Positions 1-64,000 of a DNA stretch of 64,000 bases are shown piece after piece. The stretch covers positions 2,294,001 to 2,358,000 of the forward strand of contig NZ_CP154608.1 in NCBI RefSeq assembly GCF_039555325.1, written 5' to 3'. The notes below the pieces were generated by a model. That model made no database searches and was not told the origin of the DNA. It saw only the letters and a list, made by a program, of their open reading frames with translations. Source of the stretch: Sphingomicrobium sp. XHP0239. Its GTDB lineage: Bacteria; Pseudomonadota; Alphaproteobacteria; Sphingomonadales; Sphingomonadaceae. The translations under genes and the position numbers were made by a program. Numbering within the stretch: position 1 is the stretch's first letter; each line of letters begins with the position of its first letter.

Positions 1-621
1 CCATAGAAGCCCCGCCCCGATGAACAGGAAGGCCAGGTTGTGTGGCGGCATCTCTTCCTTGAGGAAGCCTGCGCGCCGGCCCGTGAAGGCGACCGCGACG
101 AGGCCCGAGATGCCCGCCGTGATGTGTACGACCGTGCCGCCCGCAAAATCGATCGCGCCGAGATCGTAGATCAGCCCGCCCTCGGCCCAGACCATGTGCG
201 CGATGGGTGCGTAGACGAGGGTCAGGAAAAGGAGACCGAACAGCATCATCGCGGGGAAGCGCAGTCGCTCGACGGTCGCACCGACGACCAGAGCAGCGGT
301 GATGGCGGCAAAGGTCATCTGGAAGGCGACGAAGGCGAGCGTCGGGACGCTGCCGCTGACTGCGTCGGGACCAATGCCGACGAGCCCGACCAGGTCGAGG
401 TTCCCGACGACCGGTCCGCTTCCGGAGAAGGCAAGGCTGTACCCCCAGCCGACCCAGCCCAGCATGACCACTGCAGTGACGCCCAGCACCTGTCCAAGGG
501 TGGACAGAATGTTTTTGGCGCGCACCAGTCCGCCATAGAACAAACCCAATCCCGGCACGGTCATCATCAGCACGAGAAGCGTCGATGTAAGAAGCCAGGC
601 GGTGTTACCGGAATCGATCAT
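1..621 (-). CDS. amtB: Ammonium transporter (partial, C-terminus off the left edge)
   Basis: Reading leftward from an ATG at 621, 207 codons stay open to the window edge. The translation is strongly hydrophobic and has the Amt/MEP family landmarks: an N-terminal helix leading into GLGLFYGGLVRAKN, and the block GGTVVHITAGISGLVAV, whose His is one of the two pore histidines of the family. The function is passage of ammonium or ammonia across the inner membrane. There is no long cleavable presequence as in E. coli AmtB. The C-terminal helices are outside the window, so completeness cannot be judged. No glnK is visible on this side; in many bacteria glnK precedes amtB, but dnaE2 ends about 100 bp upstream instead. 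Confidence 0.93.
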   Translation of the reverse strand, partial: MIDSGNTAWLLTSTLLVLMMTVPGLGLFYGGLVRAKNILSTLGQVLGVTAVVMLGWVGWGYSLAFSGSGPVVGNLDLVGLVGIGPDAVSGSVPTLAFVAFQMTFAAITAALVVGATVERLRFPAMMLFGLLFLTLVYAPIAHMVWAEGGLIYDLGAIDFAGGTVVHITAGISGLVAVAFTGRRAGFLKEEMPPHNLAFLFIGAGLLW

Positions 622-718
622 GGATGGTCCCGCGTTTGCTGCACCTGCGAAGGTGCCGCGCGGGGGATCGCCGCGCAATCGGGATCGAGCGCCCGGTTAA
701 CTTTTCACTCGGTCGCAA

Positions 719-3700
719 CTAACGGAAATTGCGGCCCTTGGGGATGCAGTCGACGTCGCGCGGGTGGACGCCGGTGGTGCGGCCAGGGTGGAGTTCGGGC
801 AGGGTGCCGCTGCCGCCGCCCGCCACTTCGTCCCCGCGCCCGCCGTGCGGCGCCCACGCGCCGCCGCCGTCGCCGCGTCCGGCCGCCGGGGCGAGCAGGC
901 GATCGGACAGGCTCGACAGCAACCCCGTATCGTCCTCCAGCTTGGCGGCGATCACGTGCACCACCGCATCGTCGTGCTGGACGATCCCGGTAACGTTGAG
1001 CAGCCGCGCGCCCATGACGATCGGGCGATAGGCTTCGAACGCGTCGGGCCAGATGACGAGGTTGGCGACCCCCGTCTCGTCCTCGATCGTGGTGAAGCAT
1101 ACGCCCTTGGCACTGCCCGGTCGCTGGCGGATCAGCACCAGCCCCGCCAGCCGCACCCGCCGCCCATAGCGCATCGAGCGCAATTCGCCCGCCGTGACGC
1201 ACCCCATGCTGGCGTAGTGCTGACGCAGGAAACTCATCGGATGCGCTTTCAATGACAGGCGCGTGGTCTGGTAATCGGTCACCACCTGTTCGGACAGCGG
1301 CATGGCGGGCAGGCGCACCTGCTCCACCTCCCACCCTTCGTCGCGCGCATCGGCCGCTTCGAACAACGGCAGCGCGGGCGCGCCTTTCAGCGCCTTGGCG
1401 TCCCACAGCGCCGCGCGCCGGTCGAGCTTGATCGACCGGAACGCATCGGCCTCCGCCAGCCGCTCGACCGCCCCGACCCCGACGCCCGCGCGGCGCTTCA
1501 CGTCCTCGACGCTTTCGTAGGGCGTGCTCGCCCGTGCCGCGACAATCCGCGTCGCGTCGTCCAACCGCATCCCGTCGATCTGTCGCAGCCCGAGACGCAG
1601 CGCCATGCGGGGGCGGGGCGGGGGCAGGCTGTCGGGGGTCCATGCCTCGGCGGGCAGCGCGGTCGAACCCCAGCTGCGCCGCTGCGCGACCGGTTCTCGG
1701 TCGGTCGGCTCCAGCGTGCAGTCCCAATCGGAATGATTGGCGTCCACGGGACGGATCTCGACCCCATGTTCCTTGGCATCGCGCACGATCTGCGCGGGGG
1801 CATAGAAGCCCATCGGCTGCGAATTGAGCAGCGCGGCGGCGAAGGCGGCGGGATATCGCCACTTGAGCCAGCTACTCACATAGACGAGCAGCGCGAAGCT
1901 CGCCGCGTGGCTCTCCGGAAACCCGTATTCGCCGAAGCCGCGGATCTGGTGGAAACAGCGTTCGGCAAAATCCTGGTCGTAGCCGCGCTCCACCATTCGC
2001 CCGACCATCTTGTCCTGCAGCAGGTCGATGGTCCCGCGCGAACGAAACGTCGCCATCGCCTTGCGGAGCTGGTTGGCCTCGGCACTCGAGAATTTCGCGG
2101 CATCGAGCGCGATCTTCATCGCCTGTTCCTGGAATACCGGCACGCCCAGCGTCCGCCGCAGGATCCGTTCCAGCTCGTCGGGCTCGCCATGATCGGGGTC
2201 GGGACAGGGGTAGAGCACCGGCTCCTTGCCCTGCCGCCGCTTCAGGAAGGGATGTACCATGTCGCCCTGGATCGGACCCGGGCGCACGATCGCGACCTCG
2301 ATGACCAGGTCGTAGAATTCGCGCGGCCTGAGCCGCGGCAGCATGTTCATCTGCGCGCGGCTCTCGACCTGGAACACGCCCAGCGAGTCCCCCTCGCACA
2401 ACATGTCGTAGACGCCCGGCTCCTCCTTGGGCAGCGTCGCGAGGTCCCACTTCTCGCCGTGGTGCGCCTCGATCAGATCGAACGCCTTGCGGCAACAGGT
2501 CAGCATGCCCAGCGCCAGCACGTCGATCTTGAGGATGCCCAGCTCCTCGATATCGTCCTTGTCCCACTCGATGAAGGTACGGTCGGGCATCGCGCCATTT
2601 CCGATCGGCACCGTCTCGGTGAGCAGCCGCTCGGTCAGGATGAAGCCCCCGACATGCTGCGACAGATGCCGCGGCATGCCGATCAGCTGCTCTGCCAGCA
2701 TGACCGTCCGGCGAAGGTGCGGATCGGCGAGATCGAGCCCCGCTTCGGCCACCCGCTCCTCCCGCATCTCGCTTTCCATCGAGCCCCAGAAGGTCGCGGC
2801 GATCGCGGCGCACACGTCCTCCGACCAGCCCATCACCTTGCCGACCTCGCGGATCGCCATGCGCGGGCGATAGTGGATGACCGTCGCCGCGATCCCCGCC
2901 CGGTCGCGGCCGTATTTCGCGTAGATATGCTGGATCACCTCCTCGCGCCGTTCGTGCTCGAAATCGACGTCGATGTCGGGCGGCTCCTTGCGCTCCTCGC
3001 TGATGAAGCGTTCGAACAGGAGGTCGGTGGTCGACGGGTCGACCGCGGTGATGCCGAGGCAATAGCAGACCGCGCTGTTCGCGGCGCTCCCGCGTCCTTG
3101 GCACAGGATCGGCGGGTCGAGGCTGCGCGCATAGGCGACGATGTCGTGAACCGTGAGGAAGTAGCGCGCGAAATCGAGCTTCTCGATCAGCGCCAGCTCC
3201 TTCTCGAGCTGCGCGATGATCGGTTTGGGCACGCCCTCGGGCCACCGATCGCTGGACCCTTTCCACGTCAGGTGCGCCAGATGCTGATGCGGCGTCCGCC
3301 CGCCGGGACAGGTTTCCTGCGGATATTCGTACGCCAGTTCATCGAGGCTGAAGTCGATCTCGTCGGCGAATTCCCGCGTCGCGCGGATCGCGTGGGGCCA
3401 GCGCGCGAACAGCTCCTTCATCTCGCCCGGCGATTTCAGGTGCCGCTCGGCATTGGCATGCAGCCGCCATCCCGCCTGCTCCAGCGTCACCTTCTCGCGG
3501 ATGCAGGTCATGACGTCCTGCAGCGGGCGCTTTTCGGGCGCGTGATAATGCACGTCGTTGGTGGCGAGGATGGACAGACCCTGCGCCCGCGCCAGCCGGT
3601 CCAGCCGCTCGATCCGCGCCACGTCGTCCCCACGATAGAGATAGCTTGCCGCGACATGGCGCATCCCGGGCAACCGCGAGACGATCGTCGGCAGCACGTC

Positions 3701-4231
3701 GGCGAAGGCGTCGAGGTCGTCGCCCGGCATGGCGATGAAGGCGATCTCTCCGGCATGGTCCGCAATCTCGTCCAGCGTCAGGTCGCAGGCTCCCTTCTCG
3801 CTTCGCATCTTGCCGAGGCTGAGCAGCCGCGACAGGTTCGCATAGCCTTCGCGCGTAAGGGGGTAGGCGAGCAGCTCGCACCGCTCCCCTTCCGCGTCAT
3901 CGGGCGAGGCGTTGCAGTTGGCGGCGGCGATCCGCGGCGGTCGCGCGAAGGTCAGCCGGCACCCGATCAACGGGCGCAGGCCCGCCGCCTTGGCGGCCGA
4001 ATGCATGCGCACAACCCCCGCCAGCGTGTCGGTATCGGTGACCCCGATCGCGTGCATGCCCTTGCCCAGCGCCGTCAGCACCAGTTCGATCGCGTCCGAC
4101 GCGCCGGTCAGAAAGGTGAAGGGCGTCGTGACCGCCAGCTCGACATAATCGGCCACCGGCACCGGCACGGCCGGCCCGTCGCCCGCCAGCAGGCGCTTCT
4201 TGGAAAAGGAGGCGGGGCTGGCGTCAGGCAC
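719..4231 (-). CDS. dnaE2: Error-prone DNA polymerase III alpha, DnaE2 (ImuC)
   Basis: A 1170-residue C-family polymerase. An N-terminal PHP domain starts around residue 28, the palm carries PDIDVDFEHERREE with the catalytic aspartates, and an OB-fold-like segment near the C-terminus includes GVCFTTIEDETGVANLVIW. Its length and its position behind imuA and imuB separate it from the replicative DnaE, which is longer. It is the catalytic subunit of the SOS translesion mutasome and is recruited by ImuB. The GTG start lies 3 nt after the imuB stop, which implies co-transcription and coupling. Regulation should come from the SOS box in front of imuA. Assignment is firm. Confidence 0.96.
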   Translation of the reverse strand: MPDASPASFSKKRLLAGDGPAVPVPVADYVELAVTTPFTFLTGASDAIELVLTALGKGMHAIGVTDTDTLAGVVRMHSAAKAAGLRPLIGCRLTFARPPRIAAANCNASPDDAEGERCELLAYPLTREGYANLSRLLSLGKMRSEKGACDLTLDEIADHAGEIAFIAMPGDDLDAFADVLPTIVSRLPGMRHVAASYLYRGDDVARIERLDRLARAQGLSILATNDVHYHAPEKRPLQDVMTCIREKVTLEQAGWRLHANAERHLKSPGEMKELFARWPHAIRATREFADEIDFSLDELAYEYPQETCPGGRTPHQHLAHLTWKGSSDRWPEGVPKPIIAQLEKELALIEKLDFARYFLTVHDIVAYARSLDPPILCQGRGSAANSAVCYCLGITAVDPSTTDLLFERFISEERKEPPDIDVDFEHERREEVIQHIYAKYGRDRAGIAATVIHYRPRMAIREVGKVMGWSEDVCAAIAATFWGSMESEMREERVAEAGLDLADPHLRRTVMLAEQLIGMPRHLSQHVGGFILTERLLTETVPIGNGAMPDRTFIEWDKDDIEELGILKIDVLALGMLTCCRKAFDLIEAHHGEKWDLATLPKEEPGVYDMLCEGDSLGVFQVESRAQMNMLPRLRPREFYDLVIEVAIVRPGPIQGDMVHPFLKRRQGKEPVLYPCPDPDHGEPDELERILRRTLGVPVFQEQAMKIALDAAKFSSAEANQLRKAMATFRSRGTIDLLQDKMVGRMVERGYDQDFAERCFHQIRGFGEYGFPESHAASFALLVYVSSWLKWRYPAAFAAALLNSQPMGFYAPAQIVRDAKEHGVEIRPVDANHSDWDCTLEPTDREPVAQRRSWGSTALPAEAWTPDSLPPPRPRMALRLGLRQIDGMRLDDATRIVAARASTPYESVEDVKRRAGVGVGAVERLAEADAFRSIKLDRRAALWDAKALKGAPALPLFEAADARDEGWEVEQVRLPAMPLSEQVVTDYQTTRLSLKAHPMSFLRQHYASMGCVTAGELRSMRYGRRVRLAGLVLIRQRPGSAKGVCFTTIEDETGVANLVIWPDAFEAYRPIVMGARLLNVTGIVQHDDAVVHVIAAKLEDDTGLLSSLSDRLLAPAAGRGDGGGAWAPHGGRGDEVAGGGSGTLPELHPGRTTGVHPRDVDCIPKGRNFR

Positions 4232-4234
4232 GGC

Positions 4235-5896
4235 TCACCCGAACAGCCCGTGGATGTACCAGCTCGGCTCGCCCCCGCGCCCGTCCCCGAACAGGCCTTC
4301 GCGAAAGATCCAATAGCCGCGCCCCGCCTGGTCCTCGACATGGTAGTAATCCCTGAGGCGCGCCGGTCGATATTCGCGCCACCATTCGGGCGCGACCCGC
4401 TCGGGCCCCGCGACCTTCTTGATATCGTGCACCGCGCGGCGCCACACGAAGCGGCGCGGCAGTCCTTCGGGCGTGGCATAGATGACGCTGATCGCCTCGG
4501 GCGCGTCGAGCAGCCGTTCGGGGCGGCGTGCCTGCACCGGCGCGGCTTCCGGCACGGCGCGGTCGGCCAGCGCGGGGGCCCAGCCCGACGAGCGTTCGGG
4601 CATGTGGCTCGCGCGGCGCACGGGGCGCGTCACGGCGCGCGGCCCCAGTTTGGTCGCGATCCGGTCGACCAGCTTGCCCACCGCCACCCCCGTCGGTTCG
4701 CCGCCGTCCAGCGCGTCCTGCGCGGGGTCCAGTCGCTCGACCCCGGTGGCGGTCAGCGTGAAGGCGTCGAACCCGAAATCGGGGTTCATCTCCTGCGTCT
4801 TCTCGGCGAGCAGGCGGCGCACATGCCGCGCATCACGGGTCGCCAGCGCGGTCGCGGCGCGTACGCTCGCGATCGACCCGTCGACGCGATAGCCGACGAG
4901 CTCGACCTCGCGCAGTCCCATCCGCTCGGCTTCCAGTCGTCGCGCCAGATCGGGGGCCAGCAGGTCCAGCGCCTGTTCCGCCGCGGCGGGGTCGGCGACC
5001 GGTTCCTTGAGCTTCAGCAGCGCGCGGGGCGACGGCGCCTCGCGGGTCGCGGTGAGCGGCTCCTCGGCACGGCCCAGTGCGCGGTCGAGCGCATCCAGCG
5101 GATTGTCGGCGCTGCGAAACCGCCGCGCGAGGCTGCGCCGTTCGATCCCCGACAGGCTGGCGATGGTCTTGAGGCCCAGCCGGTTGAGCGTCTGCACGAC
5201 CGACGGCGACAGCCGCAGCGCGGCGACCGGCAGCGGCGCCAGCTGGGCCGCCAGCGCGCCCGAGGCAAGCCGCCGCTCGATCTTGTTGCGGGGAGGGGCG
5301 CCGAGCTGTGCCGAGCCGAGTTCGCCCCTCCCCGACCCCTTGCGGGGATCCCGTTCGCCACCGCCGCCACCGAAATGGGCCAGCGCCCAGGCGGCGAGCG
5401 CGGTGTCGGCGATCGCGGTGCGCGCGGTCAGGCCCATCGCGCCCAACCGCCGCTCGATGTCGTCGAGCATCTGCGCCTCCCCACCGAACAGGTGCGCCGC
5501 GCCCGTCGCGTCCATCCGCATCGCGCCCGGCCCGTCGCGTTCGACCGTCGGCGACCAGCGCCCGGCCCAGCGCACCAGCCGCCTCATCAGCGCATCGTCG
5601 CCCGCATGATCGCACGCCACCGCTTCCAGCGCCGGATCGAGCGCCCGCGCATCGGTCAGCCGCATTCCCGCGCGAATGCCGATCGCGGCAGCGACGTCGT
5701 TGGGCGCATGGACCAGCAGCCCGTGCGTGCCTTCGCGGGTCAGGACGATGCGCTTCGGCTCGCCCGGCTCGTGGTTGTCATCCGCTTGCTCGCCGGACAG
5801 TTTCTCCCACCGCTCGAGCGACAGGCGCGGCAGCACGATCGACACGATCCGGCGGCGAACCCGCCTCTGCCTGCGCGGCGACATGGGCGTCCTCAT
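4235..5896 (-). CDS. imuB: ImuB, Y-family polymerase-like mutasome scaffold
   Basis: A 553-residue DinB/ImuB-type protein. The N-terminus reads RRIVSIVLPRLSLERW, the usual ImuB opening, and little-finger-like sequence follows to about residue 350. The family lacks the acidic catalytic residues of active Y polymerases and acts as the hub that binds the beta clamp, ImuA and DnaE2. The ATG at 5896 has a GGGAG Shine-Dalgarno sequence about 7 nt upstream. The gene overlaps the 3' end of imuA by 119 nt in another frame, which is long for this operon type. dnaE2 follows after 3 nt. Confidence 0.93.
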   Translation of the reverse strand: MRTPMSPRRQRRVRRRIVSIVLPRLSLERWEKLSGEQADDNHEPGEPKRIVLTREGTHGLLVHAPNDVAAAIGIRAGMRLTDARALDPALEAVACDHAGDDALMRRLVRWAGRWSPTVERDGPGAMRMDATGAAHLFGGEAQMLDDIERRLGAMGLTARTAIADTALAAWALAHFGGGGGERDPRKGSGRGELGSAQLGAPPRNKIERRLASGALAAQLAPLPVAALRLSPSVVQTLNRLGLKTIASLSGIERRSLARRFRSADNPLDALDRALGRAEEPLTATREAPSPRALLKLKEPVADPAAAEQALDLLAPDLARRLEAERMGLREVELVGYRVDGSIASVRAATALATRDARHVRRLLAEKTQEMNPDFGFDAFTLTATGVERLDPAQDALDGGEPTGVAVGKLVDRIATKLGPRAVTRPVRRASHMPERSSGWAPALADRAVPEAAPVQARRPERLLDAPEAISVIYATPEGLPRRFVWRRAVHDIKKVAGPERVAPEWWREYRPARLRDYYHVEDQAGRGYWIFREGLFGDGRGGEPSWYIHGLFG

Positions 5897-6602
5897 CGCG
5901 CCACTCCCATATGCCCGGCGCCCGCCCGCGCACGCGGAACAGGTCGGCGGTCAGCCGCGAGGAGCCGGGGGCCTGGGGATCGAGCGCATTGACCTGGCTC
6001 GGCAGGCTCTCCACCCGCCAGCGCCAGCGCGCGCCCGAAAGGTTGGCGCGCTGCGCACCCAGCCGCATCAGCCAGCAGGCAACCCCATGCGCTTCCGAAG
6101 CGAAGGCCAACCGCCGCGTGGCGGTGAAATCCAGCCGCGCATGCTCGCCCCACGCCTCGCCGATTACCGCGCTCAACCCCGAACATCGCAGCCCCTCTTC
6201 CATCGCCCACAGGAGGCGCGGTGTGTCGGGCGCGGTGACGTGGATGATGTCGACGCCCGGCTTTCCGCCGAGTGGACCCTCGAGGCCGGGGGGATGGATG
6301 CGCCCGGCCTCGAGGATCGCCATCCGTTCCTGCACCCACAGAATGGGGCCCGTCCGGGGAAGGCGGGACAGCAGGAAACGGACCCAGCCCGCATCGCGCG
6401 GGTGGCTGGAAAAACATTCGCTGAGCGTGGGATCGGGCGGTGCGGGAAGCCGATCGCCGGCAGGCGCACGCACGTCCCCCGCACCGTCCGGAAGGGACGG
6501 TTCGTCAGGCCGCACGACATCGTCCGCAGCGCCGTCCACCGCCGCCGCGTTCCGACCGCCGGCCGTGGGTGGAAGAGGCTTCGCCACACGACTCGCAATC
6601 AC
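5778..6602 (-). CDS. imuA: ImuA, RecA-like SOS mutagenesis protein
   Basis: A 274-residue protein, first gene of the SOS cassette. The recognisable core is LWVQERMAILEAGRIHPPGL through WAMEEGLRCSGLSAVIGE and ATRRLAFASEAHGVACWLMR, matching the ImuA/SulA-like RecA-related family. ImuA helps ImuB and DnaE2 in translesion synthesis. The GTG at 6602 is the longest possible start. It sits only 3 nt from the LexA box, so translation may begin at the GTG at 6587 or slightly later. The C-terminal 39 residues overlap imuB in another frame and are Arg/Ala-rich, so the functional end is less certain than the core. Confidence 0.88.
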   Translation of the reverse strand: MIASRVAKPLPPTAGGRNAAAVDGAADDVVRPDEPSLPDGAGDVRAPAGDRLPAPPDPTLSECFSSHPRDAGWVRFLLSRLPRTGPILWVQERMAILEAGRIHPPGLEGPLGGKPGVDIIHVTAPDTPRLLWAMEEGLRCSGLSAVIGEAWGEHARLDFTATRRLAFASEAHGVACWLMRLGAQRANLSGARWRWRVESLPSQVNALDPQAPGSSRLTADLFRVRGRAPGIWEWRDEDAHVAAQAEAGSPPDRVDRAAAPVARAVGETVRRASG

Positions 6603-6605
6603 TTT

Positions 6606-6620
6606 GTTCTTTGTTTGTTC
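6606..6620 (-). promoter_or_regulatory. SOS box (LexA operator) GTTC-N7-GTTC
   Basis: The plus strand reads GTTC, seven bases, GTTC, exactly the direct-repeat LexA operator of alphaproteobacteria (GAAC-N7-GAAC in the direction of imuA). It is immediately upstream of imuA, the place expected for an SOS-induced imuA-imuB-dnaE2 operon. LexA bound here would cover the transcription start or the initiation region. Confidence 0.85.
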
Positions 6621-6706
6621 TCTTATCGGGCGAGTCCCGGCAAAGAGTCAAGAATGGCGGATTGGGGGGATGCGAGAAGGGTTTCGGCGGTAACGACTCG
6701 ACGCGG

Positions 6707-7516
6707 TTACCCGCTTCGCAGCGCGGCCTTCAGTTCCTTGCGCGCGCGTCGTTTCGCACGGCGGCGTTCGCGAAAGCCCATCGCGGGATCGGTCCCTTCC
6801 GCCTCGGCCACGAAGCGGTTGATGTTGCGCGCGATCCGCGACAGCGCCGGGCGCCACATGGCGAACCCCATGTGCTGGGTGTCGATCTCGATCGCGCGAT
6901 CGCAGTGGATGTCGCCCTTGCCGCACGCCGCGCCGGGCGCGACGACGCCGTCCTTGCGGCTCCAGAAGGCGATCGTCGGTACCGGCGGCTTTTCCTCCAG
7001 CCGGGGGAAGGGCGGCTCATTGACGTCGTGCCCCGCCACCCATTCGTAGACCCAGCGCGCGCTGTTGTTGGTCTTGAGATCGCCGCAAAAGGGCGAGGCC
7101 AGCGTCACGACTGCGCGAACCTTGCCGGGGCAGGCCCGCGCCACTTCGCGCGCATAGAGACCGCCGAGGCTCCACCCGACCAGCAGGACCTTGCGCCCCC
7201 CGCCAATGGCATCGACGCGTGATTCCAGCTCGTCCAGCAATTCCGCATAGGCGCCCTTGTTGACGCCCAGCTCCCACGGGTGGGCGCGCCAACCTGCGCG
7301 GCCCAGTGCGTGGCGGATGAGATGGGTTCCACGATCCGACGTCAGGAAGCCCGGAATGACCAGGGCCGGCGGTCCGTCCTCGGGGCCGTCGGCGTCGGAT
7401 GGCCCGCGAAACCCGGCCAGCCTGGGCAGTTGCCAGGCCAGCTCGCGCACCCGCTCCCACCCGCGCGGCGCGGCGTCGGAAAGCAGTTCGGGTTCGAGAG
7501 GGATCGTCGCATTCAT
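6707..7516 (-). CDS. Alpha/beta hydrolase (paralogue 1)
   Basis: A 269-residue alpha/beta-hydrolase fold protein. The oxyanion region is PPALVIPGFLTSDRGT, the nucleophile elbow is GWSLGG, and the strand VRAVVTLASPFCG follows. The C-terminus is a very basic tail (RERRRAKRRARKELK), absent from its neighbour. It has no signal peptide. It lies 57 nt downstream of a clearly related hydrolase with the same PGFLT and GWSLGG blocks, so the pair is a tandem duplication. Substrate is unknown; lipase/esterase-type activity is inferred from the fold only. Confidence 0.85.
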   Translation of the reverse strand: MNATIPLEPELLSDAAPRGWERVRELAWQLPRLAGFRGPSDADGPEDGPPALVIPGFLTSDRGTHLIRHALGRAGWRAHPWELGVNKGAYAELLDELESRVDAIGGGRKVLLVGWSLGGLYAREVARACPGKVRAVVTLASPFCGDLKTNNSARWVYEWVAGHDVNEPPFPRLEEKPPVPTIAFWSRKDGVVAPGAACGKGDIHCDRAIEIDTQHMGFAMWRPALSRIARNINRFVAEAEGTDPAMGFRERRRAKRRARKELKAALRSG

Positions 7517-7573
7517 GGTGAGAAAAGAATAGAAAATCGCGGCTGAAGTTCCCCTGAACCCCCACGTTTCCCT

Positions 7574-8239
7574 CTATCGTTCCACGAACGTATCGATCTC
7601 TTCGACGACCCGCGCGATCATGCCGCGCGACATGCCGATGCGAAAATGGCCGCAGGGAATGCCGACGCAGGCATCGCTTTCGTCGAGCTGCCCCCGCTGG
7701 CACCCTTGGGCGAGCAGGCCGTCGCGCTCGGCATAGAGCGCCAGCGTGGGTACCGGCGGCTTTTCAGGGCTTTGTGCGACGGGCGGTTCGTCGACCGGGT
7801 GACCCGCGACCTTCTCGTAATATTTCCAGACGTTGTTGGCCTTGCGATTACCCGAAAAGGGGGAGGCGAGCGTGACCACCGCCCGAACCTTGTCCGGATG
7901 CTCGCGGGCGAGTTCGCGGGCGATTACGCCGCCCAGGCTCCAGCCGACCAGCAGCGCCTTGTCGTCGCCCCGGACGGTGTCCAGCCGCGCGTCCATGTCC
8001 TCGAGGATCCCCTCGTAGGCTCCCTGATTGCGCCCGCGCCCCCAGCCGTGCACCCGCCACCCGTCCGCGGCCAGCCCGCGGCGCAGCGCGAGCGTGGTGC
8101 GGTCGGTGGTCAGAAAGCCGGGAATGACCAGCGCGGGCGGCCCGTCGTCGGGACCGCGCGCGTCGAGGTGCCCGATCCGATGTGGCAGCCGCGCGAAATT
8201 GTGCGCGACCTCGACGAGTTTTCGCCCCAGTCCGGGCAC
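7574..8239 (-). CDS. Alpha/beta hydrolase (paralogue 2)
   Basis: A 221-residue alpha/beta hydrolase sharing PPALVIPGFLTTDR, GWSLGG and VRAVVTLASPFSGN with the next gene downstream. It is shorter at both ends and lacks the basic tail. The GTG start lies 13 nt after the serS stop, so it is probably co-transcribed with serS and the second hydrolase. The conserved GHFRIGMSRGMI near the C-terminus supplies the likely catalytic histidine. Substrate unknown. Confidence 0.85.
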   Translation of the reverse strand: MPGLGRKLVEVAHNFARLPHRIGHLDARGPDDGPPALVIPGFLTTDRTTLALRRGLAADGWRVHGWGRGRNQGAYEGILEDMDARLDTVRGDDKALLVGWSLGGVIARELAREHPDKVRAVVTLASPFSGNRKANNVWKYYEKVAGHPVDEPPVAQSPEKPPVPTLALYAERDGLLAQGCQRGQLDESDACVGIPCGHFRIGMSRGMIARVVEEIDTFVER

Positions 8240-8252
8240 CCGGTCGAGTGGA

Positions 8253-9515
8253 TCAGAGATATTCGTCGCCGTTCATCAGATGGCGGATCCCCTCGGGCAG
8301 GCGCACGCGCCCGTCCTCGGTCTGGTGGTTCTCCAGCAACGGGACGAGGATGCGCGGGCTCGCCAGCGCGGTATTGTTCAGCGTGTGGGCGTGGACGACC
8401 TTGCCCTCCGCATTGCGATAGCGAAGGTTCGCGCGCCGCGCCTGCCAGTCGTGCAACGTCGAACAGCTGTGCGTCTCGCGATATTTCTCGAGGCTGGGCA
8501 CCCAGCTTTCGAGGTCGTTCATGCGATATTTGCCGAGGCCCATGTCGCCGGTCGACGTCTCGATGACCTGATAGGGCACGTCCATCGCCTTGAGCAGCTT
8601 CTCGGCCGCGCCCAGCAGCTTGTCGTGCCACTGCGCACTGACCGCATCGTCGGCCTCGCAGATCACATATTGCTCGACCTTCACGAACTGGTGGACCCGC
8701 AGCAGTCCGCGCACGTCGCGTCCCGCGCTTCCCGCTTCGCGCCGGAAACAGGGGCTGTAGCCCGCGTAGAGGATCGGCAGCTGATCGACCTCGAGGATCT
8801 CGCCCGAATGAAGCCCCGTCAGCGCGACCTCGGCGGTGCCGGCAAGGAACATCTCGTCCTTTTCCAGCTCGTAGGTTTCCTCGCGGTGTCCCGGGAACTG
8901 GCCCTGCCGGACGAACGCTTCCTCGCGCGCGATCGCGGGCAGGGTGATGGGCGTGAACCCGTTGCCCATGATCTCTTCCAGCGCCCACGCCAACAGCTTC
9001 TGCTCGAGCAGCGCGAGCCGCCCCTTAAGGCAATAGGTGCGGCTGCCCGACACCTGCACGATGCGGCTGAGGTCGGCCCAGTCGTTCTTTTCGATGAGTT
9101 CGACATGATCGAGCGGGGTGAAGTCGAACGAGCGCGGCGTGCCTTCGGTGCGCACGACCACGTTGGCGCTTTCGTCGGGTCCGACGGGCGCGCCCTCGTA
9201 CGGAATGTTGGGCATCGCCAGCATCATGGCGCGCATCTCGTCCTGCTTGGCGCCCAGACCCGCTTCCAGTTCGCCCGCCTGCTTGCCCGCCGCCTTCGCC
9301 TTGGCGCCCAGTTCGGCTTTCTCCTCGGGCGCGGCATCCTTGAACATGCCCGAAATGCGATTGCGCTCCGCACGAAGCTGGTCGATCTCGGTCTTGACGG
9401 CCCTGATGTCGGCATCGAGCGCGAACAGCCGGTCGAGGTCGAGATCGACATTCTTGGCCGCGATGGCGTCGCGAACCGCGGGGCGATTGTTTTTGATAAA
9501 GTCCATCGAAAGCAT
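8253..9515 (-). CDS. serS: Seryl-tRNA synthetase
   Basis: A 420-residue class II aminoacyl-tRNA synthetase that charges tRNA-Ser. The N-terminal coiled-coil arm (roughly residues 25-105, rich in Glu/Lys/Ala) contacts the long variable arm of tRNA-Ser. The class II core includes SPCFRREAGSAGRDVRGLLR (motif 2) and the C-terminal motif 3 region near NNTALASPRILVPLLE. I chose the ATG at 9515 because AGGA lies about 8 nt upstream and the product then begins like other SerS proteins; a longer reading from 9551 is possible. It heads a likely three-gene unit with the two hydrolases. Confidence 0.96.
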   Translation of the reverse strand: MLSMDFIKNNRPAVRDAIAAKNVDLDLDRLFALDADIRAVKTEIDQLRAERNRISGMFKDAAPEEKAELGAKAKAAGKQAGELEAGLGAKQDEMRAMMLAMPNIPYEGAPVGPDESANVVVRTEGTPRSFDFTPLDHVELIEKNDWADLSRIVQVSGSRTYCLKGRLALLEQKLLAWALEEIMGNGFTPITLPAIAREEAFVRQGQFPGHREETYELEKDEMFLAGTAEVALTGLHSGEILEVDQLPILYAGYSPCFRREAGSAGRDVRGLLRVHQFVKVEQYVICEADDAVSAQWHDKLLGAAEKLLKAMDVPYQVIETSTGDMGLGKYRMNDLESWVPSLEKYRETHSCSTLHDWQARRANLRYRNAEGKVVHAHTLNNTALASPRILVPLLENHQTEDGRVRLPEGIRHLMNGDEYL

Positions 9516-9728
9516 GGCGTCGTCCTGCGCCAACCGCGCCGTCGAAGGCAAGGGCGTCCTGCATTAACTTCCCGTTATTTCGTCTGCGATTTTCGGGTGG
9601 GTAGAGTAGGGACGCGAGGATACGCCCCTGATTTGCCGCCCCGGACGAACGCCCGCATCGAGGGTTGCATCCCCGGGCATGGCGGGCGACAGTCGCGCTT
9701 TCTCGGCGTAGATGATGGGGACGGATCG

Positions 9729-10598
9729 ATGGTGAATGGCATGACATGGCGCCGCCGCGGTGCTGCGGCGATGGGCGCGCTCCTGCTGGCCATCGGCACG
9801 CTGGCGACCCCCGCGCAGGCGCAGGACCGCTTCGTCATGGTCCCGACCGAACAGGGCGAAACCCGGGTCGAGGTATGGGACGCGCTCGGCGACGACGTTC
9901 GCGGCGTGATCCTCTTCGGCAGCGGTTGGGGCGGCAGTCCGTCCAACTACGACCTGCTCCTCTCCAGCTTTGCGGGCGCGGGCTACTCGGTGTTCGCTCC
10001 CGTCACGCTCGACAGTGCGCAGCATCCGGGCAACGACGGGGTCGATGCGAACAGCATGGCGGGCGCGCAGGCGATCATCGGCGACCGGATGGTCGCGACC
10101 ATGGCCCTGAGGAACTGGCTCGAGGAAAATCACGGCAGCAAGCCGGTGGTCCTCGCCGGCCACAGCTTCGGCAGCTACGTCGCGTTCACGCAGGCCGAGG
10201 GAAAATGGGCGTTCGGTCCGCTCCCCGGCCCCGACGTCGACGCGATCCTCGCCTTCTCCTCCCCCGGCCAGGTCCCCCAGCTCGTCAGCGAGACCAGCTA
10301 CACCACCATCGACGTTCCGATGATGGTGGTGACGGGTACCGAGGACGTGGGCGGCGCGACCTTCCCCAACTGGGAATTGCACCGCATGGCCTTCGACCGT
10401 TCGCAGCCCGGCGACAAGTATCTCGTCGTGTTCGAGGGCGGACCGCACAGCCTGCCGCGGCTGGAAGAGGATGAATGGGTGTGGCGGGTGCAGTCGATCA
10501 GCCTGACGTTCCTCGACGCCTATGTGGCGAATATCGCCGATGCGCGAACGTTGCTTGAAACGCTGAAGGAACCGCGGGTACGGATCGAACGGCGCTAA
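9729..10598 (+). CDS. Secreted alpha/beta hydrolase
   Basis: A 289-residue protein with a Sec-type signal peptide (Arg-rich start, hydrophobic run, cleavage expected after TPAQAQ near residue 32). The mature part has an alpha/beta-hydrolase layout: VILFGSGWGGSPSNYDLL, nucleophile elbow GHSFGS, and a C-terminal GGPHSLPRL that probably supplies the histidine. The ATG at 9729 has GGGGA about 7 nt upstream. It is probably periplasmic. It is not close to the two cytosolic hydrolases upstream. Substrate unknown. Confidence 0.82.
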   Translation: MVNGMTWRRRGAAAMGALLLAIGTLATPAQAQDRFVMVPTEQGETRVEVWDALGDDVRGVILFGSGWGGSPSNYDLLLSSFAGAGYSVFAPVTLDSAQHPGNDGVDANSMAGAQAIIGDRMVATMALRNWLEENHGSKPVVLAGHSFGSYVAFTQAEGKWAFGPLPGPDVDAILAFSSPGQVPQLVSETSYTTIDVPMMVVTGTEDVGGATFPNWELHRMAFDRSQPGDKYLVVFEGGPHSLPRLEEDEWVWRVQSISLTFLDAYVANIADARTLLETLKEPRVRIERR

Positions 10599-10631
10599 CC
10601 GCGCGCACCGCCAGACAGGGGATTTTCGCCT

Positions 10632-11627
10632 ATGCCATCCGGTCTCGTCGCTTTGCTCGACGACGTCGCGCTCATCGCGCGCACCGCCGCCGCCAGCGTC
10701 GACGACGTCGCCGCCGCCGCTGGTCGCGCGGGGTCCAAGACCGCGGGCGTCATCATCGATGATGCGGCGGTCACCCCGTCGTACGTCACGGGGCTCGAGC
10801 CGGCACGCGAACTGCCGATCATTTGGAAGATCACCAAGGGTAGCCTGAAGAACAAGCTCGTCTTCCTCCTGCCCGCCGCGTTGCTGCTGTCCGAATTTGC
10901 ACCCTTCCTCATCATCCCCATTTTGATGCTCGGGGGTTCCTACCTGGCCTTCGAAGGCGCCGAAAAGGTCATCGAGGCGTTCGGCGGCGGGCACCATACC
11001 GAAGAAGAAGTCATTGCCGCGACGCCGGAAGAACTGGAAAAGCGACAGGTAGCGGGCGCGGTTCGGACCGACCTCATCCTGTCGGCGGAAATCATGGCGA
11101 TCACGCTCAACGAACTGACCGCCAGCGGGCTGGTCGACGGGCTCGGAATGCGCGCCGCCGCGCTGGCGCTGGTCGCGCTCGCGGTGACCTTCCTCGTTTA
11201 CGGTACGGTCGGATTGATCGTGAAGCTGGACGATATCGGCCTAGCGCTCGCGCGGCGTGGCGGCGGCGTTGCATCGTTCGGGCGCGGGCTCGTCGCCTTC
11301 GTCCCCAAGTTGCTGAAGACGCTGTCGATCGTCGGTACCGCCGCGATGCTGTGGGTCGGCGGGTCGATCCTGCTCCACGGCTTCCACGAAATGCACTTCC
11401 TCGAGTTCATCTACGACTGGAACGAGGCGGCGGCGGATGCGGTGGCGGGCGACAATGCCATCGGCTCGTGGATCATGCATACGCTGGGCGCGGCGCTCAT
11501 CGGCCTTGTCTGGGGCACCATCCTGGCGGTCGTCGTCACCAAGCTGTTCGGCCATGACAAGGCGCACGATGCCGCTGCCGCGGCCGGCCCCGACGAAACC
11601 GCACCCGCGCGGATCGACGACCATTGA
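10632..11627 (+). CDS. DUF808 family membrane protein (YedI-like)
   Basis: A 331-residue polytopic protein of the DUF808 family. It opens with the family signature of an Ala/Asp-rich cytosolic segment (ALLDDVALIARTAAASVDDV) and continues with KAAGV-like and ITKGSLKNKL blocks. About six hydrophobic segments follow, including FLLPAALLLSEFAPFLIIPI. The family has no firm biochemical role. It starts 33 nt after the hydrolase stop, and its stop overlaps the start of crcB. Confidence 0.88.
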   Translation: MPSGLVALLDDVALIARTAAASVDDVAAAAGRAGSKTAGVIIDDAAVTPSYVTGLEPARELPIIWKITKGSLKNKLVFLLPAALLLSEFAPFLIIPILMLGGSYLAFEGAEKVIEAFGGGHHTEEEVIAATPEELEKRQVAGAVRTDLILSAEIMAITLNELTASGLVDGLGMRAAALALVALAVTFLVYGTVGLIVKLDDIGLALARRGGGVASFGRGLVAFVPKLLKTLSIVGTAAMLWVGGSILLHGFHEMHFLEFIYDWNEAAADAVAGDNAIGSWIMHTLGAALIGLVWGTILAVVVTKLFGHDKAHDAAAAAGPDETAPARIDDH

Positions 11628-11983
11628 TCGCCGCGCTCGCCGTGTTCCTCGGCGGCGGGCTGGGCGCACTGCTGCGGTACGGGATCGGGCGCTGGACGCT
11701 CGCCTGGTTCGGCGCCGGCTTTCCGGTGGGGACTCTGGCGGTGAACATCGTCGGCAGCCTCGCGATCGGTCTCGCGATCGGCGCGCTCGACGGCATCGGA
11801 CAGGAAGCGCGGCTGTTCTTCGTGACCGGCCTGCTCGGCGGTTTCACGACCTTCAGCGCGTTCAGCCTCGACACACTCACCCTCTGGCAGCGCGGCGACA
11901 CCGGTGCGGCGATGGCCTACGTGGCCGCCTCGGTGCTGCTGTCGCTCGCCGCTTGCGCGCTGGGATTTAGGATTGCAACATGA
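11624..11983 (+). CDS. crcB: Fluoride channel CrcB/Fluc
   Basis: A 119-residue, four-helix membrane protein that expels fluoride as a dual-topology dimer. Family marks are GGGLGALLRYG at the N-terminus, the VNIVGS segment, and GGFTTFSAFSLD, whose Phe residues line the fluoride path. The TTG start overlaps the DUF808 stop by 4 nt. I see no fluoride riboswitch in front, as expected for a gene inside an operon. Confidence 0.94.
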   Translation: MIAALAVFLGGGLGALLRYGIGRWTLAWFGAGFPVGTLAVNIVGSLAIGLAIGALDGIGQEARLFFVTGLLGGFTTFSAFSLDTLTLWQRGDTGAAMAYVAASVLLSLAACALGFRIAT

Positions 11984-13530
11984 ACTGCACCGCATCGCCA
12001 GAGGCAACTCCCTTGCGAATTTCGCTACTTTTGGTTTTGCTATGGGTCGCTTCGATTCTCGTCCGATGGCCCGCGTTCAACCAGCAATCGGCATTGCAGG
12101 GCCTTGAAGCGACCTATCATATGCTCTGGACGGCCCGCGTCTTCGAGTCGGCGCCGCTCGAGAGCCATTGGTTCCTTCCTTCCGTCACACTCGATCCCGA
12201 TCCCGAAGATCCGATCCGCTGGGGCGCGACCGTTCCTACTTCGGCTGGTAGTTTCATTTACACATCATTTCCCCCGCTGGGGTTTCTGATCGCCTTCCTC
12301 ATCGCACTCTGGGTCGAACAGGTCGATCGATTCATGCTTCTCGGCTTGGCGAACAGCCTCGTCGGATTGATCGCTGCAATTCTGCTGGCTCGGTTGGTCA
12401 CCGCTGTTTTCCAAGCGCTTCGTCCCGATCAAGAGAGCCGCCGATCCACTGTCTTTTTAACGACGTTTACCCTCTATCTCTTCTCTCGCGAGGCGTTGCT
12501 GAGCCACGGGGCCGTATTCTGGGGTCATTCCATCTCGCAGCTATGCCTTTTCGCAGGGTTGTTGTCGTGGTGGAGAGTTTTGCAAGGCGATGGGGGCAAA
12601 AGGTCGGTTGCGGGCTTAGTTGTTATAGCCTTCATTTACCCATCGCTCGAATGGACCGGCTTCGTCTTCAACGCCGGGATTGTTTTCCTGAGTCTGGCGA
12701 CGCTTCTTAAAGAAACGCCGGACCGATACTTATTGCACGTGTGTGGGGGCGTCATCGTTTCGACGATCGCGGCCGGCGCCCTACTCGTAGGGCATTTTAT
12801 TATTTCGATCGGAATCGATCCGCTGCGCAGCGCCCTGATGTCACGAGCATCCGCGCGTGGTGGCACGTTCGATGCCTTGAGCAGTCTCCCGATAGACTAT
12901 GTGATCTCGTTTGGCCTTGCCGCTCCGATAGGATTGGTGTGCCTCCTGAAAATTTTGCGTGGCGGCACTAGAGAGCCTCATTCCCCCTACAGACTTTTAC
13001 TGCTCGCGTCGCTCTTCCCAATGCTTGCCAACATTCTGCTGGCGCAGCACGCGCATCTTTTTTCCTTCGATCGATTGAAGCTTGCCGCACCGTTGGCCAT
13101 CGCAATCATTGGTGTCGTCGCCACCACACGCATCGAGCGTTGCCGCGCACTATTCCTAGGTGGCGTGGCCCTGACTTTAGTGTCGAACGTAGGGCTCTAT
13201 CTCTATGAGCAAGAGCGTAAGCGCCCGTGGCAGGACATCATTGCGAGAAACGATGCAGCAACCGCTGCACTCCAGAGCGAGCCGCTATCAACTTGTGCGC
13301 TAACCGGCACAGCCGCCGTTCCGCGCGGCAATGCCAACCTCATGTTAGCTGTCGATATCGTGGCGGTCTCGGAAACGGACGAACTTCTCGCGCGCGCTCG
13401 GCGACGAGGATCCTGCGCGGTGGTGCTCGTCGATTTCAGCTCGCCCTACAAGGATTTGCACCAAATCGAAGCAATCGACCTATACTCTCTCGATGGCCAA
13501 CCGATGCGGACGATCTTTCCGACGCGGTAG
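11980..13530 (+). CDS. Polytopic membrane protein of unknown function, atypical composition
   Basis: A 516-residue protein with about ten hydrophobic segments, for example ISLLLVLLWVASILV near the N-terminus and LAAPLAIAIIGVV near residue 375, followed by a soluble C-terminal region of about 100 residues. The layout (first helix, then a polar loop with LEATYHMLWTARVFE, then many helices) resembles GT-C type glycosyltransferases or their relatives, but I see no decisive catalytic motif. Its codons use visibly more A/T at third positions than neighbouring genes. This suggests acquisition from elsewhere or low expression. The ATG overlaps the crcB stop by 4 nt. Confidence 0.7.
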   Translation: MNCTASPEATPLRISLLLVLLWVASILVRWPAFNQQSALQGLEATYHMLWTARVFESAPLESHWFLPSVTLDPDPEDPIRWGATVPTSAGSFIYTSFPPLGFLIAFLIALWVEQVDRFMLLGLANSLVGLIAAILLARLVTAVFQALRPDQESRRSTVFLTTFTLYLFSREALLSHGAVFWGHSISQLCLFAGLLSWWRVLQGDGGKRSVAGLVVIAFIYPSLEWTGFVFNAGIVFLSLATLLKETPDRYLLHVCGGVIVSTIAAGALLVGHFIISIGIDPLRSALMSRASARGGTFDALSSLPIDYVISFGLAAPIGLVCLLKILRGGTREPHSPYRLLLLASLFPMLANILLAQHAHLFSFDRLKLAAPLAIAIIGVVATTRIERCRALFLGGVALTLVSNVGLYLYEQERKRPWQDIIARNDAATAALQSEPLSTCALTGTAAVPRGNANLMLAVDIVAVSETDELLARARRRGSCAVVLVDFSSPYKDLHQIEAIDLYSLDGQPMRTIFPTR

Positions 13531-13679
13531 TATGCACAGGCTTCGAGAGAGGGGCAAAAATCAATCAACCCCGAACGCGTGACAGAGGATGGCCGCTCCC
13601 TACGGTCGCCCTTGAACCGAATCTTCAGCTGACCGTCGAGTGTCGACGTTTTCCGGCAGTAAATTTAGCGCAAGAGAAA

Positions 13680-13706
13680 GGGGCCGGAGCATGATGCCCC
13701 GACCCC
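13680..13706 (-). terminator. Probable intrinsic terminator of the adhesin gene
   Basis: Read leftward, an 11-bp stem with two wobble pairs encloses a 5-nt loop, and is followed by TTTCTCTT. It lies 26 nt beyond the adhesin stop codon. The T-run is broken, so strength is uncertain. Confidence 0.5.
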
Positions 13707-13732
13707 TCCTCAGGTTCGCGCTGGTCTCGTGC

Positions 13733-16696
13733 CTACCAGGCGACCTGGAACCCTGCGCGGGCCCCGACCTTGGCATCGCGGCCCGTCACGCCGATCCCGG
13801 CGTTGAACGAACTGCGTTCGCTGGTGCGCGCCGAAAGGGCGACGCTGGCAGCGACCTGCTCGTCGAAGTAACCGACACCGCCCGACAGGCCGAAGTTGGC
13901 ATCATCGGGGAGGTAGGGCGATTCCATCGACAGGGCGAGCGCCACGCCGGCGGTCGCGTCACGGATGCTGTCGCGGTTTTCCTCGGTCAGCTGGAACAGC
14001 GTATCGACGTTGCCCTGAAGGCCAGCAAGACTGCCCTGCAGACCCGAGATGGCGCTCGTGTTGAGGCCGATCTGGTTGGCATTGTCCATGATCGCCATCG
14101 CATTGGCGGTCACGTCGGTCTGCCGCGCCAGACCCGTAAGGTCGATCGAGGACGTCCCGAGCGTACCGTTGCTGTCGGCGGTCACGAAGCTGATCGGTCC
14201 GACCTGGCTCTGCGTGCTGGTGCCGAGACCCGCGATCACGACCTGGCCGTCATTGGTGGCCGTCGCCCCGTTGCCGATGGCGATGCTGTTGGTGCCGCTG
14301 GCAACCGCCTCGTTGCCCATGGCGACCGAACCGTCACCCGACGCTTCGGCGGCTTCACCGACCGCGACCGACCGCACGCCATTGGCGTTGGCGAGATGGC
14401 CGAGAGCCGTGGCCCGTTCGGCATCCGCGACCGCGCGCCAACCGTAGGCCGTGGCCCCCGGTCCCTGCGCGACCGCTTGCCCGCCGACCGCCGTGGTCGA
14501 AGGACCGCTGGCGATGGTGTTCGAGATGTCGTTGTTCGGATCGTTGTCCTCGTTGACGTCGGCGATACCGTTGCCGTTGGCGTCCACGAAGTTGCGATTG
14601 CCGCCGATCGCGATGGCGTCGCCACCGTCGGCCGTCGCCATGTTGCCGATCGCGATGCTGTTGTCGCCGCTGGCATTGGACAGGTTGCCGAGCGCGACCG
14701 ACTGGTCCCCGCTGGCGACCGCATCCTCGGCACCGGCAAAGCTCTGATCGCCGCTGGCGGTGGTCTGGTGACCAACCGCAGTGGCCATCGCGCCGGTGGC
14801 CTGGCTCTGCCAGCCGAGCGCGGTGGCACCCGGCGTCGTGGCATCGGACTCGCCGCCCAGGGCGACGGTCGAATTGCCCTGTGCGTTGGCTTCCGAACCG
14901 ATGGCGATCGCATCGACGCCGTTGGCGACCGAATCGCCGCCGATGGCGACCGATTCGTCACCCTGCGCGTCGGCTGCGGCCCCATCGCTGTTGACCTCGA
15001 AATAGACCAGCTCGCCGGTGTTCTGATCGACCTGGACCGAGCCCGCGAAGCCGGCATCGGCGATCGCCTGGTTGAGCTGCGCGAGATTCACCGCGTCGGT
15101 GTCCTGCGTGCCAGCGGCGACGTTGGTGATCTGGCGAAGCGCACCGGCCGAACCGACCGACACCGTATTGGCGCGATTGGCGACCGACCCGTTGCCCAGA
15201 GCGACACTGTTGGCCGCCGTGGCGCTCGAAAGGTCGCCGATCGCGACGGCGCGGCTGCCCGATGCACTGGCGGCTTCACCGACCGCGACCGAGCGAAGGC
15301 CCGTCGCTTCGGCAAGGTGGCCGAGCGCGGTGGCGCGTTCGGCGTCCGCAACGGCGCGCCAGCCATAGGCCGTCGCACCCGGACCCTGTGCCAGCGCCTG
15401 GCCGCCGACGACCGTGGTCGAGGGGCCGTTGGCAGTGGTGTTGCGCACGTCGTTGTCGGGATCGTCGTCTTCGTTCACGTCGATGATGCCATTGCCGTCG
15501 GCATCCACGAAGTCGCGGTTGCCGCCGATTGCGATGGCGTCGCCGCCGGTCGCGCTGGCAAGGTTGCCGATCGCGATGGCGTTGGTGTCGGACGCGGTCG
15601 CGCCTTCACCGACGGCGACCGACCGCACGCCATTGGCATTGGCGAGATGGCCCAGCGCGGTAGCGCGCTCGGCATCGGCGACACTGCGCCAGCCGAAGGC
15701 GCTGGCCCCCGGGCCCATCGCGACGCTCTCGCCGCCGACCGCAGTGGTCGAATTGCCGTTGGCCATCGCATTGTCGCCGACCGCCAGCGCGTCGATGCCG
15801 TCGGCCGAACTCTCGTTGCCGATCGCGGTCGCGAAGTCGCTGGAGGCGACCGCCGCTTCACCGATGGCGACCGAGCGGATGCCTGTCGCTTCGGCGAGAT
15901 GGCCGAGCGCGGTGGCGCGTTCGCCGTCCGCGACCGAACGCCAGCCATAGGCCGTTGCGCCCGGACCTTGCGCCAGCGCCTGTCCACCGACGACCGTAGT
16001 CGACGGACCGTTGGCGGTCGTGTTGCGCACGTCGTTGTCGGGATCGTCGTCTTCGTTGACATCGGCGATGCCGTTGCCGTTCGCGTCGACATAATCGCGG
16101 TTGCCGCCGATCGCGATGGCGTCGCCGCCGGTCGCGCTGGCGAGGTTGCCGATAGCGATCGCGTTGCTGTCGGCAGCCGTGGCGGCTTCACCGATAGCGA
16201 CCGAACGAAGGCCGTTGGCATTGGCGAGATGGCCGAGCGCGGTGGCGCGTTCGGCATCGGCGACGGCGCGCCAGCCATAAGCCGTGGCGCCCGGGCCGAT
16301 CGCCTGGGCCTGACCGCCGACCGCGGTCGTCGACGGGCCGATGGCCATCGTGTCGGACACGTCGTTGTCGGGATCGTCGTCCTCGTTCACGTCGGCGATG
16401 CCGTTGTTGTTCGCATCGACGAAGTTGCGGTTGCCGCCGATCGCGATGGCGTCGCCGCCTTCGGCCGTCGCGCGGTTGCCGATCGCGATGGCGTCGTCGC
16501 CGGTCGCGCTGGCATCCTCGCCGCAGGCAAGCGCCTCGTCGCCGTCGGCTTCGGCGCCGGCGTCATCGTCGGCGGGGGTGGCGCTGTCGTCGTCCTCCGT
16601 GTCGAGGAGGCATTCCTGCGCCTGTGCGGGAGTGGAAAGGGTAAAGGTCGCGACGCCCGTAAGAAGGGCGGCGGTCGTTGCGGTCATGATCTTCAT
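13733..16696 (-). CDS. Trimeric autotransporter adhesin (YadA-like)
   Basis: A 987-residue outer-membrane adhesin. A signal peptide ends at about residue 25 (STPAQAQ). The head consists of tens of 14-residue YadA-head repeats of the form xAxAIGxxAxAxGxx. A neck motif (VSVGSAGALRQITNVAAG, then DAVNLAQL) sits near residue 530 and is followed by a second head block. A short stalk and the beta-barrel anchor form the last ~75 residues, ending GARAGFQVAW with a terminal aromatic. Four inserts with a calcium-loop-like pattern interrupt the heads. The ATG at 16696 has AGGAG about 7 nt upstream, and I preferred it to a longer reading. It is transcribed alone and convergent with the membrane protein. 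Confidence 0.92.
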   Translation of the reverse strand: MKIMTATTAALLTGVATFTLSTPAQAQECLLDTEDDDSATPADDDAGAEADGDEALACGEDASATGDDAIAIGNRATAEGGDAIAIGGNRNFVDANNNGIADVNEDDDPDNDVSDTMAIGPSTTAVGGQAQAIGPGATAYGWRAVADAERATALGHLANANGLRSVAIGEAATAADSNAIAIGNLASATGGDAIAIGGNRDYVDANGNGIADVNEDDDPDNDVRNTTANGPSTTVVGGQALAQGPGATAYGWRSVADGERATALGHLAEATGIRSVAIGEAAVASSDFATAIGNESSADGIDALAVGDNAMANGNSTTAVGGESVAMGPGASAFGWRSVADAERATALGHLANANGVRSVAVGEGATASDTNAIAIGNLASATGGDAIAIGGNRDFVDADGNGIIDVNEDDDPDNDVRNTTANGPSTTVVGGQALAQGPGATAYGWRAVADAERATALGHLAEATGLRSVAVGEAASASGSRAVAIGDLSSATAANSVALGNGSVANRANTVSVGSAGALRQITNVAAGTQDTDAVNLAQLNQAIADAGFAGSVQVDQNTGELVYFEVNSDGAAADAQGDESVAIGGDSVANGVDAIAIGSEANAQGNSTVALGGESDATTPGATALGWQSQATGAMATAVGHQTTASGDQSFAGAEDAVASGDQSVALGNLSNASGDNSIAIGNMATADGGDAIAIGGNRNFVDANGNGIADVNEDNDPNNDISNTIASGPSTTAVGGQAVAQGPGATAYGWRAVADAERATALGHLANANGVRSVAVGEAAEASGDGSVAMGNEAVASGTNSIAIGNGATATNDGQVVIAGLGTSTQSQVGPISFVTADSNGTLGTSSIDLTGLARQTDVTANAMAIMDNANQIGLNTSAISGLQGSLAGLQGNVDTLFQLTEENRDSIRDATAGVALALSMESPYLPDDANFGLSGGVGYFDEQVAASVALSARTSERSSFNAGIGVTGRDAKVGARAGFQVAW
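14517..14602 (-). repeat. Calcium-loop-like insert, copy 4 (near residue 710)
   Basis: Encodes GGNRNFVDANGNGIADVNED followed by NDPNNDI. This is one of four copies of the same unit inside the adhesin head, and it is the most diverged. The pattern D-x-N-x-N-G-x-x-D-x-x-E resembles EF-hand and thrombospondin-type-3 calcium loops. Confidence 0.8.
15440..15524 (-). repeat. Calcium-loop-like insert, copy 3 (near residue 405)
   Basis: Encodes GGNRDFVDADGNGIIDVNED followed by DDPDNDV. Same unit as the other three copies, here with Asp at the third loop position. It is flanked by near-identical YadA head repeats, consistent with duplication of a whole module of about 110 residues. Confidence 0.8.
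16021..16106 (-). repeat. Calcium-loop-like insert, copy 2 (near residue 207)
   Basis: Encodes GGNRDYVDANGNGIADVNED followed by DDPDNDV. The DNA is nearly the same as copy 3, including the run after it encoding RNTTANGPSTTVVGGQALAQ. Confidence 0.8.
16351..16436 (-). repeat. Calcium-loop-like insert, copy 1 (near residue 97)
   Basis: Encodes GGNRNFVDANNNGIADVNED followed by DDPDNDV, the first of four copies. It lies just after an acidic N-terminal stretch of the mature protein. Confidence 0.8.
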
Positions 16697-16959
16697 GAAA
16701 GAGCTCCTGTTGCTGGCACGATCACGACAGGATCCCCCGCGACGAAGCGAAGGGCAGAACGTTGAAGGGAAAATCGCGGGATTGCTTCTTCCTCGAACCG
16801 TCCGCAGGCAGACCTGACGCGGCACCGCCAAGAGAGGCGATGCAGGACGGTAACGCCGTTAACTATGCGTTATGTTCCGCGTTAACTTTCGATTAAACGC
16901 CTATTCGGGGTCGGCTCGTCCGTTTGCTGCCACGGTCCATCCCGTCGCTGAGAGAGCGA

Positions 16960-17466
16960 TCAGTCGAAATGCAGCCGACGGTATTTTCCGCGAAAGTAGA
17001 GCAAGGGATCGGGGCCCTTTTCGAAGCCCGCCCGCACGATGCGGCCGACCAGGATCAGGTGGTCGCCACCGTCATGGACCGCGTGATGCGCGCATTCGAA
17101 CTGGGCGAGGCTGCCCTCCAGCAGCGGCGATCCCCCCTGTCCCCGGGTCCAGCGGGTTCGTCCGAACCGGTCCTCTCCGCGCGTGGAAAAGGTGATGGAG
17201 GCGGGACGCTGCTCGGTCCGCAGGACGTTGATCGCGAAATGAGCGGCCTGGCTCAACGGCGCGGCGCTCGTCGCGCTCTTGGCCAGGCAGACGAGCAGCA
17301 GCGGCGGATCGAGACTGACGCTGGTGAAGCTGTTGGCGGTCAGCCCGTGCGGAATGCCCTCGCCATCGGCGCAGGTCACCACCGTCACCCCCGTCGCGAA
17401 ACAGCCCATCGCATCGCGCAGGGCCCGCGGGTCTCCGCCGTCTTCGTAAGTCTGCCACTCGCTCAT
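16960..17466 (-). CDS. Flavin reductase family protein
   Basis: A 168-residue flavin reductase-like domain protein. Family features are MGCFATGVTVVTC, the segment GLTANSFTSVSLDPPLLLVC that binds flavin, and HAVHDGGDHLILVGRI near the C-terminus. Such proteins use NAD(P)H to supply reduced flavin to a partner monooxygenase, or act as small flavin oxidoreductases. The ATG overlaps the phhA stop by 4 nt, so it is translationally coupled to phenylalanine hydroxylase. PhhA uses pterin rather than flavin, so the link is not obvious. A two-component monooxygenase partner is not visible in the window. Confidence 0.87.
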   Translation of the reverse strand: MSEWQTYEDGGDPRALRDAMGCFATGVTVVTCADGEGIPHGLTANSFTSVSLDPPLLLVCLAKSATSAAPLSQAAHFAINVLRTEQRPASITFSTRGEDRFGRTRWTRGQGGSPLLEGSLAQFECAHHAVHDGGDHLILVGRIVRAGFEKGPDPLLYFRGKYRRLHFD

Positions 17467-18266
17467 CGAGCGGTGGCATAGCTCTCCGCCTGTCCCGCGC
17501 CAAGCGCTGCGAGCCGATCGACGCTTACCTCCACCAAATCGCGCGCGGAGGTCTCCAGGCTGTCGGACACGAAATAGAGCGGCTGGAACCGGTCGGAGCG
17601 ATAAGGGGTCGCGGCGGCGTCGGGCACCGTGAAGCGCGGACGCGGCACGTCGGCCTCGAGGCTGAACCGCGCCTCCCCGAAACTCGACGCCAGTCCGGCC
17701 CCCCAGATCTTCACCGCACCATCCTCGCGGGCCAGTCCGAATTCGACCGTATGCCAGTAGAGACGGCTGACCAGCTCGGCGTGACCCGCCGCACAGGCCG
17801 CGACCCCCAGGACGCCCATCGCTTCCATCAATTCCGCCATCGGGCCGTGCGCCAGCACGGGGACGTGTCCGAAGATGTCGTGGAAGCAGTCGGGTTCCTC
17901 CAGATAGTCGAGGTTGCCCCCGTCGCGGATGAAATTACCGATCGGAAAGACCCGGTCGCGCAACATCGCGAAGAACGCGGCGTCGGGCACGATCCCCGCC
18001 ACCGGCACCAACCGCCACCCCGTCGCATGGTGAAGCCGGCGGGTCAGCCGATCGAGCGCCGGAATGCCCGGTTCGTCGAGCCCCAGTCGCTTCAGACCCG
18101 CCAAGAAGGGCGAGACGGCGGTCCTGCCGAGCAGCGCCACCTGTCGGTCGTACAGACGGTCCCACGTCGCATGGTCCGCCCGCGTATACCGCGACCATTG
18201 TTCCTCGACGATATGATCGCGCCAGTCCGCGCCGGTCGGCATCGGGGCGATTTTATCCTGGAACAT
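17463..18266 (-). CDS. phhA: Phenylalanine 4-monooxygenase
   Basis: A 267-residue bacterial aromatic amino acid hydroxylase that converts phenylalanine to tyrosine with tetrahydrobiopterin and O2. The iron ligands are visible as His129 and His134 in CFHDIFGHVP and Glu175 in YWHTVEFGLA. The length is normal for the bacterial single-domain enzyme. The ATG has a strong AAGGAG 8 nt upstream. The leader upstream contains a short reading frame with Tyr codons and an intrinsic terminator, suggesting attenuation. The pterin-recycling enzyme phhB lies upstream on the same strand. Confidence 0.96.
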   Translation of the reverse strand: MFQDKIAPMPTGADWRDHIVEEQWSRYTRADHATWDRLYDRQVALLGRTAVSPFLAGLKRLGLDEPGIPALDRLTRRLHHATGWRLVPVAGIVPDAAFFAMLRDRVFPIGNFIRDGGNLDYLEEPDCFHDIFGHVPVLAHGPMAELMEAMGVLGVAACAAGHAELVSRLYWHTVEFGLAREDGAVKIWGAGLASSFGEARFSLEADVPRPRFTVPDAAATPYRSDRFQPLYFVSDSLETSARDLVEVSVDRLAALGAGQAESYATAR

Positions 18267-18302
18267 GGTCGCTTCTCCTTGGTGTCGTGAACGTCGGGCA
18301 AT

Positions 18303-18339
18303 AAAAAACCCGCCGGGCGGAAGGCCGGGCGGGCGGTGG
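18303..18339 (-). terminator. Attenuator terminator with overlapping antiterminator arm in the phhA leader
   Basis: Read leftward, the stem CCCGCC-CGG / CCG-(CCC)-GGCGGG (18333 to 18309) is followed by six T (18308-18303), 36 nt before the phhA start codon. The 13 nt at 18339-18327 include the terminator's 5' arm. They can instead pair at 12 of 13 positions with 18392-18380, which lies inside the upstream leader reading frame. The two structures exclude each other. Confidence 0.72.
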
Positions 18340-18368
18340 TCTCCTGGAGTTTTTCGGACTGTCCGTCG

Positions 18369-18455
18369 TTACTCCGTCGCCACCGCGCGCCCATAGGCGT
18401 ACGTCCACGCATAAGCGCGGCCGATGGTGCGAATGAGGGCGATCCGGGTGGTCAT
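18369..18455 (-). CDS. Putative phhA leader peptide (28 residues) with Tyr/Trp codons
   Basis: A 28-codon frame begins MTTRIALIRTIGRA and continues YAWTYAYG before a short Ala-rich end. Tyr codons are 15, 19 and 21, and Trp is codon 17. It ends 30 nt before the antiterminator/terminator region of phhA. The segment before the aromatic codons (18420-18415) can pair with 18388-18383 just after them, giving the 1:2 hairpin of a classic attenuator with all aromatic codons in its loop. A Tyr- or Trp-starved ribosome would free segment 2 to form the antiterminator. The Shine-Dalgarno sequence is weak, so translation needs proof. Confidence 0.6.
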   Translation of the reverse strand: MTTRIALIRTIGRAYAWTYAYGRAVATE

Positions 18456-18552
18456 TGCGGATCAGCCTATCGCCCGGCAACGATGAAGGAAAGATGAAAC
18501 TGGCCCGTACCGCGCCACCTCACGAACGAGCGCGGCCCGTTACAACGGAGTT

Positions 18553-18804
18553 CTAGGCCAGAAGCGCGTCGATCGCGGCGGCCAACCGTTCGTCCTTCTC
18601 GGTGACCTTGTTTCCCGCATCGTGGGTGGTGAGGGTCAGATCGACCGTGTTCCAGACGTTGCGGATCTCGGGGTGATGGTCGCGCTCCTGGGCAAGCAGC
18701 GCCACCCGCGCGAGAAATCCGAACGCTTCGGAGAAATCCTCGAACTCGAGGTGGCGGGTGAGGGCGTCGCCCTCGCGGGTCCATTGATGGGAATGTTCGC
18801 TCAT
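18553..18804 (-). CDS. phhB: Pterin-4a-carbinolamine dehydratase
   Basis: An 83-residue PCD/DCoH protein that dehydrates 4a-hydroxytetrahydropterin, the by-product of phenylalanine hydroxylase, so that the cofactor can be recycled. The active-site pattern DHHPEIRNVWNTVDLTLTTH is intact, with His43, His44 and His61. It lies on the same strand as phhA, separated from it by the attenuator leader of roughly 290 nt, so phhB may be expressed independently of the attenuator. It is divergent from the thiolase gene. Confidence 0.94.
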   Translation of the reverse strand: MSEHSHQWTREGDALTRHLEFEDFSEAFGFLARVALLAQERDHHPEIRNVWNTVDLTLTTHDAGNKVTEKDERLAAAIDALLA

Positions 18805-18888
18805 GCCCCCTCCAACCCACCGTCGCGGCCTCGGGTTGCAACCGCCCGCCCGTCACGCCAGTTGGAGGGAATGGAAGAAGGAGCGCCC

Positions 18889-20091
18889 ATGTCCGAAGCC
18901 TATATCTGCGATGCCGTTCGGACCCCGGTCGGGAAGTTCGGCGGCGCTTTGTCGCAGGTGCGTGCCGACGATCTGGCCGCCGTCCCGCTCGCCGCACTGA
19001 AGGAGCGCAATCCCGGCGTGGACTGGAGCCGGCTCGACGATGTCATCCTCGGCTGCGCGAACCAGGCGGGGGAGGACAATCGCAACGTCGCGCGCATGGC
19101 CGCGCTGCTCGGGGGTCTTGGCGAAAGTGCGCCCGGAACGACCGTCAACCGCCTGTGCGGTTCGGGGCTCGACTGTCTCGCGATGGCCGGGCGGGCGATC
19201 AAGGCCGGCGAAGCCGATCTGATCGTTGCGGGCGGAGTGGAAAGCATGACCCGCGCACCGTTCGTGATGCCCAAGGCCGCGCAGGCATGGGATCGCAACA
19301 ACAGCATCTACGACACCACCATCGGCTGGCGCTTCGTGAACCGCCGGCTGAAGGAGGAGTTCGGAATCGATTCGATGCCCGAAACGGCTGAGAACGTCGC
19401 CGAGATGTACGACGTCAGCCGCGAGGACCAGGACCGTTTCGCGCACGAAAGCCAGGTCCGCGCCGCGCGGGCGCAGGAAAGCGGCCGCCTCGCCGCCGAG
19501 ATCGTCCCCGTCACCATTCCGCAGCGCAAGGGCGATCCCGTCGTCGTCGATCGCGACGAGCATCTGCGCCTGTCCGATCTCGACACGCTCGCCAAGCTGC
19601 GCCCGATCGTGCGCGACGGCGGTACTGTGACCGCAGGCAACGCGAGCGGCGTCAACGACGGCGCTGCCGCGCTGATCGTCGCGTCGAAGAAAGCGGTGGA
19701 AGAACATGGCCTTACGCCCCGTGCCCGAATCCTCGGCGGCGCTGCGGCGGGGGTGCCGCCCCGCATCATGGGGATCGGCCCGGCACCTGCGTCTACCAAA
19801 CTGTTGCACCGTCTGGCGCTGACCATCGACGCCTTCGGAACGATCGAACTGAACGAAGCCTTCGCCGCGCAGGCGTTGCCCGTCCTGCGCGAACTGGGAA
19901 TTCCCGACGATGCGCCGCACGTGAACCCCAATGGCGGCGCGATCGCCATTGGCCACCCGCTGGGGATGAGCGGCGCACGCCTCGCGATCACCGCAGTGGA
20001 GGAAATGCAGCGCGAAGGGCATGACAAGGCCCTCTGCACGATGTGCATCGGCGTGGGTCAGGGCATCGCGCTGGCCTTGGAGCGGGTCTGA
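18889..20091 (+). CDS. Acetyl-CoA acyltransferase, 3-oxoadipyl-CoA thiolase type
   Basis: A 400-residue thiolase. The acyl-binding Cys90 lies in NRLCGSGLDCLAMAGR, the His in GGAIAIGHPLGMSG, and the second Cys in TMCIGVGQG. The RLCGSGLDCLA and GGVESMTRAPFVMPKA blocks resemble PcaF/PaaJ, which cleave 3-oxoadipyl-CoA to succinyl-CoA and acetyl-CoA at the end of the beta-ketoadipate and phenylacetate pathways. The next gene, paaD, favours the phenylacetate role. The start at 18889 has AAGGAG 7 nt upstream. A general acetyl-CoA C-acetyltransferase is the alternative. Confidence 0.88.
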   Translation: MSEAYICDAVRTPVGKFGGALSQVRADDLAAVPLAALKERNPGVDWSRLDDVILGCANQAGEDNRNVARMAALLGGLGESAPGTTVNRLCGSGLDCLAMAGRAIKAGEADLIVAGGVESMTRAPFVMPKAAQAWDRNNSIYDTTIGWRFVNRRLKEEFGIDSMPETAENVAEMYDVSREDQDRFAHESQVRAARAQESGRLAAEIVPVTIPQRKGDPVVVDRDEHLRLSDLDTLAKLRPIVRDGGTVTAGNASGVNDGAAALIVASKKAVEEHGLTPRARILGGAAAGVPPRIMGIGPAPASTKLLHRLALTIDAFGTIELNEAFAAQALPVLRELGIPDDAPHVNPNGGAIAIGHPLGMSGARLAITAVEEMQREGHDKALCTMCIGVGQGIALALERV

Positions 20092-20093
20092 AC

Positions 20094-20558
20094 ATGGGGA
20101 CGCCCACGATCGACAAAGCGGGCATTCTTGCCGTGCTGGCCGAGGTGCCCGATCCCGAGATTCCCGTCGTGTCTGTCATCGATCTTGGGATCGTACGAGG
20201 GATCGAAGAAGGCGCGCGAGGGCCCGCCGTCATCATCACGCCAACCTATTCGGGTTGCCCTGCCACGGTGGAGATCGAGAACAGCGTCCGCGCCGCACTC
20301 GACGCCAACGGCTATTCCGATGTCGCCATCGTCACCCAACTCTTTCCGCCCTGGACGACCGACGACATGAGCGACGAGGCCAAGGCCAAGCTCAAGGCAT
20401 ATGGCATTGCTCCGCCGAGCCGGACCGAGAAAGCGGAATGCCCGAATTGCGGTTCGGAAGACACCAAGGAAATTAGCCGGTTCGGTTCAACGCCGTGCAA
20501 GGCACAATGGCAGTGCCAGGATTGCCTCGAACCCTTCGATCGGTTCAAATGTCACTGA
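20094..20558 (+). CDS. paaD: PaaD, phenylacetyl-CoA epoxidase assembly factor
   Basis: A 154-residue protein with an N-terminal MIP18/DUF59 domain ([20 protein letters not shown] and TPTYSGCPA) and a C-terminal zinc-ribbon-like segment with CPNCGS and CQDC. This two-part layout is typical of PaaD, thought to mature the PaaABCE phenylacetyl-CoA epoxidase. It starts 2 nt after the thiolase stop. None of the other paa genes are in the window, so this is a detached pair or the end of a scattered pathway. Its 3' end overlaps aroC by 7 nt on the opposite strand. Confidence 0.88.
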
Positions 20559-21571
20559 TCGGGCGCTGTTGATCCACCGCACTGCGCGCGGTGAAGCAGA
20601 AGGTGATCCGCCAGAACCAGCGCCATCATCGCTTCCATGACCGGCGCCCCGCGAATGCCGACGCACGGATCGTGACGACCGCGGGTGACGGCTTCCGCTT
20701 CGCTGCCGTCGGAACGCACGCTGGGCACAGGTATGCGGATCGAACTGGTTGGCTTAAACGCGGCGCTCACGACGATCTCTTGTCCCGTCGAAATGCCACC
20801 GGAAATCCCGCCCGAATGGTTGGCAGCGAACGTCGGCCCGTCGGCGCCCGCATGCATCGGGTCCGCATTCTCGCTTCCCTTGAGATCTGCTGCGCGCATC
20901 CCCTCGCCGATCTCGACACCTTTTACCGCCGGGATCGACATCATCGCTGCTGCCAGATCGGCGTCGAGCTTTCCGGAGACGGGCGCACCCAGGCCCGCCG
21001 GAACGCCGCGTGCGACACATTGAACCCTTGCGCCGAGGCTATCCCCAACCGCACGAGCAGTGTCGAGCATATCATCCCATTTGGTTTCATCGCGTTCACC
21101 GCCGATCGAGATCACCCGGGCGAGGATTGTCACATCGGGTAGAAGAAGGCGTGCTACCGCGCCCGCTGCCACCCGCATGGCGGTTTCGCGCGCCGAAGCC
21201 CGGCCGCCGCCCCTCGGATCGCGAAAGCCGTACTTGGCGTCGTAGGCATAATCGGCGTGGCCGGGCCGGTAAGGTGCGTCTTCCGGATAGTCCTTCGACC
21301 GCGCATCGACATTGTCGATCATCAACGCGATCGGCGTACCGGTGGACCGTCCCCGGAAAACGCCCGAGAGGATGCGCACGATATCCGGTTCCTGCCGTGG
21401 GGAGACATTGCGGCCCGTTCCGGGTCGCCGCGCGTCGAGGAAGGGCTGAATCTTGTCTTCGGACATAGGGATTCCCGGGGGGCAACCGTCGATCACGCAA
21501 CCGATGGCCGGGCCGTGGCTCTCGCCCCATGTAGTCACCGTAAAGAGTCGCCCGAAGCGATTGATGCTCAT
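20552..21571 (-). CDS. aroC: Chorismate synthase
   Basis: A 339-residue FMN-dependent enzyme that turns 5-enolpyruvylshikimate-3-phosphate into chorismate. Signatures seen are the N-terminal [17 protein letters not shown], the [17 protein letters not shown] block and [20 protein letters not shown]. The length is slightly short but complete. It is the last of three overlapping shikimate genes, with the ATG overlapping the aroA stop by 4 nt. Confidence 0.97.
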
Positions 21572-22875
21572 CCTGCCTCCTCGAACCGGGCGCCCAGCCT
21601 CGTCATCATTTCCCGAAAGTCCGGAAAGCTGGTCGCAATCGGTGTCGTATCGTCCACGCCGACGGCGCGCTCGGCTGCCAGACCCAGGGTCAGGAACGCC
21701 ATCGCGATGCGATGGTCGTGGTGGGTCGTCACCGTTCCACCCCCACGCACCCGGCCCCGACCGAAAATGGTCAGTCTATCGTCTTCGGGCATTGCATGAA
21801 CCACATTGGCGACAAGCCCCGCCGCAGTAGAACCGATACGGTCGCTTTCCTTGTGACGTAACTCGTTGACGCCTTCGAACACGCTTTCGCCGTCGGCCAT
21901 GGCCGCAACGCAGGCGAGCACGGGGATCTCGTCGATGAGCGCAGGAATGGTCGCCGCTTCCAGCCGCAAAGGGTCGAGACGGCGATGCGCAACCGTCACG
22001 TCGGCAACGGGCTCGCCCGATTGGGTCCGTTCGCGTTCGATGCGCACGTCCGCTCCCATTTGCTCGAGAGCCTCGAGAAAACCGGTCCGCGTCGCATTCA
22101 CCAGCACGCCGGCGACACGCACTTTCGCGCCCGGGATCATCGCCGCCGCTCCCCACGCGAAGGCCGCCGACGAGGGGTCGCGGGGAACCACGACCTCGCA
22201 TGCACGCAATTTGCGCGACTGCCCGAGGGCCACGGCCTGCGCGCCGTCTTCCATCGGTTCAAGTGTCCCGTCCGCTCCGAACTGGGCGAGCATGACCTCG
22301 CTGTGATCGCGGCTGGCGCGCGGCTCGCTTACCCGGACGGGTGCGTCGGTGCCGAGGCCCGCGAGGAGAATTGCCGATTTGATCTGCGCGCTCGCGACCG
22401 GGCTTTCGTAATCGATCCCGCCCAGCCGCGCACCGTGCAGTGTCAGGGGGAGGGTGTCGCCGCCCTCGAACCGGGCCCCCATGCGCGTCAGCGGCGTGAC
22501 GACCCGCCTCATCGGTCGACGCGAAAGGCTGGCATCGCCGACGAAGCGGGCGGTCAGACCTTCGAACCGCGCCGCAGCGCCCATGAGCAACCGCGCCGAG
22601 GTTCCACTGTTTCCGCAGTCGATCGGGACAGCGGGACTCCGCCAGGGGCATCCCGTTACCAGCAGGTCGGCGCCGTCTTCCTCGATCCGCGCGCCGAACG
22701 CCTCGACCGCTGCACGCGTCGCCTTCACGTCGTCGGCGTCGAGCAGTCCGCTGATACGGCTGGTCCCTTCGGCCAACGCGGCGAGGATCAGCGCACGGTG
22801 GCTGATCGACTTGTCCCCCGGAACCGTTGCAGTGCCTCCGAATGCGGGCGAAGGGTGCGCCGTCAGCGGGCTCAC
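21568..22875 (-). CDS. aroA: 3-phosphoshikimate 1-carboxyvinyltransferase (EPSP synthase)
   Basis: A 435-residue EPSP synthase that adds enolpyruvyl to shikimate-3-phosphate. The N-terminal active-site block [20 protein letters not shown] and the phosphate-binding [11 protein letters not shown] are clear, and RHKESDRI lies near the C-terminus. I chose the GTG at 22875, which overlaps the aroG stop as GTGA; a GTG one codon earlier is possible. It is placed between aroG and aroC rather than before cmk/rpsA, as is common in related bacteria. Confidence 0.96.
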
Positions 22876-24059
22876 CACCGGCCCGCCATGTCGGCGACCA
22901 GCCGCTCCGCCTGCGCACCGTTCAACCGTGGATCGCAGGCGGTCCGATAGGCGCGATCGAGCGCCGCCGCACTGACCGGCCCGCCCCCGCCTATACATTC
23001 GGTCACCGCGTCGGGACTCATCTCCAGATGCACGCCCCCCGGAACGATACCCTCGGCGCGGGCGATCGCCATGAAAGCGCGCGTTTCCGCGAGAATGGCG
23101 TCATAGTGTCGCACCTTCCGGCCCGATTCCATCACGGTGTTGCCGTGCATGGGATCGACGATCCAGACGAGCGAACGGTCGCGGCCGGCGCGGAGCAGCG
23201 GAGCGAGCCGGTCCTCGACCGCATCCGCGCCGAGCCGGACGATCATCACCAGCTTTCCCGGCGAGTCGTCGGGGTCGAGCCGATCGGCCAGCGTCGTCAA
23301 TTCGTCGGGCTCCATCGTCGGACCGCATTTGACGCCGATGGGATTGGCGATGCCGGCAAGATAGGCGACGTGCGCTCCGTCCGGGTCGCGGGTCCGATCG
23401 CCGAGCCAGAGCAGGTGTCCCGATCGCGCCCACCAGCGCCCGTCCGACGCGCGCCGGGTCAATGCTTCCTCGTAGTGCAGCAGCAGTGCCTCGTGACTGG
23501 TGAACACGGGAGCTGCGCCGTGCCGCGCCGCGCGCAACGTGGCCGCCGTTCCGACCGACTGGACGTGCGCACGCACCATTCGGGCGGGATCATGCCGCCG
23601 GTCGCCGCTCGAGAAACCCTGAGCGTTGACGATATCGCCGCGATAGGCGGGCAGCGTAACCGTGCCGCGGGTTTCGCTCGGCGCCGATCGAGGCTTGGCG
23701 AACTGTCCCGCGATCCGCGCAAGCCGCACGACCGCACGACCGGTATCGCGTTCGATGCCGTCGGCCATCCGGTCGAACAACGCCGTCAGGCGTGCCACGC
23801 GCTGGGCTACGGCATCGTCGAAATTTTCCGCGCAATCGCCGCCTTGCAACAGGAAGGCATCGCCGCGTGCCACCCGCGCGAGCTCGGTCTGCAACGCCCT
23901 GATCGAGGCAACATCGACCACCGGCGCGGCGTCGGCCAGCCGCTGTTCGACCGCGCGCAACGCCGTTTCGTCACCATAAGTCGGCAACTGGCGCGCGGGA
24001 CAGTCGCGCCAGTCCGCGGGGCTCCAGTCGGCCGGGGGTGGGGCGAAGGGGCGGTTCAT
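22872..24059 (-). CDS. aroG: Class II (plant-type) 3-deoxy-7-phosphoheptulonate synthase
   Basis: A 395-residue class II DAHP synthase, the first step of the shikimate pathway. Family blocks are FLLQGGDCAENFDD with the metal Cys, GVKCGPTMEPDEL, WIVDPMHGNT and GGVHLEMSPDAVTECIGG. It is shorter than the ~450-residue forms with extended regulatory elements and closer in size to PhzC-like class II enzymes. No phenazine genes are present, and its overlap with aroA points to primary metabolism. The ATG at 24059 was chosen because family sequence begins soon after it. Confidence 0.92.
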   Translation of the reverse strand: MNRPFAPPPADWSPADWRDCPARQLPTYGDETALRAVEQRLADAAPVVDVASIRALQTELARVARGDAFLLQGGDCAENFDDAVAQRVARLTALFDRMADGIERDTGRAVVRLARIAGQFAKPRSAPSETRGTVTLPAYRGDIVNAQGFSSGDRRHDPARMVRAHVQSVGTAATLRAARHGAAPVFTSHEALLLHYEEALTRRASDGRWWARSGHLLWLGDRTRDPDGAHVAYLAGIANPIGVKCGPTMEPDELTTLADRLDPDDSPGKLVMIVRLGADAVEDRLAPLLRAGRDRSLVWIVDPMHGNTVMESGRKVRHYDAILAETRAFMAIARAEGIVPGGVHLEMSPDAVTECIGGGGPVSAAALDRAYRTACDPRLNGAQAERLVADMAGRW

Positions 24060-24105
24060 CGTGCGCCGCTGTAGCGTGAGGGAGAGTGCGGGAAAAGCGG
24101 TCCGC

Positions 24106-24612
24106 TCAGGCCGCGCCATCTTCTTCGCGTGCGATCCGCCGCGACAGGCTGCGCGTGGTTTCCAGATCGCGGGTCGCCAGCGAGGTTTCACGAAGGAAGA
24201 AGGTCAGGCCGGCAAAGATCAGCACCATCGCCACGATCCAGCTGAAGGCGACCAGCGATCCCAACGGCGTGCGCACGAAGGAGCTGACGAACAGCAACGC
24301 GACGACCAGGCAGATCATGAGCGCCGCGGCGGTCGACAGGTTGACCGCATGATGGGCGTATCGCTGGCGCCGACGCAGGACGGGCAGTTCGTCCTGACGG
24401 GCGGCGTCGATACCTTCCTCGCCGGCCGCTTCGAGCTGATTGATCTTTTCCACCAGCCAGGTCAGCCGCAGGTTCATGACGTTCAGAAACGCCCCGATCC
24501 CCGCCAGCAGAAACACCGGCGCCAGGCTCAGCTGCAGGATCGCCTGCACGCGCGGCGTCGAGGCGGTCCGTTCAATGAGTTCGCCGAAGGCGGTCGCGAT
24601 GAGAAGGTCCAC
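24106..24612 (-). CDS. DUF2721 family membrane protein
   Basis: A 168-residue protein with three hydrophobic segments: LSLAPVFLLAGIGAFLNVM, ALMICLVVALLFVSSFV and LVAFSWIVAMVLIFAGLTFF. It matches the DUF2721 family layout, including the RLTWLVEKIN stretch after the first helix. The start is a GTG at 24612 with AAGGAT about 7 nt upstream; a longer reading would run into the tRNA gene. No function is known. It ends 46 nt before the start of aroG on the same strand. Confidence 0.8.
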   Translation of the reverse strand: MDLLIATAFGELIERTASTPRVQAILQLSLAPVFLLAGIGAFLNVMNLRLTWLVEKINQLEAAGEEGIDAARQDELPVLRRRQRYAHHAVNLSTAAALMICLVVALLFVSSFVRTPLGSLVAFSWIVAMVLIFAGLTFFLRETSLATRDLETTRSLSRRIAREEDGAA

Positions 24613-24637
24613 GCCGGGGATCCTTTGCAACGAAAAA

Positions 24638-24728
24638 TGGCGGAGCGGGTGGGATTCGAACCCACGATACGGGGTTTCCGTATACACACTTTCCAGGCGT
24701 GCGCCTTCGACCACTCGGCCACCGCTCC
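24638..24728 (-). tRNA. tRNA-Ser(GGA)
   Basis: A 91-nt tRNA read leftward, with acceptor arms GGAGCGG/CCGCTCC, D-loop GAGTGGTCGAAGG, anticodon loop CTGGAAA (anticodon GGA), a long variable arm TATACGGAAACCCCGTAT typical of serine tRNAs, T-loop TTCGAAT and an encoded CCA end. It closely resembles E. coli tRNA-Ser(GGA). Confidence 0.97.
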
Positions 24729-24799
24729 GCACGAAGGCGCGGGCGTAGCGGGATGCCGCCCTTGGCGCAAGCCGAAGGCTCGCTTAGAGGGCATGGTGA

Positions 24800-25201
24800 A
24801 TGACACGGACGATCGGCATCGCGCCCACGGCGGCGGAAATGGAGGAGATCGCGCGGACCGCGCTCGCGCGGCTTCCCGACGATTTCACGCGGCATCTCGG
24901 CGATATCGTCTTTCTGGTCGAGGATTTCGCCGATGCCGAGACGCTCCGGATGATGGGGATGGATGAGCCCTACGAGCTGACGGGGCTATACGAAGGTCTC
25001 CCGCTGACCGAGCGGAGTGTCGAGCATTCGGGCACGATGCCCGACAAGATCCGGCTGTTTCGCCTGCCGATCCTGCTCGAATGGTGCGAACGGGGCGACG
25101 AGACGCTCGAGCATCTCATCCATCATGTTTTGGTGCACGAGATCGGCCACCATTTCGGTCTTTCCGACGACGATATGCACGCGCTCGAGGATATGGCGTG
25201 A
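24800..25201 (+). CDS. Small zincin-like metallopeptidase (PF06262 type)
   Basis: A 133-residue protein with the zinc motif HEIGHHFGLSDDD at residues 113-125 (HExxHxxGxxD). It matches the minimal-gluzincin 'Zincin_1' family that is common in alphaproteobacteria and actinobacteria. The conserved LPILLEW block precedes the motif. It has no signal peptide, so it is probably cytosolic. Its 3' end is 10 nt from ccmA, suggesting co-transcription. Physiological substrate unknown. Confidence 0.88.
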   Translation: MTRTIGIAPTAAEMEEIARTALARLPDDFTRHLGDIVFLVEDFADAETLRMMGMDEPYELTGLYEGLPLTERSVEHSGTMPDKIRLFRLPILLEWCERGDETLEHLIHHVLVHEIGHHFGLSDDDMHALEDMA

Positions 25202-25211
25202 GGGTCGCTTT

Positions 25212-25781
25212 GTGATCCCGCATCTGCGGTTCGATGACGTTGCCTGCGACCGGGGGGGACGGCGGCTGTTCGAGGGCATCGGTTTCGAACTGCAGCCGGG
25301 CGAGGCGATGCGGCTGACGGGGCCGAACGGAGCGGGAAAGTCGTCGATGCTGCTGGTCGCGGCCGGACTGCTCGTGCCGAGCGAAGGCACGGTGGTAAGC
25401 CGCGAACTGGCGCTGGCGGACGACCGGTTGGCCCTCGACCGGAGCCTGCCGCTGGGCAGGGCCCTGTCGTTCTGGGCACGGCTGGATGGACGGGAAGAAG
25501 CACTGAACGAGGCGATGGAAGATCTCGGGCTGGCCCCGCTTTCGGACGTTCCGGTCGCGTTTCTCTCGACGGGTCAGAAGCGACGGGCGGGGCTCGCGCG
25601 GCTGGTCGCGAGCGGTGCATCGCTCTGGCTGCTCGACGAGCCCGCTGACGGACTCGATTTCGAAACGCGGGGCCGGCTCGACACGCTCATCACGAGACAT
25701 CGCGCACGCGGCGGCGCGGTCCTGGCAGCCTCGCACCAGTCGCTGGACGGAGAATGGCGCTCGATGGAGTTGGGGCGGTGA
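25212..25781 (+). CDS. ccmA: Heme exporter ATP-binding protein CcmA
   Basis: A 189-residue ABC ATPase with Walker A GPNGAGKSS, signature STGQKRRAGLARL (the variant typical of CcmA) and Walker B LWLLDEPADGLD. Together with CcmB and CcmC it forms the complex that releases holo-CcmE in cytochrome c maturation. The start is a GTG at 25212 with GAGGG upstream. The stop overlaps ccmB. Confidence 0.92.
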   Translation: MIPHLRFDDVACDRGGRRLFEGIGFELQPGEAMRLTGPNGAGKSSMLLVAAGLLVPSEGTVVSRELALADDRLALDRSLPLGRALSFWARLDGREEALNEAMEDLGLAPLSDVPVAFLSTGQKRRAGLARLVASGASLWLLDEPADGLDFETRGRLDTLITRHRARGGAVLAASHQSLDGEWRSMELGR

Positions 25782-26407
25782 CCGGCGCGCTGATAACCCG
25801 CGATCTGCGCCGCGCGGTCAGCGGCGCGCTGTGGCTGCCTGTCATCTTTTTCCTCATCGTCGCCAGCCTCGTACCTTTTGCGGTGGGGCCCGATGCGCCG
25901 TCGCTCGAACGGATCGGCCCCGGCATGATCCTGGTCGCCGCACTTCTCGCGGCGTTGTTGCCGATCGACCGACTGATCGCTCCCGATCTTGCCGACGGCA
26001 CGATCGATCAATTGCGCCTTCGCGGTCTGACGCCCGAATGGATCGCGCTGTCGAAGATGGTCGCGCACTGGCTGTCCTTTGCGCCCCCGATGTTACTCGC
26101 GCTGCTACCTGCGGCGGCCTTGCTGGGGCTCTCGGACGGGTTGGACCGAACGGCTCTCGCGTTGCTTCTGACCAGTCCGGGGCTCGCTGGCCTTGCGCTC
26201 GCGGCGGCGGGGCTGACGGCGGGGCTGGAGAGGGCAGGGGCGCTCGCGGGGCTGCTCGTGCTGCCGATCGCCGTACCGCTTCTCATTTTCGGAGTCGGGG
26301 CGGCGAATGGCGAGGCGGGCGCCTTCCCGCTGCTCGCGGCGGTGACGATGCTGATCTCTGCCGGCGCACCGTTCGTGACGGGCGCAGCGCTTCGCCAGCG
26401 CGGCTAG
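25778..26407 (+). CDS. ccmB: Heme exporter membrane protein CcmB
   Basis: A 209-residue protein with six hydrophobic segments. The opening (LITRDLRRAVSGALWLPVIFF) and the segment LPIDRLIAPDLADGTIDQLR are characteristic of CcmB. I chose the GTG at 25778, which overlaps the ccmA stop as GTGA; an ATG at 25754 would add eight residues. ccmC, normally next, is absent, and the following gene is convergent with a CTAG stop overlap. Confidence 0.92.
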   Translation: MTGALITRDLRRAVSGALWLPVIFFLIVASLVPFAVGPDAPSLERIGPGMILVAALLAALLPIDRLIAPDLADGTIDQLRLRGLTPEWIALSKMVAHWLSFAPPMLLALLPAAALLGLSDGLDRTALALLLTSPGLAGLALAAAGLTAGLERAGALAGLLVLPIAVPLLIFGVGAANGEAGAFPLLAAVTMLISAGAPFVTGAALRQRG

Positions 26408-27270
26408 TCGTTTACGTACCGTGCGAAAATCGCGGTCGGCAGCACCAGGTCGCGAGCTTCCTCCCGCACCCCCATCTCCCCCACCTCGACCCGCCCCGGC
26501 AGATGCGCGGTCGCCTGGCGCAGCAATTCGCCGATCGATAGCGCGCTTATCCGCACCGCGTAGACGGTGAGGATGCAGAAGCGACTCTTCTTGTCGAGCA
26601 GCGCGGCGCAATCCGCGACCAGCGGGGCGAGCCCCGTTTCGATCTCCCACCGCTCGCCCTTGGGGCCCCGGCCGAACTTGGGCGGGTCGAGCATGATGCC
26701 GTCGTAGCGCCGTTCGCGCCGAACCTCGCGCGCGGCGAACTTGCCCGCGTCCTCGACAAGCCAGCGGATCGGGCGGTCGGCCATGCCGGACAGCGTGGCA
26801 TTCTCGCGCGCGCCCTCGACCGACTTCTTGCTGGCATCCACATGGACCAGTTCGGCGCCCGTCTCGCTCATCTGCAGCGTGCCGACTCCCGTATAGCCGA
26901 ACAGGTTCATCGCCGTGCTTCCCGGGCCCAGTCGTTCGCGCGCAAAATCCCATTGCGGTGCCATGTCGGGGAAGAAAGCCAGATGCCGAAAAGGCGTCAG
27001 CTGGGCGTGGAAGCGGGTCGGACCGCGCGTCAGCTCCCAATGGTCGGGGACCTCGCGATAGTGCTGCCATTGCCCCTTGCCGTCGGCATCGCTGGCAGGG
27101 ACGAACTCGGCATGCGCGTCCCAGTCCTTCGATCCGGGCGACCACATCGCCTGCGGTTCGGGGCGGACGGTCCGGACGGGGCCGAAGCGTTCGAACTTCC
27201 GCCCATCGCCGGAGTCGATGAGCGCATAGTCGTCCCAGGGTTCGGTCACGAGAGTGAGGAGATCGCTCAC
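26404..27270 (-). CDS. Class I SAM-dependent methyltransferase (RlmI/RlmK-like)
   Basis: A 288-residue methyltransferase. It has the SAM-binding motif MNLFGYTGVGTLQ, the acidic strand LVHVDASKKSVEGARENA and the catalytic-region DPPKFGRGPKGERWEIE. These place it with the RlmI/RlmK-like 23S rRNA cytosine-5 or guanine methyltransferases and their relatives. It lacks an obvious N-terminal PUA domain. The exact target base cannot be read from sequence. It follows the SURF1 gene by 3 nt. Confidence 0.85.
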   Translation of the reverse strand: MSDLLTLVTEPWDDYALIDSGDGRKFERFGPVRTVRPEPQAMWSPGSKDWDAHAEFVPASDADGKGQWQHYREVPDHWELTRGPTRFHAQLTPFRHLAFFPDMAPQWDFARERLGPGSTAMNLFGYTGVGTLQMSETGAELVHVDASKKSVEGARENATLSGMADRPIRWLVEDAGKFAAREVRRERRYDGIMLDPPKFGRGPKGERWEIETGLAPLVADCAALLDKKSRFCILTVYAVRISALSIGELLRQATAHLPGRVEVGEMGVREEARDLVLPTAIFARYVND

Positions 27271-27273
27271 GAT

Positions 27274-27858
27274 CTAGGCGTCGCGATCCTCGCGCCGGGC
27301 CTTGCGCGCGGCGAGCAGGAAGATGATCGCGGCGATGGCGGCGAAGGCGAACCACTGGAAGGCGTAGCTGCGCGAATTGTTGCGGATCGCGTCGGGCGAG
27401 GGTGGGGCGCTCGCTTCCAGTCCCGCGAGCCCTTCGTCCGCGACCAGACGGAATCCGTATTTCTCGTCGGGGCCGATCGTCCCTGAAACCTGTCCGCCTT
27501 CCCAGTCGGTCCCTGCGACGGGCTCAGTGCTCCAGCCGATTTCGACGGCGGCGCCCGGCCCTTCCGCGCTGGTCCGGCAATCGGCGACGTGGGCATAGCC
27601 GCTGCGGCCCGCGCGGTTCGCACCGGCCTGATGCCGCCATCCCGTCACTTCGAGGCAGTTGAGTTGCGAACGGCGGAACAGCGGCGGTTCGTCGGGGACG
27701 ATGGTGGGATAGGTGACGGCGGGACGTCCGGCCGCGGCTTCGTAGGACGCGATGCGCGCATCCTTTTCCGCCGCGCGGTCGAGCTGCCAGATGCCGAGCC
27801 CGATCATCGTCGCAACGGCAATGGCCGTCACGATTCCGCCGATGACGAGCTTGTTCAT
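27274..27858 (-). CDS. SURF1 family cytochrome oxidase assembly protein
   Basis: A 194-residue protein with one transmembrane helix at each end (IGGIVTAIAVATMIGLGIWQLDR and YAFQWFAFAAIAAIIFLLAARK), the standard SURF1 topology. LGIWQLDRAAEKDA and NNSRSYAFQWFAFA are family blocks. SURF1 helps insert heme a into subunit I. It starts 1 nt after the ctaE stop, closing the ctaB-coxF-ctaG-ctaE-surf1 unit. Confidence 0.92.
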   Translation of the reverse strand: MNKLVIGGIVTAIAVATMIGLGIWQLDRAAEKDARIASYEAAAGRPAVTYPTIVPDEPPLFRRSQLNCLEVTGWRHQAGANRAGRSGYAHVADCRTSAEGPGAAVEIGWSTEPVAGTDWEGGQVSGTIGPDEKYGFRLVADEGLAGLEASAPPSPDAIRNNSRSYAFQWFAFAAIAAIIFLLAARKARREDRDA

Positions 27859-27859
27859 T

Positions 27860-28690
27860 CTAGTGGTAGGTGGCGCCCCAACCGCCCCATACGTAGATGG
27901 TCGCGAAGAGGAACAGCCACACGACGTCGACGAAGTGCCAGTACCAGGCAGCGGCTTCGAAGCCGAAATGCTGCTTGGGTGTGAAGTCGCCCTTCACCGC
28001 GCGCAGATAGCAGACGATCAGGAAGATCGTGCCGACCAGGACGTGGAAGCCGTGAAAACCGGTCGCCATGTAGAAGGTCGACCCGTAGATGTTCCCGCCG
28101 TCTTCGGTCGAGAAATTGAAGGGTGCATGGATATATTCGTAGACCTGTACGGCGCTGAACAGCGCGCCGAGCGCGATCGTTAGGAGGAGGCCGTTCTTGA
28201 AGCTCTTGCGATCACCATGGATCAGCGCGTGATGCGCCCAGGTCACCGTCGTTCCCGAGCACAGCAGGATGAGCGTGTTGAGAAGCGGGTAACCGAACGG
28301 ATCGATCAGCTCCATGTTGTTGGGCGGCCAGACGCCCCCGACCGAATCGACTGCGGGCGGGAACAGGGAGGCGTTGAAATAGGCCCAGAACCACGCGACG
28401 AAGAACATCACTTCGGACGCGATGAACAGGATCATGCCGTAGCGATGGTGCAGCTGCACCACTGGCGTGTGATCGCCAGAATTGGCTTCCTTGGTGACAT
28501 CCGACCACCAGCTGAAGAAGGTGAACAGCACGCCGACGAAGCCCGCGCCGAAGATGAGGGAGCCGAACTGGCTCATGTCGTTCATCCACATCACCGCACC
28601 GCCAAGCATGGTCATCGCGCTGAACGATCCGATCAGCGGCCAGATGCTGGGCGGAAGGATGTGATAGTCGTGATTGACTTGGCCGGCCAT
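27860..28690 (-). CDS. ctaE: Cytochrome c oxidase subunit III
   Basis: A 276-residue, seven-helix subunit of the aa3 oxidase. Family blocks include HHRYGMILFIASEVMFFVAW with the conserved Glu, NTLILLCSGTTVTWAHHAL, and the C-terminal AAAWYWHFVDVVWLFLF. The ATG at 28690 is clear. About 50 nt separates it from ctaG. Confidence 0.97.
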   Translation of the reverse strand: MAGQVNHDYHILPPSIWPLIGSFSAMTMLGGAVMWMNDMSQFGSLIFGAGFVGVLFTFFSWWSDVTKEANSGDHTPVVQLHHRYGMILFIASEVMFFVAWFWAYFNASLFPPAVDSVGGVWPPNNMELIDPFGYPLLNTLILLCSGTTVTWAHHALIHGDRKSFKNGLLLTIALGALFSAVQVYEYIHAPFNFSTEDGGNIYGSTFYMATGFHGFHVLVGTIFLIVCYLRAVKGDFTPKQHFGFEAAAWYWHFVDVVWLFLFATIYVWGGWGATYH

Positions 28691-28740
28691 GAATTGTCCT
28701 CGTCAGAGATGCGTTTGCGGATCGCTTAGCGGCTGCCCGC

Positions 28741-29271
28741 TCAACTTTCCACCGGGAAAAAGGTGTAAGAAAGGGTGATCTCGTCGATGTGACTGGTGTC
28801 GGGATCGGTGAGGATCGCGGGATCGACGAAGAAGATAACCGGCATCTCGACCTTCTCGCCCGGTTTGAGCTCCTGTTCGGTGAAGCAGAAACATTCGATC
28901 TTCGAGAAATACTGCCCTGCCTGGACCGGTGACACGTTGAAGGTCGCGGTGCCCTTCGTGGCGCGTGCGACGAGATTGGTGGCTTCGTAATTCACGATGG
29001 TGCGTTCGCCCGGCGCGATGCGGACGGTTTCGGCGGGTTCGAACTTCCACGGCAGATTGCCGTTGATATTGCCATCGAAGCGCACACCGATCTCGCCCGC
29101 TACCGCGCCCGGCGCGATCGCGGCTTTCTGGGTCGTGCCGCCGAAGCCCGTCACCTGGCAAAAAATGCGGTAGGCGGGCACCGCCGCGAAGGCGACACCG
29201 AGCATCAGCAGCGCGAACAGCGCGGCGCGCAGTGCGACCTTGCCGTTGTTGGGGGTGGCCGTCGCGCTCAT
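28741..29271 (-). CDS. ctaG: Cytochrome c oxidase assembly protein CtaG/Cox11
   Basis: A 176-residue copper chaperone that delivers CuB to subunit I. It has one N-terminal membrane anchor (ALFALLMLGVAFAAVPAYRIFCQVTGFGG) and a periplasmic domain with the copper-binding CFCFTEQEL motif. The ATG overlaps the previous small gene by 1 nt (TGATG). Confidence 0.97.
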   Translation of the reverse strand: MSATATPNNGKVALRAALFALLMLGVAFAAVPAYRIFCQVTGFGGTTQKAAIAPGAVAGEIGVRFDGNINGNLPWKFEPAETVRIAPGERTIVNYEATNLVARATKGTATFNVSPVQAGQYFSKIECFCFTEQELKPGEKVEMPVIFFVDPAILTDPDTSHIDEITLSYTFFPVES

Positions 29272-29414
29272 CAGGCGAGACCCATCTTCGCGATCGTGAT
29301 CCCGAAGACGAGCATGACGAACCCGAGCAGCAGCAACGCCGTGATGCGCGAGCGCTGGCGCTGGATGCGCCGAACTTCCTCGTCGCTGTAGTCGGGGCGG
29401 GGGGCTTGGGTCAT
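29271..29414 (-). CDS. Small single-helix protein between ctaB and ctaG (CoxF-like)
   Basis: A 47-residue protein. A basic, Arg-rich first half ([13 protein letters not shown]) is followed by one helix ([22 protein letters not shown]). Small membrane proteins of this shape occupy the same slot in many alphaproteobacterial oxidase operons and are often called CoxF. It overlaps the ctaB stop by 4 nt and the ctaG start by 1 nt, good evidence that it is translated. Confidence 0.85.
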
Positions 29415-30337
29415 GCGAAGGCGATCCGGTCGATGGTGAGAATGGCGAAGATCAGGAAAAGGTAGAGGATCGAATATTTGAACAGAGTCTTCTCCGGCCC
29501 CATCGCTTCGGGGGTGTCGGCGCGGTTCCGCGCGACTTGCACGGTAAACCAGAAGAAGAGCGCGGTCAGCGCGATGCTGGCGATCCCGTAAATCGGGCCG
29601 GTCAGTCCCAGGGGCCAGGGGGCGATCGCCGCGACCGCCATCGGGAAGGTGTAAAGAAGGATCTGGCGCCGCGTTTCCGCCATGCCGCGAACGACCGGAA
29701 GCATCGGGATGCCCGCCGCAGCATAGTCGGTCCGAACGAACAGGCTGAGCGCCCAGAAATGCGGCGGAGTCCACAGAAAGATGATCGCGAACATCAGCGC
29801 CGGTAGCAGCGTCACATCGCCCGTCACTGCCGCCCAGCCGATGACCGGCGGAAACGCACCCGCCGCGCCGCCGATGACGATGTTCTGGACCGTCCGGGGC
29901 TTGAGCCACATCGTATAGACGACGGCATAGAAGAAGATCGAAAAGGCAAGGATCGCAGCGGCCAGAAGGTTGGTCGCGAGGCCCATCACCATCACCGAGA
30001 AGAGCGACAGTCCCATGCCGAGGTGCAGCGCAGAGGAGCGGTCGACGCGGCCCGAAGGCAGCGGCCGTCCGGCGGTACGCTTCATTTTGGCGTCGATGTC
30101 GGCTTCGTACCACATGTTGAGCGCACCGCTCGCGCCCGCGGCGACCGCGATGCATAGGACTGCGGTAAAGCCGAGCACGGGATGGATCGGCGCGCGCGCC
30201 GCGAGCAGTCCACACAGCGCGGTGAAGACCACCAGGCTCATCACCCGCGGTTTGGTCAGCGCGAACAGATCGCTGGCGCTCGCAGGAAGGCGCGGCGAGG
30301 CGGCGACAGGCGGAGGGGATTCGGCGGCATGATCCAT
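29411..30337 (-). CDS. ctaB: Protoheme IX farnesyltransferase (heme o synthase)
   Basis: A 308-residue polytopic prenyltransferase that makes heme o, the precursor of heme a. The prenyl-diphosphate motif [20 protein letters not shown] is intact. It has an N-terminal Pro/Ala-rich cytosolic extension of about 25 residues. It is the first gene of the ctaB-coxF-ctaG-ctaE-surf1 block and is divergent from a cyclophilin gene. Confidence 0.96.
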
Positions 30338-30427
30338 GATCGTGGTCGCCTATAAGATGCTGAACGGGCAAAGCAAAGCGGGACGAAAGCCTTTGTCGAC
30401 GGGAGCCCGGCGCGCTAGGCTTCGCTT

Positions 30428-31042
30428 ATGACCCACCTTATTCTTGCCGCCGCCCTCGCGCTCACCTTGCAGGACGCCGCGCCTGCCGCCCCGATGCAGG
30501 TCGCGGCACCAGATGCCGAGGCGGCGGCCACCGAAACGGTGCGCGTTCGGATGACGACGGCTGCGGGCGACATCGTTCTCGATCTCGACACCGGTGCCGC
30601 CCCGATCACCGCGAATGCCTTTCTGGACTATCTCGACGCGGGAAACTTGGAGAGTGCGACCTTCTACCGCGCGATGCCCTACGGCGAAGCGGGGATCGCC
30701 CAGTTCGGCGTCCGTCGCACCGATCGGCTGCTCCACCCGATCGCACACGAATCGACCGCCGACACCGGCCTTGCGCACGAACGCGGCACCATCTCGCTGA
30801 TCGCGCCCGAACCGGGACAGGGTCAGGGTAACTGGTTCATCGCGCTGACCGATATTCCGGGGTTTGACGCGTCGGACAGCTTCCACGGCTTCAGCCCCTT
30901 CGGGCGGGTCGTCGAAGGTATGGACGTGGTCGAAGCGATCTTCGCCGCGCCGACCGATCCTGACGCCGGAGAGGGCGTGATGAAGGGCCAGATGCTGGTC
31001 GACCCGGTCGCGATCGAGAGCGCGACACGGGTCGAACCTTAA
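30428..31042 (+). CDS. Cyclophilin-type peptidyl-prolyl isomerase (exported)
   Basis: A 204-residue protein with a short N-terminal hydrophobic segment and a cyclophilin core: VRMTTAAGDIVLDLDTGAAPITANAFLDY, FYRAMP, and GQGNWFIALTDIPGFD. The usual Arg-Gln catalytic environment is changed; PYGEAGIAQFGVRR replaces the common FMIQGGD-type stretch. It may therefore be a divergent, periplasmic folding factor. It is divergently arranged with ctaB. Confidence 0.82.
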   Translation: MTHLILAAALALTLQDAAPAAPMQVAAPDAEAAATETVRVRMTTAAGDIVLDLDTGAAPITANAFLDYLDAGNLESATFYRAMPYGEAGIAQFGVRRTDRLLHPIAHESTADTGLAHERGTISLIAPEPGQGQGNWFIALTDIPGFDASDSFHGFSPFGRVVEGMDVVEAIFAAPTDPDAGEGVMKGQMLVDPVAIESATRVEP

Positions 31043-31066
31043 GCGGCAATTTTTCTGGCCCGCCGG

Positions 31067-31624
31067 TTACGCTCTGGCGGCGCGGGAGAATTGTATGGCC
31101 GCCAAGAGGAAGATCGTCACGAACATGGCGTGGATCACGATGACGAATGGGGCCGGATTGCCCATTCCAGCGGCGAAGGCCGCCACGCCCATTCCGATGT
31201 AGAACGTCGCCGCGATACGGCAGACGGCTGCCATGCCCGATGGCTTGGCCCTGACGAGCGTGGCTCCCAAGGCGAGAAGCGGGACGATCAGAAAATAGCC
31301 GATGTTGAACGGATTGTCCTCGTTGCCGACGATGCCGACCGCAAGGTTCGACCATAGAGTGAAGAGCGCCCCGAAGGTCATCAGGCCTGCCCCGATGCGA
31401 TATGACCAGTCGCGGCTGAGCCGGACGAGAGCCTCGACCACCAGTCCCGCGCCGCCCAGCAGGATGGCGGCAGCGATGAAGTCCCCGCCGTTCCAGTCGA
31501 CCCCCTCGGCTCCCGCCGCCATGGCGATGGCGGGCAGGGCGATAAGGAAACCGACAAGCCCCCATCCCGCGAGGCGAAGTCTGGAAAGCAGGCGATCGTC
31601 CTTGTCGATCATGACGTCGTTCAT
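31067..31624 (-). CDS. Membrane protein of unknown function
   Basis: A 185-residue protein with about five or six hydrophobic segments, for example WGLVGFLIALPAIAMAAG and FLIVPLLALGATLVRA. I recognise no family. It lies 78 nt downstream of the winged-helix membrane regulator on the same strand, so it may be co-expressed with or controlled by it. Confidence 0.6.
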   Translation of the reverse strand: MNDVMIDKDDRLLSRLRLAGWGLVGFLIALPAIAMAAGAEGVDWNGGDFIAAAILLGGAGLVVEALVRLSRDWSYRIGAGLMTFGALFTLWSNLAVGIVGNEDNPFNIGYFLIVPLLALGATLVRAKPSGMAAVCRIAATFYIGMGVAAFAAGMGNPAPFVIVIHAMFVTIFLLAAIQFSRAARA

Positions 31625-31702
31625 TTGGTCACTCCTTGAAACGATGAAGAGTGATCGGTCATCGTTCTTTCGCCGGGAAAAGGCATGAGCGCCCGGTGAG
31701 GA

Positions 31703-32755
31703 TCAGGTGAGCGCCCGCTGATTTCCGCGATTTGCCAAAAGAACACCTGCGACGAGAAAGCAGCCGAGCAGCAGTCCCTCGGTGGCCGCGGTGGCTGCCT
31801 GGACGGCTGGACTGAACCGCTCGGCCAGACCGCCCAGCCAACCGCCGTCGATCGCGGGTCCATGGAACTTGCGGGCGAGACCCAGCAGACTGGCGGCAAG
31901 TAGCTTGCCCCCGCCAAGGCTGATCAGCCCGCCCGCCGCTGCGCCGCCCAAACCGCCCCCGATGACGGGGCGGGGCCACCGCCCACTCACACCCCCGCAA
32001 AGTCGTGCGCCGATGGCGATCCCCGCGCCGAGGATCGCGCCCTCGAGACCGCCGGTAAAATCGTCGTGGGGCTGCCCGAGCAGGAAGGAGAAGCTGCCAC
32101 TGGCGAGCAGGTGGAAAAGGTCGCCGACCAGAAAGCCGCCGATCGCCGCACCGACGGCGACGAAGGCGAAATCGCGCTGCACGATCCGGCTGGCGGCCGC
32201 CATTCCCAGCATCAGGCCGAGTGATCCGAGCGCCGCCAGGCCAACGCCGATGACCGTCATGACCACGAAGATGATCAACGCGGCATCGTTTCCCGCGCCC
32301 GCGAGCAGGCCGTAGATCGCGCCGCCCAGGAGCCCCGCCGCCGCGCCGCCAAGCGTTCCGCCGACGATCGTGCGCACCATCGACGCATGGGCTTCCGCAG
32401 ACGCGGTGCGAGGCATCGGTGAGTTCCCGGTGGGCGCCGCGGATTCGACGGGCGCGATGAAGCGATAGCCGCGCTTGGGGACGGTCTCAATGTAGGTCGG
32501 TGCCGCTGCCTCGTCGCCCAGCGATTTGCGCAGTTCCTTGATCGCCTGGGTGAGCGCTTCGTCGCCGACCGTGACACCGGGCCAGGCGGCGTCGAACAAC
32601 GTGTCCTTGGAGAGAAGTTCGCCGGGATGTCGGACGAAGGCGGCGAGAAGGTCGAAGGTCTTGGGTGCCAGCGCCACCGCTTCGCCATCGCGTGTCAGTC
32701 GAGCCTCTCGCTCGTCGAACTCGAAAGGGCCAAAGCGATGGATGGCGGCGTTCAT
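31703..32755 (-). CDS. Winged-helix transcription regulator with C-terminal membrane domain (CadC-like layout)
   Basis: A 350-residue protein. Residues ~5-100 form an OmpR/PhoB-type winged helix (GEAVALAPKTFDLLAAFVRH, DEALTQAIKELRKSLGD, YIETVPKRGYRFIAPV). The rest is a Gly/Ala-rich multi-helix membrane domain with repeated GGxxGGAAAGG-like stretches. Membrane-bound regulators with this DNA-binding domain sense signals across the inner membrane (CadC, ToxR), but those have a periplasmic domain and one helix, whereas this has many helices. Target genes unknown; the adjacent membrane protein is one candidate. ATG at 32755 preferred over a TTG two codons upstream. Confidence 0.78.
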   Translation of the reverse strand: MNAAIHRFGPFEFDEREARLTRDGEAVALAPKTFDLLAAFVRHPGELLSKDTLFDAAWPGVTVGDEALTQAIKELRKSLGDEAAAPTYIETVPKRGYRFIAPVESAAPTGNSPMPRTASAEAHASMVRTIVGGTLGGAAAGLLGGAIYGLLAGAGNDAALIIFVVMTVIGVGLAALGSLGLMLGMAAASRIVQRDFAFVAVGAAIGGFLVGDLFHLLASGSFSFLLGQPHDDFTGGLEGAILGAGIAIGARLCGGVSGRWPRPVIGGGLGGAAAGGLISLGGGKLLAASLLGLARKFHGPAIDGGWLGGLAERFSPAVQAATAATEGLLLGCFLVAGVLLANRGNQRALT

Positions 32756-32808
32756 GGCCAAGGGCTAGCAGTCGGGTTGCGCGAGGTCATCCGGCGATTG
32801 AAACAAAC

Positions 32809-32838
32809 AAAGGCCGCCCGGTCTCTCGGACGGCCTTT
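32809..32838 (-). terminator. Intrinsic terminator after ctaD
   Basis: An 8-bp outer stem AAAGGCCG/CGGCCTTT with further inner pairing, followed leftward by TTTGTTTG. It lies about 30 nt past the ctaD stop and separates ctaC-ctaD from the regulator gene downstream. Confidence 0.75.
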
Positions 32839-32865
32839 TGAGTTTCCGTGTCGAGAACACCCGGT

Positions 32866-34551
<1,686 letters not shown>

Positions 34552-34562
34552 TCAGATCTTCC

Positions 34563-35648
34563 TTAGGCGATCGGCTGCGCGGCGGGCGCTTCGTTGGGTT
34601 CGGCTTCGGGCGGCGTGCCCTCGAGATCGGCATCGTCGCCTGCCTCGGCTTCGGCAGCGTCGGCTTCGGCCTGCGCGGCGGCGGCTTCGGCGGCCTCGCG
34701 GCGCGCGATCTCGTCGGGCATCGCGCCACCCTTGCTGGCGACGTAGCGGCGGAATTCAGCGGGAGTCACGACCTCGATCGCGATCGGCATGTAGGCATGA
34801 CGCGCCCCGCAAAGCTCGCTGCACTGTCCGAAATAGAGACCCGGCTCGTCGACCTTGACCCAGGTTTCGTTGAGGCGACCGGGGACGGTGTCCATCTTGA
34901 GCCAGAAGGCCGGCATCGCGAACGAATGGATGACGTCGTTCGCCGTCAGCAGGAACTTGACCGTCTGTCCCGCCGGAATGACGAGCCGCTCGTCGACCGC
35001 CAGCAGCGCCGGACCATCGGCGTCGGTGCGGAACCGCTGACCCTCGGTCAATGCGGGATCGTCCGCTTCGCGCAGCATGTTGGACACGAAGCTGAAGCCG
35101 CCATGGTCGGGGTATTCGTATTCCCAATACCATTGATGGCCCGTCACCTTCACGACGACATCGGCCGGCGGCGGCGAATATTGCGCCCGGATCAGACCGA
35201 TCGAGGGAAAGGCGATGACCAGCAGAATCAGCGCGGGCAGCACCGTCCAGATCACCTCGATCACCGTATTGTGCGACGTCTTGCTCGGTTCGGGATGGGC
35301 GCTGCGGCGGAAACGCACCATGGCGTAGAGCAGCAGGACCAGCACGAAGAGGCTAATCGCCGTGATGAGCGGCATCAGCCAGTTGTTATGGAAGCCGAGC
35401 GCACGCTGTCCGACTTCGGTATACTGCTGCTGGATCCCCATCGCGCCGGTCGGGCCGTTGTAGCCCTGCGAAGCATCGATGCCGATCCATTCGGGCAGAT
35501 CCTCGGCCTCGGCGTCGGCGTCGAGCCCCGGCTGGACGGCGACCTGCTCGCCGATCGGAGTCTCGACCGTCTCCTGCGCGGCGGCAGGGGCGGTGGCGAG
35601 GAACAGGGCGGCAAAGGCCAGGAACAGCGTTTTCACGAGATCGATCAT
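34563..35648 (-). CDS. ctaC: Cytochrome c oxidase subunit II
   Basis: A 361-residue subunit that receives electrons from cytochrome c. It has a signal peptide ending near TAPAAAQ, two transmembrane helices, and a CuA domain with GQCSELCGARHAYMPI, which contains all CuA ligands. A C-terminal tail of about 60 residues is rich in Ala and Glu and carries no heme c motif. I prefer the ATG at 35648; an ATG at 35681 would extend the N-terminus by 11 residues. Confidence 0.96.
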   Translation of the reverse strand: MIDLVKTLFLAFAALFLATAPAAAQETVETPIGEQVAVQPGLDADAEAEDLPEWIGIDASQGYNGPTGAMGIQQQYTEVGQRALGFHNNWLMPLITAISLFVLVLLLYAMVRFRRSAHPEPSKTSHNTVIEVIWTVLPALILLVIAFPSIGLIRAQYSPPPADVVVKVTGHQWYWEYEYPDHGGFSFVSNMLREADDPALTEGQRFRTDADGPALLAVDERLVIPAGQTVKFLLTANDVIHSFAMPAFWLKMDTVPGRLNETWVKVDEPGLYFGQCSELCGARHAYMPIAIEVVTPAEFRRYVASKGGAMPDEIARREAAEAAAAQAEADAAEAEAGDDADLEGTPPEAEPNEAPAAQPIA

Positions 35649-35814
35649 CCTGAATGATAAGCGGATTTGGGCGTATGTCATGCACCCGATTGGCCGCCTC
35701 TATATCGGCGCGTTCGCCATAGCTCAAGACCGTGTAAAAGGCCGTAGCGCAGCCTCGCTTTACCTGTTCGCGTGCGCCATTTAGAGACGCAGCGACGAGG
35801 AGACGGCAGGCGAC

Positions 35815-36390
35815 ATGACGCAGGACGAGATTTTGGCCGAATTCCGTAGCGCCAATGCGCTGCTGGAAGGACATTTCATTCTTTCCTCCGGACGCCGCAG
35901 CGCCGCCTATCTGCAATGCGCGCGGGTGCTGATGAACGCGGAGCGCGCCGCACGCTTGGCCGAGGCGCTGGCAGAAAAGATTCCCGAAAAGCTGCGTCAG
36001 CGCATCGACACGGTCGTTTCTCCCGCCATGGGCGGAGTCGTCATCGGCCATGAAATGGGCCGGGCCCTCGGCAGGGACGCGATGTTTCTCGAGCGGCCGG
36101 AGGGGGAATTTCATCTGCGCCGCGGGTTCGCGCTCGAACCGGGCGCCAATGTCTTGATGGTCGAGGATGTGGTGACGACGGGCCTGTCGAGCCGCGAGGC
36201 GATTGCGGCCGTGGACCGCGAAGGCGGCAAGGTCCTAGCCGAAGTCGCGCTGGTCGATCGCGGCGGCGGCGGCGAGCTGGGAGTCCCCTTCTTCGGGCTG
36301 ATCGACCTCGACATTCCCACGTACGATCCCGACGACCTGCCGCCCGATCTGGCCGCGATCGAGCCCGTCAAGCCGGGCAGCCGCGCGTGA
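35815..36390 (+). CDS. pyrE: Orotate phosphoribosyltransferase
   Basis: A 191-residue PRTase that makes orotidine-5'-phosphate in pyrimidine synthesis. It has the family N-terminus HFILSSGRRSAAYLQCA and the PRPP-binding VLMVEDVVTTGLSSREA. It starts a long plus-strand operon (pyrE, serine hydrolase, pdxJ, acpS, lepB, AI-2E exporter) with overlaps or 1-nt gaps throughout. It is divergent from ctaC. Confidence 0.96.
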   Translation: MTQDEILAEFRSANALLEGHFILSSGRRSAAYLQCARVLMNAERAARLAEALAEKIPEKLRQRIDTVVSPAMGGVVIGHEMGRALGRDAMFLERPEGEFHLRRGFALEPGANVLMVEDVVTTGLSSREAIAAVDREGGKVLAEVALVDRGGGGELGVPFFGLIDLDIPTYDPDDLPPDLAAIEPVKPGSRA

Positions 36391-37421
36391 AGAAATTTCT
36401 TCTCGTTCCCATGGCGCTGGCGCTGACAGCCTGTCCGCCGCCCGAGGGACATGTCTATTCTGCCTCGTCACCTGAGGCTTCAGAACGCGCTCGCGCCGAT
36501 TTGCAGCCGGTTCTGGACCGGCATGGTTTCGATGGGGACCTTCGCGTTTCCGGCGGCCGGCTCGACGGCGCGCGGGTAGGAAGGATGCGTGTCTGGCCTT
36601 GGGCGAGCGTCACCAAGCAGATCGTTGCCGTCATGGTGATGCAGGAGGTCGAGGCGGGGCGTCTCGACCTCGACACGCCCGTGTCCGACTATGTCGACTG
36701 GCCGGAATCGAGTGAGGATTTCGTGCCCCCCACCTTGCGGCAGTTGCTGAAGCACCAGTCGGGGCTCTTGGACCAAGAACCACGCTTCGGACAGCCGGAT
36801 GCCGTTCCCCCCGAGGACTATGAGTGTTCGCGGCAAATCGACGCGGCGGGCGGCGCCTTCGTTTACAACAATTGCGACACGATCATCGCCGCGTCCGTTC
36901 TCGAGGCATTGACGCGCCACTCGATCGGCGAACTGTTCCACGAGCGGATCGCCGCGCCGCTCGGGCTGGCCTCGTCGGGCTTCGCAACCGCAGAGACCCC
37001 GCTCGCGGACAGCCGCGACGGGTCGCTGACGCCCCATGACGTTTCGCTCTATGGCGCGGCCGGCGGGCTGGCGGGGACGCCCGAGGGGCTGGTCGTCGTG
37101 TCGCGGGCGCTGCTCGACGGACGCTTGCTCGGCGAGGCCGCGCGGGCCGAGATGTGGCGGGGCGATCCGGAGCTGGGTTATACGGCGCTCGGCCAATGGG
37201 ACGTGACGCTCCCGCTGGACGGTTGCGACGCCCCCGTCCGCATTATCGAACGGCGCGGCGCCGTCCCCGGCTATCAGGCACGCAACTTTATCCTCCCCGA
37301 CCTCGGCATCGTCGTCGTCGCCTTCATCGGGCGTAGCGAGGAGAACTATTCTTTTGGAGAGCCGTGGTCGGGTGAGGGTCTCAGCTACGATCTGCTCTCC
37401 GCTGCGGCGTGCGGCGACTGA
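36387..37421 (+). CDS. Serine hydrolase, class C beta-lactamase/DD-peptidase-like lipoprotein
   Basis: A 344-residue protein with a lipoprotein-type start (lipobox LTAC, Cys16) and penicillin-binding fold motifs: SVTK at 74-77 (S-x-x-K) and YNN at 160-162. The third motif is not a clear KTG; ERRGAVPGYQ occupies the expected region. Such proteins are esterases, DD-peptidases or beta-lactamases, and sequence cannot say which. It is unusual between pyrE and pdxJ; the GTG start overlaps the pyrE stop (GTGA). Confidence 0.85.
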   Translation: MKKFLLVPMALALTACPPPEGHVYSASSPEASERARADLQPVLDRHGFDGDLRVSGGRLDGARVGRMRVWPWASVTKQIVAVMVMQEVEAGRLDLDTPVSDYVDWPESSEDFVPPTLRQLLKHQSGLLDQEPRFGQPDAVPPEDYECSRQIDAAGGAFVYNNCDTIIAASVLEALTRHSIGELFHERIAAPLGLASSGFATAETPLADSRDGSLTPHDVSLYGAAGGLAGTPEGLVVVSRALLDGRLLGEAARAEMWRGDPELGYTALGQWDVTLPLDGCDAPVRIIERRGAVPGYQARNFILPDLGIVVVAFIGRSEENYSFGEPWSGEGLSYDLLSAAACGD

Positions 37422-38170
37422 TGGCCGAGCTTCGTTCGCTCCGCCTCGGGGTCAACATCGACCATGTCGCGACCGTCCGGAATGCGCGGGGCGGCGATCA
37501 TCCCGACCCCGTTCGTGCGGCCGAAATCGTCGCGGTTTGCGGCGGCGACGGCATTACCGCTCATCTCCGCGAGGATCGGCGTCATATCCGCGACGAGGAT
37601 CTGCGACGCATCCAGGATGCGACGGACCTTCCGCTCAATCTCGAAATGGCGGCGACCGACGAAATGCTCGCCATCGCGCTCCGCCATCGGCCGCATGCCG
37701 CCTGCATCGTTCCCGAGAAGCGCGAGGAGCGGACCACGGAAGGCGGGCTCGATGCCGCGGGACAGCATAATCACCTCGCCCGCTACGTCGGCGCGCTCAA
37801 CGATGCCGGGATCCGCGTCAGCCTGTTCATCGAGGCGAGCGAGCGGCAACTGGACGCCGCGCATCGTCTCGGCGCTCCGGTGGTCGAATTCCATACCGGC
37901 GAGTATGCGCACGCGGGTCTCGACGGCGACCCCGAACGCGTGGAGCGCGAACTGCGACGTATCGCCGACATGGCCGCACTCGCGGCGAAGAACGGGATCG
38001 AACCTCACGCGGGGCACGGCCTCACCTACGAGAACGTCCAGCCGATCGCGGCCATTCCGCAGCTCGCGGAACTCAACATCGGACATTACCTTATCGGCGA
38101 GGCGATCTTCACGGGGCTGGAAAGCGCCGTTCTGCGGATGCGCGAGCTCATGGACGCGGCGCGCGGATGA
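37421..38170 (+). CDS. pdxJ: Pyridoxine 5'-phosphate synthase
   Basis: A 249-residue TIM-barrel enzyme that makes pyridoxine 5'-phosphate from 1-deoxyxylulose-5-phosphate and 3-amino-2-oxopropyl phosphate. Signatures are [42 protein letters not shown] and GHGLTYENV. pdxJ followed by acpS is a common bacterial pair. The ATG overlaps the preceding stop by 1 nt. Confidence 0.97.
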
Positions 38171-38574
38171 TCGTCGGTCTCGGTAGCGACTTGTGCAGTA
38201 TCGAGCGGATACAGGCATCGCTCGATCGCTTCGGCGAACGGTTCGAGCATCGCGTCTTTACCGATACGGAACGTGCGAAGGCACGTCGCCGACCCTATAC
38301 GATCGCCGGCACCTACGCGAAGCGGTTCGCGGCGAAGGAGGCGTTCTCGAAGGCCGTGGGCACCGGATTCAAGCGCGGCGTCTTCATGAAGGACATCGGG
38401 GTCGTCAATGCACCTTCCGGCAAACCGACGCTCGCCCTGACGGGCGGTGCGCGGGCACGGCTTGACGCGATGACCCCGGCGGGCCACTCCATGACGGTCC
38501 ATCTCACGCTGACCGACGACCATCCGTGGGCGCAGGCGTTCGTGATCCTCGAGGCACTGCCGATAGAGGCCTGA
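38167..38574 (+). CDS. acpS: Holo-[acyl-carrier-protein] synthase
   Basis: A 135-residue phosphopantetheinyl transferase that activates ACP. The family marks are [14 protein letters not shown] with the metal Asp, and [15 protein letters not shown] with the Glu and Lys. It overlaps pdxJ by 4 nt (ATGA). Confidence 0.97.
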
Positions 38575-39555
38575 TTGAGTAGCTCTGCCCCACCCGAAAC
38601 CTCTGCACCGCTGTCGAACGAGGGTGCCGAGGAAGTCGTCGACGCTCCGCCGCGCCGCAAATGGACCGCGGGCAGGATGGCTGGCGTCGTCTGGGACGAA
38701 CTGCGCGGGCTCTTCTGGGTGATGCTCGCGGTTCTGGGTTTTCACAGCTTCATCGCCAAGCCCTTCTACATTCCGTCGGAAAGCATGATGCCGATCCTGC
38801 TCGAAGGCGACCGGCTGCTCGTGAGCAAATTTCCCTATGGCTATAGCCATGTGTCCCCGACCATCCCCAACCCCGCCGCGCTGACGCGGATGTTGCTGCT
38901 GGGCGGTCCGGCGGAACCGTGGAGCATCGTGTTGCCGTCGGTGGGCGGGCGACTGTTCGGACGTTATCCGACGCGCGGTGACATCGTCATCGTGACGCCG
39001 CCGACACGTTCGGACGATTACATCAAGCGCGTCATCGGTCTGCCGGGCGACACGATCGCCGTCACCGGCGGTCGCCTGGTCATCAACGGCACGGCGGTGA
39101 AGGCCGAACGTCGTCCGCCTGCGCTCATTCCGGTGGATGCCAACATGCCCTGTGGCCTGTTCGACGGCACGCGGATGCGCACGACCGACGGTGCGCTCGT
39201 CTGCCAGTTGCCGATCGTCCGCGAGACGCTGCCCAATGGTGTCTCGTTCGATACCGTCGACATGGGCTATCGCCAGTCGAGCGACGAATTCGGTCCGATC
39301 ACCGTACCCGACGGACACGTATTCCTGATGGGCGACAACCGTGACCGTTCGTCGGACAGCCGGGTCGAGTTGGAATTCGGCGGCCTCGGCGGTGCGGTGC
39401 CGGTCGAACGGATTGGCGGGCGCGCGGAATTCATCACGTTCAGCCTCGACGGCACGACACGGCTGAGCCCGGCGACGTGGTTCACGAGCCTTCGCGACGG
39501 ACGCTCATGGTCCGGACTTCGGGCGCGCCCCACCACGAACGAGGAGCGAGAATAG
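38575..39555 (+). CDS. lepB: Signal peptidase I
   Basis: A 326-residue membrane serine protease that removes Sec signal peptides. Catalytic Ser70 is in IPSESMMP and Lys151 in YIKRVIGLPGD. The C-terminal box MGDNRDRSSDSR is present. A ~40-residue Pro/Glu-rich cytosolic segment precedes the single helix, and the periplasmic region is enlarged between Ser and Lys. The TTG start directly follows the acpS stop. Confidence 0.95.
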   Translation: MSSSAPPETSAPLSNEGAEEVVDAPPRRKWTAGRMAGVVWDELRGLFWVMLAVLGFHSFIAKPFYIPSESMMPILLEGDRLLVSKFPYGYSHVSPTIPNPAALTRMLLLGGPAEPWSIVLPSVGGRLFGRYPTRGDIVIVTPPTRSDDYIKRVIGLPGDTIAVTGGRLVINGTAVKAERRPPALIPVDANMPCGLFDGTRMRTTDGALVCQLPIVRETLPNGVSFDTVDMGYRQSSDEFGPITVPDGHVFLMGDNRDRSSDSRVELEFGGLGGAVPVERIGGRAEFITFSLDGTTRLSPATWFTSLRDGRSWSGLRARPTTNEERE

Positions 39556-39556
39556 G

Positions 39557-40654
39557 ATGGTGGCGCCCGATCCTCAGACGACCGGCCCCACCGAAATCGA
39601 GGATCCGCGCCTTCGGTTGGAGGTCAAGAAAGCGCTGATCTGGCTCGGCATGGCGACGCTGTTCGCGCTCGTCATTCTAGCGGCCGGCCCCCTGTTGCTC
39701 ATCGTCGCGGGCATGATCTTTGCGGTCGCCCTCGACGGCGGGACGCGGCTTCTGGGCAGGGTCCTTCCCATCGGGCGCGGCTGGCGTCTCATGCTGGTCA
39801 TCATCGGGGTGTTCGGGTTTCTCGGCTGGACCGTCTGGACAGCCGGTACCGCGTTCGTCGCGCAATTCGCGGCGTTGCGGGAGCTCGTCGTCGGCCAGTT
39901 CGAACGGCTTCTGGCCTGGGCATCGGCAAGCGGCATGATCGACGACATGAGCATCGACGCCGTGTCGGGCCAGATGTTCGCATCGGTCGGGCGCGTCACC
40001 AGCCTTCTGGGATCCGCGATCGGCGCCCTCACCGCGTCTCTCCTCGTCGTCGTGATTGGGATCTTCATTGCCGCCGAACCGCGCCTCTACGATCGCGGCG
40101 TGGGATGGATGCTGCCGAGGCGAATGCGCCCGTCCTTCTACGAGATTTCCGACCAGGTCGGCTGGGCACTGCGACGCCTGCTCGCCGGACGGCTGATCGG
40201 CATGTTCATCGAAGGGCTGTTCACGTACGTCATGCTGACGCTGGGCGCGCGGTTGCTGGGGCTGCCTAGCTTTCCGCTCGCGGGGCTGTTGGCACTGCTG
40301 ACCGGGCTGTTCGCATTCATTCCCAACGTCGGCGCAGTCCTGTCGGGGATGCTGATGATCGCGGTCGGCTTCTCGCTTTCCCAAGAAGCGGGGTTCTACG
40401 CCATCTTCGTCTATCTGTTCGTCCAGAACTTCGACGGCTACGTCGTCATTCCGATGATCGCGCGGCGCACCGTCGACCTGGCGCCCGCGTTGGTGCTGGC
40501 GACGCAGATCATCATGGGAACGTTGTTCGGGATCCTCGGCCTCATGCTGGCCGATCCGGTCGTGGCCGCGATCAAGGCCGCGCTCGAACGCTACAGCGCC
40601 TTCCGCGACGAACAGGCCAACATTGCCGCTTCGCGCAAACCCAAAGTCTTGTGA
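39557..40654 (+). CDS. AI-2E family transporter (PerM-like)
   Basis: A 365-residue polytopic protein of the AI-2 exporter/PerM family. Family blocks include GRLIGMFIEGLFTYVMLTLGARLLGLP, GLFAFIPNVGAVLSG and the C-terminal DPVVAAIKAALE. The name derives from E. coli TqsA, but most members have unknown substrates. It is the last gene of the pyrE-led operon and starts 1 nt after lepB. Confidence 0.88.
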   Translation: MVAPDPQTTGPTEIEDPRLRLEVKKALIWLGMATLFALVILAAGPLLLIVAGMIFAVALDGGTRLLGRVLPIGRGWRLMLVIIGVFGFLGWTVWTAGTAFVAQFAALRELVVGQFERLLAWASASGMIDDMSIDAVSGQMFASVGRVTSLLGSAIGALTASLLVVVIGIFIAAEPRLYDRGVGWMLPRRMRPSFYEISDQVGWALRRLLAGRLIGMFIEGLFTYVMLTLGARLLGLPSFPLAGLLALLTGLFAFIPNVGAVLSGMLMIAVGFSLSQEAGFYAIFVYLFVQNFDGYVVIPMIARRTVDLAPALVLATQIIMGTLFGILGLMLADPVVAAIKAALERYSAFRDEQANIAASRKPKVL

Positions 40655-40672
40655 TCGCCGACTAGCCGCCGA

Positions 40673-41266
40673 CTAGGGGGTCGGCGTCCCGATCGGCGGC
40701 GGGCCAGCGCCTTCGACGGGCGGGGGGCCTTCGCCCGGCGCCGTGGGCGGCGGTCCGCCACCACCCTGCATCTGCTGCTGCTGCGCAATCAGCATCGGGG
40801 CGATCCCGCGGCCGACTTCGACGATCGTCAATTCGAAGACCAAGTCGGAATTGGGCGGAATCGGCGATCCGGGGCGCACTTCCGAGCCATAAGCCTGCTC
40901 GGCCGGCAGGAACAGGCGGTAGCGGCCGCCCGGACGCATCTGGGTCCAGACTTCGGCGAACCCGGGGACCAGGGCCTGCGCGTACATGGGTACCGGCGAG
41001 CCCGTCGTATCCTCGAACACCTCGCCCGTGGCTGCGAGCGAACCGACATATTCGACCAGCGCCGCGTCATCGAGGGTCATCGGCTCGTCTTCGCCCTGTT
41101 CGAGGACGCGAAGATTGACGCCGGTCTCGCTGGTCTCACCCTGCAAGGGAGAGGTCGAACAAGTCGCGAGCGCGAACGCCAGCGCAACCAGTACCGCCAT
41201 CGCGATCCAGAACTTCAGGAGCGAACCCTTGGCGATCGGACGCAACGGTACCTGGGTGGCCGACAT
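40673..41266 (-). CDS. FKBP-type peptidyl-prolyl isomerase (membrane-anchored)
   Basis: A 197-residue protein. An N-terminal hydrophobic anchor (FWIAMAVLVALAFALATC) may be a helix or lipobox with Cys at its end. An FKBP domain follows (ALVEYVGSLAATGEVFEDT, ALVPGFAEVWTQMRPGGRYRLFLP, LVFELTIVEV), and then a Gln- and Gly/Pro-rich tail. It is probably periplasmic. It is convergent with the AI-2E gene and lies downstream of rpsU on the same strand. Confidence 0.88.
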   Translation of the reverse strand: MSATQVPLRPIAKGSLLKFWIAMAVLVALAFALATCSTSPLQGETSETGVNLRVLEQGEDEPMTLDDAALVEYVGSLAATGEVFEDTTGSPVPMYAQALVPGFAEVWTQMRPGGRYRLFLPAEQAYGSEVRPGSPIPPNSDLVFELTIVEVGRGIAPMLIAQQQQMQGGGGPPPTAPGEGPPPVEGAGPPPIGTPTP

Positions 41267-41344
41267 TGCAGATGCTCCTGAAGGAGAAGGCTGGCGGACC
41301 GAACATTCGGCCCGAAGAGAAAGGCGTGAAGGGGATGGGTCCCC

Positions 41345-41551
41345 TTAGCGACCGCCCTCGCGTTCCATACGCTTGCGCTCGAGCTTGCGCGCACGACGCA
41401 CGGCAGCGGCCTTTTCACGGGCACGCTTTTCGCTCGGCTTTTCGTAATGGCGGCGCAGCTTCATCTCGCGATAGACGCCTTCACGCTGCAGCTTCTTCTT
41501 GAGCGCGCGCAGCGCTTGGTCGACGTTGTTGTCGCGAACGATAATCTGCAT
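41345..41551 (-). CDS. rpsU: 30S ribosomal protein S21
   Basis: A 68-residue, highly basic protein with the S21 core [40 protein letters not shown] and an Arg/Lys-rich C-terminus. The leader upstream contains a hairpin that includes an AAGGAG element. Confidence 0.97.
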
Positions 41552-41581
41552 AAAAAACCACCAGCTCCTTTGACCGGAGCC
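41552..41581 (-). promoter_or_regulatory. Candidate rpsU leader hairpin hiding a Shine-Dalgarno sequence
   Basis: Read leftward, GCTCC-GGTCAAA-GGAGC forms a 5-bp stem (extendable by a wobble pair) whose loop and 3' arm contain AAAGGAG, followed by TGGTGG and six T just before the rpsU ATG. AAGGAG is 13 nt from the ATG, which is long. The shape could regulate rpsU translation or simply be chance. Confidence 0.3.
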
Positions 41582-41841
41582 GCACGGACGGGCACCGGAA
41601 AATGATCATGAGAATCGGATCGTCCGGCCGCAGTGCGACCGACGAAGAAGGGGCGCCCCTAACAGGAAGCGCCTATCGAGGCAACTCTTATAGCAGGTCC
41701 CGATCGGTTTGTCGCGTGGCAGAAGTGCGATGAACCGTGGCACTCCGCTGCCCAGACGACGGATCGGCCTCATGACCGGTTAACCTTCTGTTGTTTATAA
41801 GGTTTCCCGAATCACGAACCATGTGGGGAGGGACCGGGCGT

Positions 41842-42489
41842 ATGCAGCTTGGACGGCGAGACTTGTTGAAAATGGCAGGCGCGGGGGCGGCGATCAGCGC
41901 GCTTCCGGGAGCCGCGGCGGCGCAGATGCTGCCCCGCGTGCCCGTTCCCCAGCTTCCAAACATCGCCGCGCCCCGAGGCGTCGACCGCGCGCTGTTCGAG
42001 CGTGCCCGCGCGGCGCTCATGCGTCATTCGGACCGCATCCGGCACCGCGACCGCATCGGTATCGTCGACTACAGCCTGCGTTCGGACGAGGCGCGCTTCC
42101 ATATCGTCGACACCGCGACCGGTCAGACGCGCAGCCATCTCGTCAGCCACGGCAGCGGTTCGGACCGCAACCACAACGGCTTTCTCGACCATTTCTCGAA
42201 CCAGCATAACAGCTATGCGACCAGCGCGGGCACCTACCAGACCGCCAACCGCTATCACGGCAAATACGGCCTCTCAATGAAGCTGCACGGGTTGGACGAC
42301 AGCAATTCCAACGCTTTCTCGCGCTACATCGTCATGCACTCGGCCTGGTATGCCGAACAGGATATGGTCCACAAGCATGGCAAGCTCGGACGGTCGCAGG
42401 GCTGCTTCGCGCTCGGACGCGCCGACCATTGGAGCGCGATGGACCTGCTCGGCGACGGCCGCATGATTTACGCCGACAAGCTGGCGTAA
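41842..42489 (+). CDS. Tat-exported murein L,D-transpeptidase-like protein (YkuD_2 type)
   Basis: A 215-residue protein. The N-terminus LGRRDLLKMAGAGAA is a twin-arginine signal, with cleavage expected after AAAA near residue 27. The catalytic region has HSAWYAEQD (His166) and GRSQGCFALG (Cys188), the cysteine-peptidase pattern of the YkuD_2/PF13645 group. ATG at 41842 chosen because the Tat motif then sits at residues 4-10; ATG at 41821 is possible. It shares a bidirectional terminator with a second, unrelated L,D-transpeptidase. Confidence 0.87.
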   Translation: MQLGRRDLLKMAGAGAAISALPGAAAAQMLPRVPVPQLPNIAAPRGVDRALFERARAALMRHSDRIRHRDRIGIVDYSLRSDEARFHIVDTATGQTRSHLVSHGSGSDRNHNGFLDHFSNQHNSYATSAGTYQTANRYHGKYGLSMKLHGLDDSNSNAFSRYIVMHSAWYAEQDMVHKHGKLGRSQGCFALGRADHWSAMDLLGDGRMIYADKLA

Positions 42490-42511
42490 CTTCACCGCTT
42501 CCGACGACAAT

Positions 42512-42548
42512 AAAAAGCCCCGCCGGCGACCGCCGACGGGGCTTTTTT
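42512..42548. terminator. Bidirectional intrinsic terminator between the two transpeptidase genes
   Basis: An 11-bp perfect stem AAAAAGCCCCG / CGGGGCTTTTT encloses a GC-rich loop that can pair further. A-run on one side and T-run on the other allow it to work for both convergent genes. Confidence 0.88.
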
Positions 42549-42568
42549 CTTGATATGTTGATGCGCGA

Positions 42569-43909
42569 CTAGTTCAGCGCCGCAACCTCGTCGCGCGGGG
42601 CGAGCGGATCGGCGCCGCGGGGGGCGTCGTTCAGCGTCGCCAGCACCGGCTTGTCGCGGTTGTAGATGTCCTCGTAGGCGAGGATGTCGCCGTCGGCTTT
42701 CGCCACCGCCGAGAAATAGACGATGTGCACGGGGATCGGCTTCACGAACTTGGCACCCGTATTCTCACCCGAATTGATCACTTCGGCAGTCTTCGCCGCG
42801 GACCAGTCGCCACCGTCTTCCTCGAGCAGGATCGTCGCGAGCTTGAGGATATTTTCGGTCCGGATGCAGCCGTGACTGCGTGCCCGTTCCTCGGCGTTGA
42901 ACAGCCCCCGCGCGTTGGTGTCGTGCAGATAGATGAGGTGCGGATTGTACATCACGAACTTGACGCGACCCAGCGAATTGGACGGCCCCGGCGGCTGGCG
43001 CCAGCGGATGATCGAGCCGTCGTCGCCCCGCACGGCTTCGTAGCCGGCCTTGCCCCGCACTTCGGGTTCGATCGACTTGGGCACGTTCCAGTAGGGATTG
43101 AAGATCACGCCCGTCGCTTCGACCGACAGTTGCGGCGTCGGGGTGTTTTTCGCTCCGGCGACCGCGCGGTGGCGCGACAGGGTCTCGCCATTCTCGACCA
43201 GCGCCGCGGTATAGGCGGGCACGTTCACGATGATGTAGCGATCGCCCAGATCGCGCGGCAACCAGCGCCAGCGATCCATGTTGAGCCGAATTTCCGCGAC
43301 ATTCTTCGCGCGGGCAGCGCTGCCCTTGCCGATTTCTTTCTTCAACGCAGCCTTCAGGGCTTCGTACTGCGGATGTGTAGGCATCAGCGCGTCGAGGCTG
43401 CCGGTAATGTCGTTGTCGTAGAGCGCGCGCAGCGTCAGGTACCGCAGATCGCCTTCTTTCTGCAGATCGGGGTCCACGACATGCCAGTCGATCCGCGACT
43501 TTTCGCCCGCATGACCACGCGCCAGATCGTTCGCCAGCCGTTCGTATCGCTCGGTTGCGGCGGCGGAGACCTCTTCGGCACTGCCCGAGGCGCGGATCGC
43601 GCGCAGCCCTGCCGCGTCATAGTCCGCCGGGGTCAACCCATGCTGATGAATGACGTCGATGTAGGACAGGAGTTCGTCAACGTCTCCGGCCTGCCAGACG
43701 GGGACCGCCTGGACTGCGGCGCGCGACTGATCGTTGGCGACCGCATCCTGCGATGCGTCGACGGCGACTTCCTCGACCGGAACACGCGCATCGTCGGCGG
43801 GTGGCATGCTCGGCGGCGGCGGGGCTGCCAGCGCGGCAGCGGCCGGGATCAGGATGCTCGCCGCACCCAGTCGGACCATCGAATTCGTCAATATCGTCAC
43901 GTCTTCCAT
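42569..43909 (-). CDS. L,D-transpeptidase, YcbB/LdtD family
   Basis: A 446-residue cell-wall enzyme. It has a signal peptide or anchor (MVRLGAASILIPAAAALAA), an N-terminal scaffold region, and a YkuD catalytic domain with YLHDTN (His329) and ARSHGCIR (Cys348). The NMDRWRWLPRDLGDRYIIVNV linker is typical of the LdtD group. It makes 3-3 cross-links or attaches partners to peptidoglycan. The start is uncertain: GAGGGG abuts the ATG at 43909, and the ATG at 43879 gives a cleaner signal peptide. Confidence 0.92.
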   Translation of the reverse strand: MEDVTILTNSMVRLGAASILIPAAAALAAPPPPSMPPADDARVPVEEVAVDASQDAVANDQSRAAVQAVPVWQAGDVDELLSYIDVIHQHGLTPADYDAAGLRAIRASGSAEEVSAAATERYERLANDLARGHAGEKSRIDWHVVDPDLQKEGDLRYLTLRALYDNDITGSLDALMPTHPQYEALKAALKKEIGKGSAARAKNVAEIRLNMDRWRWLPRDLGDRYIIVNVPAYTAALVENGETLSRHRAVAGAKNTPTPQLSVEATGVIFNPYWNVPKSIEPEVRGKAGYEAVRGDDGSIIRWRQPPGPSNSLGRVKFVMYNPHLIYLHDTNARGLFNAEERARSHGCIRTENILKLATILLEEDGGDWSAAKTAEVINSGENTGAKFVKPIPVHIVYFSAVAKADGDILAYEDIYNRDKPVLATLNDAPRGADPLAPRDEVAALN

Positions 43910-44058
43910 CCCCTCGCAGCGCCGCGGATCGCGGCATTTCTGCTGTGTCCCCTATCACTTAGCAATATGATCGAAGCTGAACGGCTTGGCAAACGAAACC
44001 CGAATTGGTCGCTTTTTTGTTGCCACTTGTCGCACGAATCGCGCAGCGTATCGGGCAG

Positions 44059-44400
44059 ATGAAACAGGCGACTCAGGATAAGAAGATCGCGCGCATCGCT
44101 CCCGTCGACCCGGCGGTCGAACGGCGTCGCAGTCAGCGCCAGACGGTCGAGATCGACGCGCTGATGCGCGAGATGGGAGCCGAGGGTTTCGATGTACGCC
44201 TGATCGACCTGTCGACGCATGGCTTCCAGGCCGAGATCGTCGGCACCGAGGAAGTCGATGTCGGCGCGCGCATCTGGCTGATGGTGCAGGGCTGCGAGCG
44301 ACAGAGCGCGCTCGTCAAATGGATCGCGGGCGCGCGGCTGGGGGCGGAATTCGCGCAGCCGGTCGACGTCGACGCGCTTCTTTCGGGCGGCGTCGGCTAG
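44059..44400 (+). CDS. PilZ domain protein
   Basis: A 113-residue single-domain protein with the c-di-GMP-binding marks RRSQR (RxxxR, residues 23-27) and DLSTHG (D-x-S-x-x-G, residues 50-55), and a closing WIAGARLGAEF that fits the end of the PilZ barrel. It probably senses c-di-GMP in the cytosol; output unknown. The start at 44059 was chosen over one 18 codons upstream because it excludes sequence not needed by the domain. The stop overlaps the tesA stop (CTAG). Confidence 0.82.
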   Translation: MKQATQDKKIARIAPVDPAVERRRSQRQTVEIDALMREMGAEGFDVRLIDLSTHGFQAEIVGTEEVDVGARIWLMVQGCERQSALVKWIAGARLGAEFAQPVDVDALLSGGVG

Positions 44401-45041
44401 AGCGCGTCCAGTTCGCTCGTCGCGACCGGCAGCATGGCGGTCACGATCCGCTTGATCCCCCGATAGGTTGGATGGACCCCGTCCGGAAGCAGCATGCCAG
44501 GCTCGCTCGCTAGTTCCTGCGGAAGAAACGGATGGACCGTGACCCCGTACCGTTCGCCGAGCGACGTGTAGACGCCGTCGAACCGCTCGATATAGGCGCG
44601 ATCGTAATTCTGCGCCGCGGGAATGGCGGCGAGCAGCACGCGGATATCGTCCTGTTGAAAGCGTTCGATGAGCGCCGCGAGGTTGCGTTCCACCTCTGCC
44701 GGATCGACCGCGCGAAGCATGTCGTTGCCGCCCAGTTCGAGGATGACCATGTCAGGGGTGCGATCGAGATTGTCGAGCGTCCATTCGACCCGATCCAGGC
44801 CCTGCGCGCTGGTTTCGCCCGAAACGCCCGCGTCGATGACCCGCACCGTGCGCCCTTCGCGGCGCAACGCATCCTCGAGCTGCGGCGCGAACCCCAACCC
44901 TTCGTCGAGGCCGTAGCCGGCTGTCAGACTGTCCCCAAAGGCGAGGATGGTGACGGGTTCGGCACGGTCGGTCGAAGGCTGCGCGCCGCCCGTCGAGGGC
45001 AGGGCGAGAAGCATCAGCAGAAGAGCGAGGAGACGTAGCAT
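44397..45041 (-). CDS. tesA: Periplasmic GDSL arylesterase/lysophospholipase (TesA-like)
   Basis: A 214-residue SGNH hydrolase with a signal peptide ending near STGGAQ, block I AFGDSLTAGYG (Ser38), GGND (block III) and the C-terminal DGVHPTYRG with the Asp-His pair. E. coli TesA (thioesterase I/lysophospholipase L1) has the same layout. It is divergent from ybbA-ybbP, the same neighbourhood as in E. coli. Confidence 0.92.
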   Translation of the reverse strand: MLRLLALLLMLLALPSTGGAQPSTDRAEPVTILAFGDSLTAGYGLDEGLGFAPQLEDALRREGRTVRVIDAGVSGETSAQGLDRVEWTLDNLDRTPDMVILELGGNDMLRAVDPAEVERNLAALIERFQQDDIRVLLAAIPAAQNYDRAYIERFDGVYTSLGERYGVTVHPFLPQELASEPGMLLPDGVHPTYRGIKRIVTAMLPVATSELDAL

Positions 45042-45100
45042 GGACCTTATGGCGGCTAGCGCGATTGCGCGCGGGCCGCAATCTTTCTACCCGCGAGCTC

Positions 45101-45769
45101 ATGACCGACCCTCTTCTCTCCCTCTCCAATGTAACGTTTGGCCTCGGCAAGGGCGCCGCGCGCGTCGACATTCTGAAAGGGGTCGATCTGGCGCTGGCGC
45201 CCGGCGAGACGCTCGCGATCCTCGGGCCGTCGGGGTCGGGCAAGTCCTCGCTGATGAGCGTGATCGCGGGGCTCGACCGTCCCGACGGCGGCACCGTGCA
45301 GGTGCTGGGCGAGGAATTGACCGGCCTGTCGCAGGACCGGCTCGCGCAGCTTCGCGGACGACGGATCGGGATCGTGCTTCAGGACTTCCAGTTGCTGCCG
45401 ACGATGACCGCGCACGAGAATGTCGCGGTGCCGCTCGAACTGGCGGGCCGCGCCGATGCGGACGATCGCGCCCGGGCCGAGCTGGACCGGGTGGGGCTGG
45501 GCGACCGGATGACCCATTACCCTTCCCAGTTGTCGGGCGGCGAGCAACAGCGTGTCGCCATCGCCCGCGCCACCGCGCCGGGACCCGAATTGCTGCTGGC
45601 GGACGAACCGACCGGCAATCTCGACAGCGCCACCGGCGCGGCGATCGTCGAGCTGCTTTTCGACCGGGCGCGCAGCGAAGGCGCAGGCCTCGTCGTCATC
45701 ACCCATGACGCGGAACTCGCCGCGCGCGCCGACCGCACTCTTCACATGCGCGACGGAAAGCTGGCGTGA
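45101..45769 (+). CDS. ybbA: ABC transporter ATP-binding protein (YbbA/LolD-like)
   Basis: A 222-residue ATPase with Walker [10 protein letters not shown], a Q-loop in [17 protein letters not shown], signature [14 protein letters not shown] and Walker [14 protein letters not shown]. This is the MacB/LolD-type family that powers FtsX-like permeases. It is followed by its permease with a 4-nt overlap (GTGA). YbbA-YbbP in E. coli lies next to tesA, but its substrate is not settled. Confidence 0.92.
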
Positions 45770-48243
45770 GCCTCGGCGCTCGGCTCGCCAAACGCGATCT
45801 GAAAGGCGGGTTCGGCGGACTCGGCCTGCTCTTCACCTGTCTGCTTCTCAGCATCGCGGGCCTGGCCGCCGTGCTTAGCCTCGTCGCGGCGATGGAAAGC
45901 GCGATCGACGACAGCGGACGGTCGCTTCTGGGCGGCGACCTCAAGTTTGAGCAGGCGCAGCGTCCCGCCACCGAGGCGGAACTGGCAGTGCTGCGCGACG
46001 CCGGCGAGATCAGCGTCGGGGTTGCCACCCGCGCGATGCTGCTGACCGAAGACGACTTCGCGCTGATCGACCTGCGGTCAGGCGACGATGCCTATCCTCT
46101 CGCGGGCGAGATCGTCTTCGCGCAAGGGGTGCGGCCGTCAAATGCGGAACAGATCGCGCTCGGCGCCGAGATTGCGTCACGCTCCGGCCTGGCCGTCGGT
46201 GACACGGTCGATCTCGGGCAGGCAAGTTTCACCGTGAGCGGCCTGATCGACCGGATGCCGGGCGGCAGCTTCGTTCTCGCGCCGCCCGCGCTTCTCACCG
46301 ACGAAGGCATGGCTCGCACCCAATTGGTCGTTCCGGGTAGCCTCGTCGACTATGAGGTGCGTGTTTTGGTCGAGGGCGATCGCGATCTCAATGCGCTCGG
46401 CGAGGAATTGGCGTCGCAGCTCGAACCCATCGGTTGGGACGTCGATACGCGCGAGGGCGCGGCGGGTGGCACGCAGCGGTTCGTCTCGTCCACAGGAGAC
46501 ATGCTCCTGTTCGTCGCGATCGCGGCGCTCGGCATCGGTGCCCTGGGGATCGGCAGCGCCATGCGCGCATTCGCCGCCTCCCGCCGCGAGACGATCGCGC
46601 GGCTGAAGCTGGTGGGCGCCACCACCGCGCCGCTTCGCTCCATGCTCGGGATCGAGATTCTCCTGGTTGCCACGCTGGCGATCGTACCTGCGTTGGCCAT
46701 CGGCGCGCTTGCCCCCCTCATCGTTGGCGAGATCGTGGCCGACCGCCTGCCGCTGGCCCCCGATCCGGGACCGCATTGGGGCGCATTGGGTCTGGCCGCG
46801 GCCGTCGGGATATTGACCACCCTGGCGGTCAGCTGGCGCCCGCTGGCCTCCGCGCTCCGCACGCAGCCCAAGGCGACGCTTCGCCAGACGGCGGCGCCCG
46901 GCGACATGGATGCGCGGCGAAGCGATTGGATCGTTCCGCTGGTCGCGACGGCAGGGGTCGTGGGGTTGCTGCTGCTCGCCGCCGACACACCGTTCCTCGC
47001 AGCGGTCGCGATCGGATCGTTGCTTGGGCTCGCGATCCTGTTCCTGCTGTTCGGGTGGCTGGTCCGCCGTCTCGCCCGCAGCGCGCGGCACATCGGTAGC
47101 CCCGTCGTCCGGCTCGGCATCGCCGCGCTCGACCGTCCCGGGAATGCGACCCAGCGGCTGGTACTGGCGCTCGGGCTCGGCCTGTCTATTCTCGTGGCGC
47201 TCGGCGCGGGCGGGCAAAGCCTGCTGACAGAAATCGATACTGCCATCCCCGATCGCGCACCCTCGCATTTCATCATCGATGTTCCGCGCGATCGCGAGGC
47301 GGATCTGAGGGCGCTGGCCGAACGCGAGGCGCCCGGCGCCGAAGTTCGCGTCGTGCCCAGCTTGCGCGCCGCCGTGACCGCCGTGGATGGCGTTGCCGTG
47401 GCAGACCTTCCCGAAGATCAGCAGAGCTGGCTGGTTCGCGGGGATCGGGGCCTCACCTTCTCCGCCGAGGTGCCCGAAGGCAATCGCGTGACCGCGGGCG
47501 AATGGTGGCCCACAGACTATGACGGCCCGCCGCTGATCAGCCTCGAGAACGAGGCTGCCGACGATCTGGGCATCACGGTGGGCGATACACTGACCTTCTC
47601 GATCGCAGGCCGCGAGATTACCGCCACCATCGCCTCGCTGCGCGAAGTGGACTGGCAGACGTTCGGTTTCAACTTCGGGATCGTGTTCGCGCCGGGCACG
47701 CTCGAGGATGCCCCCTACACTCTTCTGGCCCAGCTCGAGCCGGGTGCTACCGGGCTGGCCGACGGTTTCGAACGGCGTCTTGCGACCGAACTGCCGATGG
47801 TGACGGCGATCAGCGTGGCTGGCATTCTTGCCGAAGTGCGCTCGATCCTGACGGCGCTCGACGCCGCCATCCGCATCGCGGTGGCCCTGGCCATTGCCAT
47901 CGGTGTCATCGTGCTCGCCGGTTCGGTCGTCGCGACGCGAGCAGCGAGAGCGCGCGATCTCACGCTGCTTCGGCTGGTCGGCGCGCGCTGGCGGCAATTG
48001 GTGGCGAGCCAGCTGACCGAATTCGCCCTTCTGTCGGTCACTGCGGTCGCGCTCGCCTTCGCGACAGGCCTCGCGCTCGCCTACGCCGCGATCGTCTATC
48101 AGTTCGAAATCGCCTTCCGTCCCGACATGGTCCAGCTGGGGTTGCTTGCCGCAGCCTCGATCGCATTGGCGATCGGTTCGGCGATGATCGCGGTCTGGCC
48201 TGCGCTGACCGCCTCGACCGGTCGTGCGCTCAAGGCCAGGTGA
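45766..48243 (+). CDS. ybbP: FtsX-like ABC permease (YbbP-like)
   Basis: An 825-residue permease with two FtsX/MacB-type units. Each has a large periplasmic segment and core helices, e.g. FVAIAALGIGALGIGSAMRAFAASRRETIARLKLVGATT and ARARDLTLLRLVGARWRQLV. The ten-helix arrangement fits YbbP. A role in moving a lipophilic or outer-membrane compound is inferred from family only. It forms a unit with the ATPase upstream. Confidence 0.92.
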   Translation: MSLGARLAKRDLKGGFGGLGLLFTCLLLSIAGLAAVLSLVAAMESAIDDSGRSLLGGDLKFEQAQRPATEAELAVLRDAGEISVGVATRAMLLTEDDFALIDLRSGDDAYPLAGEIVFAQGVRPSNAEQIALGAEIASRSGLAVGDTVDLGQASFTVSGLIDRMPGGSFVLAPPALLTDEGMARTQLVVPGSLVDYEVRVLVEGDRDLNALGEELASQLEPIGWDVDTREGAAGGTQRFVSSTGDMLLFVAIAALGIGALGIGSAMRAFAASRRETIARLKLVGATTAPLRSMLGIEILLVATLAIVPALAIGALAPLIVGEIVADRLPLAPDPGPHWGALGLAAAVGILTTLAVSWRPLASALRTQPKATLRQTAAPGDMDARRSDWIVPLVATAGVVGLLLLAADTPFLAAVAIGSLLGLAILFLLFGWLVRRLARSARHIGSPVVRLGIAALDRPGNATQRLVLALGLGLSILVALGAGGQSLLTEIDTAIPDRAPSHFIIDVPRDREADLRALAEREAPGAEVRVVPSLRAAVTAVDGVAVADLPEDQQSWLVRGDRGLTFSAEVPEGNRVTAGEWWPTDYDGPPLISLENEAADDLGITVGDTLTFSIAGREITATIASLREVDWQTFGFNFGIVFAPGTLEDAPYTLLAQLEPGATGLADGFERRLATELPMVTAISVAGILAEVRSILTALDAAIRIAVALAIAIGVIVLAGSVVATRAARARDLTLLRLVGARWRQLVASQLTEFALLSVTAVALAFATGLALAYAAIVYQFEIAFRPDMVQLGLLAAASIALAIGSAMIAVWPALTASTGRALKAR

Positions 48244-48331
48244 TGCCCTCCAGCCACGCCGGATTGACCCATTTTAAGACATTGGAAACCATGCGCGGAT
48301 CGGGACGTTTAAGAGGCGAAAGGATTCTCTT

Positions 48332-48577
48332 ATGGCTTCCCGACCCGTTCCCCAGATGCGAGCCCCTTATGCGACCCGATCCTATATCGCGACTTATCGG
48401 GCGGACGGGGCCAACTACTGCCCGGGCTGCGGCCAGTCGCACTGGATCGTCGGCCGGATTTCCGCGGAGTGCGCGCGTTGCGCGACGGCTCTTCCGCTCG
48501 CGGAGAGCGTCCATTCCTTCGACAGCGCCTCGGTCGTCGTGGCCACGGACCGCCGCCCCCATCTTCACGCCATTTAA
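48332..48577 (+). CDS. Small zinc-ribbon-like protein
   Basis: An 81-residue protein with ANYCPGCGQSHWIVGR and SAECARCATALPL, giving CxxC...CxxC that could bind one zinc ion. AAGGA lies about 8 nt before the ATG. I do not recognise a named family. It begins 88 nt after ybbP and ends 9 nt from the stop of the convergent cyclophilin gene. Confidence 0.7.
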   Translation: MASRPVPQMRAPYATRSYIATYRADGANYCPGCGQSHWIVGRISAECARCATALPLAESVHSFDSASVVVATDRRPHLHAI

Positions 48578-48586
48578 GGCGGAAGA

Positions 48587-49468
48587 TCAGCCGTCGACCC
48601 GCCGCACCGGCACGTTGACGTTGCACACGTCCACTCCGCCCGCCGCGACGCGATAGAAATCATCGTTTCGGTTGGCGCGTACCGACAGGTAGCGCGCGAA
48701 GGCCTCGCTATCTTCCCGCATGACCTGATAACGGGGGATCGGCTCTTCCTGCAGCATTGCGGCGAGGACCGAGCGCGTGATGGGGACGGGCGTTTCGTTT
48801 TCAGCGTACATTCCCAGTCCTTCGGATCCGCGCGGAAGCGAAGAAAGATATTCGATCCCGTCGATGACGCGGCCGACGATTGCGATATTCCGGTCGAGAT
48901 GGCGAGGAGCGTGGCCGATCACCGCGTAGAGTTCGCTACCCGACCCCGTTTCCGGGTCGAGCCCGCGCCCCACCCCGACGGTGCCATAGCAATGTGTCAG
49001 GCTTGCGGTTCCGTCGCGATAAAGCGCCACCGGCCATCCGTCGACGAACCCTGCTGCCGACGCATAGCTGTCGCTCGAACCCAGTCCCGTGACCTTGAGG
49101 TCGGACACCGGTCGAACATATTCGGCCGCCGGTCGTTCGCTCACCCCGGCCGGAAGCCTTCGCTCTTCGTCGCCGACGCCCCATTGCGCGACGTAATTAT
49201 CCTGGACGCGATAGACGCTGGCTCCCGACCAGTGGGCGTTGCGCGCGAACGACTGGATATTGGCGACATGTTCGGGCGCGAACGTCGGGTTGAGCTCGAT
49301 CACGACGCGCCGGCCTCCCTCGAGGTCGACCAGCAAGAGAAGCTCGGGATCGACGTCGCGCCACGCCTCATCGGGTGCGGCTTCGACGATCTGTCCCGGC
49401 GTCACTTTTGGGAGTGGTGGCGCAGGATCCTGAAACGTCAGCGAAAGGGCGGCGAACAGGATCGACAT
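48587..49468 (-). CDS. Divergent cyclophilin-type peptidyl-prolyl isomerase
   Basis: A 293-residue protein with a short hydrophobic N-terminus and a cyclophilin-like core (LLVDLEGGRRVVIELNPTFAPEHVANIQSFARN, SVYRVQDNYVAQWGVGD, SGSELYAVIGHAPRHLDRNIAIVGRVIDG). Common catalytic residues are altered and a C-terminal extension of about 80 residues follows. Probably exported. It is the second cyclophilin of the window, related to but clearly distinct from the one at 30.4 kb. Confidence 0.82.
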   Translation of the reverse strand: MSILFAALSLTFQDPAPPLPKVTPGQIVEAAPDEAWRDVDPELLLLVDLEGGRRVVIELNPTFAPEHVANIQSFARNAHWSGASVYRVQDNYVAQWGVGDEERRLPAGVSERPAAEYVRPVSDLKVTGLGSSDSYASAAGFVDGWPVALYRDGTASLTHCYGTVGVGRGLDPETGSGSELYAVIGHAPRHLDRNIAIVGRVIDGIEYLSSLPRGSEGLGMYAENETPVPITRSVLAAMLQEEPIPRYQVMREDSEAFARYLSVRANRNDDFYRVAAGGVDVCNVNVPVRRVDG

Positions 49469-49594
49469 GGTCTAAGCACTCCAGGGGTGACAGCAGGATG
49501 ACAACCGAACATGGCAGCGTTGCCCCAAAGAGCAAGCGGCCACCTGAATCGCGACTTTCGAAACTTTTTGGCCATTTCAGCCATTCAGTGTCGC

Positions 49595-49744
49595 ATGGAC
49601 GACCTTTCTCACCAGAAGCTTTCGCCGCACGAACTGCGCGAGATGGCCGACACGAGCGGCGATCCTGTCATCCGCCGCGCGCTTGAAACCTTGGCGCGCG
49701 ACGTAGAGGAAGAGGGCACCGATCTTCTGGAGAGCGCCAAATGA
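49595..49744 (+). CDS. Small acidic protein, unknown
   Basis: A 49-residue, acidic frame (SPHELREMADTSGDPVIRRALETLARDVEEEGTDLLESAK without its start). It is helix-prone, with no membrane segment. Its stop overlaps the next start by 4 nt (ATGA), which supports translation. A longer version from 49511 is possible. No family recognised. Confidence 0.5.
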   Translation: MDDLSHQKLSPHELREMADTSGDPVIRRALETLARDVEEEGTDLLESAK

Positions 49745-50202
49745 AGTCCGTTGCCTTGATCATCCCGCTCGCTGCCCTGGCGTTGGCGTCATGCGGCGAA
49801 ACCGAAGTGGCCGAAGATACCGGCGTCGACGTCCGAGGCACGCTTCAGGACGAGTTGTTCGATCGTTCGCCCGTCGATCGCGACATTGCGCTCAAGCGCG
49901 CCATCCGCGGAAACGGCGGTGTGTGCGATCTCGTCAATTATTCGGGTTTCGTCACCGAATATGAGAATGTCGACATGTGGACCGCCAACTGCGACGCGGA
50001 CGTCGAATGGGCGATCTTCATCGGCAATGACGATACGGCGCAGATCCGCTATTGCGACGACGTCGGAGCGGCCGGCCTTCCCGAATGCGAAATCACGCGG
50101 CTCAACAGCGAGGGGCAGAACACGCCCGAGGTGACGCCCGTCACCGATGGATCGAACGAACCCGACTATGAGGCCGCTCCCGCCGAAGCTCCCGCGAACT
50201 AA
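49741..50202 (+). CDS. Putative lipoprotein, unknown function
   Basis: A 153-residue protein with a lipoprotein signal (IIPLAALALASC, Cys18), an acidic mature part with several cysteines (CDLV, NCDAD, RYCDD, ECEI) that may pair, and a disordered Pro/Ala/Glu-rich end. Probably periplasmic or outer-membrane attached. It is convergent with the lasso cluster; stops overlap by 4 nt. Confidence 0.65.
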   Translation: MKSVALIIPLAALALASCGETEVAEDTGVDVRGTLQDELFDRSPVDRDIALKRAIRGNGGVCDLVNYSGFVTEYENVDMWTANCDADVEWAIFIGNDDTAQIRYCDDVGAAGLPECEITRLNSEGQNTPEVTPVTDGSNEPDYEAAPAEAPAN

Positions 50203-50606
50203 ACGGGCGGCGCGTCGGGAAAGCGGGCGAGTTCGACGAACTCGTGCGCGTTGCGATGGCCCACCACCGGCACCTCGCCGCTCGACAGCCAGACGTGCGC
50301 TTCCAGACCGTCCGCTCCCCGGCGCGACCCGAAATGATAGGTCGCCGCATATCCGCGCCGCGCCAGCATCCGTTGCGCTGCGAGCGCTTGCTCGAAACAC
50401 ATCGGTCGCCAGGGCAGACGCCGCGCCCACCCGCGGATGACCCGCTCGATCCGCCGCGCTGTTCGATTGTCCGCCGGCGGCCGGGCACTTTGGGTGCCCG
50501 CAACCAGCTCTTCGAAGGAGCGTCGGCGAAGCGCCACCGAGGCCACGACGAGATCGCGAAGCGCCTCGGCCATGAACCGCCACGACAGGCGTTCCGGCTT
50601 GCTCAT
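50199..50606 (-). CDS. Lasso peptide B2 protein (transglutaminase-like leader protease)
   Basis: A 135-residue stand-alone B2 protein. It cleaves the leader from the precursor, using the leader-binding B1 protein as recognition partner. The catalytic Cys is Cys70 in RPMCFEQALAAQRMLARRG, and the His is His104 in LEAHVWLSSG. I do not see an Asp at the usual distance after the His, so the third member of the triad is unclear. The ATG at 50606 overlaps the cyclase stop (ATGA), so it is translationally coupled. Confidence 0.87.
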   Translation of the reverse strand: MSKPERLSWRFMAEALRDLVVASVALRRRSFEELVAGTQSARPPADNRTARRIERVIRGWARRLPWRPMCFEQALAAQRMLARRGYAATYHFGSRRGADGLEAHVWLSSGEVPVVGHRNAHEFVELARFPDAPPV

Positions 50607-52336
50607 TGCTCCGCGACCCACTGAGCGAACGCGGCGCCGGTGAGCGTTCGCATCAGCCGCACGCGATAGGTCATGACCTGCTCTTCATCGTTCCATCCGC
50701 TGGCCGGCCATTGACGAAGCGTGCGATCCATCGCCTCAACGTCGAAAATCTCGGCGCCCGGATGGCCGTCGCGCAGCCGATCGACGATCTGCCGCATCAG
50801 CGCCGCATCGCGGATCGCGGCGGCGCGCCAGTCCGCGCCCTGCATTCCGCCGGCGCGACCCAGTCGGATGATTTCGGGCAATCGCGGATCGAGCATCGCG
50901 CGCTGAACCCGTCGTACGCGCTTCGGCTGGCGATACAGCTCCTCGGGCAGTCGCAGCGAGAAGGCCACCAGTTCGGGATGGCCGTAGGGGTCGACCAGTT
51001 CGACCCCGTGCCGCCGCCGTGCCGCCCTTTTGCTGTTGGCCAAGTCGAGTTGGAGAATGACGTCGCGAAGCCGCCGCTGCGGAAAGGGCATGCCGTCGGC
51101 GGGCTGGTCGGCCTGGTATCCCGCCGCGACCGCGCGTCGGCGTTCGCTCGCAACGAAACGGTTGCTTGTCTTGAGATACATCCGTTTCGCCTGACGCCGT
51201 CCGGCCGAAGGTGTCTTGAGCCGCAGCAGCCACTCGGGGGGCGCCTCGCGCCAGACCGCGCGTAGCCCGTGCCCGCCGTGCCGTGCGCATTCGGCCAACA
51301 TGTCCCGCCATCGACGCTGCGCCGCGAGCGCGACCACCGGATGTTCGCCATTGTGACCGATCGTGAAATTGCCGAGCGTGCCGTCGAAGACGGTGCCATC
51401 ACCCAATGTGGCGGCAAGAGCCTGGCACCCGTCCATCCATCCGAGATTGGACGGATTGTACATAGGACGCTCGAACGCTTCGAAGCCCCAGTCGATCGCT
51501 TCGCGCAGACCAGAAGGTGCGGCGCGCAGCCGATAATGATCACCGCCCCCGCCGACTGCGTGATAGGCCGCGTGGGCAAGCGGATATTCGTCTATCGTGT
51601 CGCCGCCCGCCGCCTCGGCATGGACCGAGGGCGATCCGGTAATCGCGTCGCCGAGATTGCCCGCCTGGGCCAGCCGCGACAACATGACATTGCTGTCCAC
51701 GCCGGCGGACAGCAGAAGGGGCGCCTTGCCGTGCGCCTGCAGGCGCTTGTCCACCAGCCGCTCTGCGGTTGCGACGGCCTCCTCCAGCGACAGATCGAGT
51801 TGCTGAAGGTCGGGGGCCCAATAGAGCTCGACGCGGGGTTCGCGGCCCGGTTCGATCGTCACGATCGATCCGGGCGGTACGCGGTGAACGTCGCGATAGG
51901 CGGTCGCGTCCCGCGCTTCGGGGATCAGCAGCAGAAACCCGGCAAGCCAGTTGGCATCGACCCGCGGGCGGGCACCTAGCCTTCCGAGGGGAAGCATGTC
52001 GGAATGGACGAACAGTCGGCCGTCGTGCTGCCGATAATGGAGCGGTTCGCAGCCAAGCGCGTCGCGAAACAGGTGGACAGTCGTACCCTGCTGCCAGATG
52101 CCCGCGAAGATACCGGTGAGATCGCGTAGCGCTCGCGATCCGGCCTTCTCAAAGCCCGCGAGGAGAAGTGCAGCCTGCGAGGCATTGTCGTCCGTGGAAT
52201 CGCCCGCCAGCTCGTGAAGCGACCCCGTCTCGCCCAGCGAGCCGATCAGCCACAGTCGCGCATTTCCCAACTCGGCATCGGGTGCGCGAACGCTTCCGCT
52301 ATCGAGCGGAAACGTGAAATCCAGCGATGTCAGCAA
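50603..52336 (-). CDS. Lasso peptide cyclase (asparagine-synthetase-like, C protein)
   Basis: A 577-residue protein of the asparagine synthase B family that adenylates the ring Asp/Glu side chain and closes the macrolactam. The pyrophosphate loop is LLLSAGVDSN (S210-A-G-V-D-S215), where canonical enzymes have SGGxDS. The N-terminal glutaminase-like domain lacks the catalytic Cys2 and is degenerate, as in other lasso cyclases. The TTG start is 7 nt after the precursor stop, and its 3' end overlaps B2. The combination of precursor, cyclase and B2 makes a lasso assignment much more likely than real asparagine synthesis. Confidence 0.9.
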   Translation of the reverse strand: MLTSLDFTFPLDSGSVRAPDAELGNARLWLIGSLGETGSLHELAGDSTDDNASQAALLLAGFEKAGSRALRDLTGIFAGIWQQGTTVHLFRDALGCEPLHYRQHDGRLFVHSDMLPLGRLGARPRVDANWLAGFLLLIPEARDATAYRDVHRVPPGSIVTIEPGREPRVELYWAPDLQQLDLSLEEAVATAERLVDKRLQAHGKAPLLLSAGVDSNVMLSRLAQAGNLGDAITGSPSVHAEAAGGDTIDEYPLAHAAYHAVGGGGDHYRLRAAPSGLREAIDWGFEAFERPMYNPSNLGWMDGCQALAATLGDGTVFDGTLGNFTIGHNGEHPVVALAAQRRWRDMLAECARHGGHGLRAVWREAPPEWLLRLKTPSAGRRQAKRMYLKTSNRFVASERRRAVAAGYQADQPADGMPFPQRRLRDVILQLDLANSKRAARRRHGVELVDPYGHPELVAFSLRLPEELYRQPKRVRRVQRAMLDPRLPEIIRLGRAGGMQGADWRAAAIRDAALMRQIVDRLRDGHPGAEIFDVEAMDRTLRQWPASGWNDEEQVMTYRVRLMRTLTGAAFAQWVAEQ

Positions 52337-52343
52337 GGCGCGA

Positions 52344-52499
52344 CTAGACGAAGGCCGAGCAGTTCACCACGCGCATCCCGCCACCACAGACGGAATCATT
52401 TCCTTCGCCGCTCGCGTTGGTACCGTTACGCGCCTGCTTGGCGTTAAGACGTGAGAGACGGGGGGCGTCCCAAACCAGTTTCTTTTCGCGTGCACGCAT
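52344..52499 (-). CDS. Candidate lasso peptide precursor (A)
   Basis: A 51-residue peptide. Leader: MRAREKKLVWDAPRLSRLNA then KQARNGTN. The WxxPxL element corresponds to the YxxPxL motif read by B1, and Thr27 is the penultimate leader residue as in nearly all lasso precursors. Predicted core, from Ala29: ASGEGNDSVCGGGM then RVVNCSAFV (23 residues). Asp35 is ring position 7. Cys38 and Cys47 could form a disulfide within the tail. The ATG at 52499 has AAGGAT 6-7 nt upstream and is preferred over an ATG at 52523. Cleavage and ring are predictions; Gly26 with Glu32 is an alternative ring. Confidence 0.8.
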   Translation of the reverse strand: MRAREKKLVWDAPRLSRLNAKQARNGTNASGEGNDSVCGGGMRVVNCSAFV

Positions 52500-52838
52500 G
52501 ACCGGATCCTTCGACACAAACATTGGAATCACCCGGGTTCGGGCGATAATCGTTAATGCTTGTAAAGGATTTTGGGTTCCGAGTCGACCGCCGACCTAGG
52601 CGCTCCCCTTGATCGTACCGGTTTTCCCGCTCGCTCCCTCGCCCATCGACAGTCGTCCGGGCATTTGCGCGGCTTTCGCAGCGATCCGGGACAGCGCCGG
52701 CGTCGTCCAGACAAGAAGGGCAGGGGGAACGGATCGCACGAGCTGTCTCGCATTGGGTCAAAAAAAGACACCCGCCGGGCGGGTGCGAAAACCGGTATAG
52801 AATGGTTGGGGTAAACGAAGTGTTGATGCTGGGGCGTG
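52500..52838 (-). promoter_or_regulatory. Intergenic region upstream of the lasso precursor
   Basis: A 339-nt gap without a convincing gene. It holds the terminator of the exporter gene (52760-52786) and an AT-richer stretch around 52543-52580 (TTTACA and GATTAT within ATCCTTTACAAGC and TTAACGATTATC), the most likely area for the precursor promoter. The spacing of these elements does not fit a standard sigma-70 promoter, so this is only a location guess. Confidence 0.35.
52760..52786 (-). terminator. Intrinsic terminator after the lasso exporter gene
   Basis: Read leftward, CACCCGC-CCG-GCGGGTG is a perfect 7-bp GC-rich stem, followed by TC and seven T. It lies about 53 nt past the exporter stop and separates the B1-exporter transcript from the precursor-cyclase-B2 transcript. 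Confidence 0.88.
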
Positions 52839-54476
52839 TCAGCCCAGAGCGACGCGGTCGTCCATCAAGTCCCACGTCTGCGGGCGGTGCGAGACCATCA
52901 GTACGGCGGCATCCGGCAATTCGGAACGGATCGCCGTAATCAGCGCCGCCTCGCTTTCGAGGTCGAGTGCCGCCGTCGCCTCGTCGAGAATGAGCAGGCT
53001 CGGGCGCCGCAGAATCGCACGGACGACCGCCAGTCGCTGCCGTTCTCCGCCCGAGATGCGAGCGGCGCGATCGCCAAGCCGCGTGTCGAGCGATCCCAGC
53101 CGCTCAATCAACGGCATCGCGCCGACCATCTCGATCAATCGCGCGACCTCGGCATCGGTCGCGTCTGCGGGCGGATCGATCATGGCCCGTGCCGTATTGC
53201 CGAGCAGCGTGCCGTCCTGACCGAGATAGGCGATCTCGCGTGGCCAGCGGGGTGCGTCCGAAGGATCGAACGGTGCATCGTTCAGGGTCATCGTCCCGTC
53301 CACCGGCCGGAGCAGTCCCGCCACCACGTCGACCAGCAGCGATTTTCCCGTTCCCGACGCGCCCTGCAGCGCGACCCAGCGCCCGCGCTGCACCACGCAA
53401 TCGACCGGGCCGAGCGGTTCGCCGCGTGCGGGCAGAAGCAGGCCGCGCGCCTCCAGACGCTGCCACTCCAACCGATCGTCGTCGCTTTCTGCACAAAAAC
53501 GTGTGCCGACGCGTGTCTCGCTGTCCAGCAGCGCGGCCAGCGGCAGGAAGCTCCCCGCATAGGCGAGAAACCGCTGCAATTGCGCGATCAACGCCCGTGC
53601 CGGCCCGACCATCCGCGCGAACAGGATCAGCAGCAGGAAGAAGACGCTCGTCTCCACTTCGATCGCCACGATCCCCACGTACAATATCGCTGCCAAACCC
53701 ACGGCTGCTGCGAACTGATTGGCGACGTCGGCTTCCGCTTCGGCGCGTTCGATCGCGTAGAACCCGCCATATTCGGCTCCGACGAGCGCCTTGAACCGAT
53801 CGACGAAGCCCTGTTCGCGTCCCTCTGCGAGCGCGGACTTGAGGCTCGCGTGAAACTGGAACCCATGCTCGCGCGCATCGCTGAGGGCGTCGAGCGCTTC
53901 CTGTCCTTTGCGCCCCGACCGTCGGACCCAGGTCCAGCTCGCCAACGAACTCAGCGCGAGCAATATCGTCGCCGCCGCCGCCATGGCCGGGGCCAGCGCA
54001 AAAGCGATCGCCGCCTTTACGGTCAGCAACAGCACCGACACCGCCATCATCAGAAGCTGCGTCACCGCCAGCGTCGTTCGCGGCACGTTGGCGTTCCAAT
54101 ATTGCTGCATCCGCGCCTGCCCGATGTCGCTGGCCGCGGGCCATCCGATCCGTGCCAGTGCCTCGGCCAGTTCGCCCGACAACGAGACCGAATAATCGCG
54201 ATAGAAGGCTGCCTGCATCCGTCCGCGCACGAGCAAAAGGATGGCGCGGACCACCATGACGCACAGGAACGCGATCACTACGACCTCGATGCTGGCGAAA
54301 GCGGGTAACCAGTCTGGACCCTCGCCACTCAACGCCGCGAGAAGCGGCAGCAGAAGCAGGATCCCGATGCCTTCGACGAGAGCCGACACGGTCTGAAAGC
54401 CGATATAGATAAAGATCCGCCGGCCGAAGCGCTTCCGCATGTCACCCAGCAGAGGGCGGATGTGTTCGATCCTCAC
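52839..54476 (-). CDS. Lasso peptide ABC exporter (D protein)
   Basis: A 545-residue half-transporter. About six helices occupy residues 20-320, followed by an ATPase domain with Walker A GASGTGKS (372-379), signature SGGERQR (475-481) and Walker B LLILDEA (494-500). It has no N-terminal peptidase domain, consistent with leader removal by B2. It exports the mature peptide and gives self-immunity in known lasso systems. The GTG start overlaps the B1 stop by 4 nt (GTGA). Chosen over a longer reading from 54545, which would enter B1. Confidence 0.9.
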   Translation of the reverse strand: MRIEHIRPLLGDMRKRFGRRIFIYIGFQTVSALVEGIGILLLLPLLAALSGEGPDWLPAFASIEVVVIAFLCVMVVRAILLLVRGRMQAAFYRDYSVSLSGELAEALARIGWPAASDIGQARMQQYWNANVPRTTLAVTQLLMMAVSVLLLTVKAAIAFALAPAMAAAATILLALSSLASWTWVRRSGRKGQEALDALSDAREHGFQFHASLKSALAEGREQGFVDRFKALVGAEYGGFYAIERAEAEADVANQFAAAVGLAAILYVGIVAIEVETSVFFLLLILFARMVGPARALIAQLQRFLAYAGSFLPLAALLDSETRVGTRFCAESDDDRLEWQRLEARGLLLPARGEPLGPVDCVVQRGRWVALQGASGTGKSLLVDVVAGLLRPVDGTMTLNDAPFDPSDAPRWPREIAYLGQDGTLLGNTARAMIDPPADATDAEVARLIEMVGAMPLIERLGSLDTRLGDRAARISGGERQRLAVVRAILRRPSLLILDEATAALDLESEAALITAIRSELPDAAVLMVSHRPQTWDLMDDRVALG

Positions 54477-54769
54477 GCCCGGTCCACGATCACCAGACCC
54501 GAATCGACCAGTTCCTCGAGAAAGGACAGTGTCTCGGTGCGGCACCGCTCCACTGCAACGTCGTGGGTGTCGGCGAGCTTTTCGATTAGCGTTTCGACTG
54601 CAATGCCATCGCCGATCGCGTTCCAGATCCGCGTTCCCGTTGGGTCGAGTCCGTAGACCTCGCCGGCGGCGGGATCGAGCGCCATGAGTTCGCCATCGAC
54701 CGCTCCCGTCGGGATCGACCGATTCTGTCGAATGTGGTCGGTGAGGAGGATCGCGCTCGCCTCTGCCAT
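54473..54769 (-). CDS. Lasso peptide B1 protein (PqqD-like recognition element)
   Basis: A PqqD-like RiPP recognition element of about 98 residues. It has the pattern LDPAAGEVYGLDPTGTRIWNAI, a predicted beta-sheet that binds the leader, followed by helices to LEELVDSGLVIV. It delivers the precursor to B2 and the cyclase. The start is uncertain: no Shine-Dalgarno sequence precedes the ATG at 54769, and ATGs at 54787 and 54796 are possible. Its 5' end lies only about 30 nt from the divergent kinase gene. Confidence 0.86.
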   Translation of the reverse strand: MAEASAILLTDHIRQNRSIPTGAVDGELMALDPAAGEVYGLDPTGTRIWNAIGDGIAVETLIEKLADTHDVAVERCRTETLSFLEELVDSGLVIVDRA

Positions 54770-54798
54770 GCCAAAGGGGCTAAGGAGCATCGGCATGG

Positions 54799-55719
54799 GT
54801 GACAAGCAAAATGGATGAAAAGCTGCGGACCTTCGGCGCCTTCGGTCTGCGCATCGCCGCCCCCTTCTCCCTCACGGCGCTCCGCCCGGCGACGGGACCG
54901 GCCGACATCGCCATCGCACTCGACGAAGGCCCGGAGGGACCTCTGTACGATCAGGCCCGCTGGTCGGTCGAGGATGCAGGCGATCGCGTCGTCTTCGATA
55001 TCGGTGCGCTTTCCTTCGCGGTGGAGGGCGGGCGCCGGATCGCCGTTACCGCTGCCCCCTCGGTCGCGCATCGCGAACTTGTGACCTGGCTCACCGGGCC
55101 GGTAATGGGTGCGGCGCTGTTGCAGCGCGGCATGTTGGCGGTTCACGCCAATGCGGTGGTATTCGCAGATGGCGAAGCGGCCGCGATGCTCGGATCGGCG
55201 GGAGACGGGAAATCGACGCTCGCCGCCGCGCTCGACGCGGGCGGGGTAGAGCCCCTTTGCGACGATCTGCTGGGCATCTCGTTCAACGCGGACGGTCACC
55301 CGCTCGTCCATCCCGGCATTCCGCGCGTGAAGCTCAAGCCCGAGGCTGCCGACCGGCTTGGGATCGACGTGTCCAATGCGCCCTTCGTCGGTGCGGGAAT
55401 GCAGAAATATGAGGTCGCGCTGCGCAAAGAGGCCGCGTGGGACCGCTCGTTCCGTCTTTCGCGGCTTTACGTGCTCGAGCGAGGGCCCCTCGCGATCGAG
55501 CCGATCCGCGGGCAACGAGCGGCCGCCGTGCTACTCGAAAACCTGTTCTGGCCTGACGCGCAGGAAGCGCTGCCCGGCTATGCGGACCGTTTCGTGCAGG
55601 CGATGCGGCTTGCCGAGGCGGCCGATTGCTTCGTCTATCGGCGTCCGTTCGATCTCGATCGTATCGTCGAGACGCGCGATGCACTCATCGACCATTTGCG
55701 CACGCCGCTCCAACTATGA
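54799..55719 (+). CDS. HPr-kinase-like protein of the lasso cluster
   Basis: A 306-residue protein with the HprK/P fold: LAVHANAVVF, Walker A GSAGDGKST (132-140), LCDDLLGI with the tandem Asp (155-156) and PGIPRVKLKPEA. In firmicute paeninodin clusters, kinases of this type phosphorylate a C-terminal Ser of the precursor. Here the candidate precursor ends CSAFV, so no C-terminal Ser is available and the substrate could be the internal Ser or something else. The GTG at 54799 has AAGGAG about 11 nt upstream; ATG at 54811 is an alternative. No HPr/PTS gene is near, which argues against a catabolite-repression role. Confidence 0.85.
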   Translation: MTSKMDEKLRTFGAFGLRIAAPFSLTALRPATGPADIAIALDEGPEGPLYDQARWSVEDAGDRVVFDIGALSFAVEGGRRIAVTAAPSVAHRELVTWLTGPVMGAALLQRGMLAVHANAVVFADGEAAAMLGSAGDGKSTLAAALDAGGVEPLCDDLLGISFNADGHPLVHPGIPRVKLKPEAADRLGIDVSNAPFVGAGMQKYEVALRKEAAWDRSFRLSRLYVLERGPLAIEPIRGQRAAAVLLENLFWPDAQEALPGYADRFVQAMRLAEAADCFVYRRPFDLDRIVETRDALIDHLRTPLQL

Positions 55720-55723
55720 CGAA

Positions 55724-55755
55724 AAACGCCCCCGACCCGAGGGGCGGAGGCGTTT
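55724..55755. terminator. Probable bidirectional terminator between the kinase gene and rpmJ
   Basis: Outer stem AAACGCC / GGCGTTT with GC-rich inner sequence. It lies 5 nt past the kinase stop and about 46 nt past the rpmJ stop on the other strand. The T-run is short. Confidence 0.55.
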
Positions 55756-55801
55756 CGATCATCGACCGCGCAATGCCCAGGGGGGGCATCCGCATAGGGC
55801 G

Positions 55802-55927
55802 TTAGCCCTGGCGCGCCTTGAAGCGGCGGTTGGTCTTGTTGATGACATAGGTCCGCCCGCGACGGCGGATAACGCGACAATCGCGATGACGCGACTTCAG
55901 CGATTTCAACGAGTTACGAATCTTCAT
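55802..55927 (-). CDS. rpmJ: 50S ribosomal protein L36
   Basis: A 41-residue protein beginning [20 protein letters not shown] and ending [12 protein letters not shown]. This is the alphaproteobacterial L36 form that has lost the zinc-binding cysteines of the C+ form. The reading frame is complete with ATG and TAA. It marks the right boundary of the lasso cluster. Confidence 0.97.
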
Positions 55928-55986
55928 GGCGAAAGCCCTGCCTCAAAATTATCTGGTTTTTCGGGAAGCCGAAAAGCTCAGAGGGG

Positions 55987-56015
55987 CAGGTAGTGGGCCG
56001 CCCCTCCGGAGTCAA
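55987..56015 (-). promoter_or_regulatory. Candidate rpmJ promoter
   Basis: Read leftward, TTGACT (56015-56010), a 17-nt spacer, then TACCTG (55992-55987). The -35 element is good and the -10 is weak. Transcription would start near 55980, about 50 nt before the rpmJ ATG. Confidence 0.35.
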
Positions 56016-56019
56016 GACT

Positions 56020-57645
56020 TTACGGGCGCGGAGCGCGTTCCTGCCCCGGCGCGAAACGGTCGCCGAAATAGGTGTCGGCATACCAGCGCGGCCGATCTTC
56101 GTCCTCCGCGATCGTGAGGGCGATACGATAGTTGAGATCGGCGTAGCGTGCCAACTGGTCCCACATAATCGGGAGCGACAGGTCGTCGCCCGCCTGGTGA
56201 TACTGGTTGGCGAAGAAGTCGCCGAACTTCTCCTCGCCCTCGCCTCCGGGACCGGTGAACAGCAGAATTGCAGGGATGCCTTTCTCGGCAAAGCGGTAAT
56301 GGTCCGAACGGACGAAGATATTCTGTTCGGGCATCGGGTCGGGCACCACGCTCACACCCATCGCCTCGCCTGCCGCTGCGACCTTCTGCGCGACGCTGTT
56401 ATAGTCCGCACCGAAGGCCACCACGTCGATAAATTCGTAAAGCGGCACCGGCATGTCGAGATTGACCACCGCAGCGATGTCCTCAAGCGGAACGGTCGGC
56501 TCGGCAGCGTAATAGCCCGCCCCCAGCAGTCCCTTCTCTTCCGCCGTCAGCGCGATGAAGGTAATTGTACGATCCGGCGCGCGGTCCATGCGGGTAAACA
56601 GACGCGCGGCTTCCAGCATGGTCGATACGCCCGCCGCATTGTCGAGCGCGCCGTTGAAGACCTTGTCCGCGCCCAGCGCATCCTCGTTGACGCCGACATG
56701 ATCGAGGTGCGCGGTCATCATCACATGTTCGCCCGCCTTGTCCGCATCGCCGCCCGGAAGGGTCGCGATGACATTGGGGCTGGTGAACCGCTCGTGGGTG
56801 GAGGTGAGCGCCACCGACAGCTCCGCGCCCAGGTCGCGCGAAATCTTCTCGCCCGCGCCGGCCCGTTGCGCCAGCGCGCGAATTCCGTCCGCGTCCACGC
56901 CCAGAAGGTCGCGCGCCATATCGAGCGTGATCACCCCGTCGAAGAGCAGGCTGCCGGGCAGTCGCCCCGACGTGCCGTCGCTACCAACCCAGTCGATCAC
57001 TTCGCGGCCGCGATAGAAATCCAGAACCCGCGCGGCCCGCTCGCCTTCCGCCCCCGTGATGTTGAGGATGCCGATCGCTCCGTTGGCGGCGGCCGATTGT
57101 GCCTTGGACGAGCGCAAGTGAGCGGACACGTCGCCCGGCTGACCTTCGGGAATGCCGCCCAGCACGACGACGATCTTGCCCGCCACGTCGAGCCCCTCGT
57201 AATCGTCGTAACCGAGCAGCGGTTCGTCGAGCCCGTTGCCCACGAACACCAATGGCGCATCGATTGCGATGTCGGTCTGTCGCACGCTGGCGTTGAGCGC
57301 CATGCGATCGGAAACGTCGATCGTTTCCCCGCCGCGGGTCAGCGAAGCCGACTGCGCGTCGCTCGACGCGCGGACGAACGGCACCTGCTGGTACCAGCTC
57401 CCGTCGTCGCCGCCGGGCTGCAGTCCCATCGCCTTGAACTGGCTGGCTACGTACAGAGCCGCAATGTCGTAACCGCGCGTGCCCGCATCGCGACCTTCGA
57501 GCAGATCGTCGGCGAGAAACTCGACGTGCGCGCGGACATTGTCGGCCTCCGCATTGCCCGCAGCGCCCATATCCTGAGCATAAGCGGGGAAGGCGAGGGT
57601 GAGCGCGGCGGCGCCGAGAGTGAGGTCGAGCGGGCGGAATTTCAC
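56020..57645 (-). CDS. Exported M28 family zinc aminopeptidase
   Basis: A 541-residue protein with signal peptide (LTLGAAALTLAFPAYAQ), a PA (protease-associated) insert around residues 130-250, and an M28 catalytic domain with TAHLDHVG, GALDNAAGVSTMLEAARLF and ALTAEEKGLLGA containing the zinc ligands. Typical of secreted peptidases that trim peptides in the periplasm or outside. The GTG at 57645 has AAGGAT about 7 nt upstream and gives a proper signal peptide; longer readings are less likely. Confidence 0.93.
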   Translation of the reverse strand: MKFRPLDLTLGAAALTLAFPAYAQDMGAAGNAEADNVRAHVEFLADDLLEGRDAGTRGYDIAALYVASQFKAMGLQPGGDDGSWYQQVPFVRASSDAQSASLTRGGETIDVSDRMALNASVRQTDIAIDAPLVFVGNGLDEPLLGYDDYEGLDVAGKIVVVLGGIPEGQPGDVSAHLRSSKAQSAAANGAIGILNITGAEGERAARVLDFYRGREVIDWVGSDGTSGRLPGSLLFDGVITLDMARDLLGVDADGIRALAQRAGAGEKISRDLGAELSVALTSTHERFTSPNVIATLPGGDADKAGEHVMMTAHLDHVGVNEDALGADKVFNGALDNAAGVSTMLEAARLFTRMDRAPDRTITFIALTAEEKGLLGAGYYAAEPTVPLEDIAAVVNLDMPVPLYEFIDVVAFGADYNSVAQKVAAAGEAMGVSVVPDPMPEQNIFVRSDHYRFAEKGIPAILLFTGPGGEGEEKFGDFFANQYHQAGDDLSLPIMWDQLARYADLNYRIALTIAEDEDRPRWYADTYFGDRFAPGQERAPRP

Positions 57646-57805
57646 GCGGCAGATCCTTTGCGATGATCGGAAAGTGACAAGGTTCGCCGCTAATGTAGGG
57701 CCGGCCGACGCTCTGCCTAGGCCGGTTCGACGAATGGCAGCCTTCCCTTCGACAGCGTCGGCGATTAGGAAGCGCCCGAACCAATCAATGCCTGCGGGGA
57801 ACCCT

Positions 57806-58951
57806 ATGAGCCTGACCGTTACCAGCGCCTTCGACAGCGGAAACATCGAATTGATCGCTGCCGATGGCGACAAGCTCGACCTTCATATCGTGAAGGATCA
57901 CCAGTCCGACTTCTACCAGTGGTTTCATTTCAAGCTGGTCGGCGGTGCGGGGCGCGAGGTCACACTCAACATCTCCAACGCCGGCAAGTCGGCCTATCCC
58001 GACGGCTGGCCCGACTACAAAGCGTACATGAGCATCGACCGCGCCGAATGGACCCGCGTCGACAGCACCCGCTACGAGGACGGCACCCTCACCATCCGCC
58101 TCGTTCCCGAGACAGACTGCGTCTATCTGGCCTATTACATTCCCTATTCGATGGACCGGCACCTCGATCTCGTCGCGACCATCGCGGCGCTGCCTGACGT
58201 CGAATATCGCAGCCTCGGCAAGACCCACGACGGACAGGATCTCGATTATCTTGTCATGGGCGAGGGCGAACTCACGGTGTGGCTCTACGCGCGCCAGCAT
58301 CCGGGCGAGAGCCAGGCCGAATGGTGGATGGAAGGCGCGCTCGACAAGCTGACCGATCCCGACGATCCCATCAGCCGCAACCTGCTGAAGCATTGCACCT
58401 TTCACATCGTGCCCAACATGAACCCCGACGGGTCGAGGCGCGGTCACCTTCGCACCAATGCGGTGGGCACGAACCTCAATCGCGAATGGGACAATCCGAC
58501 GCAGGAAAAGAGTCCCGAAGTGCTCTACGTGCGCAACCGGATGGACGAGACGGGCGTCGATTTCGCGATGGACGTGCACGGCGACGAAGCAATCCCCGCC
58601 GCCTTCCTCGCGGGCTTCGAAGGCATCCCCAGTCTCGAGGATGCACAGTACGATCTGTTCAAGAAGTTCAGCGCTGCGTTGAACGCGGCCACACCCGATT
58701 TCCAGGAAGAGAAGGGCTACGAGGTTTCCAAGCCGGGCGAAGCCAACCTCTCCATGTCGACCACCCAGTTGGCCGAACGGTTCGGTGCGGTGTCGATGAC
58801 CTTGGAAATGCCCTTCAAGGACAATGACGACATGCCCGACCCCATCTATGGCTGGTCGACCGAGCGCTGCGCCCACCTCGCGCATGCCTGCCTCGCGACG
58901 CTCAATGGAATGTTGCCCGACCTTATCGAACGCAAAAAGGCCAAGCGCTGA
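57806..58951 (+). CDS. M14 family zinc carboxypeptidase (cytosolic CCP-like)
   Basis: A 381-residue carboxypeptidase. An N-terminal beta-sandwich domain is followed by the catalytic domain with zinc ligands in RQHPGESQAEW (HxxE) and the later His in MDVHGDEAIP. The block NLNREWDNPT is typical of the M14D/cytosolic carboxypeptidase-like group. It has no signal peptide. The ATG at 57806 follows GGGGA. It is divergent from the M28 peptidase and overlaps gpmA by 1 nt. Confidence 0.92.
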   Translation: MSLTVTSAFDSGNIELIAADGDKLDLHIVKDHQSDFYQWFHFKLVGGAGREVTLNISNAGKSAYPDGWPDYKAYMSIDRAEWTRVDSTRYEDGTLTIRLVPETDCVYLAYYIPYSMDRHLDLVATIAALPDVEYRSLGKTHDGQDLDYLVMGEGELTVWLYARQHPGESQAEWWMEGALDKLTDPDDPISRNLLKHCTFHIVPNMNPDGSRRGHLRTNAVGTNLNREWDNPTQEKSPEVLYVRNRMDETGVDFAMDVHGDEAIPAAFLAGFEGIPSLEDAQYDLFKKFSAALNAATPDFQEEKGYEVSKPGEANLSMSTTQLAERFGAVSMTLEMPFKDNDDMPDPIYGWSTERCAHLAHACLATLNGMLPDLIERKKAKR

Positions 58952-59637
58952 TGCCGACGCTCATCCTCGCCCGCCACGGCCAGTCGCAGTGGAACCTCGA
59001 GAACCGTTTCACGGGCTGGTGGGACGTCGACCTTACCGAGCAGGGCGTGGAGGAAGCGCTTCGCGCGGGGCGCCAGTTGAAGGCCAAGGGTTACGAGCCC
59101 GTGCGCTGCTTCACCTCGGTCCTGACCCGCGCGATCCGCACGCTCCACCTCGCGCTCTACGAGATGGACCGGCTCTATCTGCCCGTTGTCAAGGACTGGC
59201 GATTGAACGAGCGTCATTATGGTGGGCTGACCGGCCTCAATAAGCAGGAGATGCGGGACAAGGTCGGCGAGGAGCAGGTCCATATCTGGCGTCGCAGTTT
59301 CGACACGCCCCCGCCCGCGCAGGAAGAGGATGACAAATTCCGCATGGACTCCGACCCGCGCTATGCCGGCATCGACATCCCGACCACCGAAAGTCTGAAG
59401 GACACGATCGCGCGCGTGCTGCCGTATTACGAGGAAGCGATCGTGCCGCATCTGCGCAAGGGCGAGACGGTCATGGTGTCGGCCCACGGCAACAGTCTGC
59501 GCGCGCTCGTGAAGCACCTGTCGGGGATCTCGGACGAGGATATTTCGGGGCTGGAAATCCCCACAGGCCGCCCGATGATCTACAAGCTCGACGACGACTT
59601 GAACGAAGTCCGCCGCTCCTACGTCGACGAGGACTGA
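58951..59637 (+). CDS. gpmA: 2,3-bisphosphoglycerate-dependent phosphoglycerate mutase
   Basis: A 228-residue glycolytic enzyme that interconverts 3- and 2-phosphoglycerate. The phospho-His is in LARHGQSQWN, with NRFTGWWDVDLTEQG, NERHYGGLTGLNK and SAHGNSLRALVKHL. All are standard dPGM features. It starts at the last base of the carboxypeptidase stop (TGATG). Confidence 0.97.
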   Translation: MPTLILARHGQSQWNLENRFTGWWDVDLTEQGVEEALRAGRQLKAKGYEPVRCFTSVLTRAIRTLHLALYEMDRLYLPVVKDWRLNERHYGGLTGLNKQEMRDKVGEEQVHIWRRSFDTPPPAQEEDDKFRMDSDPRYAGIDIPTTESLKDTIARVLPYYEEAIVPHLRKGETVMVSAHGNSLRALVKHLSGISDEDISGLEIPTGRPMIYKLDDDLNEVRRSYVDED

Positions 59638-59697
59638 TTGCATCGGCCACGCGCCATCGCCTAGAAGGCGCTTTCAGCGACGCGAGGGGGAGAGGCG

Positions 59698-60189
59698 ATG
59701 AACGCCCCAACGAACGCCAGGGTCGGCGTGATCATGGGTAGCCAGTCCGACTGGGACACGATGGGCGAGGCAGCCGCGCTGCTCGAGACCCTCGGCGTGT
59801 CGCACGAGGTGCGGATCGTATCGGCGCATCGGACACCTGATCGCATGGTCGACTACGCCCGATCGGCGCGCGAACGCGGTCTCGAAGTCATTATCGCAGG
59901 TGCCGGCGGCGCTGCCCATCTGCCGGGAATGGTCGCAGCGCTGACACCGGTCCCGGTGCTCGGCGTTCCGGTCCGATCGAAGGCTTTGTCGGGCGTCGAC
60001 AGTCTCTATTCGATCGTCCAGATGCCCGCCGGCGTTCCCGTCGCCACGTTCGCCATCGGCGTCGCGGGCGCCAAGAACGCCGCCCTGTTCGCCGCCGCCA
60101 TGCTGGCGACCCGCGACGAAACGGTCGCGCGACGCCTCGACGACTGGCGCGCCCAGCAGACCGACGCAGTCGCGGAGCAACCCGAATGA
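59698..60189 (+). CDS. purE: N5-carboxyaminoimidazole ribonucleotide mutase
   Basis: A 163-residue class I PurE that moves the carboxyl group in purine synthesis. Signatures are [34 protein letters not shown] and [26 protein letters not shown] precedes the ATG. It overlaps purK by 4 nt. Confidence 0.97.
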
Positions 60190-61244
60190 GCCTGCCACCC
60201 GGAAGTACCATCGGCATCGTCGGCGGCGGCCAGCTCGGCCGGATGCTGTGCCTCGAGGCGACGCGCATGGGCTATCGCACCCACGTCTACGCTCCCGACC
60301 CGGCACCCCCCGCGAGCGGTCCGGCCAGTCTCTACGTCTGTGCCGACTACGCCAATACCGACGCTCTCGCCGCCTTCGCGGCCGAATGCGACGTCGTCAC
60401 CTACGAATTCGAAAATCTGCCGGTCGAGCCGCTAAAGACCATGGGCGACAAGCTGCGTCCCGGCACGCGCAGCCTCGCCATCGCGCAGGACCGCGCGCAC
60501 GAGAAATCCTTCATCGAGGAACAGGGCGGGCGTGTCTCGCCATGGCACCGGATCGAGGAAGCGGCCGATCTCGACGCGGCGGGGGAAGTCCTCGCCTTTC
60601 CGCTCGTCCTCAAGTCCCGCCGCCTCGGCTACGACGGCAAGGGGCAGGCGTGGGTCCGGGAGGCGGATCAGCTTCTCGAAGCCTGGGAAGCCATCGGCCG
60701 CGAACCGGCGATCGCCGAGAAGGCGGTCGATTTCGCGGCCGAATTCTCGATCCTCGTCGCGCGCCGCGCCGACGACGAACTCGCGGTCTTCAATGCACCC
60801 CGCAACATCCACGACGGCGGCATCCTTCGGCGCAGCGAGGTCCCCGCGGGGGAGCCCGTCGATGCCCAGGTCCCGCAGGCGGTCGAGACCGCCTGCACCC
60901 TCGCGATTGCGATGGGTCACATCGGGGTGATGGCAGTCGAGTTCTTTGCGACCGACGACGGTCCGCTCATCAACGAAATCGCGCCACGCGTGCACAATTC
61001 GGGCCACTGGACCATCGAGGGCGCGCAGACGAGCCAGTTCGAACAGCATCTGCGCTGCATCCTCGACCTGCCGCTGGGCGATCCTGCCCTGGTGAGCCCG
61101 CGGGTCACGATGGATAATCTCATCGGGAGCGACGTCGACCTGTGGGAGCAACTGCTCGCCGAACCGGGTGCCCATCTCCACCTCTACGGCAAGCGCGAGG
61201 CGCGCTCCGGACGCAAAATGGGGCACGTCACCCGGTTGGGATGA
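60186..61244 (+). CDS. purK: N5-carboxyaminoimidazole ribonucleotide synthase
   Basis: A 352-residue ATP-grasp enzyme, the partner of PurE. It shows [41 protein letters not shown], and [28 protein letters not shown]. It overlaps purE by an ATGA junction and is the last gene of the gpmA-purEK strand run. Confidence 0.97.
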
Positions 61245-61275
61245 CGCGCCCCATGAAGCGCCGTCGAGGGCCCGA

Positions 61276-64000
61276 TCAGCCGCCGACGTTCAGTTCACGA
61301 ACCTCATATTCTATGCCTGCGGCGTCGAGCTGCGGTGCGACCTCGTCGGCATCGCCCACGATCACCCACACGAACTGGTTGGGGTCGAGTACGTCACGGA
61401 TGGCGCTGTCGAGGCTGGCACGGGTCTGGCCCCGATAGCGTTCCGAGAGCGTCTCATAATAGTCCATCGGGCGACCCAGTTCAACGTTCTGGCGGATACC
61501 GCCAAGCACCGCGCCCGAAGTCTCGAACTGACCTGGCAGCGACGCGACGTTCGACGCCACGATGCGCTCCAGCTCGTCCTCGCGAAGCCCGTCGTCGCCG
61601 AGGAACGCCGCGGTCTGCTCGCGCAGCGCGACGATGCTGTCGGCGGTCCGGTCGGCCTGAACCGGCGCGGTGATGACGAAGCTCACGTCGTTGTCGTTGC
61701 GGCTGACGTTTCCGCGCACGCCATAGGACCAGCCCTTGGTTTCACGCAGGTCCATGTTGATGCGGCCGAGGAAGTTGCCCCCGAACGCCTCGTTCGCGGC
61801 ATTGATGTCGACCAGATCGGCATCGGGTCCGAGCGGCAGGATCTGCTGCGCGGCGATGATCGACTGCGGCGAGTCCGGGCGGTCGACCAGGATGAACACC
61901 GGCTCCTCGGGACGCGTCGGACGCGCGGGGAATACCTTCTGTCCCGCCGCTACCGTCGGCGGCGCCCAGGAGCCGAGTTCCTCTTCGATCGCCGAGCGAA
62001 CTTCGGCTATCGACAAGTTGGAGACGACAAAAATCTCCATGTTGTCGGGACGGATATAGGCCTGGTGGAAGGACATCAGGTCGTCGCGGGTCAGATTGCG
62101 GATCGCGGCCGGATCGCCATAGGGGCTCGCCCCATAGGGATCGGCTTCGCCATAGATGATGGCCGGAAGCGTATCGGCGATGAGACCGTTGGGGCTGGAC
62201 AGCGCCCGCTGATAGCCCGCCAGCGCCTGGCGGCGCACACGCTCGATCGAACCCGCTTCGAAATCGGGCGACTTCAGCATCGTGCCGAACAGGTCGAGCG
62301 TCTCGTCGAGATTGACCGAAAGGGTGGACATGCTGCCCGTCGATTCATCGAGACCGCTGCCGAACGAGATACTGGCACCCAGGCCTTCCTGCGCCTCGGC
62401 CAGCGCCTGCGCGTCCATGCCGCCGGCGCCCTGCTCGAGCAGGCTCATGGTCATGCTCGCGGTTCCGCGTCCGTCCATCGGGTCGGCGGCACGCCCGGCA
62501 TCGAATTCCACGACCATCGTGGTCACCGGCACCGTGTCGCGCATCGCATAATGCAGGCGCGCACCGTTCGACAGCGTCGCGGTCGTGACGTCGGGGAAGT
62601 CGAGCGAAGCGGTCTCGCCGATCGGCGGCAGCTCGCGCGGCGTGATCTCGTAATTCTGCGGTGCAGCGCTCGACGGCTGCGGGCCGGTCGCGCCCTGCGC
62701 TTCCTCATATTCCTCCCGCTCGCCCGGCATCAGCAGCAGGGTGAGGTTCGGACGGGCCAGCCACCGCGCCGCCGCCGCCTGGACGCGCGCGGGCGTCATC
62801 TCGGCATAATTGGACAGTTCGGTGCGATATTCGCCGGTATCGTTGTTGTAGAGCAGCCCTTCTGCAAGCGTGTTGGCCTTGCCGCCGAACCCGCCGACGG
62901 CTTCCAGTCCGCGGACGTTCTGCGACAGGAGGTTGGTCACCGCGCGATTCACTTCTTCCTGGCTCGGACCGTTGATCACGAAATCGGCGAGGATGCGCTG
63001 CAGCTGAAGTTCCAGCTGGTCGATGCCGACGCCTTCCTTGGCCTCGCCGCCCATCGAGAACCAGCCGACACGGTGGAAACCGCTGTATCCAGCATTGGCG
63101 AAGTTGGCGATTTCCTGTCCGCGAACCAGTTCGGCGTCGACACGGCTCGAATTCAGCCCGCCGAGGATCTGGCCGGCGACTTCCAGGGCTTCCTGATCGG
63201 GATCGGCGACCCCGGGAACGCTCCAGTATTTCGTCACGCGCGGCAGCGGTACGTTGTCCATCATCGTAACGCGCTTGTTCGCTTCGAGCTCGGTGATCTC
63301 GGCCTGCGCGGGGGTGTTGACGGGACCGCGTTCGATGGCGCCGAAATATTTCTCGACGAGCGGACGGGCCGTCGCGGCATCAATGTCGCCCGCCAGCACC
63401 AGTACTGCGTTGTTGGGGCCGTACTTGTCACGGAACCACTGCTGCACATCGCCGAGCGAAGCGCTGTCGAGATCGGCCATCGAGCCGATCGGGGTGTGGC
63501 TGTAGGGATGACCCTCGCCCATCAGCTGCTTCGCGACTTCGTAGAAGACAAGGCCGCCCGGCTGGTTGTCGCCCTGGCGCTTTTCGTTCTGGACAACGCC
63601 GCGCTGGTTATCGAGCTTCTCCTGCGTCACCGCACCGAGAAGATACCCCATGCGATCGCTTTCCATGAAAAGCGCCCGCTCGAGCGCGCCGGTCGGCACG
63701 TTCTGGAAGTAGTTGGTGCGATCGAAGCTGGTCGTGCCGTTGAGGCTCGTCGCGCCGATCTGCTCGGTATAGGTGAAATAGTCGCCCGGCAGGTTTTCCG
63801 ACCCGTTGAACATCAGATGTTCGAACAGATGCGCGAAGCCGGTCTTGCCCTGAGGCTCGTCCTTCGACCCGACATTGTACCAGACGCTGACCGCGACGAT
63901 CGGAGCCTTGCGGTCTTCGTGCACGATAACGGTCAGTCCATTGTCGAGCTGGAAGGTTTCGTGGGGGATCTGAACCTGGTCGACGAGGTTTTCGAGCGCG
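61276..64000 (-). CDS. M16 family zinc protease (partial, N-terminus beyond the right edge)
   Basis: At least 907 residues are open to the window edge; the frame continues upstream without a start (LDNGLTVIVHEDRKAPIVAV at the right end). It has the inverted zinc motif HLFEHLMF (HxxEH) plus VQNEKRQG with the third ligand region. A second, inactive-looking M16 half starts around LSNGARLHYAMRD. This two-domain pitrilysin-like layout is common for exported peptidases in sphingomonads. The signal peptide and start are outside the window. Confidence 0.95.
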   Translation of the reverse strand, partial: ALENLVDQVQIPHETFQLDNGLTVIVHEDRKAPIVAVSVWYNVGSKDEPQGKTGFAHLFEHLMFNGSENLPGDYFTYTEQIGATSLNGTTSFDRTNYFQNVPTGALERALFMESDRMGYLLGAVTQEKLDNQRGVVQNEKRQGDNQPGGLVFYEVAKQLMGEGHPYSHTPIGSMADLDSASLGDVQQWFRDKYGPNNAVLVLAGDIDAATARPLVEKYFGAIERGPVNTPAQAEITELEANKRVTMMDNVPLPRVTKYWSVPGVADPDQEALEVAGQILGGLNSSRVDAELVRGQEIANFANAGYSGFHRVGWFSMGGEAKEGVGIDQLELQLQRILADFVINGPSQEEVNRAVTNLLSQNVRGLEAVGGFGGKANTLAEGLLYNNDTGEYRTELSNYAEMTPARVQAAAARWLARPNLTLLLMPGEREEYEEAQGATGPQPSSAAPQNYEITPRELPPIGETASLDFPDVTTATLSNGARLHYAMRDTVPVTTMVVEFDAGRAADPMDGRGTASMTMSLLEQGAGGMDAQALAEAQEGLGASISFGSGLDESTGSMSTLSVNLDETLDLFGTMLKSPDFEAGSIERVRRQALAGYQRALSSPNGLIADTLPAIIYGEADPYGASPYGDPAAIRNLTRDDLMSFHQAYIRPDNMEIFVVSNLSIAEVRSAIEEELGSWAPPTVAAGQKVFPARPTRPEEPVFILVDRPDSPQSIIAAQQILPLGPDADLVDINAANEAFGGNFLGRINMDLRETKGWSYGVRGNVSRNDNDVSFVITAPVQADRTADSIVALREQTAAFLGDDGLREDELERIVASNVASLPGQFETSGAVLGGIRQNVELGRPMDYYETLSERYRGQTRASLDSAIRDVLDPNQFVWVIVGDADEVAPQLDAAGIEYEVRELNVGG

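Follow-up and report, generated by a model that had tools for sequence, protein, structure and literature searches.

E. coli trpL, hisL, pheL, thrL and leuL are ribosome-mediated transcription attenuators of amino-acid operons, and in the four-segment trp attenuator of this organism a protector hairpin (1:2) makes untranslated RNA terminate. We analyzed a 64,000-nucleotide stretch of the genome of Sphingomicrobium sp. XHP0239 (hereafter the window), in which positions 18303–18455 carry a putative attenuator in front of phhA, encoding phenylalanine 4-monooxygenase (PAH, here PhhA). Like the E. coli systems, this stretch has a short open reading frame (ORF) in which the codon of the end product is abundant, together with an alternative helix and an intrinsic terminator, and a putatively biosynthetic gene follows; it differs from them in its Tyr codons, in its target, an aerobic hydroxylase usually classed as catabolic, and in having no conserved 1:2 hairpin.

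Several described systems share part of this arrangement. The trpLE(G) attenuator of S. meliloti is alphaproteobacterial as well, and its RNA starts with the leader ATG (PMC7298713), which is similar to the very short 5′ UTR inferred for the window, but it senses Trp and controls trpE(G). The candidate proteobacterial attenuators listed in PMC3223726 respond to His, Thr, Trp, Phe or the branched-chain amino acids, and Tyr is absent from that list. A table in PMC1173090 places putative attenuators before tyrA operons, a predicted control of the last step to tyrosine as at phhA; their target is tyrA rather than phhA, and leader codons are not shown in that part of the paper. Control of phhA itself by PhhR/TyrR has been reported in Pseudomonas aeruginosa and Shewanella (PMC1173090, PMC3223726), but these systems use a regulator protein and follow a catabolic logic, and the sections available describe no leader peptide. 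Finally, Dyella japonica, Echinicola vietnamensis and Legionella pneumophila, in which TyrA is missing or redundant, obtain tyrosine through PAH (GapMind, PMC7311316), the same role as the one proposed here, with no leader or attenuator described in the accessible portion of that paper. The kind of attenuator is thus known and PAH is already known as a tyrosine source, while the combination of Tyr codons with a phhA target is new to us: no phhA attenuator was found among the matches listed in a search of titles and abstract starts, conducted mostly outside the subscription literature, and phhA, tyrosine and phenylalanine do not appear in the main text of one attenuator survey (PMC2965389).

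From the comparative evidence presented below, we consider it highly probable (roughly 0.86) that positions 18303–18455 control phhA by ribosome-mediated transcription attenuation in response to charged Tyr-tRNA, and that PhhA serves as a tyrosine-making enzyme. Ribosome stalling, read-through and the in vivo role of PhhA are what we infer from these sequences.

The leader and its gene in the window

The leader ORF (18369–18455, minus strand, as are all features here unless noted) was read directly from the sequence and consists of 28 codons plus a stop (MTTRIALIRTIGRAYAWTYAYGRAVATE), with Tyr codons at positions 15 (18413–18411), 19 (18401–18399) and 21 (18395–18393) and Trp at 17. Its last seven codons (18372–18392, segment 2) would form the 5′ strand of an antiterminator, the 3′ strand of which (segment 3, 18326–18350) overlaps the 5′ arm of the terminator; pairing between the two segments is conserved over 45 leaders, as detailed below. 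The core of this helix pairs GGGCGCGCGGTGG (18392–18380) with CCACCGCCCGCCC (18339–18327) at 12 of 13 positions, the computed energy of the segment 2/segment 3 duplex is −34.4 kcal/mol, and six paired nucleotides of segment 3 are common to the antiterminator and the terminator arm. In addition, CCGCGC (18420–18415) is complementary to GCGCGG (18388–18383), the potential 1:2 pairing. The intrinsic terminator (18303–18334) comprises a stem-loop at 18334–18308 (−19.3 kcal/mol) and a run of six T (18308–18303), and phhA (17463–18266, 267 aa), the putatively regulated gene, starts 36 nt past this run. The sequence-only reading from which we started had listed the leader ORF, both complementary pairings, the terminator with its six T and the distance to phhA, and each was found where it had been placed.

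PhhA carries HDIFGH at residue 129 and YWHTVE at residue 170, which we take to be the iron-ligand motifs. It matched NCBIfam NF008877 (E 2.8e-69, 233.1 bits) and TIGR01267 (E 3.3e-69, 232.9 bits), in both cases below the cut-off (247 and 264.75, respectively). Directly 3′ of phhA, with a 4-nt overlap with its end, lies a flavin reductase-like gene (16960–17466) that is possibly co-transcribed with it; on the other side, the upstream neighbour of the leader is a gene for pterin-4a-carbinolamine dehydratase (phhB/pcd, 18553–18804; NCBIfam NF002017, 80.2 bits, cut-off 80). A long ORF further along the same strand (13733–16831) consists of repeated AIAIGNxASATGGDAIAIGG-like units, presumably resembling a trimeric autotransporter head.

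Between pcd and the leader there is a promoter-like motif (18466–18490), with TTCA at 18487–18484 and GATAGG at 18471–18466, the position of which would imply a very short 5′ UTR. This motif form was present in 35 of the 45 upstream regions, compared with a mean of 0.8 in shuffles, although the pattern was picked from these same sequences and the count is not independent. A sigma-70 promoter scan found no promoter. Region 17000–20000 contained one terminator-like site compared with 2.0 in shuffles, and the fold of the attenuator stretch had a z-score of −1.66, with 13 of 200 shuffles equally good. The layout in the window alone is therefore not beyond chance; chance was ruled out because the leader is conserved at phhA, is enriched in Tyr and retains the 2:3 pairing. 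We also compared 17800–18900 with Rfam 15 (4227 models) and found no match over the gathering score in the attenuator stretch, the best scores, BcKCsr2 with 16.7 bits (threshold 40) and isrK with 13.5 bits (threshold 50), being far under their thresholds, so that an element already described in Rfam was rejected.

Distribution and codon content of the leader

We proceeded to investigate the leader in 71 genomes of the genus, 65 of which contain phhA (69 genes). A covariance model was built from 44 leaders and run on the same 71 genomes; it has nine base pairs and is mostly sequence. The underlying alignment omits L040, which is a near copy of L019 from the same genome. The leader was found directly 5′ of 66 of the 69 phhA genes, in 64 of the 65 phhA-bearing genomes (71 best model hits against 69 phhA genes), a count that is not independent of the model, many of the searched genomes having supplied its sequences. 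Distances from the end of the leader to the start of the phhA match ranged from 23 to 144 nt, always on the same strand. Those without a leader were both phhA copies of G007 and the G010 copy beside a tyrA match; in two other genomes with two phhA copies each (G023 and G211), every copy has its own Tyr leader.

Closer inspection of individual loci gave the same picture. A short ORF containing at least two Tyr codons is present at 29 of the 30 phhA loci read first, and the ORF of the remaining one (L006) has a single Tyr codon, while the terminator pattern was present in all 34 leaders examined (these 30 loci and four more). A script requiring leader plus terminator was passed by 17 of 18 loci from Sphingomicrobium, Sphingomonas or Sphingomonadales records, a set that partly repeats the organisms of the genus genomes and in which the one miss (L098) shares the position of L006; none of nine loci from other groups passed. 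Relatives with sampled loci include Sphingomicrobium astaxanthinifaciens, S. nitratireducens, S. lutaoense, Sphingomonas cremea, S. edaphi and S. arenae. Loss of the frame or of its Tyr codons in close relatives, which would have spoken against the sequence-only reading, was not seen: both are kept.

Tyr accounts for 119 of 1149 residues (10.4%) in 45 leaders, compared with 20 Phe and five Trp (binomial P 6.6e-38 against a background of 2.5%, relatedness ignored), whereas six window genes together have 1.3% Tyr. The residue total is slightly shifted, since L100 and L104 were entered from a non-start codon and some other starts were chosen among in-frame candidates. Most of the Tyr codons are TAT (101, with 18 TAC). 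Tyr is present in all 45 leaders, with at least two in 44, bearing in mind that leaders were selected partly for Tyr codons, and the last Tyr codon stands eight codons before the stop in 32 of them (range 6–15). The first half of the peptide, on the other hand, varies widely among relatives. The five Trp among all leader residues led us to reject Trp as a co-signal, and the Trp codon at position 17, which the sequence-only reading had listed with the Tyr codons, is incidental.

The leader is narrowly distributed beyond the genus. In 149 family genomes (at least 90% complete), model hits above 60 bits occurred in this genus and in g62 (G100 and G177) only, the g62 leaders ending in YYYYYRRRAVFD and YAYRSTYRRRAVFD; the remaining listed hits scored 38.1 bits or less, and the one inspected (G085) is not before phhA. 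Direct reading of the 27 best-scoring family phhA loci outside the genus (L053–L079, from 123 genomes with phhA) identified a leader in both g62 loci and none in the other 25. In a tree of 98 phhA rows, the 37 leader-bearing rows together with two leaderless rows of the genus (G007 and G010) were separated from the 59 others by a 99/99 branch. The leader label requires three changes on this tree, compatible with one gain and two losses, the direction of which we infer on a tree rooted at its midpoint only.

The model also detected leaders with the same layout but other amino acids, codons and targets. WW-containing leader ORFs with terminators lie directly before trpD-like ORFs at L134 (G022), L139 (G237), L140 (G210) and L150 (G229) and are candidate Trp attenuators, their targets named by eye from translations. 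Thr/Ile- or Met-rich leader ORFs with terminators precede aspartokinase-homoserine dehydrogenase-like ORFs at L133 (G007), L135 (G003) and L147 (G231), target names again judged by eye from translations. No Trp leader was found in the 700 nt examined before trpD of the window's genome, where a trpG-like sequence precedes trpD.

Tyrosine and phenylalanine enzymes in the genus

In order to relate the leader to the metabolism of its hosts, we searched the genus genomes for TyrA (PF02153). It was over the cut-off in four of 71 genomes (G004, G007, G010 and G236; controls 14/14), weak matches below the cut-off in eight further genomes not being counted, and no match was found in the window's genome. 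With PhhA present and TyrA, the prephenate/arogenate dehydrogenase, absent, the window's genome has the combination expected of a biosynthetic PAH route to tyrosine. TyrA and leader are both present in G004, G010 and G236, and with a leader in 64 genomes it follows that TyrA is absent from 61 of these, in which PhhA is then the sole recognised tyrosine source. In G010 the tyrA match directly 3′ of the leaderless phhA copy (L156) is in two pieces in separate frames, which is either a sequencing error or a decaying gene. Neither phhA nor TyrA was over the cut-off in G015, G022, G032, G220, G226 and G231, and three of these (G022, G220 and G226, 99–100% complete) are perhaps tyrosine auxotrophs.

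Loss of TyrA does not require the leader, since none was seen in about 400 nt upstream of thirteen phhA loci that represent seven further genera without TyrA; 12 of these loci are in the phhA tree, among the 59 rows outside the leader-bearing group. We therefore rejected TyrA loss as a sufficient cause of the leader.

Prephenate dehydratase (PF00800) was present in 14 of the 71 genomes and not found in the other 57 (G000 and 56 others), the window's genome included, whereas type II chorismate mutase (PF01817) was present in 44, again including the window's genome. Phenylalanine would need to be imported or made by an unrecognised enzyme, since prephenate dehydratase is missing in most of the genus. 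In divergent members of the genus, a cluster of shikimate and phenylalanine genes precedes phhA. The order in G004 is chorismate mutase/DAHP synthase, EPSP synthase, prephenate dehydratase, chorismate synthase, aroB, aroE, the Tyr leader, phhA and a GntR regulator. G003 has, by Pfam, chorismate mutase, EPSP synthase, prephenate dehydratase, chorismate synthase, aroB, the leader and phhA, with no aroE in this cluster and no DAHP synthase match in its first ORF. In G240 the genes start as in G003 and G004, by eye, and chorismate mutase/DAHP synthase and prephenate dehydratase were confirmed. A shorter version (chorismate mutase, prephenate dehydratase, leader, phhA) occurs in G234, and G007 and G010 have these three genes in the same succession, the phhA at this place being without a leader. 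In the window, DAHP synthase, EPSP synthase and chorismate synthase lie on the same strand 2.3–6 kb upstream of phhA, and the immediate neighbours of the leader-phhA unit are pcd and the flavin reductase-like gene. A thiolase and a PaaD-like gene on the opposite strand (18622–20558) separate the phhA block from chorismate synthase; by sequence they appear to be phenylacetate-type degradation genes beside aromatic synthesis.

A real Tyr attenuator might merely curb tyrosine over-production in bacteria that use PhhA mainly to degrade phenylalanine. This is the best surviving of the alternatives, and we regard it as unlikely. Tyrosine degradation exists alongside, with homogentisate dioxygenase matched in 34 of 37 genomes of the genus, the thiolase and PaaD-like genes lie near phhA in the window, and bacterial PhhA is usually called catabolic (PMC1173090, PMC7311316). 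However, a degradation gene would be expected to be induced by its substrate rather than by tyrosine shortage, PhhA is the sole recognised source of tyrosine in the 61 leader-bearing genomes with TyrA not over the cut-off, and in the divergent genomes described above phhA comes after biosynthetic genes in one cluster. The earlier proposal that PhhA is a tyrosine-supply enzyme gains from the same two observations, TyrA being missing here and phhA lying in aromatic biosynthesis clusters in those divergent members, and tyrosine supply through PhhA is the reading we retain.

Pairing, switching and the meaning of the attenuator

To assess the predicted helices we computed duplex energies over 45 leaders. 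The 2:3 duplex had a mean of −21.4 kcal/mol, compared with −17.4 (s.d. 0.46, z −8.7) when segment 3 was shuffled and −17.4 (s.d. 0.42, z −9.4) when segment 2 was shuffled, and z was −6.9 in 20 leaders thinned for likeness. Of 1322 comparisons over 37 leaders, 932 showed better pairing of segment 3 with its own than with a foreign segment 2, 378 showed worse pairing and 12 were ties. These energies replaced a count in a fixed nine-base register (own 12.9, shuffled 8.9), which missed shifted registers. Segment 3 shifts register between leader types, and individual pairs were therefore counted in one type, the 14 window-type leaders: the seven-pair 2:3 core is intact in 98 of 98 cells, which 13 of 500 shuffles reach, and slid registers pair 33–75%. 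The compensatory changes that had been suggested as a check were found in part, with a two-sided G-C to A-U change in two of the 14 rows, but the number of pairs with such a change (one) is no more than in shuffles, of which 209 in 500 do as well. In the alignment of 44 leaders, RNAalifold predicted the terminator stem alone, with two-sided changes in three of nine pairs. The putative 2:3 antiterminator helix is well supported by these comparisons. Together with the presence of the leader at 66 of 69 phhA genes and the 10.4% Tyr of its residues, the z of −8.7 for this helix supports the earlier claim of a Tyr-codon attenuator on phhA.

The 1:2 pairing gave a different result: its energy was −18.0 kcal/mol compared with −18.9 and −17.5 in the two shuffles, and no pairing above shuffles was found in the 45 leaders (z +1.9 and −1.1; thinned +0.5). 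A conserved 1:2 hairpin was therefore rejected. The trp-type order first proposed holds for leader, 2:3 antiterminator and terminator but not for the 1:2 hairpin, which is complementary in the window and not conserved across leaders; because of this, the attenuator appears to have three segments and not to repeat the order of E. coli trp.

Under the proposed mechanism, when Tyr-tRNA is ample the ribosome would reach the leader stop codon and cover segment 2, leaving segment 3 free so that the terminator would form and phhA would be off. When Tyr-tRNA is short, the ribosome would stall at the Tyr codons, in the window leader at Tyr15 or Tyr19 (a stall at Tyr21 would leave part of segment 2 masked by the ribosome), and 2:3 pairing would take the 5′ arm of the terminator, allowing RNA polymerase to read into phhA.

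Computed folding of the window followed this scheme before the terminator 3′ arm was made, the 5′ arm being engaged at 0.86 with a stall at Tyr15, 0.51 at Tyr19, 0.00 at Tyr21, 0.01 at the stop and 0.86 without translation; untranslated window RNA should hence form the antiterminator in this model, that is, be ON. In the full RNA at equilibrium, terminator occupancy was 0.64 (Tyr15), 0.90 (Tyr19), 1.00 (Tyr21), 1.00 (stop) and 0.09 (untranslated). With ribosome footprints, the terminator wins at equilibrium in most of 37 leaders, stalled or not, and the switch would therefore have to be kinetic; equilibrium folding was rejected as a demonstration of a general switch, none being seen over these leaders. 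Occupancy of the terminator arm on stalling averaged 0.54 over 45 leaders and 0.57 with shuffled upstream sequence, and exceeded 0.5 in 24 leaders compared with a shuffle average of 29.8 (two of 45 at the stop). Co-transcriptional arm occupancy is thus not general evidence, because the shuffled control is equally high. The 2:3 helix and the 5′ arm of the terminator overlap by at least 3 nt in 35 of 45 leaders and by 2 nt in four, and in the remaining six (L016, L022, L026, L027, L029 and L036) the helix abuts the terminator without overlap. An antiterminator that would exclude the terminator is supported in the window by folding and in most leaders by overlap.

An effect of the leader on translation or RNA stability, or in trans through its peptide or the terminated RNA, rather than mainly through transcription attenuation in cis, is improbable, although such action could hold alongside the main reading. 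Attenuator leader RNAs and peptides can act in trans, as described for the S. meliloti trp leader (PMC7298713); the dominance of the terminator at equilibrium and the six leaders whose helix abuts it without overlap are also compatible with such action. Yet the unit is conserved in cis, 66 of the 71 best model hits adjoining phhA, helix and terminator arm overlap by 3 nt or more in the 35 leaders mentioned, and the first half of the peptide varies widely. Very improbable is a terminator that serves the gene preceding the leader, here pcd, with an accidental leader ORF and a phhA promoter further down: terminators between genes are common (2.0 such sites per 3 kb in shuffles), but the leader stays with phhA while its upstream neighbour changes from pcd in the window to aroE in G004, aroB in G003 and, read by eye, a tRNA-like sequence in L026 and L040, and conservation extends to its Tyr codons, to the distance between these and the stop, and to the 2:3 pairing.

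Taking attenuation in cis and tyrosine supply together, we would give even odds to a wider proposal, in which most of the genus would obtain tyrosine only by hydroxylating phenylalanine, in an animal-like way gauged by a Tyr-tRNA attenuator on phhA. This attenuator would derive from an ancestral cluster that began with DAHP synthase, included prephenate dehydratase and ended with PhhA, and would be of the three-segment type, ON in untranslated RNA, with phenylalanine imported or made by an unrecognised enzyme in most members while tyrosine would still be under tight control. If true, no Tyr-codon attenuator of the ribosome-mediated kind would have been described before on a phenylalanine hydroxylase. 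As judged from sequence, a gene that is mostly annotated as degradative appears to be managed as biosynthetic across a genus. The leader provides a codon-level readout of the use a cell makes of PhhA, suggesting as a rule for annotation that phhA with a Tyr leader indicates tyrosine supply through PhhA, and the source of phenylalanine in most of the genus becomes directly testable. Our analyses suggest that these bacteria make tyrosine from phenylalanine, much as animals do.
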